A stretch of 64,000 bases of DNA from Rhodoferax sp. (GTDB lineage Bacteria; Pseudomonadota; Gammaproteobacteria; Burkholderiales; Burkholderiaceae_C): contig NZ_JAQURE010000011.1 in the NCBI RefSeq assembly GCF_028715765.1, positions 1 to 64,000 on the forward strand, written 5' to 3'. The notes under the pieces were generated by a model. It was not told the DNA's origin. It did no database searches and saw only the letters and a list, made by a program, of their open reading frames with translations. Below, piece by piece: positions 1-64,000 of this stretch. The position numbers were made by a program, and so were the translations under genes. Each line of letters starts with the position of its first letter. Position 1 is the stretch's first letter.

Positions 1-3000
1 GTCGAGATGCAGTTTTTAAGCGACGTGTACCTGCGTTGCCCGGACTGCGATGGCAAACGCTACCGCCCGGAAATCCTGGAAATCACGATTGAGCGCAGTG
101 GAGCAGAAATGGGGTCAGATCCCAATTCGGGTTACAGCCTCTCGCAAAAACCTGAACGCCGTCCCGAATTGGGCTCTGACCCCAGTTTTGCGGAGCCAGT
201 TAAAGCTAATGCTGATGTGGAGGTGGCTTTAACCCGCAGCGCACGCGGGATTTCTGAACAGTTGAGGACAGAGCTAAAGGTCTGTCCCGCAAGTCTCAAT
301 GACGCGGATGTCCCCCGGTCCGGGCTGCGCCCGAGCCTCCCCCTTGATTCCGCTACGTCAGACACCCCACGCACGCCGCTAGACGGTGCTGGTCAGTCAA
401 CGCATAACTGGGCTGCAGATAAGCGCGGCGATAGCCAAAGAGCTGAAATGGGGTCAGATCCCAATTCGGGCTACATCGGCAAGCAAAACCACAACCGCAT
501 CACCGATTTGGCAAAACCCCAAGTCCAGGGCTCTGACCCCGTTTCTGCGGTGCCAGTTAAAACCACTGTCGTCAGGCACCTCAACGTCGCCGACGTTTTA
601 GACCTGACCGTCAGCCAGGCCGCCGACCTGTTCCGCCACGACCGCGATGTCATCCGCGCGCTGCAACCGATCATCGACGTGGGTCTGGATTACGTCAAAC
701 TCGGCCAGCCCGTGCCCACGCTCAGCGGTGGTGAGGCGCAGCGCCTGAAACTCGCCGGTTTTCTTGCTGAAGCGGCCAAAACCAGCAGCGCCAGCCGCCA
801 AGCTTTGGCGCGCAAGGGCACGTTGTTCATGTTTGACGAGCCCACCACCGGCCTGCACTTTGACGACATTGCCAAACTCATGCGCGCTTTGCGCAAACTG
901 CAAGATGCCGGCCACAGCCTGCTGGTGATCGAGCACAACCTGGACGTGATACGCGCTGCCGACTGGCTCATCGACCTCGGCCCCGAGGGCGGCGATGCCG
1001 GTGGTGAGGTGGTGGCCTACGGCACGCCCGAAGACGTGATGCTGCACGCCACCAGCCACACCGCGCTGGCGCTGCGCGACTACGCCGCCCAAATGGGCGT
1101 GGTGCATGAGGTGCGCGAATTCGCCATGTCGCCAGCAGCCAGCCCTCACCCTAACCCTCCCCCAGCGGGGGAGGCAACGCCGGCTTTGGCGGTTGCTCCT
1201 TCCCGCCTTTGGGGGAAGGTTGGGATGGGGGCTTCGGCCACCCTAGCGGATCAAAAGCCATTCAATCATGCAACAGCGCAGCCAGCCACAAAGCTACTCT
1301 CAAATAGAGAGCTGTCTGCGCATATTCCATATGCGCTAGAGGCCAAAAACACCATACAAATCATCAACGCCCGCGAACACAACCTGAAAGGCCTGAGCGT
1401 CAACATTCCGCGCGGCCAGTTCACTGTGGTCACGGGGGTCAGCGGCTCGGGCAAGTCCACGCTGGCGTTTGACATTTTGTTCAACGAAGGGCAGCGGCGT
1501 TATCTGGAAAGCCTGAACGCCTATGCCCGCAGCATCGTGCAACCGGCCGGGCGGCCCGAGGTGGACGCGGTCTACGGCATTCCGCCCACGGTGGCGATTG
1601 AGCAGCGCTTGAGCCGTGGCGGGCGCAAAAGCACGGTCGGCACCACCACCGAAGTCTGGCATTTTTTGCGCCTGCTGTTTGTCAAACTCGGCACGCAGCA
1701 CTGCATCCACGACGGCACGCCAGTGGCGCCGCAAACGCCTGAGCGCATAGCCGCCACGCTGCTGCGCGATTTCAAAGGTCAGCACATTGGCCTGCTCAGC
1801 CCGTTGGTGATGAACCGAAAGGGTGTTTACACCGAGCTGGCCGAGTGGGCGCGCCCGCGCGGTTTCACCCACCTGCGCGTGGATGGCGAGTTTTTGCCCA
1901 CCACCGCGTTCCCGCGCATTGATCGGTTCAAAGAGCACACCATTGAGTTGCCGGTAATCAGCCTGGACGTGTTGCCAGACCAAGAAGCGCAACTGCGCGA
2001 TGCGTTGGCACGGGCGCTGCAACATGGCAAAGGCGTGGTGCATGTGTTGAGCCATCTGGTTGGCTTGTCTGAGGCCATGCAAGCCGGTGCGTCCACGGCG
2101 GGCATTGGCCGCTTGAGTGTGTTTTCGACCCTGCGCGCCTGCCCGGTGTGCAGCACCAGCTATGCCGAGCTCGACCCGCGCCTGTTCAGTTACAACAGCA
2201 AACACGGCTGGTGTCCGGACTGCGTCGGCACGGGCGTGGCCCTGACGCGTGAACAGCGCAAGGTGTTTGACGATTCGGCGCGAGACGACGAGCAAAAAGG
2301 CCGCGAGCAGACCTTTGCCGAAGCCGATGTGGAAGATTTGGTTGATGCCGTGTGCCCCACCTGCCATGGCACGCGCTTGAACGCGACAGCGCGCGCGGTG
2401 CGGCTCAAATTGGGGTCGGATCCCAATTCGGGCTCAATTCGTATTCAAGAGTCTAGGTTTCTCACCGAATTGGCAAAACCCCAAGTCCAGGGCTCTGACC
2501 CCAATTTCCCCACCGAGGCCAAAAATGCCCCAACGATCACCGACCTGGCGCGCCTGAGCGTGAGCGACTTGCGCGCCTGGGTGCAGCGCTTGCAGTCCGG
2601 GGCGCGATTAAGCGCGCGCGAGGCTGGCATTGCGCGCGACCTGATTCCCGAAATTCTGGGGCGGCTGCAGTTTCTGGAACAAGTCGGCCTGGGTTACCTG
2701 ACGCTGGACCGTGGCGCGCCCACCTTGAGCGGTGGCGAGGCTCAGCGCATCCGCCTGGCCGCGCAACTGGGCAGCAACCTGCAAGGCGTGTGCTACGTGC
2801 TCGACGAGCCCACCATTGGCCTGCACGCGCGTGACAACCAGATGCTGCTGGGCGCGTTGCAAACTTTGAGCGACCAGGGCAACACCCTGGTGGTGGTGGA
2901 GCACGACGAGGACACCATTCGCCATGCCTCTCACATCATCGACATTGGCCCCAGCGCTGGCAAACGCGGCGGGCAGCTGGTGGCGCAGGGTTCGGTGGCC

Positions 3001-4332
3001 GACATTGCGGCAGCGCCCGATTCGCAGACCGGCCGCTACCTGCTGCACGCCATGCGGCATCCGCTGCAGCCCCGGCGCAGGGTGTTGAATGATATGAATT
3101 CAATAGCTGCTTGCACTTTATTATCAAGGGCTAGATGCCAAAATGACGCTTTAAAACGTGAGGCGGTAGTGAATTTGGGGTCGGATCCCAATTTCGCCCA
3201 AAAGCCTTTGAAAAAAACCAAAGCGTCATCGAAATTGGGCTCTGACCCCAAGTTCACGGACCACGAAGTACAGCAGTGGCTGACCGTACACAACGCCTCC
3301 CTGCATAACCTGCAGCACGTCACCGCCCACATCCCCCTCAAGCGCTTGGTCGCCATCACTGGTGTCAGCGGCTCGGGCAAATCCACCCTGGCGCGTGACG
3401 TGTTGCTGGCCAACGTGCACACCGCCGTGCAAAAGCGCAGTACCAAAGCGGGTCGGGACGCGCTCGATGCCGGTGAGGCCATCGCCTGGGTTGGCTGTGA
3501 CAGCGTCACCGGGTTTGAAGCTGTAGACCGCGTGCTGGAAGTGGACCAAACCCCCATCGGCAAAACGCCGCGCAGTTGCCCTGCCACTTACATCGGCTTC
3601 TGGGACACCATCCGCAAGCTGTTTGCCGACACGCTGGAAGCCAAAGCGCGTGGCTACGCCGCCAACCGCTTCAGCTTCAACACCGGCGCGGGCCGCTGCC
3701 CCAGTTGCGAAGGGCAGGGCATCCGCACCATTGGTATGAGCTTCTTGCCCGACGTGAAAGTGCTGTGCGAAACCTGCAAGGGCGCACGCTTCAACCCCGA
3801 GACGCAGGCGGTGACCTGGCGCGGCAAAAACATTGGTGACATTTTGCAAATGGAAGTCGATGAAGCGGTGGACTTTTTTGCCGCCATGCCCAACATCAGC
3901 CACCCGCTGCAATTGTTGAAAGACGTGGGTCTGGGTTACCTGACGCTGGGGCAACCCTCGCCTACCCTGAGCGGTGGCGAGGCACAGCGCATCAAGCTGG
4001 TCACAGAGCTTTCCAAAGTGCGTGATGACATCACCCGCCGTGGCCAGAAAGCCCCGCACACGCTGTATGTGCTGGACGAGCCCACGGTGGGTCTGCACAT
4101 GGCGGACGTGGAAAAACTCATCAAGGTGCTGCACCGCCTGGTGGACGGCGGCCACAGCGTGGTGGTGATCGAGCACGACCTGGACGTGATCGCCGAGGCC
4201 GATTGGGTGCTGGACTTGGGGCCCGACGGTGGCAACGCCGGTGGCCGCGTGGTGGCGGCTTGCCCGCCTGAACAGGTGGTGGCGCAGGGCACGCACACCG
4301 GGGTAGCGCTGCGGGCGGTGCTGGCGCGTTGA
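1..4332 (+). CDS. uvrA: Double-length excinuclease ABC subunit A (UvrA, duplicated type), 5'-truncated by window edge, with several in-frame repeat insertions
   Basis: Multiple UvrA ABC signatures: [86 protein letters not shown]. Second full UvrA copy begins about nt 1350. Frame is open to the window start. Confidence 0.93.
106..189 (+). repeat. GSDPN element copy 1 (inverted-arm pair inside uvrA)
   Basis: GAAATGGGGTCAGATCCCAATTCGGG ... CCCGAATTGGGCTCTGACCCCAGTTTT; encodes MGSDPNSG...ELGSDPSF. Confidence 0.85.
445..547 (+). repeat. GSDPN element copy 2 (inside uvrA)
   Basis: GAAATGGGGTCAGATCCCAATTCGGGC ... TTGGCAAAACCCCAAGTCCAGGGCTCTGACCCCGTTT; the right 33-mer is identical to copy 3. Confidence 0.88.
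1144..1240. repeat. CCCTCACCCTAACCCTCCCCC-type inverted repeat inside uvrA linker
   Basis: CCCTCACCCTAACCCTCCCCCAGCGGGGGAGG ... TTCCCGCCTTTGGGGGAAGGTTGGGATGGGGGC. Confidence 0.75.
1291..1348 (+). repeat. GCTAGAGGCC-family repeat (in uvrA linker)
   Basis: AGCTACTCTCAAATAGAGAGCTGTCTGCGCATATTCCATATGCGCTAGAGGCCAAAA; GCGCATAT-TCC-ATATGCGC palindrome. Confidence 0.8.
2406..2507 (+). repeat. GSDPN element copy 3 (inside uvrA)
   Basis: AAATTGGGGTCGGATCCCAATTCGGGC ... TTGGCAAAACCCCAAGTCCAGGGCTCTGACCCCAATTTC. Confidence 0.88.
3101..3145 (+). repeat. GCTAGAGGCC-family repeat (in uvrA linker)
   Basis: CAATAGCTGCTTGCACTTTATTATCAAGGGCTAGATGCCAAAATGAC. Confidence 0.75.
3172..3255 (+). repeat. GSDPN element copy 4 (inside uvrA)
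   Basis: AATTTGGGGTCGGATCCCAATTT ... GAAATTGGGCTCTGACCCCAAGTTC; encodes NLGSDPNF...KLGSDPKF. Confidence 0.86.
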
Positions 4333-4380
4333 CCCTCTTTGGTTCATGCAGTAAGATTCTTACAAATAGGAGTAAGAATC

Positions 4381-4623
4381 ATGAAAATCACCAGCAAAGG
4401 CCAGGTCACCATTCCCCAAGCGGTGCGTGAGCAGGCGGGCATGCACCCGGACAGCAACGTGGAGTTTGTGGTGCGCGACAACGGCGAGGTGCTCATTCGC
4501 CTGGTTGAACCTGCACCGGTGGTCACGGTGCGCCAAGCCTTTGAGCGGGTGCGGGGCAGTGCCAATGCCAGTGCGTTCAAAGGCATGGGCACAGACGAAT
4601 TCATGGCGTTTTTGCGCGGATGA
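4381..4623 (+). CDS. AbrB/SpoVT (MazE/VapB-type) antitoxin
   Basis: MKITSKGQVTIPQAVREQAGM is a typical AbrB swapped-hairpin DNA-binding domain; stop overlaps the downstream PIN-domain start (ATGA). Confidence 0.88.
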   Translation: MKITSKGQVTIPQAVREQAGMHPDSNVEFVVRDNGEVLIRLVEPAPVVTVRQAFERVRGSANASAFKGMGTDEFMAFLRG

Positions 4624-5141
4624 GCACGTTCACCCGCGTTTCTCCCAAGGGCTTGGCCGGAGCCGAATCAGACAGCGGCAGCGCTGGCCAAGCCCAAGTG
4701 CGCGAACCGAGCGCACGTTATTTGCAGCGGCCACCGCCACGGGCAACTTTGGTGGACAGCTGTGTGCTGATTGATGTACTGGCCGATGACCCGGCCTGGG
4801 CGGACTGGTCACTGGCGCAGCTTGAGCACTGCGCCGGTGCAGGCGCGCTGGTCATCAACCCGATCATCCTGGCCGAAATCAGCCCGCGGTTTGAGTGTGT
4901 GAATGATCTGGAGGCGGCGCTGGTGGGTTTGCCCCTGGTGCGTGAGGCCTTGCCGTGGGATGCAGCGTTTTTGGCCGGGCAGGCGTTCAAGGCCTACCGC
5001 CACTTGCAGGGCACCAAAACATCACCCATGCCAGACTTTTACATTGGCGCGCACGCCCTGGTGGGGCAAATGCAGCTGCTCACGCGGGATCGTGCGCGGT
5101 ACAGCAGTTACTTTCCACGCTTGGCGTTGGTTGCGCCTTGA
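4620..5141 (+). CDS. PIN-domain (VapC-like) toxin with atypical N-terminal extension
   Basis: PIN motif LVDSCVLIDVLADDP and C-terminal PDFYIGAHAL...LLTRDRARYSSYFP; start codon overlaps the antitoxin stop. Confidence 0.85.
   Translation: MSTFTRVSPKGLAGAESDSGSAGQAQVREPSARYLQRPPPRATLVDSCVLIDVLADDPAWADWSLAQLEHCAGAGALVINPIILAEISPRFECVNDLEAALVGLPLVREALPWDAAFLAGQAFKAYRHLQGTKTSPMPDFYIGAHALVGQMQLLTRDRARYSSYFPRLALVAP
4649..4716 (+). repeat. REP-like hairpin pair within the N-terminal extension of the PIN-domain gene
   Basis: GGGCTTGGCC ... GGCCAAGCCC (10-bp arms), then GTGCGC-GAACCGA-GCGCAC. Confidence 0.55.
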
Positions 5142-5161
5142 GTTTCAAAATGCTAGTTAAG

Positions 5162-5204
5162 TTGTAGCTGTTTAAGCATATAAATAAAGGGCTAGAGGCC
5201 AAAA
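5162..5204 (+). repeat. GCTAGAGGCC-family repeat (5' leader of HDAC gene)
   Basis: TTGTAGCTGTTTAAGCATATAAATAAAGGGCTAGAGGCCAAAATC. Confidence 0.78.
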
Positions 5205-5206
5205 TC

Positions 5207-6256
5207 ATGCATATTTTTTACAACCATCAGCACGCCTTGCACCAAGGCAAAGTCGAGATGTTTCGCGGCGAACTGGTGCCGTGTTTTGAAGTGCCCGCGC
5301 GTGTTGACCATGTGCTGGCCGAGCTGCAACGCCGCCGCTTTGGCACGCTGCAAGCGCCGCAAACTTTTGACGACGCGGTGCTGGCTCGCATCCACAGCCC
5401 GCGCTACCTGGATTTTTTGCAGCATGCCTGGGACGAATGGGTGGCGCTGGACGCAGCCAACGCCGCGCGTGACGCACTGCCTTCGGTGTGGCCGGTGCGC
5501 ACCCTGCGCAGTGACGTGTTGCCAGCCAATTTTGCGGCGCGCTTGGGGCTATTTTCGATGGATGCCGGTTCGCCCTTGACCTCTGGCACCTGGGCCGCAG
5601 CGCGCGCCGGGGCCGATTGCGCTTTGAGTGCCGCCAGCCATGTGGCGGCCGGTGCACGCTCTGCCTTTGTCCTGACGCGTCCGCCGGGTCACCACGCCGG
5701 AGCCGATTTTTTTGGCGGCTATTGTTTCTTAAACAACGCCGCGCTGGCCGCGCAGCAGCTGCGTGACCAGGGCGCGGCGCGGGTGGCGGTGCTGGACCTG
5801 GACTACCACCACGGCAACGGCACGCAAGCCATTTTTTATGAACGCGCTGACGTGTTTTTTGCCAGCATCCACGGCGACCCGCACACCGAATACCCGTTTT
5901 ACCTGGGCTATGCCGACGAGCGGGGTGCGGGGTCGGGCTTGGGCTTTAACCGCAACCTGCCGCTGCCGCGCGGCACGGACTTTGCTGTGTGGCGGCAGGC
6001 GCTGGCCGCTGCGTTGCAAGACATCCAAGCCTTTGGCGCGCAGGCGCTGGTGGTGTCGCTGGGCCTGGACACGTTTGCCGGCGACCCGATCTCAGGGTTC
6101 AAGCTCGCCAGTAACGACTACCTGCGCGTGGGGGAAGACCTGGCGCGTGCCGGTCTGCCCACGGTCTTGGTGTTTGAAGGTGGCTATGCGGTGGCTGAGG
6201 TAGGGGTCAACGCGGTGAATGTGTTGCAGGGTTTCATGCAAACGTCAAAACCATAA
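5207..6256 (+). CDS. Histone deacetylase family protein
   Basis: RPPGHHAGADFFGGYCFLNNAALAA, DLDYHHGNGTQAIFYER, SLGLDTFAGDP: class II HDAC/AcuC-type motifs. Confidence 0.93.
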   Translation: MHIFYNHQHALHQGKVEMFRGELVPCFEVPARVDHVLAELQRRRFGTLQAPQTFDDAVLARIHSPRYLDFLQHAWDEWVALDAANAARDALPSVWPVRTLRSDVLPANFAARLGLFSMDAGSPLTSGTWAAARAGADCALSAASHVAAGARSAFVLTRPPGHHAGADFFGGYCFLNNAALAAQQLRDQGAARVAVLDLDYHHGNGTQAIFYERADVFFASIHGDPHTEYPFYLGYADERGAGSGLGFNRNLPLPRGTDFAVWRQALAAALQDIQAFGAQALVVSLGLDTFAGDPISGFKLASNDYLRVGEDLARAGLPTVLVFEGGYAVAEVGVNAVNVLQGFMQTSKP

Positions 6257-6260
6257 AAAC

Positions 6261-6287
6261 CAGGACTTACGCAAAACCGCCCCAGCG
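6261..6287 (+). repeat. CAGGACTYACGCAAAACCGC repeat, copy 1
   Basis: CAGGACTTACGCAAAACCGCCCCAGCG, upstream of the parA-like gene. Confidence 0.6.
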
Positions 6288-6444
6288 TTGTTACCCTGAC
6301 TTGCCGTACGCTTGTACTGTCTGCGTCGGGGCGCCTAGCCTCGCTACGCCACAGCACGGTGGCGCTGAAGTTGTCAGCCACAATGGTGGCTTTACACCGA
6401 CCCCGTTTGTATTGTTCTGTGGCTTGCCCAAAAGGAGTTTTTTT

Positions 6445-7221
6445 ATGCCCATTGTTGTGTTTAACCAAAAAGGTGGCGTTGGCAAGTCCACCATCACCTG
6501 CAACCTGGCCGCCATCAGCGCCAGCCAGGGGCTGCGCACGTTGGTGATTGACCTGGACCCGCAAGGCAACTCCACCAGCTATTTGCTGGGCGGTACGGCC
6601 ACCGACGACCAGCCCACCGTAGCGGGCTTTTTTGAGCACACCTTGAGCTACAGTTTCAAGAGCATTCCACCGACAGATTTTGTGCGCTCCACACCGTTTG
6701 AGAACCTGGATGTGATGCCGTCGAGCGCGGCCTTGAGTGAGTTGGTGGTGAAGCTGGAGTCGCGCCAAAAAATCTACAAATTGCGCGAGGCATTGGCGGA
6801 GTTGGCGCAAACCTACGACCGCATTTACATCGACACCGCCCCGGCGCTGAACTTCTACACCCGCGCTGCGCTGATTGGTGCCACGGGGTGTTTGATTCCG
6901 TTTGATTGCGACAGTTTTTCGCGCCAGGCGCTCTATGCGCTGCTGGACAATGTGCAAGAAATTCGTGCTGACCACAACCCGGCGTTAGAGGTGGAGGGGA
7001 TTGTGGTGAACCAGTTTCAGGCGCGCGCCAATTTGCCCCAGCGCATGGTGGCCGAGTTGATTGAAGAAGGTTTGCCGGTGCTGCAGCCCTATCTGCCCAG
7101 CTCGGTGAAGATTCGTGAGTCGCATGAGCTGGCGCAGCCCATGATTTACCTCGACCCCAGCCACAAAATCACCCAAGCCTTTGTCGCACTGCATGATGCA
7201 CTGCGCTCAAAGTCTGTTTGA
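6445..7221 (+). CDS. ParA-family ATPase
   Basis: Deviant Walker A KGGVGKST, DLDPQGNST; AAGGAG ribosome-binding site 8 nt before ATG at 6445. Confidence 0.9.
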   Translation: MPIVVFNQKGGVGKSTITCNLAAISASQGLRTLVIDLDPQGNSTSYLLGGTATDDQPTVAGFFEHTLSYSFKSIPPTDFVRSTPFENLDVMPSSAALSELVVKLESRQKIYKLREALAELAQTYDRIYIDTAPALNFYTRAALIGATGCLIPFDCDSFSRQALYALLDNVQEIRADHNPALEVEGIVVNQFQARANLPQRMVAELIEEGLPVLQPYLPSSVKIRESHELAQPMIYLDPSHKITQAFVALHDALRSKSV

Positions 7222-7276
7222 TTGCTATTGAATAAAGAGCTATCTAAACTTATTTGACGGGTTCTAGAGGCTTATT
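7221..7276 (+). repeat. GCTAGAGGCC-family repeat (3' of parA-like gene)
   Basis: ATTGCTATTGAATAAAGAGCTATCTAAACTTATTTGACGGGTTCTAGAGGCTTATTTG. Confidence 0.6.
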
Positions 7277-7300
7277 TGCCTTGCGGTTTAGGCGTTGATG

Positions 7301-7516
7301 TTAGCCTGCTGCACCCGCAGCCAAATCATCGTCTGGCGGGACATCGGGCAGGCTGAACTGCTCGCTGGCCCAGGCACCCAAGTCCATCAGCTTGCAGCGC
7401 TCGCTGCAAAACGGGCGAAAACGGTTGCTGGGGGCGTAAATGCTGTCGCCGCCGCAACTGGGGCAGCGCACCAGTTTGAGCACCGGCACATCATCAGGCA
7501 GCGGGCTCATGCGCAC
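7301..7516 (-). CDS. yacG: DNA gyrase inhibitor YacG (zinc-binding)
   Basis: VRCPSCGGDSIYAPSNRFRPFCSERCKLMDLGAWASEQF; next to zapD and coaE. Confidence 0.93.
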   Translation of the reverse strand: MRMSPLPDDVPVLKLVRCPSCGGDSIYAPSNRFRPFCSERCKLMDLGAWASEQFSLPDVPPDDDLAAGAAG

Positions 7517-8262
7517 AACGCCAGTTCAAACGGAATGTCTTCAGCTGCCGCATGTGGGCGGTGGTCATCGCCCAAGCGCAACATCCGAATCGACACCAGC
7601 AGGCGGTTGCCGCTGATCTCGGGCGTCACATCCAGTTGCTGGTCGAGCGCCAGGCGCAGCAGCAAAAAGGTGCGCCCTTGTGGCAGGTTTTGCTGAAATT
7701 GCCCGGCTGTCGCCATCACTTTTTGTGGCGCGCCAGAGTCGCGCAGCAAGCGCAGCAGCAGGTGCACCGCTTGGGTCAATGGGGTCAGGGTGCTGACCCA
7801 TTGCGCAAGCTCGCTTTGGCGGTGCACGCCGGTTTTGTGTTGCCAGGCGTAGTAGGCCGGCAGGTCAAATTCACAGGTGCCACCCGGAATGCTGATGCGG
7901 CTGCGAATGCTCATCAGCCAATCGTTCTCAAGCAAGCTTTGGCCAGCTTTGCCGGTGAGGTTGTTCATGGCTTCAAGGGCGCTGGCCAGCTCGGCTATCA
8001 CTTGTTCAAGCGCGGCCTCGGCAATGGCGGGGTTGCCACGGTAGCCCTCGAGCTGGTGTTTTTGGCGTTCTAGGTCTTTGAACAGGTCAGACTTCAGGTC
8101 GGGGCGGGCCGCCACGTCCATCAGTTCAAACAGGCTGACCAGTGCAAAGTGATGATCTAGCGCGTCCATGCGGGCGGCCAGCTGGTGCAGCCGCAGTGCC
8201 AAATGCTCCAGTCGCAAATAGGTGCGAATGCGTTCGTGCAGAGGGTATTCGTAAAGGATCAC
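7507..8262 (-). CDS. zapD: Cell division protein ZapD
   Basis: ILYEYPLHERIRTYLRLEHL N-terminus; coaE-zapD-yacG synteny. Confidence 0.93.
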   Translation of the reverse strand: MILYEYPLHERIRTYLRLEHLALRLHQLAARMDALDHHFALVSLFELMDVAARPDLKSDLFKDLERQKHQLEGYRGNPAIAEAALEQVIAELASALEAMNNLTGKAGQSLLENDWLMSIRSRISIPGGTCEFDLPAYYAWQHKTGVHRQSELAQWVSTLTPLTQAVHLLLRLLRDSGAPQKVMATAGQFQQNLPQGRTFLLLRLALDQQLDVTPEISGNRLLVSIRMLRLGDDHRPHAAAEDIPFELALCA

Positions 8263-8276
8263 TGAAATGGCTTAGG

Positions 8277-8903
8277 TCAAAAATGTGAAGCCAATGATAG
8301 CTGCAAGCGTGCAAAAAACGCACTCACCTGGCAGGCCAATTCATCAAGCGTGATGCTGTCATTGAAGATGACTGCATCAGCCGCTTGCAGGCGCGCCGCC
8401 CGGCTGGCCTGGGTGGCCATGATGGCCTGCACCGCGGCGCGCTCCAGCCCACTGCGCGCCATGACGCGGCTGATTTGCGTCTCAGGCAGGCAGTCCACCA
8501 CCAGCACCTGATCTACCTTGCCCCGCCAATGGGCAGATTCCACCAGCAGCGGCACGTCAAACACCAGGCAACGGTGACCCGCAGTTTGTGCGGCTTGCGC
8601 CAGGCGCGCGGTTTCGGCGCTGACCAGTGGGTGAATGATGGCCTCTAGTTGCTGTTTGGCTTGTGGGTTGGCAAACACCAGGTCGCGCATGTGGGGGCGG
8701 TTCAAGGCGCCCTCTGCGGTGATGAATGCTGCCCCAAACTGATGGCGAATGGGCTCGATGGCCAGCCCGTGCGGTGCGGTCAAGGTGCGCGAGATGGCAT
8801 CGGCATCCAGCACCGCAGCTCCCAGCCCGGCGAGCAAGTTGGCTACGGTGCTTTTGCCACTGCCAATGCCGCCGGTCAGACCCAGTTGAAAGGCTTGCGC
8901 CAT
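8277..8903 (-). CDS. coaE: Dephospho-CoA kinase
   Basis: GLTGGIGSGKSTVANLLAGLGAAVLDADAISR. Confidence 0.95.
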   Translation of the reverse strand: MAQAFQLGLTGGIGSGKSTVANLLAGLGAAVLDADAISRTLTAPHGLAIEPIRHQFGAAFITAEGALNRPHMRDLVFANPQAKQQLEAIIHPLVSAETARLAQAAQTAGHRCLVFDVPLLVESAHWRGKVDQVLVVDCLPETQISRVMARSGLERAAVQAIMATQASRAARLQAADAVIFNDSITLDELACQVSAFFARLQLSLASHF

Positions 8904-8907
8904 GGCG

Positions 8908-9753
8908 TTACAGCCCCAGGGTTTTGAGGATGGCGTTGGGGCCGGCCACCATGGCGGTCAAGCCGGCGCCAGCCAAAAAGGGGCCAAAGGGGATGTAGCC
9001 ACCCTCGCGCAAACCGCTGGAAAATTTCATGGCAATGCCAGTGGCCGCGCCAATGACTGATGCCATCAAAATGATCGGAATCAGCGCCTGCCAGCCAAAC
9101 CAGGCACCCAGCGCCGCAAACAATTTGAAGTCGCCAAAGCCCATGCCTTCTTTGCCCGTGGCCAATTTGAACGCCCAATACACCAGCCACAACGACAGGT
9201 AGCCGCCCACCGCACCCCACACCGACTCGGTCAGGGTGATGTGGGTAAGGTTCAGCGTGGTGGCGATCAAGCCCGCCCACAGCAGCGGCAGCGTCAGGGT
9301 GTCGGGCAGCAAGGTGGTGTCCCAGTCAATCATGGTCATGGCCAGCAGCGCCGCGCTAAAGCCGCACCAGGCCAAGCCATAGGCGTTGGCACCCCAGCGC
9401 CAACCGCAGTAGAAAAACAGGGCTGCGGTGGTCAGTTCGATCAACGGGTAGCGTGGGCTGATGCGGCTGTGGCACTGGCTGCATTGGCCGCGCAGCACCA
9501 GGTAGCTCAGCACCGGCACGTTTTCAAACCAGCGCAGTTGGTGGCTGCAGGCTTGGCAGCGCGAGCGTGGCGTCATCAGGTTAAAGGCTGGCTGCTCAGG
9601 CACTGGTTTGCCGTGCAAATCTGCACATTCGGCTTCCCACTGGGCTTGCAGCATGACGGGCAAGCGGTAAATGACCACGTTCAAAAAACTGCCAATCAGC
9701 AAGCCCAGCAGCCCCAGCAGGGCGGCCTCAAAACCTGGCGGAACCAGCATCAC
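8908..9753 (-). CDS. pilD: Prepilin peptidase / leader methyltransferase
   Basis: GSFLNVVIYRLP, paired CxxC (SRCQAC, SQCHS), MGFGDFKLFAALGAWFGW. Confidence 0.94.
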   Translation of the reverse strand: MMLVPPGFEAALLGLLGLLIGSFLNVVIYRLPVMLQAQWEAECADLHGKPVPEQPAFNLMTPRSRCQACSHQLRWFENVPVLSYLVLRGQCSQCHSRISPRYPLIELTTAALFFYCGWRWGANAYGLAWCGFSAALLAMTMIDWDTTLLPDTLTLPLLWAGLIATTLNLTHITLTESVWGAVGGYLSLWLVYWAFKLATGKEGMGFGDFKLFAALGAWFGWQALIPIILMASVIGAATGIAMKFSSGLREGGYIPFGPFLAGAGLTAMVAGPNAILKTLGL

Positions 9754-10967
9754 ACCACCTGCCCGAGTTTGAAGATGGGCAGGTACATGGCCACCACAAT
9801 GCCACCAATCACCGTGCCCAGAATCACGATGATGATGGGCTCCATCAGGCTGGAAATGCCGGCCACCATGTCGTCCACTTCAGACTCGTAAAAGTCAGCG
9901 GCTTTGCCCAGCATGTGGTCGATGGAACCTGACTCTTCCCCAATGGCGCACATTTGCAGCACCATGCTGGGAAACAGGTTGGAATTGGTCATGGCGGTGG
10001 TGAGCGCTGTGCCGGTCGAGACCTCTTGCTGAATTTTGAGGGTGGCCGACTCATAGACCCAGTTGCCTGCCGCGCCACCCACCGAGTCGAGTGCTTCCAC
10101 CAGCGGCACACCGGCCGCAAACATGGTCGAGAGGGTGCGCGTCCAGCGGGCGGTGCAAGATTTGTCGACCAAAATGCCAAAAATGGGCATTTTCAGCAGC
10201 AGCCGATCCATCACCTGCTGCATCTTGACGTTGCGCCGCCAGGCCTGCATGAAAAAGTAAAAGCCGCCGCCAATGCCACCAAAAATCAGCCACCAATACT
10301 GCACAAAAATCTCGCTGATGGCAATCACCATCAAGGTCGGCGCGGGCAGGTCGGCACCAAAGTTGGCAAACACTTCTTTGAACGCGGGCACGACAAAAAT
10401 CATGATCACCGCCGTGACCACAAACGCCACCACCAGCACCGAGATGGGGTACATCAGCGCGCTTTTGATCTTGGACTTCATGGCCTCGGTCTTTTCCATG
10501 TAGACCGCCAGCCGATCAAGCAGCTGGTCCAAAATACCGGCCGACTCACCGGCTTCGACCAGGTTGCAATACAGGTTGTCAAAATACAGCGGGTATTTGC
10601 GAAACGCCACACTCAGTGACGTGCCGGTTTCGACATCGGTGCGAATGTCGTTGAGCAGGCGCGTCACGCTGGGGTTGGGGTTGCCGCGCCCCACAATGTC
10701 AAACGCTTGCAGCAGCGGCACCCCGGCCTTCATCATGGTGGCGAGCTGGCGCGTGAAGATGGCCATGTCTTTGGGCTTGATGGCGCGCCCGGCGCTCATG
10801 CGGCGTTTCTTGACCTTGGTGGGCAGCACGCCTTGACGGCGCAGCGAGGCGGTGACCTGGTTTTCGCCGCCAGCGCGGATTTCACCGCGCACTTGTTTGC
10901 CGTTGCGGTCTTTGCCTTCCCATTCAAAGACAAATTCCTTGTTGGTGCTGGGTTTTTTGGTGGCCAT
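9750..10967 (-). CDS. pilC: Type IV pilus inner-membrane platform protein (GspF/PilC family)
   Basis: RNGKQVRGEIRAGGENQVTASLRRQGVLPTKV, two T2SSF repeats, between pilB and pilD. Confidence 0.94.
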   Translation of the reverse strand: MATKKPSTNKEFVFEWEGKDRNGKQVRGEIRAGGENQVTASLRRQGVLPTKVKKRRMSAGRAIKPKDMAIFTRQLATMMKAGVPLLQAFDIVGRGNPNPSVTRLLNDIRTDVETGTSLSVAFRKYPLYFDNLYCNLVEAGESAGILDQLLDRLAVYMEKTEAMKSKIKSALMYPISVLVVAFVVTAVIMIFVVPAFKEVFANFGADLPAPTLMVIAISEIFVQYWWLIFGGIGGGFYFFMQAWRRNVKMQQVMDRLLLKMPIFGILVDKSCTARWTRTLSTMFAAGVPLVEALDSVGGAAGNWVYESATLKIQQEVSTGTALTTAMTNSNLFPSMVLQMCAIGEESGSIDHMLGKAADFYESEVDDMVAGISSLMEPIIIVILGTVIGGIVVAMYLPIFKLGQVV

Positions 10968-10991
10968 AAGAAATAAGAAGGAAGGGTGGGA

Positions 10992-12749
10992 CTATTGGTT
11001 GCTGACAGCCAGCACTTCGGCCACGGATGTTAGCCCCAGTTTGACCTTGTACAAACCGGCTTCACGCAGGCTGCGCACGCCTTCGCGCTTGGCTTGCTCG
11101 GCAATTTCAAGGGCACTGCCATCGCGCAAGATGATGCGTTGAATTTCTTCAGTGATGGGCATCACCTGGTAAATGCCAACGCGCCCTTTGTAGCCGTTGT
11201 TGCAGGCACTGCAGCCCACCGGCTGGTAGGGTTTCCAGCTGCCGTCGAGCTCTTCGGGCTGAAAACCAGCCTCAAGCAGGGCTTTGGCAGGAATCTCAAC
11301 CGGTTTTTTGCAGTTGGGGCACAAGCGCCGCGCCAGCCGCTGGGCGGTGATCAAGATCACGCTGGAGGCAATGTTGAACGGGGCAATGCCCATGTTGCGC
11401 ATGCGGGTGAGCGTGGTGGGGGCGTCATTGGTGTGCAAGGTCGAGAGCACCAGGTGACCGGTTTGCGCGGCTTTGATGGCAATGTCGGCGGTGTCAATGT
11501 CGCGAATTTCACCGACCATGATGATGTCGGGGTCTTGCCGCAAAAACGACTTGAGGGCGGCGGCAAAGGTCAACCCGGCTTTGTCATTGACGCTGACCTG
11601 GTTGACCCCCGGCAGGGTGATTTCGCACGGGTCTTCGGCGGTGGCAATGTTCACGCCGGGGTTGTTGAGCAGGTTCAGGCAGGTGTAGAGCGACACGGTT
11701 TTGCCAGAGCCGGTGGGGCCCGTGACCAAAATCATGCCGTAAGGGCGGTTGATGGCTGAGAGCAGTCGCTCTTTTTCAACCGGCTCGTAGCCCAGTGCAT
11801 CAATGCCCAGCTTGGCGCTGCTGGGGTCCAAGATACGGATCACGATTTTTTCACCAAACATGGTGGGCAGGGTGCTGACGCGGAAGTCAATCACGCGGTC
11901 AGGGTCAATCTTGAGCTTCATCTTGCCGTCTTGCGGCACGCGCTTTTCGGAGATGTCCATTTTGGAGATCACCTTGATGCGCGACGCCAGTTTGTCTTTG
12001 ATGGCCACGGGCGGCGAGGCCACTTCGCGCAGCTCGCCGTCAATGCGAAAACGCACCCGGTAGTTGTGCTCATAGGGCTCAAAATGCAAGTCTGAGGCGC
12101 GCATGCTGAAGGCATCGACCAGCATTTTGTGCAAAAACTTCACCACCGGCGCGTCGTCTACCTCAGAGGTGGCCGACGCGGCATCGGCGGCTTCGGCGGT
12201 GGGGAGGTCATCAAACTCAAAGTCATCGCCCACAATGCTGTCAATGGACTCGGTGGCTGAGGCGGTGCTGACTGAGACCAGCTTGAGCAGTTTGTCGTAT
12301 TCGGCAATCACCCAGTCGATGTTGAGCTGGGTGGCAAATTTGATTTTTTCAACCGCTTGCGAATCCGCTGGGTCGGCTGTGGCCACCACCAGCCGGTTTT
12401 GACGTTTGGCCAACGCCACCACCCGAAAGGTCTGGCTGATTTTGCTGTCCAGCAAGCCTTTGGGCAGGCGCAGCGGGTCGACTGCACTCAAGTCAATCAG
12501 CGGGGCCGCAAAAGCCACCGACATGGTGTGCGCCAGGTCGGCTGCTGACACCGCACCAGAGCCTGTGAGCTCGGCAATGAAGCTGGTGCGGTTGGCTTGC
12601 GATTTGGCAAACAGGGTTTCGGCTATTTTTTGATCCAGCTTGCCAGCCATGACCAGGGTGCGACCCAAGCCCGGCAGGGCGCTGCTGGCATCGGTGGACG
12701 GTGCGCTGGTGACGGTATTGGAGTGAGGGGAGGTTTCAACGGCTGCCAT
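10992..12749 (-). CDS. pilB: Type IV pilus assembly ATPase PilB
   Basis: GPTGSGKTVSLYTCLN, SDLHFEPYEHNYRVRFRIDGEL, CPNCKKP...CSACNNGYKGR zinc site. ATG at 12749 preferred over ORF start 12779. Confidence 0.94.
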   Translation of the reverse strand: MAAVETSPHSNTVTSAPSTDASSALPGLGRTLVMAGKLDQKIAETLFAKSQANRTSFIAELTGSGAVSAADLAHTMSVAFAAPLIDLSAVDPLRLPKGLLDSKISQTFRVVALAKRQNRLVVATADPADSQAVEKIKFATQLNIDWVIAEYDKLLKLVSVSTASATESIDSIVGDDFEFDDLPTAEAADAASATSEVDDAPVVKFLHKMLVDAFSMRASDLHFEPYEHNYRVRFRIDGELREVASPPVAIKDKLASRIKVISKMDISEKRVPQDGKMKLKIDPDRVIDFRVSTLPTMFGEKIVIRILDPSSAKLGIDALGYEPVEKERLLSAINRPYGMILVTGPTGSGKTVSLYTCLNLLNNPGVNIATAEDPCEITLPGVNQVSVNDKAGLTFAAALKSFLRQDPDIIMVGEIRDIDTADIAIKAAQTGHLVLSTLHTNDAPTTLTRMRNMGIAPFNIASSVILITAQRLARRLCPNCKKPVEIPAKALLEAGFQPEELDGSWKPYQPVGCSACNNGYKGRVGIYQVMPITEEIQRIILRDGSALEIAEQAKREGVRSLREAGLYKVKLGLTSVAEVLAVSNQ

Positions 12750-12762
12750 GGCTGGGAATGTA

Positions 12763-14361
12763 CTACGCTTGGGTCTCAAGGGGTTCAGGACGATGGGTTG
12801 GCAAGGTCACCCGCAAAGTGCTGCCTTGGCCGGGTTGGCTGTGCCTGACTTCAATGCGGCCGCCGTGTGCACGCACCAGCTCGTAGGCTTGGCTCAAGCC
12901 CAGGCCACTGCCTTGTCCGACAGCGCGGGTGGTAAAGAAAGGCTCAAAAATGTGGGGCACCACCTCAGGCGGCATGCCACAGCCGGTGTCAGACACTTCA
13001 AACCAGACTTCTTGCGCCTCACAACCGCTGCGCAGCGTGATGCGCCCGGGCGCGCTGAGGGCTCGCGCCGCGTTGTCCAGCAGTACACCCGCCACTTGGC
13101 TGAGGTGTGCTGCCACACCGGGCACCTGCGGCAGCGCCGCCCATTCGCACACCACTTCAGCGTGTGGGCCGAGTTGTGGCCGCAGCAACGCCAGGGTATG
13201 CGTCAGCATCTCATTCAGGTCAAGCCATGGGCTGGTTTGGGTATCGACCGAAGCCACCGCGCGCAGCTGGCCGACCAGCGTTTTGATGCGTGCCAGACCA
13301 CCTTCAGACTCTTGGAACAAATCGGCGACATCCGCTTGGATGAAATCAAAATCAGCCTGTGCAAAATCGGCTTCAGTGGCCAGTCCGGCACGGCTGCGCG
13401 TGGCCAGTGCCAGCAGTTGGGCGGTGTAGTCCTTGAGGGTGGCCAGATTGGAGGTGACAAAGCCCACCGGGTTGTTGATTTCATGGGCCATGCCAGCCGC
13501 CAGTTGCCCCACAGAAGCCATTTTTTCGGCCAGCAGCAGCTGCCGCTGCGACGCACTCAACGCTTCGGCCTTTTGAATCAGGTCGAGCCAGCGCTGGCGC
13601 AACAGCTCCAGCAGCGCCCAGCCGCCAAGCGCCACCAGGGCAAAGATCAGCAGGTACATCCAGGCGTCTTCTTTGAGGTGCGTTTGTGTGGCCTGCAACA
13701 TGGGCGCGTAGGGTTGCGAGACGCTGATGCCACCGCGCACATCGCCCACCTGGTAGCCCTGCTTGGCGTGGCAGGCCATGCAGCTTTGCTGCACTTTCAA
13801 GGGCGCCATGTAGCGCAGTTGCAGGCCGCGCTCGCTGGGCTCAAGGGTGGTGGCCTCGCGCGCGCCATGCTCAAACGTCGCCAGTGCCAGCCGCTCCCAC
13901 GGGTCTGCGCTGTTTTCAGGACGCAGCGGGCGCAGGCTGGTGAGGCGAAACACCGCACCGGTTTGACCATTGGCAATGGCGGCAATCAGCCGGGTCATGT
14001 AGGCGGGGTTGATTTTGGTCAGTGCCAAGCCACTGGTGGTGACCACGTCGCGCTGTGGGTCTTCAAGGTAAGGGTTGGGCGGGGTCTGGGGGGTGATGGG
14101 CACATACACGCCGCCGTGGCTGGCGTTCCACGTGCGCGTGAGCACCACCATTTGAAACATGTGGCGCGCACCTTCCAAGGCCACCGTCATGCTTTGCGCA
14201 CGCAGGCTAAGGCTGTGGACATAAAACGCAGAGCCCACCACCACCCCCCACGCACACAGCAGCAGCCACCAGCGCCGCCCTTGCAGTACCGTGGGCAAGC
14301 CGGGCAAGGCTGGCGCGTCCAGCGTGTTGTGGGGGGTGGGGCGAGCGGTTCGGGCGGGCAT
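12763..14361 (-). CDS. Sensor histidine kinase with N-terminal DUF3365/Tll0287-like (CxxCH) domain
   Basis: CMACHAKQGYQVGDVRGGISVS sensor segment; MAHEINNPVGFVTSNL H-box; VSDTGCGMPPEV and GSGLGLSQAYELVRAHGG ATPase motifs. Confidence 0.88.
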   Translation of the reverse strand: MPARTARPTPHNTLDAPALPGLPTVLQGRRWWLLLCAWGVVVGSAFYVHSLSLRAQSMTVALEGARHMFQMVVLTRTWNASHGGVYVPITPQTPPNPYLEDPQRDVVTTSGLALTKINPAYMTRLIAAIANGQTGAVFRLTSLRPLRPENSADPWERLALATFEHGAREATTLEPSERGLQLRYMAPLKVQQSCMACHAKQGYQVGDVRGGISVSQPYAPMLQATQTHLKEDAWMYLLIFALVALGGWALLELLRQRWLDLIQKAEALSASQRQLLLAEKMASVGQLAAGMAHEINNPVGFVTSNLATLKDYTAQLLALATRSRAGLATEADFAQADFDFIQADVADLFQESEGGLARIKTLVGQLRAVASVDTQTSPWLDLNEMLTHTLALLRPQLGPHAEVVCEWAALPQVPGVAAHLSQVAGVLLDNAARALSAPGRITLRSGCEAQEVWFEVSDTGCGMPPEVVPHIFEPFFTTRAVGQGSGLGLSQAYELVRAHGGRIEVRHSQPGQGSTLRVTLPTHRPEPLETQA

Positions 14362-14387
14362 CTGCAGACGGGTCAGTTGGTTATGAG

Positions 14388-14446
14388 CAAATTATGCCTC
14401 TAGCGCTTATGATTCATGCCCAAATAGCTATTAAATAAATAGCTTT
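14388..14446 (-). repeat. GCTAGAGGCC-family repeat (between HK and yegD)
   Basis: ATGCCTCTAGCGCTTATGATTCATGCCCAAATAGCTATTAAATAAATAGCTTTTAAGCG (reverse orientation). Confidence 0.75.
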
Positions 14447-15738
14447 TAAGCGTTTGCAGCCGCCCAGGCCAAGCCATTGGCGACGCCGCCGAAGCGGTCG
14501 CCGTGCACCAGCTGGGCAGCGGGAAAGGCGTGTTGCAATTGCGCCACCAATGGCTGCAGCGCCGATGACCCGCCGGTGAGATAGAGCACTTCAGGAGCCT
14601 GCGCACCCGCTTGTGCTACACACGCCAGCGCGCAGGCCGTGATGGCGCTCAACGGCTTGTGCAGCAGGGTGGGCAACACGGCTGGGTCAAGCTCGGCCTG
14701 AGCTGTGGCCAATGCGTCAGCGGCGTACAGATTCGCAAAGTGGATGGCTTGCCGCTGCTGGCTCTCAGAGCAGGCAATTTTGGCTTGCTCCACCAAGGCC
14801 AGTAACTGGTGCCCCAAGCGCTGCTGCAGCACCTGCAGCAAGCGCTGGTGCATGGCGGGGTTGGCGTAGTCACGCCACAGGTCGCGCGCCTCGGCCAGTT
14901 TTTGGCGGCTGCTGGCATGGTGCACCAAATGCCAGGTCGAGAGTTCGTAAAAAATGCGGTTGGGCAGCTCGCGCCCGCTGGGGGTGCGCTGACCGTAGCC
15001 CAGCAGCGGCATGATGCAGCCCAGGTCGAGCAGGCGGTCAAAGTCGGTGCCACCCCAATGGATGCCGCTGGTGGCCAAAATGTCTTGGCCACGCGGCCGC
15101 TGTGGGCTGGGGTGGGCATGTAACTGCATCAGGGTGAAGTCTGAGGTGCCCCCGCCAATGTCTACCACCAGCACGCGTGTGTCTTGCGTCAAGCGGCGCT
15201 CAAAGTCAAAGGCGGCGGCAATCGGCTCCAGTTGAAACTGCACCTGCTCAAAGCCGGCGGCGTGGGCGGCGCGCTGCAAGGTGGCTTGCGCCAGGGCATC
15301 GCGCTCGGGGTTGTCGTCGACAAAGTGCACGGGTCGTCCCAGCATGGCGGCATGCAGCTCGGTGCCCAGTTGGGCTTGGGCGCGGCGTTTGAGCTCGCGC
15401 AAAAACATCACCACCACCTCGAAAAAGCTGATTGAGCGACCGTTGACCACGGTTTGCTCGTCGATCAGTGCACTGCCCAGCAGGCTTTTGATGGCGCGCA
15501 TCAGCCGCCCGGTGCCCAGGCCGTCTTGCACATCGGCCAAATACTGCTGCATGGCCGCGCTGCCAAAAGACACGTGCGCGTTTTCGCTGGAGAAATAGAC
15601 CGCCGTGGGCATGGCGTTGCGCGGGGCTTCTAACGCAATTGGGTGCAGTTGCCCCTGTGCGTCAACGCAAGCTGCGGCCGAGTTGGAGGTGCCAAAGTCA
15701 ATGCCCAGCACTGGGCTTGCCGTGCGTGCCAAGGTCAA
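14446..15738 (-). CDS. yegD: Hsp70-family (YegD-like) protein
   Basis: VLGIDFGTSNSAAACVDAQG and VVDIGGGTSDFTLMQ actin-like ATPase motifs; about 430 aa, lacks an Hsp70 substrate domain. Confidence 0.85.
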   Translation of the reverse strand: MTLARTASPVLGIDFGTSNSAAACVDAQGQLHPIALEAPRNAMPTAVYFSSENAHVSFGSAAMQQYLADVQDGLGTGRLMRAIKSLLGSALIDEQTVVNGRSISFFEVVVMFLRELKRRAQAQLGTELHAAMLGRPVHFVDDNPERDALAQATLQRAAHAAGFEQVQFQLEPIAAAFDFERRLTQDTRVLVVDIGGGTSDFTLMQLHAHPSPQRPRGQDILATSGIHWGGTDFDRLLDLGCIMPLLGYGQRTPSGRELPNRIFYELSTWHLVHHASSRQKLAEARDLWRDYANPAMHQRLLQVLQQRLGHQLLALVEQAKIACSESQQRQAIHFANLYAADALATAQAELDPAVLPTLLHKPLSAITACALACVAQAGAQAPEVLYLTGGSSALQPLVAQLQHAFPAAQLVHGDRFGGVANGLAWAAANA

Positions 15739-16898
15739 GACAGCAGGGCTTGGGCAAATTCGCGGGCGTTGAAGGTTTCCAGGTCTTCAAGCTTTTCGCC
15801 CACGCCAATGAAGTACACCGGCACCGGGCGCTCGCGCGCAATGGCCGCCAGCACGCCGCCCTTGGCTGTGCCGTCAAGTTTGGTGACGATCAGCCCGGTG
15901 AGGCCGAGCGCATCGTCAAAGGCTTTGACTTGGGTGAGGGCGTTTTGGCCGGTGTTGCCGTCTATCACCAGCAGCACCTCGTGCGGGGGCAGGCTGCTGG
16001 CTGCGGTGTCGATGTGGGCGGGGTCGGTGTCGCTGCATGCGCCGGTTTTTTGCACCACGCGCTTGATTTTTTTCAGCTCTTCCATCAGGTGCAACTGGGT
16101 TGGCAAGCGGCCAGCGGTGTCGACCAGCACCACATCGCGCCCGCGAGCCTTGCCGGCGGTCACGGCATCAAAGGCCACGGCAGCAGGGTCGCCACCGTCT
16201 TGGCTGATGATGTCGACCGCGGTGCGGTCGGCCCACACACCCAGTTGTTCGCGTGCCGCGGCTCTGAAGGTGTCGGCTGCAGCCAGCAGCACGCTGGCGC
16301 CCGAGCCCGCCAAATGGCGCGTGAGCTTGCCAATGGAGGTGGTTTTGCCCGCCCCATTGACCCCGGTGACCATGATCACGGTCGGTTTGAAGCGGCCGAT
16401 TTGCAGCGGTTTTTGCAGTGGCAACAGCAGGCTGGCCAAAGACTCCACCAGCAAGCCCTTGACTGCTGCGGGGTCGGTGGTTTTGGTTTCCTTGACGCGG
16501 CGCTTGAGGTCTTGCAGCAAGTGCTCGGTGGCCTTGACCCCGGTGTCGGCCAGCAGCAGTGCGGTTTCCAGGTCTTCGTACAAGGCCTCGTCAATTTGGG
16601 TGCCAGTGAACACTGCGGCAATGCCGGCACCGGTTTTGCGCAAACCGGCTTTGAGCTTGTCCATCCATGACTTGCGCGTGGCTGCGGGTGCCACAGGGGC
16701 GGGTTGGGCTGCGGGCAGGGGCGACGGGCTGGCGTGTGGCGCCAGCGCTGTGTCTGGTGCAGTGCTGGCAGCAGGGGCAACGGGCGTGTTGACCACTGGC
16801 GCGGGCACGGGCACGGGGGCAATGCTGGGCGCGGGCGCGGACTCAGGTGCGAGAAGAGGTGCCGGTGGCGGCGGTTTTTTTTTGAAAAAACTGAACAT
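15735..16898 (-). CDS. ftsY: Signal recognition particle receptor FtsY
   Basis: GVNGAGKTTSIGKLTRHL, DTAGRLPTQLHLMEELKKI, TKLDGTAKGG. Confidence 0.96.
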   Translation of the reverse strand: MFSFFKKKPPPPAPLLAPESAPAPSIAPVPVPAPVVNTPVAPAASTAPDTALAPHASPSPLPAAQPAPVAPAATRKSWMDKLKAGLRKTGAGIAAVFTGTQIDEALYEDLETALLLADTGVKATEHLLQDLKRRVKETKTTDPAAVKGLLVESLASLLLPLQKPLQIGRFKPTVIMVTGVNGAGKTTSIGKLTRHLAGSGASVLLAAADTFRAAAREQLGVWADRTAVDIISQDGGDPAAVAFDAVTAGKARGRDVVLVDTAGRLPTQLHLMEELKKIKRVVQKTGACSDTDPAHIDTAASSLPPHEVLLVIDGNTGQNALTQVKAFDDALGLTGLIVTKLDGTAKGGVLAAIARERPVPVYFIGVGEKLEDLETFNAREFAQALLS

Positions 16899-16927
16899 TT
16901 TGTGGTCAAGTGGTATCAGTGCATTCT

Positions 16928-18382
16928 ATGAAACACAACACCACATTATCTTTTCGCCACGCTGCCTGCCTGGTGCTGGGTCTGGGCTTGGGTTGCGCCG
17001 CAGGGGCAACACCCGCAACCACGGCGCCGGTTGCGCCATTGCCGGTGGCTCCAACCCAGGTGCGGACAACGGCGGAACAATTTACCTTGGCCAATGGCAT
17101 GACGTTGATCGTCAAGCCTGACCGGCGCGCCCCCACCGCGGTGCACATGCTGTGGCTGCGGGTGGGCGCCATGGACGAAGTTGACGGCACCTCGGGCGTG
17201 GCGCATGTGCTGGAGCACATGATGTTCAAAGGCACACCCAGCGTGCCTGCGGGCGAGTTTTCGCGCCGGGTGGCCGCTCTAGGTGGTCGCGAAAACGCCT
17301 TCACCAGCCGCGACTACACCGGCTATTACCAGCAAATACCCGCTGCCAAGCTGGAGCAAGTGATGCAGTTGGAGGCCGACCGCTTTGCCCATAACCAGTG
17401 GCCAGACGATGAATTCAAAAAAGAGCTGGAAGTGGTCAAGGAAGAGCGCCGCATGCGCACCGAAGACAACCCGCTGGCGCTGATGGGTGAAGCACTCAAC
17501 GCCACCGCTTTTGTGGCCTCGCCCTACCGCCGCCCCATTGTGGGCTGGATGAGCGATCTGCAAGCCTTGAAGCCGCAAGATGTGCGCGACTTCTACCAGC
17601 GCTGGTACGTGCCCGCCAATGCCGCTGTGGTGGTGGCCGGTGACGTGGAGGTGAGCCAGGTCAAGGCCTGGGCGGAGAAATACTACGGCGGCTTGCCCGC
17701 CCGCGCTGTGCCTGAGCGCAAGCCGCGCGAGGAGCCGGCGCAAGTTGGCCTGAAACGCCTGGCATTCAAAGCCCCCGCCGAGCAAGCCAATGCCACCCTG
17801 GCCTACAAAGTGCCAGGCTTGCAACTGCGCCCAGGGGTGCCCACCGATGCCGACGCCCTGGCCTTGACGGTGCTGGCCGCGGTGCTGGATGGCTACAGCG
17901 GCTCGCGCCTGGAGCGCGCCCTGACGCAGGGCACCGACCGGGTGGCCGACAGTGCAGGCGCTTACAACGGTCTGTGGGGACGTGGTCCGCAGTTGTTCAT
18001 GCTGATGGGGGTGCCCGCACCGGGCAAGACCGCCACCCAGGTGGAGGAGGCTTTGAAAGCGCAAGTGGCACGCATTGCCCGCGAGGGCGTGACCGCGGCG
18101 GAGTTGGCGCGGGTCAAAACCCAATGGGTGTCGTCAGAGGTCTACAAGCTCGATTCGGTCTTTAACCAAGCGCGTGAGCTGGGCACCCAGTGGGCGCAGG
18201 GCTTGGATGTGAATGCCGGTGAGCAGCTGATTGCGCAACTGCGTGGCGTGACCGCCGAGCAAGTGCAGGCGGTGGCGCAACGCTATTTTGGCGACGACGC
18301 CTTGACCGTGGCGCATTTGCTGCCCCAGCCCGTAGACAAAACCCGTAAACCGCGTCTGCCACTGGCAGGTGCGCGCCACTGA
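16928..18382 (+). CDS. M16 family zinc peptidase (HxxEH-containing partner)
   Basis: GVAHVLEHMMFKGTPSVPAGEFSRRVAALGGRENAFTSRDYTGYY; secretion signal at N-terminus. Confidence 0.92.
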   Translation: MKHNTTLSFRHAACLVLGLGLGCAAGATPATTAPVAPLPVAPTQVRTTAEQFTLANGMTLIVKPDRRAPTAVHMLWLRVGAMDEVDGTSGVAHVLEHMMFKGTPSVPAGEFSRRVAALGGRENAFTSRDYTGYYQQIPAAKLEQVMQLEADRFAHNQWPDDEFKKELEVVKEERRMRTEDNPLALMGEALNATAFVASPYRRPIVGWMSDLQALKPQDVRDFYQRWYVPANAAVVVAGDVEVSQVKAWAEKYYGGLPARAVPERKPREEPAQVGLKRLAFKAPAEQANATLAYKVPGLQLRPGVPTDADALALTVLAAVLDGYSGSRLERALTQGTDRVADSAGAYNGLWGRGPQLFMLMGVPAPGKTATQVEEALKAQVARIAREGVTAAELARVKTQWVSSEVYKLDSVFNQARELGTQWAQGLDVNAGEQLIAQLRGVTAEQVQAVAQRYFGDDALTVAHLLPQPVDKTRKPRLPLAGARH

Positions 18383-18425
18383 CCCTTGTTTGATCCGACT
18401 GCATCCCGTTCTTTGAGGCTTTCTG

Positions 18426-19844
18426 ATGACTCTTAAAAAAATAGCTGCTCACGCTTTCATATCAAGCGCCACAGCCTTATTTCTTATAAATTCTGCATGG
18501 GCTGCCATTCCCATTGAGCACTGGACGCAGCCCCAGGGTGCCCAGGTTTTTCTGGTGCAAAACCACGCCATTCCGATGGTGGATGTGCAGCTGGACTTTG
18601 ACGCCGGCAGCCGCCGCGACCCCGCGTCTCAGGCCGGCTTAGCCACGGTCACGTCGGCCATGATGTCCAAAGGGCTGCAAGCTGGCACGGCCAGCGCCGA
18701 GCCTGCCATGGATGAAAACGCCTTGGGCGAAGCGTGGGCAGACCTGGGTGCCCATTTTGGCGGCCATGCCAGCACCGACCGCATGAGCTTTGCCCTGCGC
18801 TCCTTGGCTTACCCTGAGTTGCTGGCGCAGGCCGCGGCACTGGCTTCACGGCAGCTGGCGCAACCGGCCTTTCCGGCAGCGGTCTGGCAGCGTGAACGCG
18901 AGGCCATGCAAGCCTCCATCCGCGAGGCCAACACCCGCCCCGCCACGGTGGCCGGCCGAGCCTTCAACCAAGCCGTTTATGGGACACACCCTTATGGGTT
19001 TGAAGTCACGCCTGAGACCCTGGCCGCCATTGACGTGCGCGCCATGGCGGATTTGCATCAACGCAGCGTGCTGGCGTGCCGCGCCACCGTGACGGTGGTG
19101 GGGGCGGTGACCCGTGACCAGGCTGACGCACTGGTCAGCACGCTGCTGTCGCGCCTGGCACCTGCGCCCAAGCCCGCTTCAACCGGAGCCCACAGTTGTC
19201 CGGCGCTGCCCGCTGTGGCAGACATTGCGGCGCTGACGCAAGCCATTGAGTCGCGCTTGGCGTTTGATTCGGCCCAGGCGCATGTGCTGATGGGGCAACC
19301 TGGCTTCAAACGCAACGACCCCGATTTTTTGGCCTTGACGGTGGGCAACTACATTCTGGGTGGCGGTGGTTTTGTCTCGCGCCTGACCGAAGAAGTGCGT
19401 GAAAAACGGGGCTTGAGCTACAGCGTGTACAGCTACTTTGCCCCGGCCATGCACGCGGGCGCCTTCACCATTGGTTTGCAAACCCGGCCCGACCAGGCCG
19501 AGCAGGCCTTGCAAGTGGCGCGTGAGGTGCTGGCGCGTTTTGTCAGCGAAGGCCCCACTGAGGCCGAACTCCAGGCCGCCAAAGCCAATTTGATCGGTGG
19601 TTTTGCCTTGCGACTGGACAGCAACCGCAAGCTGCTTGACAACGTGGCCAACATCGCCTGGAACAAGTTGCCGTTGAATTATTTGGACACTTGGACACAG
19701 CATGTTGAGCAACTGACCACAGAGCAAATTCGTGCCGCTTTTGCGCGCAAATTGCAGCCGCAACGCATGGCCACCGTGGTGCTGGGTGCTGCTGCGGCTA
19801 CACCTGCACCTGCAATATCTGTATCAACTGCAGTAACGCAGTGA
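18426..19844 (+). CDS. M16 family peptidase-like partner (lacks HxxEH)
   Basis: GGGGFVSRLTEEVREKRGLSYSVYSYF; signal peptide MTLKKIAAHAFISSATALFLINSAWA; follows the M16 peptidase. Confidence 0.9.
   Translation: MTLKKIAAHAFISSATALFLINSAWAAIPIEHWTQPQGAQVFLVQNHAIPMVDVQLDFDAGSRRDPASQAGLATVTSAMMSKGLQAGTASAEPAMDENALGEAWADLGAHFGGHASTDRMSFALRSLAYPELLAQAAALASRQLAQPAFPAAVWQREREAMQASIREANTRPATVAGRAFNQAVYGTHPYGFEVTPETLAAIDVRAMADLHQRSVLACRATVTVVGAVTRDQADALVSTLLSRLAPAPKPASTGAHSCPALPAVADIAALTQAIESRLAFDSAQAHVLMGQPGFKRNDPDFLALTVGNYILGGGGFVSRLTEEVREKRGLSYSVYSYFAPAMHAGAFTIGLQTRPDQAEQALQVAREVLARFVSEGPTEAELQAAKANLIGGFALRLDSNRKLLDNVANIAWNKLPLNYLDTWTQHVEQLTTEQIRAAFARKLQPQRMATVVLGAAAATPAPAISVSTAVTQ
18436..18490 (+). 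repeat. GCYACAGSC-variant repeat encoding M16 signal peptide
   Basis: AAAATAGCTGCTCACGCTTTCATATCAAGCGCCACAGCCTTATTTCTTATAAAT. Confidence 0.65.
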
Positions 19845-19929
19845 ATCAGCGAGATTCATTCGTCTCTTTGACTGGCTCAGCTTGGGTGAGTCTGACTCAA
19901 CGTTGCTTTGGTGGCTCTGGCACGGCGCG

Positions 19930-20047
19930 GCGGCTGGGTCAGGTTCGTGCGGTTTTGGGGGCAAAACACGCGCGGGGCTGACGGCTCAGTGTGCCAGCAC
20001 TGCTTGCGCGCGCCTTTGCCCCCAAAGCCCGGTCACCTGACCCAACC
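19930..20047. repeat. Long imperfect inverted repeat (about 40-nt arms), MITE-like or structured RNA
   Basis: GGCTGGGTCAGGTTCGTGCGGTTTTGGGGGCAAAACACGCGCG versus GGTTGGGTCAGGTGACCGGGCTTTGGGGGCAAAGGCGCGCG (reverse complement of right arm). Confidence 0.7.
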
Positions 20048-20092
20048 ACCACGCCTTATCTGTGTGGATGGTGCGTTGTCAAATTACCAAAA

Positions 20093-20148
20093 TTCATAGC
20101 TGCTTATGCTTATTGGATATGGGCTACAGGCTGTTTTCTTATAAATTT
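20093..20148 (+). repeat. GCTACAGGC-variant repeat (intergenic before rsmD)
   Basis: TTCATAGCTGCTTATGCTTATTGGATATGGGCTACAGGCTGTTTTCTTATAAATTTT. Confidence 0.72.
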
Positions 20149-20242
20149 TAGAGCCCCAGTCGCCCTGCCGGGTTCTACCCTTAACTCTCCCTGAACGACA
20201 ACTTGAGCAAGCTGCAACAGCGCATGTTTTAAGATCAGGCGC

Positions 20243-20872
20243 ATGAACAAAGAACGCACACCCGTCAAGCCCCGCGTGCCTCGCATCAAGCGGGTGCAAA
20301 GCCACGAAATCCGCATCATTGGCGGGCAATGGAAGCGCACCAAATTGCAAGTGGCTGACAAGCCCGGCTTGCGCCCCACGCCCGACCGGGTACGTGAAAC
20401 CTTGTTCAACTGGCTGGGTCAAGATTTGACCGGCTGGCGCTGCCTGGATGTGTTTGCTGGCACAGGGGTGCTGGGGTTTGAAGCGGCCTCACGCGGCGCC
20501 AAGCAAGTGCAACTGGTGGAGCACGATGCCGCTTTGGTGGCACAGCTCAAACAGGTGCAAACCCAGCTGCATGCCCATGAGGTGCAGATCACTCGGGGGA
20601 ACGGCGTGGCGGTGCTGCGCCAGGCGCTGGCGGCCAGCCTGGATTTGATTTTTTTAGACCCGCCATTTGAATCCGATTTGTTTGCCCCGGCGGTGCAAGC
20701 GGCTGCCCAAGCGGTGTCGCCACGCGGCTGGATTTACCTGGAGGCTCCGGTGGCCTGGACGGCGCCCCAAGCGCAAGCCCTGGGGCTGCAACTGCACCGT
20801 CACTTGAAAGCGGGTATGGTGCATGCCCATTTGCTCCAGCGCGCCGAACCAGCCCCTGCAGTGGCGGGCTGA
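20243..20872 (+). CDS. rsmD: 16S rRNA (guanine(966)-N(2))-methyltransferase RsmD
   Basis: IRIIGGQWKRTKLQV, LRPTPDRVRETLFNWL, DVFAGTGVLGFEAASRGA, LIFLDPPFE. Confidence 0.95.
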   Translation: MNKERTPVKPRVPRIKRVQSHEIRIIGGQWKRTKLQVADKPGLRPTPDRVRETLFNWLGQDLTGWRCLDVFAGTGVLGFEAASRGAKQVQLVEHDAALVAQLKQVQTQLHAHEVQITRGNGVAVLRQALAASLDLIFLDPPFESDLFAPAVQAAAQAVSPRGWIYLEAPVAWTAPQAQALGLQLHRHLKAGMVHAHLLQRAEPAPAVAG

Positions 20873-20908
20873 TAATGACCGCTTGATGACTTCAGCTGTT
20901 TTTTCACC

Positions 20909-21403
20909 ATGACGCATGACCTGATTGCCGTTTACCCGGGCACGTTTGACCCCATCACGCTCGGGCATGAAGACGTGATTCGTCGCGCTGCACAGCTGTT
21001 TGGGCATGTGATTGTGGCGGTGGCTGCCGGACACCACAAAAAAACCCTGTTCACGTTGCCTGAGCGCATAGAGATGACGCAGGAGGCCGTCAAACCCTAT
21101 CCAGGGGTTCAGGTGGAAAGCTTTACCGGGCTGATGCGTGACTTTGTGGTGGCACGCGGCGCGCGTGCCATGGTGCGCGGCTTGCGCGCGGTGACTGACT
21201 TTGACTATGAATTTCAGCTCGCAGGCATGAACCGCAGCTTGATGCCTGATGTCGAAACTGTCTTTCTTACCCCGGGCGACAAGTACCAATTTATTTCCAG
21301 CACCTTTGTGCGTGAGATTGCCACGCTGGGTGGCGAGGTAGACAAATTTGTGTCACCTGCTGTGAATGCGCGCTTGCTGCACAAGGTGCGTTCGCCGTCC
21401 TGA
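20909..21403 (+). CDS. coaD: Pantetheine-phosphate adenylyltransferase
   Basis: AVYPGTFDPITLGHEDVIRRAAQLF ... FISSTFVREIATLGGEVDKFV. Confidence 0.96.
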   Translation: MTHDLIAVYPGTFDPITLGHEDVIRRAAQLFGHVIVAVAAGHHKKTLFTLPERIEMTQEAVKPYPGVQVESFTGLMRDFVVARGARAMVRGLRAVTDFDYEFQLAGMNRSLMPDVETVFLTPGDKYQFISSTFVREIATLGGEVDKFVSPAVNARLLHKVRSPS

Positions 21404-21422
21404 AACAATTTTTGGAGAAAAC

Positions 21423-21878
21423 ATGAAGATTCTTTTGCCTTTTGATGGTTCAGCCGTGGCGCTGGACGCTGTTCGTTTTGCCATTCGCTTGGCGGGCGAT
21501 GGGCTCACGACCCAGCTGGTGTTGGTGAATGTGCAAGAACCTGCCTCGTTGTACGAGCTGGTGGTGGCGCATGACCCGCAGATGATCGAGCAAGCCAGTG
21601 CTGCTGCGGGCGCTCACATTTTGCAAGCTGCCCAGCAATTGCTGGATGCCGCTGGCTTGCCGTATGAGACTGAGGTGGTCTCTGGTGACCCGGCGCACAT
21701 GCTGGTCGACTGCCTTGAAAATCATGGCTGCGATGTGGTGGTGATGGGTGCCAGTGGCACCAGTGCACTGCGCAGCGCCTTGCTGGGCTCGGTCTCCAAT
21801 GAAGTGCTGCACGCCGCGGGCGTGCCGGTGATGATCGTCAAGGGCGGTGACGAAGACAATGCTGAGGTCGCGGGTTAA
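21423..21878 (+). CDS. Universal stress protein (UspA family)
   Basis: MKILLPFDGSAVALDAVRFAIRLA ... VVMGASGTSALRSALLGSVSNEVLHAAGVPVMIVK. Confidence 0.92.
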   Translation: MKILLPFDGSAVALDAVRFAIRLAGDGLTTQLVLVNVQEPASLYELVVAHDPQMIEQASAAAGAHILQAAQQLLDAAGLPYETEVVSGDPAHMLVDCLENHGCDVVVMGASGTSALRSALLGSVSNEVLHAAGVPVMIVKGGDEDNAEVAG

Positions 21879-21926
21879 GGCTCCTTTTTAAAATAGTCGC
21901 CTGTTTACTTGTTGGGAACGATTCAC

Positions 21927-22181
21927 ATGGCTTTGCTGATTACCGACGCCTGCATCAACTGCGATGTGTGTGAACCAGAATGCCCCAACGAGGCCATTTT
22001 CATGGGGCCTGAAATTTATGAAATCAACCCCCAAAAATGCACTGAATGCGTTGGCCATTTTGATGAACCACAGTGTGTGCAGGTGTGCCCGGTGAACTGC
22101 ATTCCCGTGAACCCGCAGTGGGTGGAAAGTCAAGACACCTTGTGGGAAAAATACCGACAGCTCCAGGCCTCTGTGGCGTGA
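21927..22181 (+). CDS. yfhL: YfhL-type 2[4Fe-4S] ferredoxin
   Basis: ALLITDACINCDVCEPECPNEAIFMGPEIYEINPQKCTECVGHFDEPQCVQVCPVNCI. Confidence 0.93.
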   Translation: MALLITDACINCDVCEPECPNEAIFMGPEIYEINPQKCTECVGHFDEPQCVQVCPVNCIPVNPQWVESQDTLWEKYRQLQASVA

Positions 22182-22224
22182 CTGCCGGTTCTTGTGAGCT
22201 TGTGCAGCCACCCCGCGATCAAGC

Positions 22225-22677
22225 TCAAAATGTTGTGGTCACGGCCGTTTTTCTTGTCTTTTTGCTGACCTTTTTCTTCTCGCTACCGGGTATTTCAGCA
22301 ATGAAGGCCTCCGGTTTTTTGCCAGGTTTTTTCAGCCGCTTCGGTGTGATCACGGTCATCTGTGGTTGCGGTGTGGGCAGTTGCGCTGCCACAGGTGTTT
22401 TCGCCGGGCTATTGACCTGTTTGGCCGCGATTTTTTCGTTGGCAAGGCGCATTTTTTCAAGTTGCCTGGCTTGCACGGCATCTTGTGATGCGGCACGGCG
22501 GGTTTGCGCTTGTTGCGCCGTGGTGCGCTCGTCACTCACATCCAAGGTTTGTCCGTTGGCGCACGGCGTGCTGCTGTAGCTGTTGCCGCATTTATAAACA
22601 TTTTCGGCTGTGGCGCTTACGGAATAAGCACTGATAGCTATGAATAATGAAGTTAAAAAAGCACGGGTGAGCTTCAT
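22225..22677 (-). CDS. DUF4124-like exported protein
   Basis: Signal peptide followed by [18 protein letters not shown]. Confidence 0.65.
22590..22655 (-). repeat. GCYACAGSC-variant repeat encoding DUF4124 protein signal peptide
   Basis: Minus strand TTCATAGCTATCAGTGCTTATTCCGTAAGCGCCACAGCCGAAAATG; shares AAGCGCCACAGCC with 18464-18476. Confidence 0.55.
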
Positions 22678-23333
22678 GGTTGAGCGTCTGGCTGCGGCGT
22701 GGCCTGGGTTGGCATGACCGTCGGGGGTGGCGCTGCAGGGCGTGCAGGCTTGGGACGGGGTGGTTTGCTGGTGTGGATCAGGCGTGTGGCTTCAGCCATG
22801 TCGTCAGCCATCAAAGCGGGCACGGCTTTGAGCGCACGGTCAATGGTCTGCTCTATGGCGATGCGGTGATCTGCTGAGGGTTTTTTGAGTACCCAGTGAA
22901 TCACTTCAGCCTTGATGCCTGGGTGGCCAATGCCCAAGCGCAGTCGCCAATATTGGTCAGTGCCGAGTTGGGCATGAATGTCGCGCAGGCCGTTGTGGCC
23001 AGCGTGGCTGCCACCCAATTTGACTTTGGCCTCGCCGGGCGCAATGTCCAGCTCATCATGTGCCACCAAAATTTCCTGTGCTGGAATTTTGAAAAAATGA
23101 GCCAGCGATGCAACCGATTTGCCACTAAGGTTCATGAAGGTTTGAGGTTTAAGCAACCAGACACTTTGGCCATGCATGCTGGTGCGTGCCACCAGGCCGT
23201 GGAAGTTTTTGTCCATGACCCAACTGAGTTTGAGCTCTTTGGCCAGTGCGTCCATCCACCAAAAACCCGCGTTGTGGCGGGTGTGTTCATAGTCAGAGCC
23301 AGGGTTGCCCAAGCCAACAAAAAGTCGAATCAT
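22674..23333 (-). CDS. pth: Peptidyl-tRNA hydrolase
   Basis: [53 protein letters not shown]. Confidence 0.96.
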
Positions 23334-23365
23334 GGATGGATGATACAAAAATGGTAGACGAAAAA

Positions 23366-23391
23366 AAACGGCTCAAGATTGAGCCGTTTTT
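23366..23391. terminator. Bidirectional intrinsic terminator between pth and rplY
   Basis: AAAACGGCTCAAGATTGAGCCGTTTTT perfect hairpin with flanking A/T tracts. Confidence 0.85.
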
Positions 23392-23406
23392 GAACTGATG
23401 AAAAGC

Positions 23407-24054
23407 TTATTTTTTGGCTTTAGCTGCGGGCTTGGCGGCTGGTTTGGCTGCGGCGTCTGCTGCAGGCGCTTCAGCGGGTGCGGGTTCGGCACCGGCTACA
23501 GCCACCACCGACACCACCACTGGGTTTTTGTCGCCACCGTGAATGACCACGCTGACACCCTTGGGCATTTCAATTTGTGCCAAGTGCAATGAGGCACCCT
23601 TGCGCAGGCCACTGAGGTCAACCTTGATGAATTCAGGCAGATCGCTGGGCAGGCAGAGCACATCAAGCTCGCTGATCACGTGGTTGGCAATGCAACCTTC
23701 GGTTTTGACAGCTTGTGAATTTTCGTCGCCGAAGAAGTGCAATGGCACTTTCATGTGCAGGCGTGTGGTGGCATCGACGCGTTGGAAGTCGATGTGCAAC
23801 ACGAGTTGCTTGAACGGGTGCATTTGCACGTCGCGCAACAACACGGGGCTCTCAGTGCCACCAATGTCCATGGTCAACACGCTGGAGTGAAACGCTTCTT
23901 TTTTCAGAGCGTGCCACAAGGCGTTGTGATCAACTTCGATCAGTTGTGGGGCAGTAGCGCCACCATAAACAATACCCGGTGTGCGACCGGTGATGCGCAG
24001 ACGGCGGCTCGCACCCGTACCCTGCTTGGCTCGCTCAAAGGCGGTTAATTTCAT
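23407..24054 (-). CDS. rplY: 50S ribosomal protein L25 (general stress protein Ctc type)
   Basis: [27 protein letters not shown]; Ala/Pro-rich C-terminal tail. Confidence 0.95.
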
Positions 24055-24151
24055 GTTTGATACTCCAGAAAGAGTCCACCGCGACCAGTGTGACTCCGAT
24101 TAAAAAAGCCAACCACCCCCGAGCGGGACGGTCGACAGCGATGGATTCTGA

Positions 24152-25129
24152 TCAGAAAAGATTTTCCTGGTCAGAAAACAAACTCATCACCGACTTGCCT
24201 TTGGCTATGCGGCCAATGGTCTCAGCAATCAAGGGAGCTACATTGAGTTGCCTGATTTTGGGACACGCGGCAGCGGCAGCGCTCAAGGGGATGGTGTTGG
24301 TGACCACCACTTCATCGAGCGCGTCACCTTGGCTGATGCGATCAATGGCAGGGCCCGAAAAAATGGGGTGGGTGCAATAGGCGTAGACTTTTTTGGCCCC
24401 ACGTTTTTTCAAAACCTCTGCGGCTTTGACCAACGTGCCAGCGGTGTCGATCATGTCGTCCATGACCACGCAGTTGCGGCCTTCAATTTCACCAATCACG
24501 TGCATGACTTCGCTGACATTGGCTTTGGGGCGACGTTTGTCGATGATGGCCAGGTCGCAACCGAGCTGTTTGGCCAAGGCGCGGGCGCGAACCACGCCAC
24601 CCACGTCGGGCGATACCACAATCAGATCGTCGTAGTTTCTTTGCCTCAGATCACCCAACAACACCGGCGATGCGTAGATGTTGTCAACCGGGATATCAAA
24701 GAAGCCTTGGATTTGGTCGGCATGTAAATCCATGGTCAGCACGCGTGCCACGCCCACCGCTTGCAACATGTTGGCAACCACTTTGGCTGAAATCGGCACG
24801 CGGCTTGAGCGTGGACGACGGTCTTGGCGGGCGTAACCGAAGTAAGGAATCACGGCACTGATGCGCTCGGCTGATGCACGTTTGAGCGCATCGACCATGA
24901 TCAGCAGTTCCATCAGGTTTTCGTTGGTGGGCGCGCAGGTGCTTTGCACCACAAACACGTCGCGGGCGCGGACGTTTTGTTTGATTTCAACGGTGACTTC
25001 GCCGTCTGAGAAACGGCCTACTTCGGCAGCACCCAGCTCTGTTTTGAGGCACCGGGCAATGTCAGAGGCCAGCGCGGGATTGGCATTGCCCGTAAAAACC
25101 ATGAACTCAGGGGGTTGATCGGCTTGCAT
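24152..25129 (-). CDS. prs: Ribose-phosphate pyrophosphokinase
   Basis: [55 protein letters not shown]. Confidence 0.97.
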
Positions 25130-25193
25130 GAATATCCCAACTTGTTAGTTGCAGTGTGCGTTTTGGCTCAGTGAATGAGCCTGATTGAAAATT

Positions 25194-25270
25194 TGGCAGG
25201 GGAAGAAGGATTCGAACCTTCGCATGCTGGAATCAAAATCCAGTGCCTTAACCAACTTGGCGACTCCCCT
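25194..25270 (-). tRNA. tRNA-Gln(TTG)
   Basis: Minus strand AGGGGAGTCGCCAAGTTGGTTAAGGCACTGGATTTTGATTCCAGCATGCGAAGGTTCGAATCCTTCTTCCCCTGCCA; TTG anticodon, encoded CCA. Confidence 0.95.
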
Positions 25271-25310
25271 ACGCGGGTGAACCATGAGACATGGTTCACC
25301 GAAAACTTGC

Positions 25311-26144
25311 TCAATTAGCCCACCCAATCAACGGATGGCTAACCAAATTCTGACACTGCCTGACCTTAAACCCAGGCAGTTGTAGCTGGCTATGGTCAAG
25401 TAAGGTCTTCGCAAACACGGCACTTCCTGAACCAGTCATCCGGCCTTGGAGTCCGTGATTTTGTAGCCAAGACAAACCTTGACTGATTTCAGGACAAAGA
25501 CCTTCAGCAACTGCTTGCAAGTCGTTGTTACCGAAGTCATATGCGTCTGCAGCGAAGCCTGAGATTATAGCGGGCTGTGTGTCCCTTTTTAAATTGGGGT
25601 GCGAAAAAATTTGTGCGGTGCTCAAGCCAACGTGTGGCTTGAGCACCAGAAACTGGGCGCTGGGGAGCTCAATGGGGGTGATGTGCTCACCAATACCGCT
25701 GACCCAGGCGTTTTGACCTTTCAAGAAGAAAGGCACATCGGCTCCGAGCTGCAACCCCAACGGGAGTAAATCAACCAGACCGAGATTGAGATGCCACAAA
25801 CGGTTCAGTGCCAGCAGGGTGCTGGCCGCATCAGACGAGCCGCCGCCGAGGCCAGCCTGGGATGGGATGCGTTTTTCTATGGCAATGTGCACGCCGAGCG
25901 GCGTGGCACTGAGCGCCTGCAAGGCGCGCGCTGCACGCACCACCAAGTCATCTTGCGGGAGCGCGGTGCCTAAGTCTTCTCGGCTGATTTTTCCGTCTCC
26001 TCTGATTTCAAAGTGCAAGGTGTCACACCAGTCAATCAACATGAAAGCCGATTCAAGCAAGTGGTAGCCATCGGGTCTACGCCCCACAATGTGCAAAAAC
26101 AGGTTGAGTTTGGCGGGGGCAGCCACGTCGTAGAGCGATTTCAT
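25311..26144 (-). CDS. ispE: 4-diphosphocytidyl-2-C-methyl-D-erythritol kinase
   Basis: APAKLNLFLHIVGRRPDGYHLLESAFMLID, KRIPSQAGLGGGSSDAAS. Confidence 0.96.
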   Translation of the reverse strand: MKSLYDVAAPAKLNLFLHIVGRRPDGYHLLESAFMLIDWCDTLHFEIRGDGKISREDLGTALPQDDLVVRAARALQALSATPLGVHIAIEKRIPSQAGLGGGSSDAASTLLALNRLWHLNLGLVDLLPLGLQLGADVPFFLKGQNAWVSGIGEHITPIELPSAQFLVLKPHVGLSTAQIFSHPNLKRDTQPAIISGFAADAYDFGNNDLQAVAEGLCPEISQGLSWLQNHGLQGRMTGSGSAVFAKTLLDHSQLQLPGFKVRQCQNLVSHPLIGWAN

Positions 26145-26178
26145 GTCGATGAGGAGCAAGCGCTGGGTCGGGGTGAAG

Positions 26179-26694
26179 TTAGTTGTCCAAAATCACACGC
26201 AATTGCGCTTCGGGCGCAGGGGTCAATCTTTGAGCTGTGATTTTGCCTTGGTTGAATTGCGTCAAGTCGACATCCCAGCCAGCTGCAGTGAGTGACTGCC
26301 CTTTGAGCCAGGAAAAAAAGGCTGTGACCGGTACCTCGGTGCCTAGCATGTGTATGGTCAAGGGAGCCAGGCCGTTGAACTGGTGCGTCTCACCACGAGC
26401 GGTGAGTTGGGCAGATTCAGGCGTCCAGCGAATGACCGCGGCTGTGCTGCCCAGCGGGGTGTAAAAATTCAAGCTGCCTTGTTGGGCGTCGCCTTGCAGA
26501 TCAAATGCGGCTGAAAAAGACTGTGGCTGTGACTGTGGGTCTGCCGGGTCAGGCTGAACGTGCATGGACAAGCGCCCTTGCCAACTTGAAATATTTTGAT
26601 CATTTCGGCTTGTAGGCCTAGTGGTGCTTGCACAACCAGCTATGAAAATTAAAGCAATGAAAATCCAGCACCAAGAGCTGATCTGACGCTTCAC
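26179..26694 (-). CDS. lolB: Outer-membrane lipoprotein receptor LolB
   Basis: Lipobox IAGC; WQGRLSMHV...FDLQGDAQQGSLNFYTPLGSTAAVIRWTP; ispE-lolB synteny. Confidence 0.9.
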   Translation of the reverse strand: MKRQISSWCWIFIALIFIAGCASTTRPTSRNDQNISSWQGRLSMHVQPDPADPQSQPQSFSAAFDLQGDAQQGSLNFYTPLGSTAAVIRWTPESAQLTARGETHQFNGLAPLTIHMLGTEVPVTAFFSWLKGQSLTAAGWDVDLTQFNQGKITAQRLTPAPEAQLRVILDN

Positions 26695-28439
26695 AGCACC
26701 GCTTTCAGTCTTTGTACGGTTTGCAGCAGGGTCTCATTGGCAGGGTTGAGTTTGATGCCCTCGCGCCAGATGTCGCGTGCCTCGGCCTGGCGGTTCAGGT
26801 GCCAAAGCACTTCACCCAAATGGGCGGCAATTTCAGCGTCTGGCTTGGCTTTGAAGGCGGTCTGCAACTGTTGCAGCGCTTTATCGGCGTTGCCGCTGCG
26901 AAACTCGGCCCAGGCCAAGCTGTCTAGGATGAACGGGTCATTGGGTGTCAACTCAAGCGCTCGGGTGATCAGGGCGATGGCTTCGGGCAGGCGCAGGCCA
27001 CGGTCTGCCAGCGAGTAGCCCAGCGCGTTGTAGGCATGCGGGTCGTTGGGCCTGGCCTCAATCAATTGGCGCAGCAGGCGTTCCATGTCATCGAGTTGCC
27101 CCAGTTTCTCTTGCACCATGGCCAATTCGTAGATCAAGTCAGGGTCGGTTGGATTGTGGTTCAGCTGGGTTTGAAGCAGGGCACGCGCCCGCTCAAATTG
27201 CTTGCCATCTTTGAGCAACTGAACTTGTGCAGCCTGCTTGAGTTGCTGCTCTTCTGCAGAGCGTGTGGGCAAGTTTTGCAACATGCCCAGGGCAGCATCC
27301 AGCTGGCCTTGTTCGGCCACCAGCTGGGCGCGCCGAATTTCCGCGCGGGTGGTGTCCTCTGGCGTGGCGATGCGCAGCAACCAATCATCGGCTTGTTTGT
27401 AGTCTTTGCTTTGCTGGGCGATTTGGGCTAATGCAAAAAAGGCTTGAGTGCGGCCTCTGGCATTCACCTCAACGGCCGATGGCGATGCACTGGGTTCCGT
27501 CAAGTCCAGGTAGTGCTGAAACTGCCCTTGGGCTTGCTGCGGTTGGTTCATCTGAAGCTTGAGCGCACCGCTGATGAGCCAACTGTCCGCATAGTCGGGA
27601 TGATTTTTTTGCAGCAGTGCAAGTTGCGCGCTGGCATCGGCATCACGCTGGGCCGAGATCAGTACTTTGACGTAGGAAATTCGAAATTCTGGCCTGGCGT
27701 GTGGCAAATGTTTTTGCACCAGTTCTTCGGCTGATGGTGTGTTGGCGCTCATCAGGGTCAGCGCCAATAAGGCAGGGTGTTCAGCCTTGGCATTCATACG
27801 CAAGCCGCTGGCAGCTGCTTTGAGGGCTGTGCTGGCCTGATCAGCGCTGTGCCACATCCGGCCAATGGTGGCCCAAGCCGTTGGCCCGAGCTCCATATTG
27901 CCGAGGTAGCTGGCCAAGGCTTTTTGCACTGTTTGGGCTGCCAGCGGCCGATCGCTGACACGTTCAAACAGGCTGGCCACATGCCAGATGGCTTCTTGTT
28001 GTGTCGTTTTGGGAGTCAAGGCGATGTCACGCTTGAGCGGCTCAAGTGCCTCAGCCGTGCGATTGAGACCGAGCAACACTTGCAAAACAAAACGGTTGGC
28101 TTCTCTGGACTGGGGTTCAGCTTTGGCCCAGGCTTGCGCCGCCATGAGTGCCGAAGGCCCAGAGCGGGCTTGCAACGCAATTTGAACCGCTCGGTTGAAA
28201 AGTGCCGGGTCTTTGGTTTGATGCGCTGCATCCAGCATCAGTGAAAATGCGCTGGCTGGCTCTTCGTTACGTGCATTGAGCTCGCCCAGCAACAGTTGGT
28301 AAAACAAGGCACTGCTGAGAGCTGAACTTTGAGCAACTGGCTCGGTTTTTTGAGGAGCCGGCTGTGCGGCTGTTTGAGCGGGAGCCTGCGGCAGCAAAGC
28401 CAGCAGCAAAGGCAGGAGAGAAAGGTGTTTGAAGCGCAT
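26691..28439 (-). CDS. Tetratricopeptide-repeat exported protein
   Basis: Multiple TPRs such as PNDPHAYNALGYSLADRGLRLPEAIALITRALELTPNDPFILDSLAWAEFRSGN; N-terminal signal. Confidence 0.88.
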   Translation of the reverse strand: MRFKHLSLLPLLLALLPQAPAQTAAQPAPQKTEPVAQSSALSSALFYQLLLGELNARNEEPASAFSLMLDAAHQTKDPALFNRAVQIALQARSGPSALMAAQAWAKAEPQSREANRFVLQVLLGLNRTAEALEPLKRDIALTPKTTQQEAIWHVASLFERVSDRPLAAQTVQKALASYLGNMELGPTAWATIGRMWHSADQASTALKAAASGLRMNAKAEHPALLALTLMSANTPSAEELVQKHLPHARPEFRISYVKVLISAQRDADASAQLALLQKNHPDYADSWLISGALKLQMNQPQQAQGQFQHYLDLTEPSASPSAVEVNARGRTQAFFALAQIAQQSKDYKQADDWLLRIATPEDTTRAEIRRAQLVAEQGQLDAALGMLQNLPTRSAEEQQLKQAAQVQLLKDGKQFERARALLQTQLNHNPTDPDLIYELAMVQEKLGQLDDMERLLRQLIEARPNDPHAYNALGYSLADRGLRLPEAIALITRALELTPNDPFILDSLAWAEFRSGNADKALQQLQTAFKAKPDAEIAAHLGEVLWHLNRQAEARDIWREGIKLNPANETLLQTVQRLKAVL

Positions 28440-28477
28440 CCAGTCATAATAATCCAAGCTCCCAAAGTATTTGATGT

Positions 28478-29293
28478 ATGCCTGAATTACCTGAAGTTGA
28501 AGTCACACGCCTGAGTTTTGCCAGCGCCATTGCTGGCGCCACTGTCACAGCTGTGTTTTTGGGCAAGCCGTTGCGCTGGCCACTGGGTTGTGATGTGGCA
28601 CTGCTGAACGGACAGCGCATTTTGGGGGTGCAGCGGCGGGGTAAGTATTTATTGATTGAACTCAGTCAAGGGTATTTGCTGGTGCATTTGGGCATGTCGG
28701 GCAGTTTGCGTTTTGCCCCGCAATTGCCCGCCTTGGGTGTGCATGACCATTTTGAAATGCACACCACCCACGGCTGCTTGCGCTTGACGGATCCGCGCCG
28801 CTTTGGAGCTGTGGTGTATGTGTCAAGTTTGACTGATCCACAAGCCACCAAGTTGTTGGGACGGTTGGGCATGGAGCCGTTGTCAGACGCGTTTGAGTTG
28901 AGCCGGTTTGCCACCGGGTTGCACCAACGCAAAGCTGCTATCAAACAGGTGCTGCTGGCGGGTGACTTGGTGGTGGGGGTGGGTAATATTTACGCCTCTG
29001 AGGCGCTTTTTATGGCGGGCATTCGCCCCACCCAATCTGCTGCAACTTTGAGCAAACCCAAAATGGCACGTTTGCATGCTGCCATTCGGGATGTGTTGGC
29101 CAGAGCCGTGGCAAAAGGCGGCAGCACGCTGCGGGATTTTTCCAGCGCCCAAGGCCAAACCGGTTATTTCCAGCTTGAAGCCATGGTGTATGGCCGTGCA
29201 GGGTTGCCCTGCAAGCAATGTGGTGCAGTGGTCAAAATGCTTCGCCAGGGGCAGCGTTCAACCTTTTATTGCCCCACGTGCCAGAAGCACTGA
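28478..29293 (+). CDS. mutM: Formamidopyrimidine-DNA glycosylase
   Basis: [15 protein letters not shown]-terminal zinc finger [25 protein letters not shown]. Confidence 0.96.
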
Positions 29294-29370
29294 ACGCCAC
29301 CCAAGTCCGGGCATGGGGTGGCAGTGCTATATTGCCTTTATTGAATGAAAACCGCAGGTTTGGAGGTACT

Positions 29371-31329
29371 TTGGGCACTTCTTTTAACGAAAAATTTGAT
29401 CAGCACAGTGTCTGGCGACGCGAGTTTGCCTTGCGCTTGAAGCTGCTCGCGCAGTGGCTCAGAGAGCAAGACCTGCTGGATGCTTCTGTGGAAGACCGCA
29501 TGACGCGGCTGGAGTCACAGGTGCGGGCAGACAAAGTGATGGTGGCTTTTGTAGCCGAGTTTTCACGTGGCAAGTCTGAGTTGATCAATGCCATCTTTTT
29601 TGCTGACTATGGTCGGCGCATCATGCCCGCCAGTGCTGGGCGCACCACCATGTGCCCGACCGAGATGGGGTATGACGTTGACGTGCCACCGTGTTTGCGT
29701 TTGCTGCCTATTGAAACCCGTTTGCAGCCGCAAAGCTTGATGGAATGGCGCATGGCGCCTGAAAAATGGGAGCGCATTGACCTGGATGTGGCAGACCCTA
29801 AACAGTTGGCGCAGTCGTTTGCCAAAGTGGCTGAAACCCGCCGGGTCACTCAAGAAGAGGCCAAGGCACTGGGCTTTTGGCAGGAAAACAGCATGCTGCC
29901 CCAAGCCTTGTTGGATGCCAAAGGCTTGGTTGAAGTGCCTAAATGGCGGCACGCACTCATCAATATTGCCCATCCTTTGCTCAAGCAGGGCTTGGTGATT
30001 TTGGACACGCCTGGACTGAATGCCATTGGCGCAGAGCCAGAGCTGACGGTGAGCTTGATCCCGCAAGCCCAGGCCATTGTGTTTATTTTGGCAGCAGATA
30101 CTGGGGTGACTCAGTCAGATTTATCCATTTGGCGCGAGCACTTGGTCAAAGATGCGCGAGACACCTCGACCCGAGTGGTGGTGCTTAACAAAATTGACAC
30201 ATTGTGGGATGCGCTGGACAGCCCCCAGCAAGTGCAGGTGCAAATCCAGAGTCAAAAGTTGACAGCCGCGGAAATTTTGGCTGTGCCATTGAATCAAGTG
30301 GTGGCCGTGTCGGCGCAGAAAGGGTTGCTGGCCAAAGTACAAAACGACCCTGCATTGCTCGCTCGCAGCTGTTTGGCGCAGCTTGAAGACGCCTTGAGCC
30401 AAGGCATCATGGGGCGCCGGCAAAAGATTTTGGCCTCGGCTGTGGCACGTGGCATTGCTGATTTGCGCAGCGAAACCGCTCGGGTGGTGCACATTCGCCG
30501 CCGTGATGTGACTGAGCAGCTGCTGGAGCTTAAAGGTTTGCAGGGAAAAAATATCCCGGTGATCAAAAACATGCGTTCACGCATCGCTCAAGAGCAGGCG
30601 GATTTTGATGCGGGTGGCGTCAAGATTCATGCGGTGCGCTCGGTGCACATGAAGCTGCTGCGAGATATTTTTAGCTTGTTGGGGCCTACCAATTTGCGTC
30701 GTGAGATGGCTGACTTGACCGAGGTCTTGCAACAAAAGGGCTTCAAGCTGGGTGTCAAAAAGGCCTATGACGATGCCTTTGGCAAGCTCCGTGCGAATGT
30801 ACAACTGGTGCACGCCAAAGGGGTTGAGATTCACAAAATGTTGCTAGCCACTTTTGTTCAGTTGAACACAGACTTTGGCTTTTCTTTGCAAGTGCCTGAG
30901 GAGTTGGGTGTGGACAGTTACTTGCAAGAGCTTGAGTTGATCGAGCGCAGCCACGTGCAGTATTTGAGTTTGGGCAATGCTTTCAGGCTCGCACAGCCGG
31001 CGTTTGCTGACCGTCTGGTACGCGCTTTGTCAAACCGGGTGCGCTCAGTTCATGAAACAGCGCTGGCCGACATTGAGGCTTGGAGTAAATCAGCCGCATC
31101 GCAGTTGGACGCCCAATTGCGCGAGCGGCGCAAAAACTTTGCCAGACGCTTGGAGGCGATCGATCGGATCGCGCAGGCATCCAGTGGGTTGGATGAGCGC
31201 ATTGCAGATGTCCATTTGCGTAACGCCGAATTAGATGGTGTAGAAGCCAAATTGGCAGAACTCACTGACTATTTGTTGAATATGACTGCCCCCGCACGCT
31301 TTGGTATTGCGGTGGAAGCATTGGCTTGA
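29371..31329 (+). CDS. Dynamin-like GTPase family protein (TTG start proposed)
   Basis: P-loop variant EFSRGKSELINAIFF, LVILDTPGLNAIG, VVLNKIDTLWD; GGAGGT just before TTG at 29371. ORF track start 29218 lies inside mutM. Confidence 0.8.
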   Translation: MGTSFNEKFDQHSVWRREFALRLKLLAQWLREQDLLDASVEDRMTRLESQVRADKVMVAFVAEFSRGKSELINAIFFADYGRRIMPASAGRTTMCPTEMGYDVDVPPCLRLLPIETRLQPQSLMEWRMAPEKWERIDLDVADPKQLAQSFAKVAETRRVTQEEAKALGFWQENSMLPQALLDAKGLVEVPKWRHALINIAHPLLKQGLVILDTPGLNAIGAEPELTVSLIPQAQAIVFILAADTGVTQSDLSIWREHLVKDARDTSTRVVVLNKIDTLWDALDSPQQVQVQIQSQKLTAAEILAVPLNQVVAVSAQKGLLAKVQNDPALLARSCLAQLEDALSQGIMGRRQKILASAVARGIADLRSETARVVHIRRRDVTEQLLELKGLQGKNIPVIKNMRSRIAQEQADFDAGGVKIHAVRSVHMKLLRDIFSLLGPTNLRREMADLTEVLQQKGFKLGVKKAYDDAFGKLRANVQLVHAKGVEIHKMLLATFVQLNTDFGFSLQVPEELGVDSYLQELELIERSHVQYLSLGNAFRLAQPAFADRLVRALSNRVRSVHETALADIEAWSKSAASQLDAQLRERRKNFARRLEAIDRIAQASSGLDERIADVHLRNAELDGVEAKLAELTDYLLNMTAPARFGIAVEALA

Positions 31330-32390
31330 ACCGCCAACAAGCGGTGTTGCCGCGCATCGATGATTTTTTGGCGCGGTCGGTGGTGAGTTGGCAACTGTTG
31401 CACGGTCGGCATGATTTGCCGTGGCAAAACACCCGCGATCCCTATCGGGTTTGGCTCTCTGAGGTGATGTTGCAGCAAACGCAGGTGGCCACCGTATTGA
31501 CATACTTTGATCGTTTCCTGCGTCGATTTCCTACTGTGACTGCGTTGGCGCAAGCGACGTTGGACGAAGTGCTGGGGTTGTGGACGGGTTTGGGGTACTA
31601 CAGCCGAGCGCGGAACTTGCACCGCTGCGCACAGCAGGTGGTGCAGGAACACGCGGGCAGTTTCCCGACATCGGCGCAGCAACTGCAAGGTTTGTCAGGC
31701 ATCGGACCGTCTACCGCGGCTGCCATTGCTTCCCTGTGCTTTGGTGAAAGAGTGGCCATTTTGGATGGCAACGCCAAGCGTGTACTGACACGCTATCTGG
31801 GTTTTGCACATGATTTGTCGGTGGCAGTCAATGAGCGTCTGTTGTGGCAACAGGCGCAAGCATTGTTGCCTGTGAATGATGTGACACAGGCCATGCCACG
31901 GTACACCCAAGGCATGATGGATTTGGGAGCCACGCTGTGCACAGCCAAAAATCCAGCTTGCCAGCGTTGCCCGCTTCAAGCCCGGTGTGTGGCCGCTGAA
32001 ACATCCAGCCCACAAGACTTCCCCGTCAAAACGCGACGGATCAAGCGCAGCGATGAGTCCATCTGGTTGCTTTGGGCGAGCGATGCCGCTGGCGCCGTGT
32101 GGCTGCAGCAACGCCCCACGCCTGGTGTGTGGGCTGGTTTGTACTGTTTTGCCTTGTTTGAAACTGAGCATGATTTACGCCAGGCCGTGCCGCAGCCCTA
32201 TCAGGCGCACATCAGCTGTTTGCCCGCACTCAAACACGTGCTGACACACAAAGACATGTATTTGCACCTGTGCAAAGTGGTGTTGCCCAACGGGTGCCAG
32301 CCAGCTGCGCCTGGCGCTTGGTTCAGCCCTTCACAGTGGCCAGGCTTGGGCTTGCCTGCACCGGTGCATAAATGGCTTCAAAAGAGCTAG
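31326..32390 (+). CDS. mutY: A/G-specific adenine glycosylase
   Basis: [35 protein letters not shown]; Fe-S CxxxxxxCxxCxxxxxC ([17 protein letters not shown]). TTG start overlapping upstream TGA. Confidence 0.95.
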
Positions 32391-33280
32391 GGGCGTGCAT
32401 CCATTTCACGGTGGCGAATGAGGGTGTGCCAGGTTTTTGAAAAAAATGCCGCGAGTTGCTCGACCAAATAGACCGAGCGATGTTGACCGCCTGTGCAGCC
32501 AATGGCCACGGTGACATAACTGCGGTGATTGTGTGCCAGCGCATCCAGCCAGTTCTCCAGAAAACCCTGAAGATGGTTTTGCATGCGCGTCACTTCTGAC
32601 TCTTGTTGCAAAAATGCTATCACTGACGCATCTTTGCCTGTGAGATGTTTCAAAGCGGGCTCATAGTGTGGGTTGGGTAGCATGCGCACATCAAAGACAA
32701 AGTCTGCGTCATTGGGGATGCCGCGTTTGAAAGCAAATGACTCAAACACCAGTGTCAGCTGTTCGTTGGGGCTGGCAATCAGGTTTTTCAGGTAACTTTG
32801 AAGCTGGGTGGGTCTGATCAAACTGGTGTCAATCACATGGGCATGCGCACGCAAATCTTGTAGCAACGCACGCTCAAGTTCAATGGCTTCAGTCAAGGCA
32901 TGGCGTTGGTCAGTTTCGATATTTTTGGTTTGATAGTCAGACAACGGGTGCCGCCGCCGTGTTTCTGAGTAACGTCGAATCAATGTGTCGGTGCTGGCAT
33001 CCAAAAAAACAGAGTCAATCTGTACGCCTTGGCTTTGCAAAAGTGCCAGTTGTTCAGGCACTTGTGGCAGTGAACTGGCGCTGCGCACATCCATGGCAAT
33101 GGCCAGTTGGCTAGACAGGCCGGTGCGCTCTAGGTTGACCAAAGAGATCATCAGCTCTGGTGGCAGGTTGTCTACACAATAAAACCCCATGTCTTCTAGC
33201 GAGTGCAGGGCGACAGATTTTCCCGAGCCAGACATGCCCGTGAGCAAGACCAAATGCAGGGGGTGGGTGTTGGCGCTCAT
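32387..33280 (-). CDS. rapZ: RNase adapter protein RapZ
   Basis: [51 protein letters not shown]. Confidence 0.96.
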
Positions 33281-34935
33281 GGCTTTTCACTTTGGGTTTG
33301 AAGCAGGTCACGCGCATGTGCCAAGGTGCTGCTCATCAAGCGCTCACCGCCTAGCATTCGAGCCAACTCTGCCACACGGACTTCGTCCGACACATTTTTG
33401 ACTTGGCTCATGGTTTGTGTGTTTTGTGTCTGTTTTTGCACCACCAAATGGTGGTCAGCACAAGCCGCCACTTGCGGCAAGTGAGTGACAGCAAAGACTT
33501 GTCGATCTGCCCCAAGCTGCTGCATGAGTCGCCCCACCGTCTCCGCCACTGCGCCGCCTACGCCGGAGTCCACTTCGTCAAAAATCAAGGTTTGAGCATC
33601 GCCGAGTTGGCTGGTGGTGACCGCAATCGCCAAGGCCAGGCGAGACAGCTCACCGCCCGAGGCTACTTTTTGAATCGGGCGTGGTGTGCTACCGGTGTGA
33701 CCCGCCACCAAAAAACTCACCTCTTCCATGCCGTGTTGCATGGGTTGCTCTGTTGGCTGCAGACTTACCTCAAACACCCCTCCTTGCATGCCCAGGCTTT
33801 GCATGGCTTGGGTAATTGTGTGGCTTAACTTGGGTGCGGTTGCCTTGCGCAACTGAGTCAGTTGGTGCGATTCTGTTTGGTAGATCCGCCAAGCAGCTGC
33901 CAATGTTTGCTCGATGCGCGAAACATCGGCGGCTGATTCCAGCGCTGACAAGTCTTGGTGCCATTGGGTGAGCAGGTCTGGCAGTTCTTCAGGATGGCGC
34001 TTGTAACGCCTGGCCAGTGACAACCACAGGCGCATGCGCTCATCCAACTCGCCCAGGCGCTGCGGGTCAAGCTCAGTTTTGCGCAAATAGCTACGCAGTG
34101 TGTGCACTGCATCTTGTGTTTGTGCCAGGCTTGATGACAAAACATCTGCCAGCGATTTAAATAAGGGTTCTAGATGCTCTTGTTTTTGAAGTAAATCTAA
34201 GCAACTGGTCAAACTGCTCAGGGTGCTGTTTTCTGAATCGTCAAGAGTTTGCATGACGTGTTGTGCTGATTCAATCAGGCTTTGTGCATGCGAGAGTCTG
34301 GTGTGTTCTGCATTGAGTGCAGCCCATTCGTCTGCGCTGGGAGAGAGTTTTTCAAGCTCGCTGATTTGCCACATCAGCCGTTCACGCTCACTGGCCAGAC
34401 TGGTTTGCGCCGCGTTGGCTGCTGTGAGTTGCTCTTGAGCGGTGCGCCAGTTGTGCCAAGCCTGTGCGGTGGCTGCTGTTGAACATTTTGCATAGGCATC
34501 GAGCAGGGCACGCACAGTCTCTGGGCGTGTCAAACTTTGCCAGGCGTGCTGCCCATGAATGTCAAGCAGTTGTTCACCCAACGCGCGCAGTTGTGTGGCT
34601 GTGGCTGGGCTGGTGTTGATCCAGGCGCGGCTTTTGCCTTGGTTGTCTACCGTGCGACGCAACAGCAGCATGTCATTTGCATCAAAACCTGCCTCTTCAA
34701 GCCACGCCTGCTGTTTGGGAGAGGCATCAAATTCAGCACAAACTTCAGTCTTGGTGCAGCCTTCACGCACCAAATTCACATCGGCACGGCCACCGGTGAC
34801 CAGTTGTAAGGCATCAATCAAGATCGATTTGCCAGCGCCGGTTTCACCTGTCAAAACGGTAAAGCCATTGTCAAACTCAAGGTCAAGCGCGTGCACGATG
34901 ACAAAGTCGCGCAACACAATGCGTTTCAGACTCAC
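33277..34935 (-). CDS. recN: DNA repair protein RecN
   Basis: [61 protein letters not shown]. Confidence 0.96.
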
Positions 34936-35834
34936 GTGGTGGGTACTCCTTCGTTCCAGTGCAATTTTTCACGTAGGGTGTCAAAGTAAGACCAGCCTTT
35001 GGGGTGCAGAAAACGCACATGGTGGTCAGATCGGGTGACTTCAATGCGGTCGCCGTGCATCAAAGATGCCAACGACTGCATGTCAAAGCTGGCACTGGCG
35101 TCTCTGCCTGATACTATTTCAATAGCTATGTGTGAAGAGTTAGACAGCACTATAGGCCGATTAGACAAGGTATGTGGCGCAATGGGTACCATCACCCAGC
35201 CGGGGATGGTGGGGTGCAACAGCGGCCCGCCTGAAGACAGTGCGTAGGCCGTTGAGCCTGTTGGCGTGGCAATGATCAAGCCATCAGCGCGCTGGTTGGC
35301 AACAAAATGGCCATCCACCTCTACGCGAAGTTCCACCATGCCCGATGTGGCTCCGCGGTTGACCACTACGTCGTTCATGGCGACGGCTTTAAAAACACAA
35401 TGACCATCGCGCATGACTTTGGCGTTGATCAGGCTGCGGTGATCTTCCTCAAACTCACCTTGGAGCATGTGCGTCAAACTGGTCGCAAAGTTGTCATAGG
35501 GAATGTCGGTGATGAATCCTAGGCGACCTTGGTTGATGCCAATCAATGGCACACCATAGGCGGCCAACCGGCGGCCAATGCCCAGCATGGTGCCATCACC
35601 CCCCACCACCAAACCTAAATCGCACTGCGTGCCAATTTGAGACACATTCAAAATGGGGTAATCGGTCAGCCCCATGTTTCTCGCAGTGTCATATTCAATC
35701 ACCACTTCACAGCCCTGAGTTTCAAGAAACTGCAAGATGGCTTCTAACGCGCTGCGTGAGCTGGTGCCAGATGCACCAGACGCCAGGGTTTGGTACTTGC
35801 CGATCAATGCCACATGATGAAAGGTTGACTTCAT
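34932..35834 (-). CDS. nadK: NAD kinase
   Basis: [45 protein letters not shown]. Confidence 0.97.
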
Positions 35835-35862
35835 TTTTAAATTACATCACTAAAATGAATCA

Positions 35863-36867
35863 ATGCTTGATGAACGTGCCAAGTTATTGTTGAAAGCGCT
35901 GGTAGAGCGCTACATTGCCGATGGACAACCCGTCGGTTCACGCACGTTATCACGGGCATCAGGCTTGGAGTTGTCGCCCGCGACCATTCGAAATGTGATG
36001 TCAGACTTGGAAGAGTTGGGTTTGATTGCCAGCCCGCACACCTCGGCCGGGCGCATTCCGACCGCAAGAGGTTACCGATTGTTTGTTGACACCATGTTGA
36101 CCGTGCAACGCGGCCCCTTGGGAACGCACAGCTTGGCCTCTGATCAGCCGCAAAGGGTCATTTCTAACGCCGCAAACCTACTGTCAAATCTCTCTCAATT
36201 TGTCGGGGTGGTGATTGCACCCAAGCGCTCATCGGTATTTCGTCACATCGAATTTTTGCGCTTGTCTGAGCGCCGCTTGCTGGTCATCATTGTGTCGCCA
36301 GAGGGTGATGTGCAAAACCGGGTGATTTTTACCGAGCAAGATTTTTCGTCTGCACACCTCACAGAAGCTGCCAATTACCTCAATGCCAATTACGTCGGCC
36401 TGACGCTTGAACAGGTGCACGAGCGACTCAAAAATGAGGTGAACTCATTGCGTGTTGAGATCGCAAGTTTGATGAATGCGGCGGTTACTGCCAATTCAGA
36501 GGTTTTGTCTGAAGCCCAAGATGAGGTGGTGATCTCGGGTGAGAAAAATCTCTTGTCTGTCAGTGATTTTTCTCATGACATGACGCACTTGCGGCGGGCG
36601 TTTGATCTTTTTGAGCAAAAGGCTCAGTTGATGCGTTTGCTTGACGTGACTGGGCAGGCAGAGGGTGTGCGCATTTTTATTGGTGGCGAAAGTCAAGTGG
36701 TCCCATTTGAAGATTTGTCCATTGTGACGGCACCTTATGAGGTAGATGGACAAGTGGTTGGGAAATTGGGTGTGGTGGGGCCTACGCGCATGGCTTACGA
36801 CCGCATGATCCAGATTGTGGACATCACTTCCAAATTAGTCAGCAATGCGCTCAGTCACCATAAGTAG
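35863..36867 (+). CDS. hrcA: Heat-inducible transcription repressor HrcA
   Basis: [67 protein letters not shown]. Confidence 0.97.
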
Positions 36868-36892
36868 GCATTTACAATCACAGGTTCGGTCG

Positions 36893-36968
36893 GGCCGTTA
36901 GCTCAGTTGGTTAGAGCAGAGGACTCATAATCCTTTGGTCCACAGTTCAAGTCTGTGACGGCCTACCA
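36893..36968 (+). tRNA. tRNA-Met(CAT)
   Basis: GGCCGTTAGCTCAGTTGGTTAGAGCAGAGGACTCATAATCCTTTGGTCCACAGTTCAAGTCTGTGACGGCCTACCA; CAT anticodon, encoded CCA. Confidence 0.94.
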
Positions 36969-36980
36969 CTTAAAATCTTG

Positions 36981-36986
36981 TATAAT
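36981..36986 (+). promoter_or_regulatory. Probable -10 box (TATAAT) of a dedicated tRNA-Arg promoter
   Basis: CTTGTATAATTTAATGC directly upstream of tRNA-Arg; no convincing -35 outside the tRNA-Met 3' end. Confidence 0.5.
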
Positions 36987-36996
36987 TTAATGCTTA

Positions 36997-37073
36997 GCGG
37001 CTGTAGCTCAGTTGGATAGAGCACTTGGCTACGAACCAAGGGGTCGTGGGTTCAATTCCTGCCAGCCGCACCA
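36997..37073 (+). tRNA. tRNA-Arg(ACG)
   Basis: GCGGCTGTAGCTCAGTTGGATAGAGCACTTGGCTACGAACCAAGGGGTCGTGGGTTCAATTCCTGCCAGCCGCACCA. Confidence 0.95.
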
Positions 37074-37079
37074 AAAATA

Positions 37080-37114
37080 AAGCCTGCAACTTCAAAAGAG
37101 TTGCAGGCTTTTTC
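37080..37114 (+). terminator. Intrinsic terminator after tRNA-Arg
   Basis: AAGCCTGCAACTTCAAAAGAGTTGCAGGCTTTTTCTTT. Confidence 0.88.
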
Positions 37115-37153
37115 TTTGTGGGATTCAAGCATGTAGTCATCTTGGAGACATTC

Positions 37154-37711
37154 ATGAGCAAAGCATTTACGCGTGAGGCTGATGAGGATGAAGAAGAGTT
37201 ACAACTTCCAGCTTTGCCGTCAACGGGTAAAAACTACATCACACCTGCTGGTTATGCCGTGATGCACCAAGAGTTGATGGCTTTGATTGACGTTGAGCGC
37301 CCCAAAATTGTTGATGTGGTGCATTGGGCGGCAAGCAATGGCGATCGTTCTGAAAACGGTGACTATTTGTATGGAAAGAAAAGGCTTCGCGAAATTGATC
37401 GACGCATTCGATTTTTAACCAAACGCCTTGAAATCGCTGAAGCGATTGACCCTTCTGTTCACCACGGCTGTGACCAGATTTTTTTCGGTGCCACTGTGTC
37501 TTATGTCGAAGAAACAGGTGTTGAACGCAGTGTCACCATTCTTGGTATTGATGAGGCAGAGAGTTCGCGTGGACAAGTCAGCTGGGTTTCTCCCATTGCA
37601 CGAACCTTGTTAAAAGCACGTCAAGGTGATGTGCTCAAGCTGATCACGCCCAATGGTGTCGTTGAAATCGAGGTGCTTGAAGTGACTTACCCCGCTCCAT
37701 CTACCGTGTGA
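37154..37711 (+). CDS. greB: Transcription elongation factor GreB
   Basis: YITPAGYAVMHQELMALIDVERPKIVDVVHWAASNGDRSENGDYLYGKKRLREIDRRIRFLTKRLE. ATG at 37154; ORF track start lies in tRNA-Arg. Confidence 0.95.
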   Translation: MSKAFTREADEDEEELQLPALPSTGKNYITPAGYAVMHQELMALIDVERPKIVDVVHWAASNGDRSENGDYLYGKKRLREIDRRIRFLTKRLEIAEAIDPSVHHGCDQIFFGATVSYVEETGVERSVTILGIDEAESSRGQVSWVSPIARTLLKARQGDVLKLITPNGVVEIEVLEVTYPAPSTV

Positions 37712-39956
37712 CTGGATTGGCGTTTGTGATGCGTGTTGCCTTTAAAACAGCAGGCGTTCGCCGCAGATTGCGCAACACAAGCTCAAGCTGATGAATGTCA
37801 CGCACCGCAATCACAAAAGTCAAGTCCATGGCACCGTGGTCGGATTCGTCTGCCATGTCAATGTGCGTGATATCAGCCTCAGCAGACGATAGCGCGCCAG
37901 CTACTTTGGCTAACACACCCTTGCCGTTGTTGACGGTCACGATCAAGCCTGTTTCGAAAGTTCGCACCGGCTCGTCCGCCCATTCCACGCTGATGAAGCG
38001 TTCACTGTCTTTGTACTTTAATTTTTGGGCGACTTGGCAGGTTTGTGTATGCAACGTCAATCCTTCGCCCCGCCCTAAATAGCCTACGATTGCATCGCCA
38101 GGAATGGGGCGACAGCAGGTCGCAAAACGCACCGATGTGTTTTCACTGCCATCAATTTGCACGGCGGCCTCAGCCACGCTACCCGTGCCAGAAAATCGCT
38201 CACGTGTCAGCAGCAACACATCAGGTTTTTCACCATGGTCGGCTAGCAGCTTGGCCAAACGTTTGGCTAGCATGCTGGCAATGCGTTTGCCCAAACCGAT
38301 GTCAGTGAGAAGTTCCGCACGCGACTTGTTACCGCTGAATCGGATCAATTTGTCCCAAATGGCTTGATGGGCATCAGAGGCATCGGGTAACGCTTCAATG
38401 CCTTCGGCGCGCAAGGCTTGAGCCAGCATTTTTTCACCCAAATGTTGCGAGTCGGCCTGCGCCAAGGTGCGCAGGTGTTGGCGAATTTTGGAGCGAGCCC
38501 GCGCGGTACGCACAAAACTCAGCCAGCTTGGGTTGGGATTTGACTGCGCATCGATGATGATTTCAATCACATCGCCATTCTTGATTTCTGTTCGCAGTGG
38601 TACTTGCTCGTTGTTGACTTTGGCCGAGATTGCGTGATCGCCAACATTGCTGTGTATGGCATAGGCAAAGTCCACTACGGTGGCGCCACGTGGCATGGAC
38701 ATGATGCGGCTTTTGGGCGTGAAAACATACACCGCGTCTGGGAAAAGGTCGACTTTGACATGCTCCCAAAACTCGGCCGCATCGCGGGTTTCGTCTTGAA
38801 TGTCCAGCAATGACTGCAACCACTTGGATCCCATGCGGTCGTTGTGCGACACATCATCCGGACTGGTGTCTTTGTAAAGCCAGTGTGCCGCAACGCCGGT
38901 CTCTGCCACCAGATGCATGGCTTGCGTGCGTAACTGAAATTCAACATTGATGCTGGACGGCCCCACCAAAGTGGTGTGCAAAGACTGGTAGCCATTGATT
39001 TTGCTGATGGCAATATGGTCTTTGAATTTACCTGGCACTGGTTTGTAGAGCTGGTGCAGCAGCCCTAGCGCGGTGTAACAGTCAATCAAGTGCGGCACAA
39101 CCACCCGAAAGCCATAAATGTCAGTGACCTGGGCAAAGCTGAGGTTCTTTTCATCCATTTTTTGATAAATGGAAAACAAGGTTTTTTCACGGCCGCTGAT
39201 TTGCACCGACATGCCGTAGTGGTCAAAGGTTGTCTGTAAATCGCTTTGCACCTTTTGAATCAAATCGCGCCGCCGGCTGCGCGCCTTGGCAACTGCTTTC
39301 GACAAAATGGCATAGCGCCACGGACGCAGGTAACGAAAAGACAAATCTTGCAACTCGCGGTATGTCTGATTCAAGCCCAGCCGATGTGCAATCGGTGCAT
39401 ACACATCAAGGGTTTCAGACGCAATACGATGCCATTTGCTACGCGGTGTATCAGCCAGTGTGCGCATGTTGTGCGAGCGGTCTGCCAATTTGATCAAAAT
39501 CACTCGCACATCCCGCGCCATGGCCAATAGCATCTTGCGAAACGATTCAGCTTGATTTTCCTCGCGGGTGTTGAATTGCAATTTTTCAAGTTTGGTCAGC
39601 CCATCCACCAACTCCGCTACGGGCGAGCCAAAACGTTCGATCAAATCAGTTTTACTGATGTCACAGTCTTCCAGCGCGTCGTGCAGCAAGGCGGCCATCA
39701 GCGCCTGGGCATCCAGTTTCCATTCAGCACACTGCGAGGCTACGGCAATGGGATGGGTGATGTAAGGTTCACCACTGTTGCGCAGCTGCCCCAGATGGGC
39801 CTCATCGGCAAACCGGTAGGCCAAGCGCACTTTGGCCAAATCTTCTGAAGTCAAGTAGTCCAACTTGCCCATCAAGATGGCAAAACTGGCAGCGGCAGCA
39901 TTCACTGCGGCGCTGCTTGATGGCGAAGGCTGCTTGTTGACGGCGGATTGGTTCAT
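37701..39956 (-). CDS. spoT: Bifunctional (p)ppGpp synthase/hydrolase (SpoT/RelA family)
   Basis: HD domain (ALLHDALEDC), YRELQDLSFRYLRPWRYAIL, TGS domain (VFTPKSRIMSMPRGATVVDFAYAIHSNVGD), ACT domain. Confidence 0.95.
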   Translation of the reverse strand: MNQSAVNKQPSPSSSAAVNAAAASFAILMGKLDYLTSEDLAKVRLAYRFADEAHLGQLRNSGEPYITHPIAVASQCAEWKLDAQALMAALLHDALEDCDISKTDLIERFGSPVAELVDGLTKLEKLQFNTREENQAESFRKMLLAMARDVRVILIKLADRSHNMRTLADTPRSKWHRIASETLDVYAPIAHRLGLNQTYRELQDLSFRYLRPWRYAILSKAVAKARSRRRDLIQKVQSDLQTTFDHYGMSVQISGREKTLFSIYQKMDEKNLSFAQVTDIYGFRVVVPHLIDCYTALGLLHQLYKPVPGKFKDHIAISKINGYQSLHTTLVGPSSINVEFQLRTQAMHLVAETGVAAHWLYKDTSPDDVSHNDRMGSKWLQSLLDIQDETRDAAEFWEHVKVDLFPDAVYVFTPKSRIMSMPRGATVVDFAYAIHSNVGDHAISAKVNNEQVPLRTEIKNGDVIEIIIDAQSNPNPSWLSFVRTARARSKIRQHLRTLAQADSQHLGEKMLAQALRAEGIEALPDASDAHQAIWDKLIRFSGNKSRAELLTDIGLGKRIASMLAKRLAKLLADHGEKPDVLLLTRERFSGTGSVAEAAVQIDGSENTSVRFATCCRPIPGDAIVGYLGRGEGLTLHTQTCQVAQKLKYKDSERFISVEWADEPVRTFETGLIVTVNNGKGVLAKVAGALSSAEADITHIDMADESDHGAMDLTFVIAVRDIHQLELVLRNLRRTPAVLKATRITNANPVTR

Positions 39957-40002
39957 GCGTTGAATATAGCGCGCACTCAGCTTGATTTGGCGTCAAAAAC
40001 AA

Positions 40003-40026
40003 AAAAGCACCGCGAGCGGTGCTTTT
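40003..40026. terminator. Intrinsic terminator between spoT and rpoZ
   Basis: AAAAGCACCGCGAGCGGTGCTTTT. Confidence 0.8.
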
Positions 40027-40046
40027 GATCAGCTTCAAAAAACAAA

Positions 40047-40250
40047 TTAAAGTGGGACTTTTTTCAGCATCTCCAGTCCGACCTTACCAGCGGCAATTTC
40101 GCGCAAGGCTGTCACACCAGGCTTGTTTTTGCTTTCCACTTTGGCGGTGTGACCATGACTGAGCATGCGCGCGCGGTAAGACGCTGCCAACACCAGTTGA
40201 AAGCGATTTGGAATCTGCTGCAAGCAGTCTTCAACAGTGATACGAGCCAT
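40047..40250 (-). CDS. rpoZ: DNA-directed RNA polymerase omega subunit
   Basis: [30 protein letters not shown]; gmk-rpoZ-spoT order. Confidence 0.96.
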
Positions 40251-40280
40251 GAATTCTCCAAAACCGTGAGGGGCGCACTG

Positions 40281-40907
40281 TCAGAGGTGCAGTGCATTAA
40301 ATGTTTCAGCTCTGGCGCGGCGCTGCGCCAAATACTTGAGCCTTTGTGCATGCACGATTGATTTCAAATCAAAAACCGCGCGGTCAAAAGATTCATTGAT
40401 TATAACGAAGTCAAATTGATGGGCTTGCGCCATCTCTAAAGCCGCATTGTGCAAACGCACCTCTATCACATCAGCCGCATCTTCACCGCGCCGTTCTAGC
40501 CGTGCGCGCAACTCTTCCCAACTTGGCGGCAAGATAAAGATGGTGACGGCGTTGGCGAAAATTCCCTTGATTTGCAGCGCCCCTTGGTAATCAATTTCAA
40601 GAATCACATCTGCGCCCTGCGCCATGCGCTCTTCAATCGCTTTTTTAGAGGTGCCGTAGCGGTGGTTGTGCACATGCGCCCATTCCACAAAGGCCTGCGC
40701 CTGCACCATGGCATCAAATTCAGCATTTGAGACAAAAAAGTATTCACGCCCATGCTTCTCTTGGCCACGCGGGGCGCGGGTGGTGTGCGAGACCGAGGGC
40801 TGTACATGAGAGTCAAGCTCCATGAGCGCTTTGACCAAGCTGGATTTGCCTGCCCCGCTGGGTGCAGCCACCACAAAAAGATTACCTGGGTATTCCATAG
40901 TCTGCAT
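40281..40907 (-). CDS. gmk: Guanylate kinase
   Basis: [52 protein letters not shown]. Confidence 0.96.
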
Positions 40908-40940
40908 AGACGTAGGCTTTCAACATGATAAAGTAGCGCG

Positions 40941-41858
40941 TCATTCTATGTTTTGCACCTGTTCCCGCATTTGTTCAATCAGCACTTTCATGTCAACAGA
41001 AATGTGGGTCAGCTCCAGCGCAGCTGATTTAGACCCCAGTGTGTTGGCTTCGCGGTGCAGTTCTTGGATCAAAAAGTCCAAACGCTTGCCGATTTCACCG
41101 CCGCGTGTGATCAACCGTGCCAACTCATCCAAGTGCGAAGTGAGCCGGGTCAACTCTTCTGCCACATCAATGCGAATGGCAAATGCCGTGGCCTCTGTCA
41201 GCGCCCGGTCTTGCGCCGCTTCGGGCAACTGCACGCTGTCGGTCAACCCCATGGCTTCTTGCCAGCGATCCATAAACCGCTGACGCTGTTGCGCCACCAA
41301 CTGTGGAATCAACGGCACGGCTTTGGCCGTCAAGCCGCGCAACTGTTCGATCCGATCTTGCAGCATCAAGGCCAGGCGTGCACCTTCGCGCTCGCGTGCG
41401 GCCAGCAACGACTGCAAGGCCGAGTCAGCCAGCGTCAACAGCTCAGCCGTCCAGTCTTGAGTGGAGCTTGTTTCGTTGCCCGACATCCGAATCACATCCG
41501 CCACACTCAGCACCGGTGCATTGGGCAGCCAGGCTTTCACATTGTCTTGAATCGCATTCAAGCGCTGCAGTAGCCGCACCGAGGGGTCTGGCAGCACGTG
41601 GCTGGCGTTGCTCTCCAGTGCTGCGCGAAACTCCACCTTGCCGCGCTTGAGCTTGGCCGTGAGGCGCTCGCGTAACGCTGGCTCTGCGGCTCGAAGCTCG
41701 TCAGGCAGCCGAAACGTCAGGTCAAGAAAGCGGCTGTTGACAGACCGAATCTCAATACCCAGCCGTGTCGATGCTGCAGATTTTGGCTCTTCGTCGTGCC
41801 CAATGGGCGCGCTGCCGTGCTGGGCACTGGCATAACCGGTCATGCTGTAAACTGACAT
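40941..41858 (-). CDS. yicC: YicC family endoribonuclease/stress protein
   Basis: MSVYSMTGYASAQHG ... RSVNSRFLDLTFRLPDELR ... EANTLGSKSAALELTHISVDMKVLIEQMREQVQNIE. Confidence 0.93.
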   Translation of the reverse strand: MSVYSMTGYASAQHGSAPIGHDEEPKSAASTRLGIEIRSVNSRFLDLTFRLPDELRAAEPALRERLTAKLKRGKVEFRAALESNASHVLPDPSVRLLQRLNAIQDNVKAWLPNAPVLSVADVIRMSGNETSSTQDWTAELLTLADSALQSLLAAREREGARLALMLQDRIEQLRGLTAKAVPLIPQLVAQQRQRFMDRWQEAMGLTDSVQLPEAAQDRALTEATAFAIRIDVAEELTRLTSHLDELARLITRGGEIGKRLDFLIQELHREANTLGSKSAALELTHISVDMKVLIEQMREQVQNIE

Positions 41859-41936
41859 TTGAATGTGATTTTGATGAAACTCGTTCAAGAATAACCCGGT
41901 TCTGACTCCGTGCACGTCCGCCCAACTTAAAAATAC

Positions 41937-42944
41937 ATGTCCAAGGTCAAGCCTTCACCGCTCCCGCCAGATACCCTGATTGGTGGGTACCGGGTGATTC
42001 GTCGGGTGGCCGCTGGCGGGTTTGGCGTGGTTTACCAGGCCATCGACCCTGATGGCCAGCAGGTGGCGATCAAAGAGTATTTGCCTGCGTCGCTGGTCAG
42101 CCGTGCGCCAGGAGATTTGTTGCCCCAAGTGGCGCCTGAAAAACTCTCGCTCTACCGTTTGGGCTTGAAAAGTTTTTTTGAAGAAGGCCGCTCGTTGGCT
42201 CAAATTTCTCACGCCTCGGTAGTCAGCGTGATGAATTTTTTCCGGGAAAACGAAACCGTTTACATGGTGATGAACTACCTCGAAGGCGCCAGCTTGCAGG
42301 AGTACATCTTGATTGCGCGAGACCTCAAGCAAGAAAAAGTCTTTCGTGAGTCCACCATCCGGTCTTTGTTTGATGAAATTTTGCGCGGCTTGCGCATCGT
42401 TCACCAGCACAAAATGCTGCACCTTGACATCAAACCCGCCAACATCTTCATCACTGACGACAACAAGTCGGTGTTGATTGACTTTGGTGCCGCGCGTGAA
42501 GTGCTCAGCAAAGAAGGCAACTTCATTCGCCCCATGTACACCCCCGGTTTTGCAGCCCCAGAGATGTACCGGCGCGACAGCGCCATGGGCCCGTGGACCG
42601 ACATTTACGCCATTGGTGCATGCATGTACGCCTGCATGCAGGGTTACCCGCCAGTCGAAGCGCCGCAACGCATGAGCAACGACCGCATGACGTTGGCCTT
42701 GAAAAAATTGCAAGGCGTGTATTCAGACAATTTGATTGAAGTGGTGCAGTGGTGCATGGCGCTTGACCCCTTGGCTAGACCGCAATCCGTTTTTGCGCTT
42801 CAAAAAGAACTCAACACCGTGGGTGAATTGCGCTATACCCGGCTCAGTGTGGGTGAAAAAGTGCGTTTGCAGTTTGAAACCATGGTGGCAGGAACCAAAA
42901 AAACGGTTCTCAAAGCCACCAATATTGGCCATAGAGCAACATGA
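41937..42944 (+). CDS. Hanks-type serine/threonine protein kinase
   Basis: YRVIRRVAAGGFGVVYQAIDPDGQQVAIKEYLP; HLDIKPANIFITDDNKSVLIDFGAAR; YTPGFAAPEMY. Confidence 0.93.
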   Translation: MSKVKPSPLPPDTLIGGYRVIRRVAAGGFGVVYQAIDPDGQQVAIKEYLPASLVSRAPGDLLPQVAPEKLSLYRLGLKSFFEEGRSLAQISHASVVSVMNFFRENETVYMVMNYLEGASLQEYILIARDLKQEKVFRESTIRSLFDEILRGLRIVHQHKMLHLDIKPANIFITDDNKSVLIDFGAAREVLSKEGNFIRPMYTPGFAAPEMYRRDSAMGPWTDIYAIGACMYACMQGYPPVEAPQRMSNDRMTLALKKLQGVYSDNLIEVVQWCMALDPLARPQSVFALQKELNTVGELRYTRLSVGEKVRLQFETMVAGTKKTVLKATNIGHRAT

Positions 42945-43855
42945 AATTTTCTGTCTTTCAGGTCAGTCGCAAGGGCGGTCGCGACAAAAACGAAGATCGC
43001 ATGGGCTACTGCTACACCCGCGCGTCGGCGGTTTTTTTGCTGGCTGACGGCATGGGTGGGCACCCTGAAGGCGAGGTGGCTGCGCAAATGGCCTTGCAGG
43101 CGGTGGCAGCGTTGTTTCAAAAACAAGCCCGCCCCGAGTTACCTGATGTCAAAGCCTTTTTGTCCGAGGCGTTGCTCACTGCACAACAGCACATCTTGCG
43201 CTATGCCAATGACCGTGCCATGCTGGACTCGCCTCGCACCACGGTGGTGGTGGCGGTGCTGCAAGCGGGCGCAGTCACCTGGACACATTGTGGTGACTCG
43301 CGGTTTTACCTGGTGCGCCAATCCAAATTGCTGGTGCGCACCAAAGACCATTCCCTCATGGAGCAAAACCTCACGCGCCCGGCGCCCGCAAACACCGCGC
43401 GTACCTCCAACCGCAATGTGCTCTTCACCTGCCTGGGCTCACCCATCAAACCCGTGTTCAATGTGGCCGGACCGGTCTCTTTGCAGCAGGGCGACCGCCT
43501 GATGCTGTGCTCTGACGGCTTGTGGTCGGTCATGTCTGATGACGACATTGTGTTTCACTTGTCACAAAAGTCGGTTGAAGATGCTGTGCCAGACCTGGTG
43601 GAAAAGGCCTTGCGGGCCGGCGGTGAAGGCTCTGACAACGTGACCTGTTTGGCGCTGGAGTGGGAAACCCCAGACGACTTTGACTCTACCCGCGGCAGTG
43701 TCAGCACCGACTCCATCAGCGATGGCGTGTTTGCCTCAACCGTGCAGGCGGGCTTGTGGAACGACACCCTGGAAGACCTGGACGAGGCCGCCATTGAGCG
43801 CTCGATTGCTGAAATCAACGAAGCCATTCGCCGCTCAGCCCTCAAAAAACCATAA
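42941..43855 (+). CDS. PP2C-family serine/threonine phosphatase
   Basis: GGRDKNEDRMGYC, FLLADGMGGHPEGEVAAQMAL, LMLCSDGLWSVMSDDDI, GSDNVTCLAL; overlaps kinase stop (ATGA). Confidence 0.93.
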   Translation: MKFSVFQVSRKGGRDKNEDRMGYCYTRASAVFLLADGMGGHPEGEVAAQMALQAVAALFQKQARPELPDVKAFLSEALLTAQQHILRYANDRAMLDSPRTTVVVAVLQAGAVTWTHCGDSRFYLVRQSKLLVRTKDHSLMEQNLTRPAPANTARTSNRNVLFTCLGSPIKPVFNVAGPVSLQQGDRLMLCSDGLWSVMSDDDIVFHLSQKSVEDAVPDLVEKALRAGGEGSDNVTCLALEWETPDDFDSTRGSVSTDSISDGVFASTVQAGLWNDTLEDLDEAAIERSIAEINEAIRRSALKKP

Positions 43856-43870
43856 CCCGCTTTGCGGGTT
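43854..43870 (+). terminator. Possible terminator hairpin after PP2C gene
   Basis: AACCCGCTTTGCGGGTT; no strong U-tract. Confidence 0.4.
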
Positions 43871-43961
43871 GAACGGGTTTCAGGCCAGTCCTGCGGTGTG
43901 AGGCATCTCGCTTGTCGTGCCTTCGCACCGCGCCCCCATTTCCTTGATTGAAAGACCTGCC

Positions 43962-44690
43962 ATGACTGAATTTTCTAGAACCCAAGGCCGCTTGGCCAAT
44001 GCGCTGCGCCCAGTGCGCCTGACCCGCGCTTACACCCTGCACGCCGAAGGCTCGGTGTTGATCGAGTTTGGCCACACCAAAGTGCTGTGCAATGCCTCGG
44101 TGCTCGACAAAGTGCCGCCGCACCAAAAAGGCCGCGGCCTTGGCTGGGTCACCGCCGAATACGGCATGCTGCCACGCGCCACCCACAGCCGCAGCGACCG
44201 CGAAGCCGCGCGCGGCAAGCAAACCGGACGCACACAAGAAATTCAGCGTTTGATCGGCCGTGCCCTGCGCTCGGTGTTTGACCTCAGCCTGCTCGGCGAG
44301 CGCACCTTGCACCTTGATTGCGACGTGCTGCAAGCCGATGGCGGCACCCGCACGGCGGCCATCACCGGCGCCTTTGTCGCTGCGCAAGATGCTGTCAATG
44401 GCTTGCTGGCGGCGGGTAAATTGACGCAGTCGCCGATTCGTGAAGCGGTGGCGGCCATCTCGGTTGGCATGGTGCAAGGCACGCCGTTGCTCGACCTGGA
44501 ATATGTTGAAGATGCCGCTTGCGACACCGACATGAACGTGGTCATGACCGCCAGCGGGCATTTTGTCGAGCTGCAAGGCACAGCCGAAGGTGCGCCCTTT
44601 AGCCGCACCGAAATGGATCAACTCTTGAACTTGGCCGACCAAGGCATTCGTGAGCTGATTCTGTTGCAGCAAGAATCGCTCTCTAAATAA
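43962..44690 (+). CDS. rph: Ribonuclease PH
   Basis: [77 protein letters not shown]. Confidence 0.97.
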
Positions 44691-44732
44691 GAGCTACTCA
44701 CGCACTAACCATAAGCGCTAGAGGTCTATTTG
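44681..44732 (+). repeat. GCTAGAGGCC-family repeat (between rph and rdgB)
   Basis: CTCTAAATAAGAGCTACTCACGCACTAACCATAAGCGCTAGAGGTCTATTTGTT. Confidence 0.78.
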
Positions 44733-44734
44733 TT

Positions 44735-45337
44735 ATGAAAATTGTATTGGCATCCAACAACCCCGGGAAATTGGTTGAGTTGCAAGCCATGTTGGCGCCG
44801 CTGCAGCTGGAGCTGGTGACCCAAGGCAGCCTGGGCATTCCTGAAGCGGCCGAGCCGTTTCACACCTTCATTGAAAACGCTTTGGCCAAAGCGCGTCACG
44901 CGGCGCATTTGAGCGGCCTGCCGGCCATGGCCGATGACGCCGGTTTGTGCGTGGATGCCTTTGGCGGCTTGCCGGGGGTGGACACCGCTTATTACGCCAC
45001 CCAGTTTGGCTACGCCAAAAGCGACGCCAACAACGTGCGTGCCCTGTTGGAGCAAATGCAAGGCATTGACAACCGGCGCGCCGCCATGGTCAGCACACTG
45101 GTGGCGCTGCGCTCAGCCGACGACCCCGAGCCACTGGTGGCGGTGGGGCGGGTGGTGGGCGACATCACCCAGGCGCCGATGGGTAGCAACGGCTTTGGCT
45201 TTGACCCGGTGATGTGGTTGCCCGAATTCGGCCAAACCTTTGCCCAGTTGCCCACCGAAGTTAAAAATGCCCACAGCCACCGCGGCCGCGCCGTGGCCGC
45301 CATGGTGGCGCTGATGCGTGAGCGCTGGCAGATTTGA
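44735..45337 (+). CDS. rdgB: XTP/dITP diphosphatase (RdgB/HAM1)
   Basis: MKIVLASNNPGKLVELQAML ... FIENALAKARHAAHLSGLPAMADDAGLCVDAFGGLPGVDTAYYA. Confidence 0.96.
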   Translation: MKIVLASNNPGKLVELQAMLAPLQLELVTQGSLGIPEAAEPFHTFIENALAKARHAAHLSGLPAMADDAGLCVDAFGGLPGVDTAYYATQFGYAKSDANNVRALLEQMQGIDNRRAAMVSTLVALRSADDPEPLVAVGRVVGDITQAPMGSNGFGFDPVMWLPEFGQTFAQLPTEVKNAHSHRGRAVAAMVALMRERWQI

Positions 45338-45367
45338 GCGTCCCTGCAGTTTTGCCGCACTTGAACC

Positions 45368-45396
45368 CTTGAATTCGCCTGGGTTGTCCTTATTTA
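45368..45396 (+). promoter_or_regulatory. Candidate sigma-32 promoter of htpG
   Basis: CTTGAA-N14-CCTTATTTA about 65 nt before the htpG ATG; resembles CTTGAAA-N12-14-CCCCATNT. Confidence 0.5.
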
Positions 45397-45461
45397 TGGG
45401 ATTGCTCTGGCACCAGCGCGCTCGTTGCTGGCCTCTATTTTTTTGACACCTCTGTAACACC

Positions 45462-47444
45462 ATGACCAAACAAACCCTTTCCTTCCAAGCTGAAGTGGCG
45501 CAACTGCTGCACCTTGTCACGCACTCGCTCTACTCCAACAAAGAAATTTTCCTGCGTGAACTCATTTCAAACGCGTCTGACGCCTGCGACAAACTGCGTT
45601 TTGAAGCCATCAACGACGGCGGTCTGTACGAGAACGACCCCGAGCTCAAGGTCAAAGTCATGTTTGACAAAGACGCCAAAACGCTCACCATCACCGACAA
45701 CGGCATTGGCATGAGCACGCAAGAGGCCATTGACCACCTGGGCACCATCGCCAAAAGCGGCACCAAAGACTTTGTGAGTAAGTTGAGCGGCGACCAAAAG
45801 GCTGACTCGCAACTCATTGGCCAGTTCGGCGTGGGCTTTTACTCAGGCTTCATCGTGGCCGACAAGATCACCGTTGAGTCGCGTCGCGCCGGTATGAAGG
45901 CCGAAGAGGGCGTGCGCTGGATCAGCGGTGGCGCGGGCAACTTTGAGGTCGAAGCTATCACACGGCCAGAGCGCGGCACCAGCATCATCTTGCACCTCAA
46001 CGACGACGCGCTCGACTATGCCAGTGCCTGGAAGCTCAAGAGCATCATCAACAAATACTCCGACCACATCAGCTTGCCCATCTTGATGGAAAAAGAAGAG
46101 TGGAAAGACGGCGAACTCATCAATCCATCAGATGAGGCCGGCGGCCGCCAACCTGGTGCCATGGTGAAAACCGGCGAATGGGAAACCATCAACAAAGCCA
46201 ACGCCATTTGGGCGCGCGCTAAAAAAGACGTCACGCAAGAGCAATACGACGAGTTTTACAAGCAAATCAGCCACGACTTTGAAGCCCCGCTGGCGCACAC
46301 CCACAACCGGGTGGAAGGCAGTACCGAATACACCCAGCTGCTGTACATCCCTGGCAAAGCGCCGATGGATTTGTACAACCGCGAAAAATCAGCTGGGGTC
46401 AAGCTCTACGTCAAGCGCGTTTTCATCATGGACGATGCCGAAGCGCTGTTGCCCACCTACCTGCGCTTTGTCAAAGGCGTGGTCGACTCGGCTGACTTGC
46501 CTTTGAACGTGAGCCGCGAACTGCTGCAAGAAAGCCGCGACGTGAAAGCCATCCGTGAAGGCTGTACCAAGCGCGTGCTGGGCATGCTCGAAGACCTGGC
46601 CAAAAACGACAAGCTGCCAGAAGTGTCTGCCGACGGCGTGACCGACGTGCAAACTGCCGAAGAAAAAGCCGAGGCGGAAAAAAATGTGGGCAAGTTCACC
46701 AAGTTCTACAAAGAATTTGGTGCTGTGCTCAAAGAAGGCCTGGGCGAAGACTATGCCAACAAAGACCGCATTGCCAAGCTGCTGCGCTTTGCCAGCAGCA
46801 CCACCGATGGCGTGATGGTCAGCTTTGCCGACTACAAAGCCCGCATGAAAGACGGCCAGGAAGCCATTTACTACATCACCGCCGACACCTTGGCAGCAGC
46901 CAAAAACAGCCCGCAACTTGAAGTGTTCAAGAAAAAAGGCATTGAAGTGCTCTTGATGACCGACCGCGTGGACGAATGGGCGCTGAACTACGTGCACGAG
47001 TTCGACGGCACACCGCTGCAAAGCGTGGCCAAAGGTGCGGTGGATCTGGGCAAACTGCAAGACGAGTCTGAGAAAAAGGCTGCTGAAGAAGCCGCTGAGT
47101 CCTTCAAGCCGCTGCTGGCCAAGCTCAAAGAAGCCCTCAAAGACAAGGCCGAAGACGTGCGTGTGACCACCCGCTTGGTCGACAGCCCAGCCTGCCTGGT
47201 GGTGCAAGACAACGGCATGAGCACGCAACTGGCGCGCATGCTCAAGCAAGCCGGCCAAGCCGCGCCAGACGTGAAACCCGTCCTGGAAGTCAACGCTGAG
47301 CATGCCTTGGTGAAGAAGCTTGAAAGCTCCCCTAGCTTCAACGACCTGGCGCACATCTTGTTTGACCAAGCCCTGCTGGCCGAAGGTGGCCTGCCCGATG
47401 ACCCCGCCGCCTACGTGCGCCGCGTGAACGCCTTGCTGGTTTGA
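45462..47444 (+). CDS. htpG: Molecular chaperone HtpG (Hsp90)
   Basis: [47 protein letters not shown]. Confidence 0.98.
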
Positions 47445-47458
47445 TTTTTATATAAGAA

Positions 47459-47520
47459 ATAGGCCTCTAGAGCCCATGTATAAAGCGTGGACAGCTATTT
47501 AAAATATAGCTTTCCACGCT
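47459..47520 (-). repeat. GCTAGAGGCC-family repeat (htpG 3' region)
   Basis: ATAGGCCTCTAGAGCCCATGTATAAAGCGTGGACAGCTATTTAAAATATAGCT (reverse orientation). Confidence 0.75.
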
Positions 47521-47524
47521 TTTC
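47482..47524 (+). terminator. htpG terminator embedded in a dispersed repeat copy
   Basis: AAAGCGTGGAcAGCTATtTAAAATATAGCTTTCCACGCTTTTC: 9-bp outer and 6-bp inner stem followed by TTTTCTTTTTG. Confidence 0.75.
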
Positions 47525-47556
47525 TTTTTGCTTTTTCCTTCAACTTTTCCAACCCC

Positions 47557-48003
47557 ATGAAAAACCTCTTCAACGTCACCCTGCTCGCCAGCGCCTTGTG
47601 CCTACCCCTGACTTCATTCGCCGCCGATGCGGCGTTGGCGGCCGCCGCCAAAGAAGCTGGTGCCGTGGTCACTGCCAGCGGCTTGGTGTACAAGTCGCTC
47701 AAAGACGGCACCGGGGCCAGCCCCAAAGCCAGCGACACAGTCAAGGTCAACTACCGCGGCACGTTCCCGGACGGCAAAGAATTTGACAGCTCTTACAAGC
47801 GCAACCAAGCCATAGAGTTCCCGCTCAACGGCGTCATCAAGTGCTGGACGGAAGGCGTGCAGCGCATGAAAGTGGGCGGCAAAGCCAAGTTGACTTGCCC
47901 GTCGAGCATCGCCTATGGCGAGCGTGGTGCCGGTGGTGGCCTGATTCCCGCCAACGCCACCTTGCTGTTTGAGGTGGAACTGCTGGGCATCAACGGCAAA
48001 TAA
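47557..48003 (+). CDS. FKBP-type peptidyl-prolyl isomerase (exported)
   Basis: VKVNYRGTFPDGKEFDSSYKRNQAIEFPLNGVIKCWTEGVQRMKVGGKAKLTCPSSIAYGERGAGGGLIPANATLLFEVELLGI; signal peptide. Confidence 0.95.
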   Translation: MKNLFNVTLLASALCLPLTSFAADAALAAAAKEAGAVVTASGLVYKSLKDGTGASPKASDTVKVNYRGTFPDGKEFDSSYKRNQAIEFPLNGVIKCWTEGVQRMKVGGKAKLTCPSSIAYGERGAGGGLIPANATLLFEVELLGINGK

Positions 48004-48050
48004 CCCACGCCGTCGGCACAAGATTTCCGCATTTTTTCAGCCGCCAAAAT

Positions 48051-48078
48051 CTTGAAAACCTTGCCATAACCCTCATTT
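48051..48078 (+). promoter_or_regulatory. Candidate sigma-32 promoter of hsp20
   Basis: CTTGAAA-N13-CCTCATTT, close to CTTGAAA-N12-14-CCCCATNT, about 70 nt upstream of hsp20. Confidence 0.65.
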
Positions 48079-48149
48079 TTCAACTTGTAGGCTCAACGCC
48101 ATGGGGGCACTGAGCCGACACCCCTGACTTGTTGAAAAAGGAGAATCTC

Positions 48150-48581
48150 ATGAATGCACTGATGACACGTGGCGGATTGTTTGACGAATTTTTCCGCGAT
48201 GTTGCGCCTGGTTTTTACATCAAGCCCCTGCATGGCGACGGCTTGCCCAACCCGGCGCAGATCAAGGTGGATGTCAAAGAAAGTGGCGAAGCCTACACCA
48301 TCCACGCCGAAATTCCAGGGGTGCCCAAAGAAGACATCCAGGTGGCCGTGGACGGCAATGTGGTGACCTTGCGTGCCGAGGTCAAGCAGCAAGACAGCAC
48401 CTCGCAAGATGAAAAGGTGTTGCGCAGTGAGCGCTTTTACGGTGCCGTCTCCCGCAGTTTTCAGCTCGCGGGAGACATCGACCAAGCGCAGGCCAAAGCC
48501 AAGTACGACAACGGTGTGCTGACCCTGACCTTGCCCAAAAAACAAGCCATGAGTGGCGCCCAACGCCTGACCATCGAGTAA
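48150..48581 (+). CDS. Small heat-shock protein (Hsp20/alpha-crystallin family)
   Basis: IKVDVKESGEAYTIHAEIPGVPKEDIQVAVDGNVVTLRAEVKQ; GVLTLTLPKK. Confidence 0.95.
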   Translation: MNALMTRGGLFDEFFRDVAPGFYIKPLHGDGLPNPAQIKVDVKESGEAYTIHAEIPGVPKEDIQVAVDGNVVTLRAEVKQQDSTSQDEKVLRSERFYGAVSRSFQLAGDIDQAQAKAKYDNGVLTLTLPKKQAMSGAQRLTIE

Positions 48582-48632
48582 CCGTGCGGCCGGCCGGCCG
48601 TTGCAGCGCCACCCCACAGCCGCCGCTGGCGC

Positions 48633-49709
48633 TTACACCGCCAGCGGCGGCTGTTGCATGGCTTCCAACTGGTCTTGCAGCATGACCACCTGGCCTTGCC
48701 AATAGTCGCTGCTGCCGAACCAGGGAAAGTTGATGGCAAAAATGGGGTCTTCCCAGCGCCGCGCCAGCCACGCGCTGTAGTGCAGCAAGCGCAGTGTGCG
48801 CAGCGGCTCCAGCAACGCCAGTTCGCGTGCATCAAAGGGGCGAAACTGCTCGTAGCCGTCCACCAGCGCGGCCAGTTGCCGGGTTTGTTGCGCCCGGTCG
48901 CCGCTCAGCAGCATCCACAGATCTTGCACCGCCGGGCCACTGCGGCAGTCGTCCAGGTCGACAAAATGCGGGCCGGGCAGCTGGCTGGCAGGCACCTCCA
49001 GCGGTGTCCACAAAATGTTGCCGGGGTGGCAGTCGCCGTGCAGGCGCAGCGTCTGCATGGCGCTGGCACCTGGGTTGGCCTCGTTCGTTAAATTATTTAA
49101 GTCTTTTTGGCCTCTAGCGCCCGTCAATAGGGCATGAGTAGCTATCAAATCAATGGCGTCTTGGGCAGCCTTGGCCCAGGCGCTTTGCACATCCAGCGGC
49201 ACTTTGTCATGACCCAGCAGCCAGTCGCGCGCGGCCACGCCAAAGCTGGCCACATCCAGCGCCGGGCGGTGGACAAAGGGGTGTGCCGTGCCCACGCTGT
49301 GGATGCGTGCCAAAAAACGGCCAATCCACTCCAACACCTCACCGTCTTCCAGTTCGGGCTGGCGGCCACCGCGCCATGGGCTCACGCTGAAGTCAAAGCC
49401 ACCATGGTGGTGCAGCGTCTGGCCGTTCAGCATCAGCGGTGCCACCACCGGAATTTCTGCCGCAGCCAGCTCGGCTGAAAATGCATGCTCTTCTTCAATT
49501 TGCGCCCGGGTCCAGCGCTGCGGGCGGTAAAACTTGGCCACCACCTTGCGGCCATCGTCCAAGTGGGCTTGGTAAACCCGGTTTTCGTAAGAGCTCAAGG
49601 CCATTTGCCGGCCGTCGCCCAGCAGCCCCACGCTGGCCAGCGCGTCTTGCACCACATCGGGCGTGAGTGCCTGAAACGGGTGGCTTGCGGTGGGCGAGGT
49701 GCTAGGCAT
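48633..49709 (-). CDS. srkA: Serine/threonine protein kinase SrkA/YihE-like
   Basis: FQALTPDVVQDALASVGLLGDGRQMALSSYENRVYQAHLDDGRKVVAKFYRPQRWT; LHGDCHPGNILW; FVDLDDCRSGPAVQDLWMLLSG. Confidence 0.93.
   Translation of the reverse strand: MPSTSPTASHPFQALTPDVVQDALASVGLLGDGRQMALSSYENRVYQAHLDDGRKVVAKFYRPQRWTRAQIEEEHAFSAELAAAEIPVVAPLMLNGQTLHHHGGFDFSVSPWRGGRQPELEDGEVLEWIGRFLARIHSVGTAHPFVHRPALDVASFGVAARDWLLGHDKVPLDVQSAWAKAAQDAIDLIATHALLTGARGQKDLNNLTNEANPGASAMQTLRLHGDCHPGNILWTPLEVPASQLPGPHFVDLDDCRSGPAVQDLWMLLSGDRAQQTRQLAALVDGYEQFRPFDARELALLEPLRTLRLLHYSAWLARRWEDPIFAINFPWFGSSDYWQGQVVMLQDQLEAMQQPPLAV
49088..49150 (-). repeat. GCTAGAGGCC-family repeat inside srkA coding sequence
   Basis: Minus strand TTTGATAGCTACTCATGCCCTATTGACGGGCGCTAGAGGCCAAAAAGACTTAAATAATTT; encodes LIATHALLTGARGQKDLNN. 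Confidence 0.82.
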
Positions 49710-52188
49710 TGCTGCTGGCTCGCACTTCTTCCATGCTGGTCAGGCCGGCCAGCATTTTGCTGATGCCGTCTTGGCGCAAGGTGCGAAACACCCCGCTTCT
49801 GAACGCCGCGTGCTGCACTTCTTCAGAGCGTGCGCCGCTTTGAATCAAGCGCCGCACCTCGGGCGTGACGCGCAACAACTCGTGCAACCCCACCCGCCCC
49901 GACATGCCGGTGCCCAGGCACTTGCTGCAGCCGGTGGCTTGGTGGTGGCTGAGCCAGCCTTTTTGACCATATTGCGCCATCCACTGTGCCAGCACCTCGT
50001 CTTTGGTCGGGCGCATGTCTTCAGGAAAGGCGTGCAGATAGTCGGCCAGCCACTCCTCAATGGTGTCGTCTGAGGCTGGTTGCACGGTGCGGCATTCGGT
50101 GCAAAAACGCCGTGCCAAGCGCTGCGCCAGCACGGCCAAGAGCGAGTCGGCAAAGTTGAACGGGTCCATGCCCATGTCAATCAGCCGGGTCACGGTTTCA
50201 GCCGCGCTGTTGGTGTGCAAGGTCGAGAGCACCAAGTGCCCGGTGAGTGAGGCTTCAATGGCAATTTGCGCTGTTTCCGCATCACGTATTTCGCCCACCA
50301 TGATGATGTCGGGGTCGGCGCGCAAAAACGAGCGCAGCGCTTTGGCAAATGTCCAGTCAATTTTGGGGTTGACCTGCACCTGGCGCAAATCGGGTTGGGT
50401 GATCTCGATCGGGTCTTCGGCGGTCCAAATTTTGCGCTCGGGCGTGTTCAAAAAGCCCAGCACCGAGTGCAGGGTGGTGGTTTTACCCGAGCCAGTGGGC
50501 CCCACGCACAGCACCATGCCGTAGGGGCGGCTCACCGCCTCGGTCAGCTGCGCCAGGTTGTCAGGCGAGAGGCCGAGCTTTTCAATGGCAATGGGTTTGC
50601 GCGACGCCAGCAGCCGCATCACCACGTCTTCCAGGTTGTTGGCGGTGGGGATGGTGGCAATGCGCAGCTCCAGCTTGTGGCGTGGTGAGAATTTACTGAA
50701 GTCAATCTTGCCGTCTTGCGGTTTGCGCCGCTCGGAGATGTCGAGGTCGGCCATGATTTTCAAGCGCGCCACCAGCGCTGCGCGGTAGGTGTGGGGCAGC
50801 TCCAGGTAGGGCGACAAGATGCCATCTTTGCGAAACCGGATGCGCACTTTGGCGCGCTTGGGTTGCGACTCCACGTGAATGTCTGACACGCCGCGGGCGT
50901 GCGCTTCAATGATCATGGTGTTGATCAGGCGCACCAGGGTGTTGTCAGACTGGGCAATTTGCTGGCCGTCTTCAGACTCATCTTCCAGCCCCATGTCTTG
51001 CATTTGCATTGACTCAAGCAACTGGGTGCCGCTGGCCTGGCCGTCGTTGGAGGGGGGCAACAGGTCATCGTCGGCAGGCCAGGCGTTAATGCCCAGTTTT
51101 TCGTAGGCACTTTTCTGGGTCTGGGCGATTTGCATCTCGTCACCCAGGGTGGCAATCACCCGACCCTGCACCATAAATTCAAGCTCTTCGAGCAGTTTGC
51201 GCTGGGTCGGGTCCACCGCGGCAATCACCAGCAGCTTGTCGCGCCACAGCAGCGGCATGATGTGCAGGCGCTGGGCGGTGCTGGCAGGCACTTTTTTCAG
51301 GGCTTCGGGGTCGATTGGAAACTGGGTCACGTCCACCACGGGGTAGCCCATTTTGCGTGCCAGAGCGGTGTTGAGGTCTGCGCGGGTGAGGTAGCCCATG
51401 TTCACCAGCAGTTGCCCCAAGGGCACCGAGCGCTCGGTCTTTTGCCGCTCCAGCGCCTGCTTGAGCTGGTCATCGTCAATGTAGCCCAGCCGGGTCAGGG
51501 CTTCGCCCACGCGAATCATTGGCATTTTGGACTGCTGATCCAGCGCCAACATCAGTTGGTCGGGCGACACCACGGCGTTGTCCACCAAGTAGTCACCCAG
51601 TTTTTTGATGCGGCGGCTGTGCTGCTCGGTGGCCGCATCTTCAACCTGCTGGCTGGTGACCACTTTTTGATCGACCAGCATTTGGCCAATGTGGTCGCCC
51701 AGAATGACCGAGGTGAACGCGTCGCGCGGCACAAACACCCGCTCCAGCGTGCCCTGCTCATCGAGCGGAGTGAACAAAAACAGACCGTAATGGGTTTCCA
51801 CATAGCCCACAGTTTTGCCGGTCAGGGTGCTGCCGTTGTCGAGTTGCAGCTTGTAGTCGACGGTGCAGCGGTAGCTCAAAATGTCGGCAAAGTCTTCGCT
51901 GCTGATGATTTCTTGTGGGTGGATGCGGCTTTTGAGCGTGACCCGGCGAAACTGCGCAAAGGTCATGGGCACGGGTGTTTTGCTGTGTTCCAGTTGGATC
52001 AGAATCGTTTGCTCATCCGGGTCGACCGAGACCAGGGTGCAGGTGCGAATGGCACCGTTCAAGCCTTCAAGCTCACACGCTTGCGGCGCGCTCCAGGGTT
52101 GGGCGGCGCTGTAAATGGCATAAGGCGGCGCTGGCCAGCTGAAGCTTTTGCGGGCTGGCGCCTTGGCGTCTTTGGGCGTCAAACTCAT
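49702..52188 (-). CDS. GspE/PulE-family ATPase with N-terminal MshEN-like repeats
   Basis: VGPTGSGKTTTLHSVLGFLNTPERKIWTAEDPIEI; SDIHVESQPKRAKVRIRFRKDG; RLGYIDDDQLKQALERQKTERSVPLGQLLVNMGYLTRADLNTALA. Confidence 0.9.
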   Translation of the reverse strand: MSLTPKDAKAPARKSFSWPAPPYAIYSAAQPWSAPQACELEGLNGAIRTCTLVSVDPDEQTILIQLEHSKTPVPMTFAQFRRVTLKSRIHPQEIISSEDFADILSYRCTVDYKLQLDNGSTLTGKTVGYVETHYGLFLFTPLDEQGTLERVFVPRDAFTSVILGDHIGQMLVDQKVVTSQQVEDAATEQHSRRIKKLGDYLVDNAVVSPDQLMLALDQQSKMPMIRVGEALTRLGYIDDDQLKQALERQKTERSVPLGQLLVNMGYLTRADLNTALARKMGYPVVDVTQFPIDPEALKKVPASTAQRLHIMPLLWRDKLLVIAAVDPTQRKLLEELEFMVQGRVIATLGDEMQIAQTQKSAYEKLGINAWPADDDLLPPSNDGQASGTQLLESMQMQDMGLEDESEDGQQIAQSDNTLVRLINTMIIEAHARGVSDIHVESQPKRAKVRIRFRKDGILSPYLELPHTYRAALVARLKIMADLDISERRKPQDGKIDFSKFSPRHKLELRIATIPTANNLEDVVMRLLASRKPIAIEKLGLSPDNLAQLTEAVSRPYGMVLCVGPTGSGKTTTLHSVLGFLNTPERKIWTAEDPIEITQPDLRQVQVNPKIDWTFAKALRSFLRADPDIIMVGEIRDAETAQIAIEASLTGHLVLSTLHTNSAAETVTRLIDMGMDPFNFADSLLAVLAQRLARRFCTECRTVQPASDDTIEEWLADYLHAFPEDMRPTKDEVLAQWMAQYGQKGWLSHHQATGCSKCLGTGMSGRVGLHELLRVTPEVRRLIQSGARSEEVQHAAFRSGVFRTLRQDGISKMLAGLTSMEEVRASSNA

Positions 52189-52250
52189 GCTAACGGTCTC
52201 TTGCGCTGCGGCGGGCAAGGAAATAGATGAAAACACCTGCACTCCTTCAT

Positions 52251-52290
52251 GGAGGACTCAGGCCGCTGAAGCGGTTTTGCGTGAGTCCTG
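52251..52290 (-). repeat. CAGGACTYACGCAAAACCGC repeat, copy 2, forming a nested hairpin
   Basis: Minus strand CAGGACTCACGCAAAACCGCTTCAGCGGCCTGAGTCCTCC; outer arms AGGACTCA/TGAGTCCT, inner CCGCT/AGCGG. Confidence 0.62.
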
Positions 52291-52419
52291 TAAATGGTTC
52301 AAGCCTCTATCATGCCTGAATGCGTGGTCTGCCCGCAGCGCTGGCTTCGTCACCCTTGAGACATGGCTCTAAAACACGGCTTGGTTTTCCGTTAACCTGC
52401 AAGCCCCTCGGAGAACACC

Positions 52420-54018
52420 ATGTTTGACTACCTCATCATCGGCGGCGGCTCGGCCGGCTGCGTATTGGCGGCGCGCCTCACTGAAGACCCCCACATCCAT
52501 GTGGCGTTGCTGGAAGCGGGCCCCGCCGACCGCAGTGTGCTGATCCATTGCCCGGCGGGTCTGGCGGTGATGGCCAAGTTCAGCCTGCATGGCTGGGGGT
52601 TGAACACCGTGGCGCAGCCCGGCCTGAATGGGCGCAGTGGCTACCAGCCGCGTGGCAAGGTCATGGGTGGGTCAAGCTCGCTCAACGCCATGATCTACAC
52701 CCGCGGTCACCCCGTTGACTACGACCGCTGGGCGGCGGAGGGCAACCCTGGCTGGTCTTATGCCGATGTGCTGCCTTACTTCAAAAAAGCCGAGCACAAC
52801 GAACGCGGCGCGGATGACTTTCATGGCAGCCAGGGGCCACTCAATGTGATGGATCTAGCGCAACCCAACCCACTCTCTGAGCTGTTTGTGCAAGCTGGTG
52901 TGCAAGCGGGCTACCCGCGCAACCCAGACTTCAATGGTGCCTGCCAAGAAGGTGTGGGGCACTACCAGGTGACGCACAAAAACGGCGAGCGTTACAGCGC
53001 TGCCAAGGCTTACGTCACCCCCCACCTGCAGCGTCCCAACTTGCAGGTGTTTACCGGCGCGCTGACCACCCGCATCTTGCTCAAAAAAAATCGCGCAGTG
53101 GGTGTGGAGTTTGAGCACCAGGGGCAAACCAAGCAGCTGCATTGCCAGCGCGAGGTGCTGCTGTGCGCTGGCGCCATTCAGTCGCCGCAAATTCTGATGC
53201 TTTCGGGCATTGGCCCCAAAGCGCATTTGCTCGACCATCACATCGTGCCACTGCACCCCTTGCCTGGCGTGGGGCAGCATCTGCATGACCACATTGATGT
53301 GGTGCAGGTGGTGGACGCCCCCGCCGCCCTTGACACGTTTGGCCTCTCGGTGCCGGGCGCGGCCAAGCTGCTCAAGGGGGTGTGGGATTGGCGTGAGAAG
53401 CGCACCGGTATGCTGACCACCAATTTTGCCGAAGCTGGTGGCTTTATCAAAAGCAGCCCGGCCGAGCGGGTGCCTGATTTGCAGCTGCACTTTGTCATTG
53501 GCAAGCTCATCAACCACGGCCGCACCACCACGCTGGGGCACGGCTACTCGTGCCACGTGTGCCTGCTGCGCCCCAAAAGCTATGGCAGCGTGCGCCTGGC
53601 CAGCGCCAACCCGCAAGACCTGCCGTTGGTAGACCCCGATTTTTTGGCCAGCCGCGACGACGTGGATCGCTTGGTCAAAGGCTTCAAGCTGATGCGTGGC
53701 ATTTTGGCGCAGCCAGCGCTGGCGCAATTCGGCGGGCGTGAACTCACCGCCACTGCCGCTGCCCAGACTGATGAAGACATTGAGCAAGCCATTCGCAACC
53801 TGGCTGACACCATTTACCACCCGGCGGGCAGTTGCCGCATGGGGCAAGACGAGATGGCGGTGGTAGATGCCCAGTTGCGCGTGCACGGCTTGCAGGGGCT
53901 GCGCGTGGTGGACGCGTCGATCATGCCCCACCTGGTGGGTGGCAACACCAACGCGCCGGTCATCATGATTGCCGAAAAAGCCGCCGACATGATCAAGGCG
54001 GCGCAACAGCCGCTTTGA
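52420..54018 (+). CDS. GMC-family oxidoreductase (choline/alcohol dehydrogenase-like)
   Basis: [56 protein letters not shown]...[30 protein letters not shown]. Confidence 0.95.
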
Positions 54019-54057
54019 TCGTTCAACCAAGTATGTCACCCAGACTGGCAGACCCCA

Positions 54058-55314
54058 TCAAGCTGCAATGCGCTCGGCCTGCTGTGCCAGAAAAGCTGTG
54101 ACGCGTTTGGACAGTGCTAGGCTGCCGCCTGCATTTTTGATGGCCAAGTGCGCCTGAGCGGCCACCGTTTGCCCAATGTTTTGAATGATGTGCGCTGCAC
54201 TTGCGTCCGATTGCCCGAAATGTGGTGCTGCTTCACGCACCAGCGCCAGGCTGGAGGCGTGCCGGCCCGGCAAAATGGCCAGTTCCTGATAACCCGTGTG
54301 GCTGCTCAATTGCGCCACCAGGTCAAAGGCCGGGGCCAGTCGCCAAGACCCCTGGCCTTGGTGGAGTGCGCCATGGTTTTTGACGTGGTCGTCGCTGTTG
54401 CCCACCACCAGGTTGAACACCATCCGTCGAAACAGCTCGGTGACATCTTGTTCAGGCTTGGCAGAGATGCGGCGCAGCGTTTGCGCCAGTTCCACATAGC
54501 TCCCGCCACTGGATTCGTAAGGCACGTTGAGCAAAGCTGACGCTGAGAGGTAGTGAAACCGGCGTTCGTGGCTGATTGGGCCGGTACGGTCAAAGCGCTC
54601 CAGCAACAGCGCATGCCCACCCGCCAGATCGCGCAGGTGAAACGCTGGCACGGTGATGCCACAAGCCAGTGCCATGCCCAGCGTGGCGGCCTCCACCACC
54701 TCCATGTCGAATTCGTCGCCGCGTGAGGCAAATTTGGCAATGTAACGGCGACCTTCATGCACAAAGGTGGCTTTGGGGCGTGCGCCGCCCAGACTTGCCC
54801 CGCCGCGCAGCAGTTGCTGCATGCGTGGAGTCACATCCAAACCGGTTTCAATCCGGCGCGCCGCTTCGGCCAGGTCGGGCAGTTGCAGCAGCTCAGCGGG
54901 CGGCTCACGGGTCTGAATGGGCAGTGACTCGGAAAAAACCATGGCGCCAATTCGGTCGTCATTGGTGAGCAGCAGGGCATCGATGTCACAGATGGACTGA
55001 CCCTGTTGCACCTCCAGCACCTTGCGACCCCACGTGTCGGGCAAGGCATCACGCAAGGTCAGCGGCATGGCACCGCCATCACGCAAACGGCGCTCTGGCA
55101 GCACAAAACCTGCTTCTCTCAAGGGTAAGTGTTCAGGATTTAACGATTGAGCGTGCGGCGTGTGCAGATAGCGGCGGCCATAGGCAAATTCACCTGACTC
55201 CATCACGCCGTGGCGTGCCAGCTTCAGTAGGCCGACTGGCTGCACCTCATGATTGGCGTGCCAGGCCAAGCCAACGTAAATCAGACGTTCTGGTGGCGCA
55301 GCGTCAGAAGTCAC
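54058..55314 (-). CDS. hipA: HipA-family toxin kinase
   Basis: SLGGARPKATFVHEGRRYIAKFASRGDEFDMEVVEAATLGMALACGI; NLVVGNSDDHVKNHGAL. Confidence 0.92.
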   Translation of the reverse strand: MTSDAAPPERLIYVGLAWHANHEVQPVGLLKLARHGVMESGEFAYGRRYLHTPHAQSLNPEHLPLREAGFVLPERRLRDGGAMPLTLRDALPDTWGRKVLEVQQGQSICDIDALLLTNDDRIGAMVFSESLPIQTREPPAELLQLPDLAEAARRIETGLDVTPRMQQLLRGGASLGGARPKATFVHEGRRYIAKFASRGDEFDMEVVEAATLGMALACGITVPAFHLRDLAGGHALLLERFDRTGPISHERRFHYLSASALLNVPYESSGGSYVELAQTLRRISAKPEQDVTELFRRMVFNLVVGNSDDHVKNHGALHQGQGSWRLAPAFDLVAQLSSHTGYQELAILPGRHASSLALVREAAPHFGQSDASAAHIIQNIGQTVAAQAHLAIKNAGGSLALSKRVTAFLAQQAERIAA

Positions 55315-55645
55315 GTTCGCTCTCAGTGATCACACCGGGTGCAGCGCGTCCGGCCGGGCGGCGCACGCGTCTGTTGGCGGCCAAGGCGGCGGGGGCAGGG
55401 GCCACGGTGTCGAGCGAATCGGTTTCGCCGAACAGCCACAACGCATGCAGCATGAGTCCCAAGCTGGTGCCCGGTTTGCCGGCCTCCAGCGCGCGCACCG
55501 TGGTGGGGGAGCACATCAGCCGCTGCGCCATTTCAGCCAACGTCCAGGCACGCTGCACCCGGTGCGCACGCAGGCGCTGACCCAGGCGAACCAGTGCCAG
55601 TTGTGCTGGGGCGGGCAGGGCGGTGATTGACATGGGATGCATCAT
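55304..55645 (-). CDS. hipB: HipB-like XRE-family antitoxin/regulator
   Basis: HTH region WTLAEMAQRLMCSPTTVRALEAGKPGTSLGLMLHALWLFG; stop overlaps hipA start. Confidence 0.82.
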   Translation of the reverse strand: MMHPMSITALPAPAQLALVRLGQRLRAHRVQRAWTLAEMAQRLMCSPTTVRALEAGKPGTSLGLMLHALWLFGETDSLDTVAPAPAALAANRRVRRPAGRAAPGVITESERDF

Positions 55646-55690
55646 TAAACTGGTTATTAAGTAGCTTTATTGACAGTTTACTGGTTAATT
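55645..55690. promoter_or_regulatory. Candidate hipBA operator (two direct repeats of AAACTGGTTA/TTACTGGTTA)
   Basis: TTAAACTGGTTATTAA and AGTTTACTGGTTAATT, offset 31 bp, immediately upstream of hipB. Confidence 0.45.
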
Positions 55691-55709
55691 TGCGCTGTGG
55701 CCTTGCGTG

Positions 55710-56555
55710 TCAGCCCCGAAAGCGTTTGCGCGTGAGCGCCAGCGCCACCCAAAAACCCACCACGGCGTAGGTCGCCAACACCGCCAGCGGGCGCAGCCAT
55801 TGCGCTGGCCATTGGTCCATGAATAGCGGGCGCACCAGCGCCACGGCGTTGGTCAGTGGCAGCCAGTCAGACACCATGCGCACCACGCTGGGCAGCTGTT
55901 CCAGCGGGAAAAAAATGCCGCTCAGAAACATCATGGGAGTTAAAAACAGCGTGAAGTAATAGGTGAAAAAGTCGTAGCCCTTGGCCAGCGCGTTAAAGAT
56001 CAGCGCGACACAGCTGAAGGTGATGCCCACCCCCAGCAGCACCGGCCAGGCCACCAGCAGTTTGGGGCTGTGGCTGATGCCCAAGCCCAGCATCACCCCC
56101 AAAATGGCGGTCACGGTAAACAGCGACTTGAACGCCGCCCACAGCATTTCAGCCAGCACAATGTCGTCGAGCGTGACCGGTGCGTTCATGATGCCGTCCC
56201 AGGTTTTCTGCACATGCATGCGGCTAAAGGCCGAGTACAAAGCCTCAAAACTGGCGGCATTCATGGCGCTCATGCAAATGCTGCCACTGGCCAAAAACAA
56301 GATGTAAGGCACTGGCACGCCGTCCACGCTGATTTGCCCCACCAGCGCACCCATGCCGTAGCCAAACGCCACCAGCCACATCAGTGGCTCGGCAATGTTG
56401 CCCACCAGGCTGGGAATGGCGAGCTTTTTCCACACCAGCCAGTTGCGCAAAAACACCGGCCACCAGCGCATGGAGAGTTTGGGATAGCTCCAAACTGATG
56501 TATCTTTTTGGCCTCTAGCGCTTATGGATATTGCTTTAGCAGCTTCTTTATTCAT
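55710..56555 (-). CDS. ABC-2 type transporter permease (NodJ-like)
   Basis: Membrane protein of about 280 aa, downstream of the NodI-like ATPase; PVTLDDIVLAEMLWAAFKSLF, FLSGIFFPLEQLP. Confidence 0.9.
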   Translation of the reverse strand: MNKEAAKAISISARGQKDTSVWSYPKLSMRWWPVFLRNWLVWKKLAIPSLVGNIAEPLMWLVAFGYGMGALVGQISVDGVPVPYILFLASGSICMSAMNAASFEALYSAFSRMHVQKTWDGIMNAPVTLDDIVLAEMLWAAFKSLFTVTAILGVMLGLGISHSPKLLVAWPVLLGVGITFSCVALIFNALAKGYDFFTYYFTLFLTPMMFLSGIFFPLEQLPSVVRMVSDWLPLTNAVALVRPLFMDQWPAQWLRPLAVLATYAVVGFWVALALTRKRFRG

Positions 56556-56557
56556 AG
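56502..56557 (-). repeat. GCTAGAGGCC-family repeat encoding N-terminus of ABC permease
   Basis: Minus strand ATGAATAAAGAAGCTGCTAAAGCAATATCCATAAGCGCTAGAGGCCAAAAAGAT = MNKEAAKAISISARGQKD. Confidence 0.82.
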
Positions 56558-56559
56558 TA

Positions 56560-58871
<2,312 letters not shown>

Positions 58872-58928
58872 GTTTTTGGCGACTTTCTTTCAGGTCTCTT
58901 CAAATAAGTCGCGCTAATCCGCCCCAAG

Positions 58929-60482
58929 TTACTGAAACGCCACCTCGGCAAAACTGCGCAGTTTGCGGCTGTGCAACTGCGCCACGCCTTGGGCGCGCAG
59001 CAGCTCCAGCGCCCGGATGCCAATGCGCAGGTGCTGGTCGACCCGCTCGCGGTAAAAGTGGTTGGCCATGCCGGGAAGCTTGATCTCGCCGTGCAGCGGT
59101 TTGTCGCTCACGCACAGCAAGGTGCCGTAGGGCACACGAAACCTGAAACCATTGGCAGCGATGGTGGCGCTTTCCATGTCCAGCGCCACGGCGCGGCTTT
59201 GGCTAAAGCGGCGTTGCGGGCCGTTGTCGGGCAGCAGTTCCCAGTTGCGGTTGTCGGTGCTGGCTACGGTGCCGGTGCGCATGATGCTTTTGAGCTCAGA
59301 CCCTTTGAGCTGGGTGACCTGTGACACCGCGCTGGCCAGTGCCACCTGGATTTCAGCCAGGGCCGGCAGCGGCACCCACAGCGGCAGTTCTTCATCAAGC
59401 ACATGGTCTTCGCGCACATAGCCGTGCGCCAGCACAAAGTCGCCCAGTTGCTGCGTGCTGCGCAGGCCGGCACAGTGGCCAAGCATGATCCAGGCGTGTG
59501 GGCGCAGCACGGCAATGTGGTCGGTGATGGTTTTGGCATTGGCCGGGCCAACACCGATGTTGACCATGCTGATGCCACTGCCATCGGCGCGCACCAGGTG
59601 ATAGGCGGGCATTTGCGGCAGGCGCGGTGGTGGGGTGCCGGTTCGGCTGGGGAAATTGGGGTCAGAGCCCAATTCCGCTGGCGCAAAATTGGAATCTGAC
59701 CCCAATTTTTCTGACCCCAATTTGGAGTTTGCCCGGCTTGTCACCACATTGCCAGGCTCCACAAACGCTACATATTCGCTAGCTGCTTGCGCCATTTGGG
59801 CGTGGCCTAGGGCAATGAATTCATCAATGTAAAACTGGTAGTTGGTGAACAGCACAAAGTTTTGAAAGTGCTCGGGCGCGGTGCCGGTGTAGTGGCGCAG
59901 GCGCTGCAGCGAATAGTCCACCCGCGGCGCGGTGAACAGGCTCAAGGGTTGTGGCTCGCCAGGGCGTGGCACGTGGGTGCCGTTGGCAATGCCGTCGTCC
60001 ATGGCGGCCAGATCCGGCAGGTCAAACACATCGCGCATGAGCTGGCGCCGCTCGGGGCTCAAGCTGCCTTCCACATGGTCGTTTTCAGCAAACGAAAAAT
60101 GCACCGGAATCGGTTGGTTGCTGGTGCCCACTTCAAGCTCAACACCATGGTTTTCCAGCAGCAGGGTGAACTGCTCAAGAAGGTAGTGGGCAAACAAATC
60201 TGGCCGCGTCAAGGTGGTCTCAAAACGCCCCGCACTGGCCACAAAACCATAGCTCAAACACGCTGCATCCGCATGAGTGTGGCGGTTGACCGTGTCGGTT
60301 TGCACCCGCACAAAGGGGTAGCAGGCGCGCACATGGCCGGGTAGCTCAGTGCCTGCCACAAAGCGCTGCATGGCCAGGCGCAGGTGGTTGATGCTGTTGG
60401 CGTAAATCAGCTGCACTTGTGCCAAGGCGGCCGCTGGGTCTGAAAAGCGCGTGGGCGCAATGAAAGGGGGTAAATGAGGCAT
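58929..60482 (-). CDS. amn: AMP nucleosidase, with in-frame repeat insertion
   Basis: MVNIGVGPANAKTITDHIAVLRPHAWIMLGHCAGLRSTQQLGDFVLAHGYVREDHVLD; MESATIAANGFRFRVPYGTLLCVSDKPLHGEIKLPG. Confidence 0.95.
   Translation of the reverse strand: MPHLPPFIAPTRFSDPAAALAQVQLIYANSINHLRLAMQRFVAGTELPGHVRACYPFVRVQTDTVNRHTHADAACLSYGFVASAGRFETTLTRPDLFAHYLLEQFTLLLENHGVELEVGTSNQPIPVHFSFAENDHVEGSLSPERRQLMRDVFDLPDLAAMDDGIANGTHVPRPGEPQPLSLFTAPRVDYSLQRLRHYTGTAPEHFQNFVLFTNYQFYIDEFIALGHAQMAQAASEYVAFVEPGNVVTSRANSKLGSEKLGSDSNFAPAELGSDPNFPSRTGTPPPRLPQMPAYHLVRADGSGISMVNIGVGPANAKTITDHIAVLRPHAWIMLGHCAGLRSTQQLGDFVLAHGYVREDHVLDEELPLWVPLPALAEIQVALASAVSQVTQLKGSELKSIMRTGTVASTDNRNWELLPDNGPQRRFSQSRAVALDMESATIAANGFRFRVPYGTLLCVSDKPLHGEIKLPGMANHFYRERVDQHLRIGIRALELLRAQGVAQLHSRKLRSFAEVAFQ
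59652..59723 (-). repeat. GSDPN element copy 5 (inside amn) with a duplicated half-arm
   Basis: Minus strand CAAATTGGGGTCAGAAAAATTGGGGTCAGATTCCAATTTT...GGAATTGGGCTCTGACCCCAATTTC, encoding KLGSEKLGSDSNFAPAELGSDPNF. Confidence 0.87.
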
Positions 60483-60574
60483 GGCCGTATTGTTTCACGC
60501 GCCTGTGACATGGGTATGGCGGTGCTTTAAAGCTGCCATACTTACCCCCCAAGATTGTTGAGGCTTAGATTGCG

Positions 60575-62137
60575 ATGCTGAAATTTACCTGTTGTAGCGC
60601 CGTGCGCCAGTTCTCTGAGGCTTCTCAGGCCCAGCTGTTAAGCCAGATCACCCGCGGCTTTGAGCGCGAGTGTTTGCGTGTCGATCGCGCTGGGCAGTTG
60701 GCAAAAACGCCCCATCCTGCGGCGCTGGGGCACAAGTTGACCCACCCCTGGATCACCACCGACTACGCGGAGGCGTTGCTCGAATTCATCACCCCGCCGT
60801 CCACCGATGCGGCTTACCCGCTGGCTTTTTTAACCGACATTCACCGCTTCAGCGCCCAGCAGCTCGGCGGGGAATACCTGTGGGCGGGCTCCATGCCGTG
60901 CAAGATTGGCGCAGATGCCGACATTACCATTGCCAACTACGGCACATCGCATGAGGCACGTTTCAAAATGGTTTACCGCGAAGGCTTGGGGCTGCGCTAT
61001 GGCCGTGCCATGCAGACCATTGCCGGGGCGCATTACAACTGGTCTTTGCCCACCGAGTTTTGGCTGGCGCTGCGTGACTGCTGCCCGGGCTCGGGCGACT
61101 TGCAAGACTTCATCAACCAACGCACTTTTGGCCTGATTCGCAATTTTTTGCGCTATGGCTGGCTGGTGCCGTATTTGTTTGGCGCGTCCCCCGCGCTGTG
61201 CCAGTCTTTTTTGCAGGGGCACCCGTCAGATTTGGTCGAACTGTCACTGGGCACCTGGCACGGCCCTTATGCCACCAGCTTGCGCATGAGCGACCTGGGT
61301 TACCAAAACCATGCCCAAGACAAACTGGCCATCAGCTTCAATTCGCTGGCCGAATACACCCAGGGCCTGGAAGCCGCCATTCGCACCCCAGACCCCTATT
61401 ACACCGAGTTGGGCGTGCGCGAGGGTGACAGCTGGCGCCAACTCAGCGACAGTGTGTTGCAAATCGAGGCCGAGTTTTACGCTTCCATGCGCCCCAAGCG
61501 CGTGGCGCCCAGCGGGCTGCGCCCCGCCAAAGCGTTGCGTCAGCAAGGCGTGCAGTATGTCGAAATGCGGCTGTTTGACCTGAACCCGTTCATTGACATC
61601 GGCATTGCGCCTGAGCAGCCGCTGTTTGCCGATGTGCTGCTGCTGATGTGCCTGTTTCGCGACAGCCCGCCCATCACCTGCCGTGAGCAGAGCGAGAACG
61701 ACGAGAACAAACACCGTGTGGTCACGCGTGGCCGCCAGCCGGGTTTGCAACTGCTGGTGCACAACCGCGAGCAGCCCTTGCAGACCCTGGCCAGTGAGTT
61801 GTTTGACGACATGGCGCCCTACGCTGCCATGCTGGATGCGGCTTATGGCAGCCACCGTTACCAGCGTGCCATGCAAGACCTGCGCCAACGCATCACCCAG
61901 CCTGAGTTAACGCCGTCGGCCCAGGTGCTGGAAGCCGTCAAAAAACACGGCAGCTACTTTGACTTTGCGTTCGAGCAGGCCAAAGCCCACACCCAAAGCT
62001 TGCAAGCAGTGGGTTTGCCAGAGGACACGATGGCCACCTTCAAGGCCAGCGCGCAGGCCTCGCAGGTGCAAGCGCAGCAGGCAGAGGCCGCCACCACGGG
62101 CTCGTTTGAAAACCATGTGGCGGCGTACTTTGCTTGA
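60575..62137 (+). CDS. gshA: Glutamate-cysteine ligase
   Basis: TRGFERECLRVDRAGQLAKTPHPAALGHKLTHPWITTDYAEALLEFITPP; NYGTSHEARFKMVYREGLGLRYGRAMQTIAGAHYNWS. Confidence 0.96.
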   Translation: MLKFTCCSAVRQFSEASQAQLLSQITRGFERECLRVDRAGQLAKTPHPAALGHKLTHPWITTDYAEALLEFITPPSTDAAYPLAFLTDIHRFSAQQLGGEYLWAGSMPCKIGADADITIANYGTSHEARFKMVYREGLGLRYGRAMQTIAGAHYNWSLPTEFWLALRDCCPGSGDLQDFINQRTFGLIRNFLRYGWLVPYLFGASPALCQSFLQGHPSDLVELSLGTWHGPYATSLRMSDLGYQNHAQDKLAISFNSLAEYTQGLEAAIRTPDPYYTELGVREGDSWRQLSDSVLQIEAEFYASMRPKRVAPSGLRPAKALRQQGVQYVEMRLFDLNPFIDIGIAPEQPLFADVLLLMCLFRDSPPITCREQSENDENKHRVVTRGRQPGLQLLVHNREQPLQTLASELFDDMAPYAAMLDAAYGSHRYQRAMQDLRQRITQPELTPSAQVLEAVKKHGSYFDFAFEQAKAHTQSLQAVGLPEDTMATFKASAQASQVQAQQAEAATTGSFENHVAAYFA

Positions 62138-62147
62138 GTTTGCCTAA

Positions 62148-62218
62148 AAAATATAAGCGTTTTAGGCCTCTAGAGCTTATGAAATAAGCTTAAGCAGCTA
62201 CTTAATAAATAGCATTTC
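62148..62218 (-). repeat. GCTAGAGGCC-family repeat (convergent gshA / M48 intergenic)
   Basis: ATATAAGCGTTTTAGGCCTCTAGAGCTTATGAAATAAGCTTAAGCAGCTACTTAATAAATAGC. Confidence 0.75.
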
Positions 62219-62220
62219 AT

Positions 62221-63711
62221 TCACTCCACCACCTTCACCGCCTGCCCGGGGCGCGGCTCGCCACCGCCGTAGAAGCCGTTGATCAGGCGCAGTTGTGCTT
62301 CGGCCTGAGGCAGGGGAGAGCGTTTGGCCAGCTGCGCAAAACCACCGGCGGGGTAAGACGTGGTCTGGATCACCCAGGGCTTGGCGGCGGCACGGTCTTG
62401 GGCGGTCAAGGCACGAAAACTGTTTTGCGCTTGCACCAGGCTAGGTCTGGCTTGCTGCAAGGCCGCCGCATTTTTGGCTGCGGGGGTGAACACATACACA
62501 CTTTGCCGGGGCCCGGTGACCAGCGTGGCTTCAATCGCTTGTTGCCCCTGGCTGCTGGTGCGGCTGCCAACAAAGCGGGTGGCGGGCAAGCCGTTGATGC
62601 TCAGGCGCTCGGTGCGGCCCTGGCTGGGTTTGAGCAGGTTGCGAATCACCTCGTCATGGCTTGTGCCCGCTTTGGGCGGGGCCACTTGCACCATCAGCGC
62701 TGCATCCCCGGTGGCATTCACCAGCGCCAGTTGGCTCGGTTCGTTTTGAATCTGCCAACCGGCTGGCGCGGTAAGTGCAATGCCCAGGTCGGTGTGGTAA
62801 AAATTTTGCCCACGGGTCAAGCCCTGGTCTGCACTTTCACCAAACGCCAGGCCTTGGGTGATGTGCTGGTAGCGGGTGCGGCCTTCGTCGCTGTAGTTGC
62901 CTTTGTATTGGGCGGCCAGTTGGGTGATTTGCTGCAGCCGCTGGTCGTTGCTGGGGTGCGAAGCCAGCCAACTGTTGCCGCTGGGTGCGGCACGGCCTGC
63001 GGCACGCGCCTGGTCTGCGGCAAAACGCTCCTGGGCTTTGAGTGCCCCGATCACGTTGATCATGTTGCGCGGGTCAAACGCGGTGCGAGCCAGGTATTCG
63101 GCGCCCAGGCTGTCGGCCTGCAATTCCTGGTCGCGCCCGTAAGAGGCCACATAACCCGCCGCAGCGGTTTGCGACAAGTCGCTGGCCAGCCGCCCGGCTC
63201 CGCTGATGCCTTGGCTTTCCAGCACCGCCCCCAGCACGCTGGCGGCCAGCACGCCCAGGCCGGCATCTTGCTGGCGGGTGGCGCGCTGGGCGCCGTGGCG
63301 TGCGGTCACGTGGCCAATTTCATGCCCCATGACACCGGCCAGTTCGGCCTCGGTTTGCAGGTAGGCCATGATGCCGCGTGTCACGTACACATAGCCGCCA
63401 GGCAGGGCAAAGGCATTGATCTCGGGGCTGTCGAGCACGGTAAAGTGCCATTGCAACTGGTTGCGGTGCGACAGCTTGGCCAGCCGCTGGCCCAGGTTGT
63501 TGACATAGGTTTGCACCCGTGCATCACGCACCACGCCGTATTCCTGCAGCACTTGCTGGTGCGCCTGGGCGCCTTGCGCTACCTCGTCTTGTTCACTCAT
63601 GACCGAGCGCTCGGCCTGGCCGCTGACCGGGTTGATCACTGCGCTGCCGCAGCCAGAGAGCAGGGTGGCGGCCAGCAGCCAGGGGCTGAGGCGATGCAAG
63701 AGGTGTGTCAT
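62221..63711 (-). CDS. M48-family metalloprotease lipoprotein (BepA-like)
   Basis: Lipobox LLSGCGS; MGHEIGHVTARHGAQ; ADSLGAEYLARTAFDPRNM. ATG at 63711. Confidence 0.92.
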   Translation of the reverse strand: MTHLLHRLSPWLLAATLLSGCGSAVINPVSGQAERSVMSEQDEVAQGAQAHQQVLQEYGVVRDARVQTYVNNLGQRLAKLSHRNQLQWHFTVLDSPEINAFALPGGYVYVTRGIMAYLQTEAELAGVMGHEIGHVTARHGAQRATRQQDAGLGVLAASVLGAVLESQGISGAGRLASDLSQTAAAGYVASYGRDQELQADSLGAEYLARTAFDPRNMINVIGALKAQERFAADQARAAGRAAPSGNSWLASHPSNDQRLQQITQLAAQYKGNYSDEGRTRYQHITQGLAFGESADQGLTRGQNFYHTDLGIALTAPAGWQIQNEPSQLALVNATGDAALMVQVAPPKAGTSHDEVIRNLLKPSQGRTERLSINGLPATRFVGSRTSSQGQQAIEATLVTGPRQSVYVFTPAAKNAAALQQARPSLVQAQNSFRALTAQDRAAAKPWVIQTTSYPAGGFAQLAKRSPLPQAEAQLRLINGFYGGGEPRPGQAVKVVE

Positions 63712-63811
63712 GGGGATTCCGAAGTCGATTTGAAACGGTCTATTCTTGCCCAATTGTGGGCGTGCGGTACGGGTCTGCCCCTGAAAAGCACGGTGAATCG
63801 ATAATTGGTGC

Positions 63812-64000
63812 ATGACACAAACCCACACCATCGCTTTCAGCACACTGCCCCTGAACCCCGCCACGCTGGCCAATTTGCAGCAATTGGGCTACTTGAGCAT
63901 GACTCCGATCCAGGCCGCCAGCTTGCCAACCGCCCTGGCAGGCAAAGACATGATTGCCCAGGCGCAGACTGGCAGTGGCAAGACTGCCGCTTTTGGCCTG
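63812..64000 (+). CDS. dbpA: DEAD-box RNA helicase (DbpA-like), truncated by window end
   Basis: [55 protein letters not shown]. Confidence 0.85.

Follow-up and report, generated by a model that had tools for sequence, protein, structure and literature searches.

Why should a stress-response kinase carry, in frame, a stretch of DNA that recurs in unrelated genes of the same genome, and how did that stretch come to lie there? The window, a stretch of 64,000 nucleotides that is part of a 3.41-Mb draft genome of Rhodoferax sp., contains a gene for the YihE/SrkA stress-response kinase (358 aa), which matches the NCBIfam equivalog PRK11768 over its full length (477 bits) and has a homologue in PDB 1zyl. 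Its nearest named relatives come from Rhodoferax and other Comamonadaceae. The original prediction that a repeat is translated inside SrkA stands, as the motif copy lies in frame within the full-length match, the predicted protein reading ...AIDLIATHALLTGARGQKDLN... across it. The gene and the motif copies of the window are as follows.

48633-49709, minus strand: srkA
49096-49156, minus strand: motif copy within srkA, in the frame here called ARG, encoding AIDLIATHALLTGARGQKDLN (nhmmer E 3e-9)
49109-49118: core GCTAGAGGCC of the srkA copy
1297-1357, plus strand: motif copy within a uvrA-type gene, in a different frame, overlooked in the original prediction
3092-3152, plus strand: motif copy within the same uvrA-type gene, in the ARG frame, as in srkA
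5153-5213, plus strand: intergenic copy
7225-7285, plus strand: intergenic copy
14382-14442, minus strand: intergenic copy
18430-18490, plus strand: copy overlapping the 5' end of a called gene, ARG frame, TLKKIAAHAFISSATALFLIN
20085-20145, plus strand: intergenic copy
22592-22652, minus strand: copy overlapping the end of a called gene, ARG frame
26594-26654, minus strand: intergenic copy, weak
44679-44739, plus strand: copy overlapping the 3' end of a called gene
47449-47509, minus strand: intergenic copy
56497-56557, minus strand: copy just upstream of an ABC-2 permease gene, probably untranslated
62152-62212, minus strand: intergenic copy, the genome's best match to the window model

Three of these copies are contained entirely within genes; the ARG frame is used by two of them and a different frame by the third. 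The same peptide had been expected in the same frame in two further proteins, and the uvrA-type gene bears this out, while the permease probably does not. The permease gene call begins at 56456 and the NodJ-family match at residue 28 of the open reading frame; we thus place this copy in the leader between two ABC genes and count it as probably non-coding. The uvrA-type gene, at the window edge (7-4332), also contains several GSDPN-encoding repeats (LGSDPN...) beside its two motif copies.

The motif is abundant well beyond the window. Its exact core GCTAGAGGCC occurs 93 times genome-wide, versus once for the reversed pattern, and an iterated nucleotide profile recovered 223 copies in a 1.25-Mb sample of the genome (60 stretches and the window) versus none in reversed sequence, which extrapolates to about 608 copies per genome. 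The profile consensus is CTATAAAATTAATAGCTGCTTGCGCTTATTTCATAAGCGCTAGAGGCCAATTTGTCATATA, with 21 of 61 positions G or C (about 34%). With a gene caller written for this analysis, which assigns 91% of bases as coding, the copies divide into 97 between genes, 39 across gene ends and 87 (39%) within genes. The motif occurs on both strands, and copies within genes are oriented either with the gene (42) or antisense to it (45). In 79 of these 87 copies the sequence on either side scores as coding in one frame, while third-position G+C is 0.73 in the flanks and drops to 0.30 within the motif. Proteins bearing the motif, as named by NCBIfam, include IleS, MurI, Cca (two copies), YidC, YggS, UvrC, MnmE, TrpA, RecB, LpxB, an asparaginase, PrmB, DapE, TilS, AroE, XdhA, MltG, MurU, PutA (three copies) and EarP (two copies). 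Genes with several copies include putA (three, L169:15087-18203), earP (two, L163:8764-9933) and the gene of a 1341-aa protein (three, L132:12517-16539).

Such recurrence is a property of the DNA. Synonymous recoding or permutation of the genes reduced 93 coding matches to between zero and one, and we therefore rejected a resemblance driven by the proteins; the motif is recognisable at the DNA level only. Information is concentrated in AGCT at columns 14-17, T at 20, GC at 24-25, G at 37, CTAGAGGC at 40-47, and A/T tracts at 50-53 and 61-62, giving a layout of about 50-60 bp that runs from an AT-rich tract through AGCT, T, GC, G and CTAGAGGC to an A/T-tract and AA. Two stems are apparent in the consensus. 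Neither covaries: in intergenic and coding copies alike, pairing is no better than with reshuffled partners (z at most 2.3 for any pair). Dependencies are strongest between neighbouring columns, mainly an alternation of AAA and TTT, which suggests shape-sensitive recognition of double-stranded DNA. The motif is linear and not palindromic. We accordingly rejected a palindromic or RNA element on the lack of covariation, and Rfam returns only tRNAs in the window. The earlier description of a coding palindromic family thus keeps its genome-wide coding repeat, 223 copies strong with 87 in genes, and loses its palindrome.

A central question is whether the motif was inserted into genes or formed within them. 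We compared five coding sites in four genes (aroE, dapE, srkA and both cca sites) with congeners having few or no copies. The window around the site is 21 residues long in all species but one for aroE, in all congeners but one for dapE, and in every congener that covers the second cca site. In srkA it spans 18-21 residues in motif-poor and 19-26 in motif-rich species, and the first cca site is more variable (13-21 residues against 21). In aroE there is no net length change in another family either, and gap-free alignments to solved homologues were obtained for LpxB, YggS and the second EarP copy. As motif-free coding windows are of nearly equal length in most congeners, these alignments show that the motif at the tested coding sites arose by point substitutions in homologous coding sequence, without insertion, and they suggest pre-motif ancestors of equal length at several sites. 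An insert in srkA with an empty site in its relatives had been anticipated; homologous coding sequence of nearly the same length lies there instead in motif-free congeners, and homologous, non-repeat segments largely occupy the other tested sites as well. Extra residues do accompany the motif in TilS (+6), TrpA (+18) and MnmE (+16), and SrkA has about 21 more residues than E. coli YihE in a structure-homologue comparison. Taken with the gap-free cases, this suggests that the motif becomes established in loops that tolerate it, some of which exceed the usual length, and the extra residues in TrpA, SrkA and MnmE mean that insertion may have taken place at some sites.

The srkA site is common to the Comamonadaceae, which have 8-19 extra residues there relative to other Burkholderiales families, in which the motif is missing. 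Among 88 Comamonadaceae, the motif isoleucine is encoded by ATA in 55 of 73 cases, compared with 3.6% of the isoleucines in the rest of those genes, and the alanine that follows it by GCT in 42 of 80, versus 4.1% elsewhere; tail probabilities for these counts overstate independence, because the 88 sequences share ancestry. The codon choices show that the DNA letters of the srkA motif are conserved across the family beyond protein constraint. In Delftia and Comamonas terrae the peptide is kept, but in GC-rich codons.

It had been proposed that one repeat frame is permissive for translation. The 87 coding copies instead use mainly two frames, one per strand: same-strand copies number 29 in frame 0 (ARG), 1 in frame 1 and 12 in frame 2, and antisense copies 5, 35 and 5. 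Taking as null the openness (freedom from stops) of each frame in intergenic copies, we expected 38.9, 9.9 and 1.5 on the same strand and 3.8, 9.9 and 22.9 on the antisense strand (chi-square 160). Against this null there is no ARG-frame excess (29 observed, 38.9 expected), and the ARG frame is common because it is most often open. The frames exceeding expectation are two others, antisense frame 1 (PLALxNKAQAAI-type peptides, about 3.5 times the prediction) and same-strand frame 2 (LQNxELxAHDxxGLEANF). Antisense frame 2 is avoided, lying about 4.6 times below prediction. Our guess is that these preferences are owed to peptide tolerance. Both observations that the original prediction had named as refuting it, homologous non-repeat segments in orthologues and a spread over frames, were largely made.

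Copies are spread through the genome more evenly than at random (CV 0.86, p 0.003). Pairs closer than 500 bp number 9 versus 19 expected (p 0.004) and those closer than 150 bp 2 versus 5.5, with no clustered, inverted or tandem arrays and almost always one copy per intergenic region. The longest motif-free stretch covers 80 kb (G000:C3:1-80239, L126-L129; p < 0.0002). Its first part is a prophage of about 40-50 kb with 65% G+C (terminase, portal, sheath, tape measure and primase genes) and its second a lower-G+C island resembling a surface-polysaccharide locus, with Wzt-type transport and glycosyltransferase genes. This one region is as expected from depletion of the motif in recently acquired DNA.

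Presence of the motif is patchy within the genus, with 12-13 species motif-rich and about 12 motif-poor, by a model built from this genome that could undercount strong dialects elsewhere. Mapping the rich and poor labels on the srkA tree needs at least three changes, and none of 16 genomes from other families has the motif. With srkA masked and in small samples, the consensus differs between the Rhodoferax, Acidovorax and Comamonas groups; the Acidovorax-group consensus, for example TTTCAATAGCTGCTAGCGCTTATCGGATAAGCGCTAGCAGCTATTTT, has 35 copies in 252 kb and none in reversed sequence. Two congeners (G017 and G020) have nearly identical SrkA proteins (branches 0.017 and 0.004) and motif counts of 5 versus 57, a contrast for which a recent loss of motifs, transfer of srkA or an effect of assembly could account.

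Together, these observations suggest that some process favours the motif's DNA letters themselves and would cause it to accumulate. The likeliest process would be sequence-biased uptake of self DNA followed by recombination, that is, molecular drive as for the uptake signal sequences (USS) of Pasteurellaceae and the DNA uptake sequences (DUS) of Neisseriaceae, in which alleles nearer the motif would be taken up more often and so replace others. Accumulation would extend into genes at any place where a reading frame and a loop can accommodate the peptide, and the translated peptides, ARGQKD included, would be tolerated by-products. We put the chance that this is an uptake-signal-like motif accumulated by molecular drive at about even. 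We propose it because uptake sequences share a point-mutational origin, occurrence on both strands and in coding and intergenic DNA, AT-tracts, dialects and depletion in acquired segments; the step from a driven DNA motif to an uptake signal is one that we infer. No report of natural competence in this genus was found in the open-access literature. ComEC and a GspH-type pilin are present in motif-rich and motif-poor congeners alike, and neither separates the two groups. The length of the motif, well above the 9-12 bp of known cores, also counts against the proposal.

The main rival is that the motif is a site for a chromosomal or regulatory protein, or an RNA 3'-end or termination signal, directly selected at each position, which we regard as unlikely, while ranking it ahead of the other alternatives. 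Divergent regions are strongly avoided, with copies in 7 of 101 such gaps versus 73 of 305 co-directional and 15 of 51 convergent ones, and intergenic copies in co-directional gaps lie close to stop codons, at a median of 13 nt from the end of the upstream gene. A linear site with A-tracts, DNA-level constraint and even spacing would fit this rival, and proximity to gene 3' ends together with the shunning of divergent promoters would also suit a role at RNA 3' ends. However, 39% of copies lie inside genes in either orientation, and copies antisense to the transcript do not suit an RNA signal. Some 600 individually selected 50-bp sites, many in housekeeping genes, would be costly, and about half of the congeners lack the motif.

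An inserted miniature mobile element, akin to a Rickettsia palindromic element, a REP or a MITE and landing in frame in many genes, seems improbable. High copy number, a consensus palindromic in appearance, extra residues at sites such as those in TrpA and SrkA, and the mainly intergenic placement of copies in other genera (33 of the 35 that the Acidovorax group has at loci other than srkA) would all fit such an element. Some intergenic copies are up to 90% identical (maximum 0.905, versus 0.76-0.83 under column shuffling), and thus some may be related by copying; coding copies reach 0.78, inside the shuffled range. The genome has a single Y1 transposase-like (RAYT-type) gene (G000:C23:38145-38846; L261:1462-2166) with a motif copy at its 3' end (L261:2158-2209). 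However, this protein occurs in nearly all congeners, at 66-82% identity and in motif-rich and motif-poor ones alike, and we rejected a RAYT mobiliser as it is present irrespective of motif abundance. No empty sites were seen at the compared positions, where the windows of motif-free congeners are nearly equal in length; several coding copies bring no net length change relative to other families or solved homologues, gaps occur in just 2 of the 223 copies, and covariation and clustering are lacking. On these alignments, insertion of a mobile element is already refuted for most of the five sites. Least probable, by a narrow step, are old insertions in an ancestor of the family, which gene conversion then homogenised in some lineages and which in others wore down into ordinary codons: the family-wide srkA copy with its extra residues and the GC-rich peptides of Delftia and Comamonas terrae would fit, but aroE, LpxB, YggS and the second EarP copy have no net insertion even relative to other families or distant homologues, and near-identical coding pairs are not in excess.

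Should the uptake-signal reading be true, it would show how uptake specificity originates, shifts in dialect and disappears, here among bacteria common in fresh water and soil, and a genus with both motif-rich and motif-poor species would help to find the receptor. Whatever the driver, hundreds of 50-bp signals apparently point-mutated into genes, at the DNA level and in several frames, illustrate cleanly how selection not aimed at proteins can shape them, and they caution against taking such segments for inserted peptides.

Comparison with known systems sets the motif apart from most of them. Rickettsia palindromic elements are repeat DNA translated within many unrelated proteins. The motif resembles them in that respect, but differs in having neither an insertion nor an empty site at the tested positions and no palindromic covariation, and in using several frames on both strands. 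Like REP/REPIN-RAYT systems and BIMEs it is short, numerous, often extragenic and avoids promoters; unlike them it shows no structural covariation, no clustering and no genus-wide tie to the Y1 transposase. BRE, an element of about 90 bp from Betaproteobacteria with 69% G+C, is arranged in tandem, has some coding copies and occurs four times in R. ferrireducens (PMC3110155). The present motif is likewise found in Betaproteobacteria and partly within coding sequence, but is dispersed, and its consensus (21/61 G+C) and lack of tandem clustering led us to reject identity with BRE, a distinction drawn from the description of BRE.

Fragments of the motif have already been published. Two unexplained motif pairs were listed in PMC5217627 (Table 7), GCTTAT(N)5AAGCG from Acidovorax ebreus (114 copies, 5 in genes) and ATAGCT(N)22CAAAAG from Polaromonas naphthalenivorans (125 copies, 18 in genes). 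The first lies within the present motif, as 49 of its 50 occurrences in the sampled genome fall within motif copies; the second is apparently a dialect, its spacing from ATAGCT to the second block matching that from ATAGCT to CTAGAG in the motif. They were not recognised there as one family, as evolving in place in genes or as uptake-like, and our search of the open-access literature turned up no account of the family, of how it evolves in place within genes or of a role in uptake.

The closest parallels are the uptake sequences. Strong sequence preference in DNA uptake is known from only two bacterial families (PMC7811141); known USS change by point mutation rather than insertion and are under-represented in acquired segments (PMC7811141), and dialects occur in both families (PMC3630211, PMC7811141). 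The motif resembles the USS of Pasteurellaceae and the DUS of Neisseriaceae in having hundreds or more copies, on both strands, inside and between genes (PMC7811141, PMC3630211, PMC2346458), and also in its point-mutational evolution at the tested sites, its lineage dialects and its depletion in acquired DNA, with AT-tract flanks as in USS. It differs in its unrelated sequence, in belonging to another family and in its length of about 50-60 bp, with conserved columns spread over about 50 bp versus a core of 9-12 bp. We tentatively suggest, at somewhat less than an even chance, that the Comamonadaceae may hold a third, independently evolved uptake-sequence system, with the longest uptake motif known (about 50 bp), lineage dialects, recurrent loss inside a single genus, and copies by the hundred accommodated in two main frames of housekeeping proteins.
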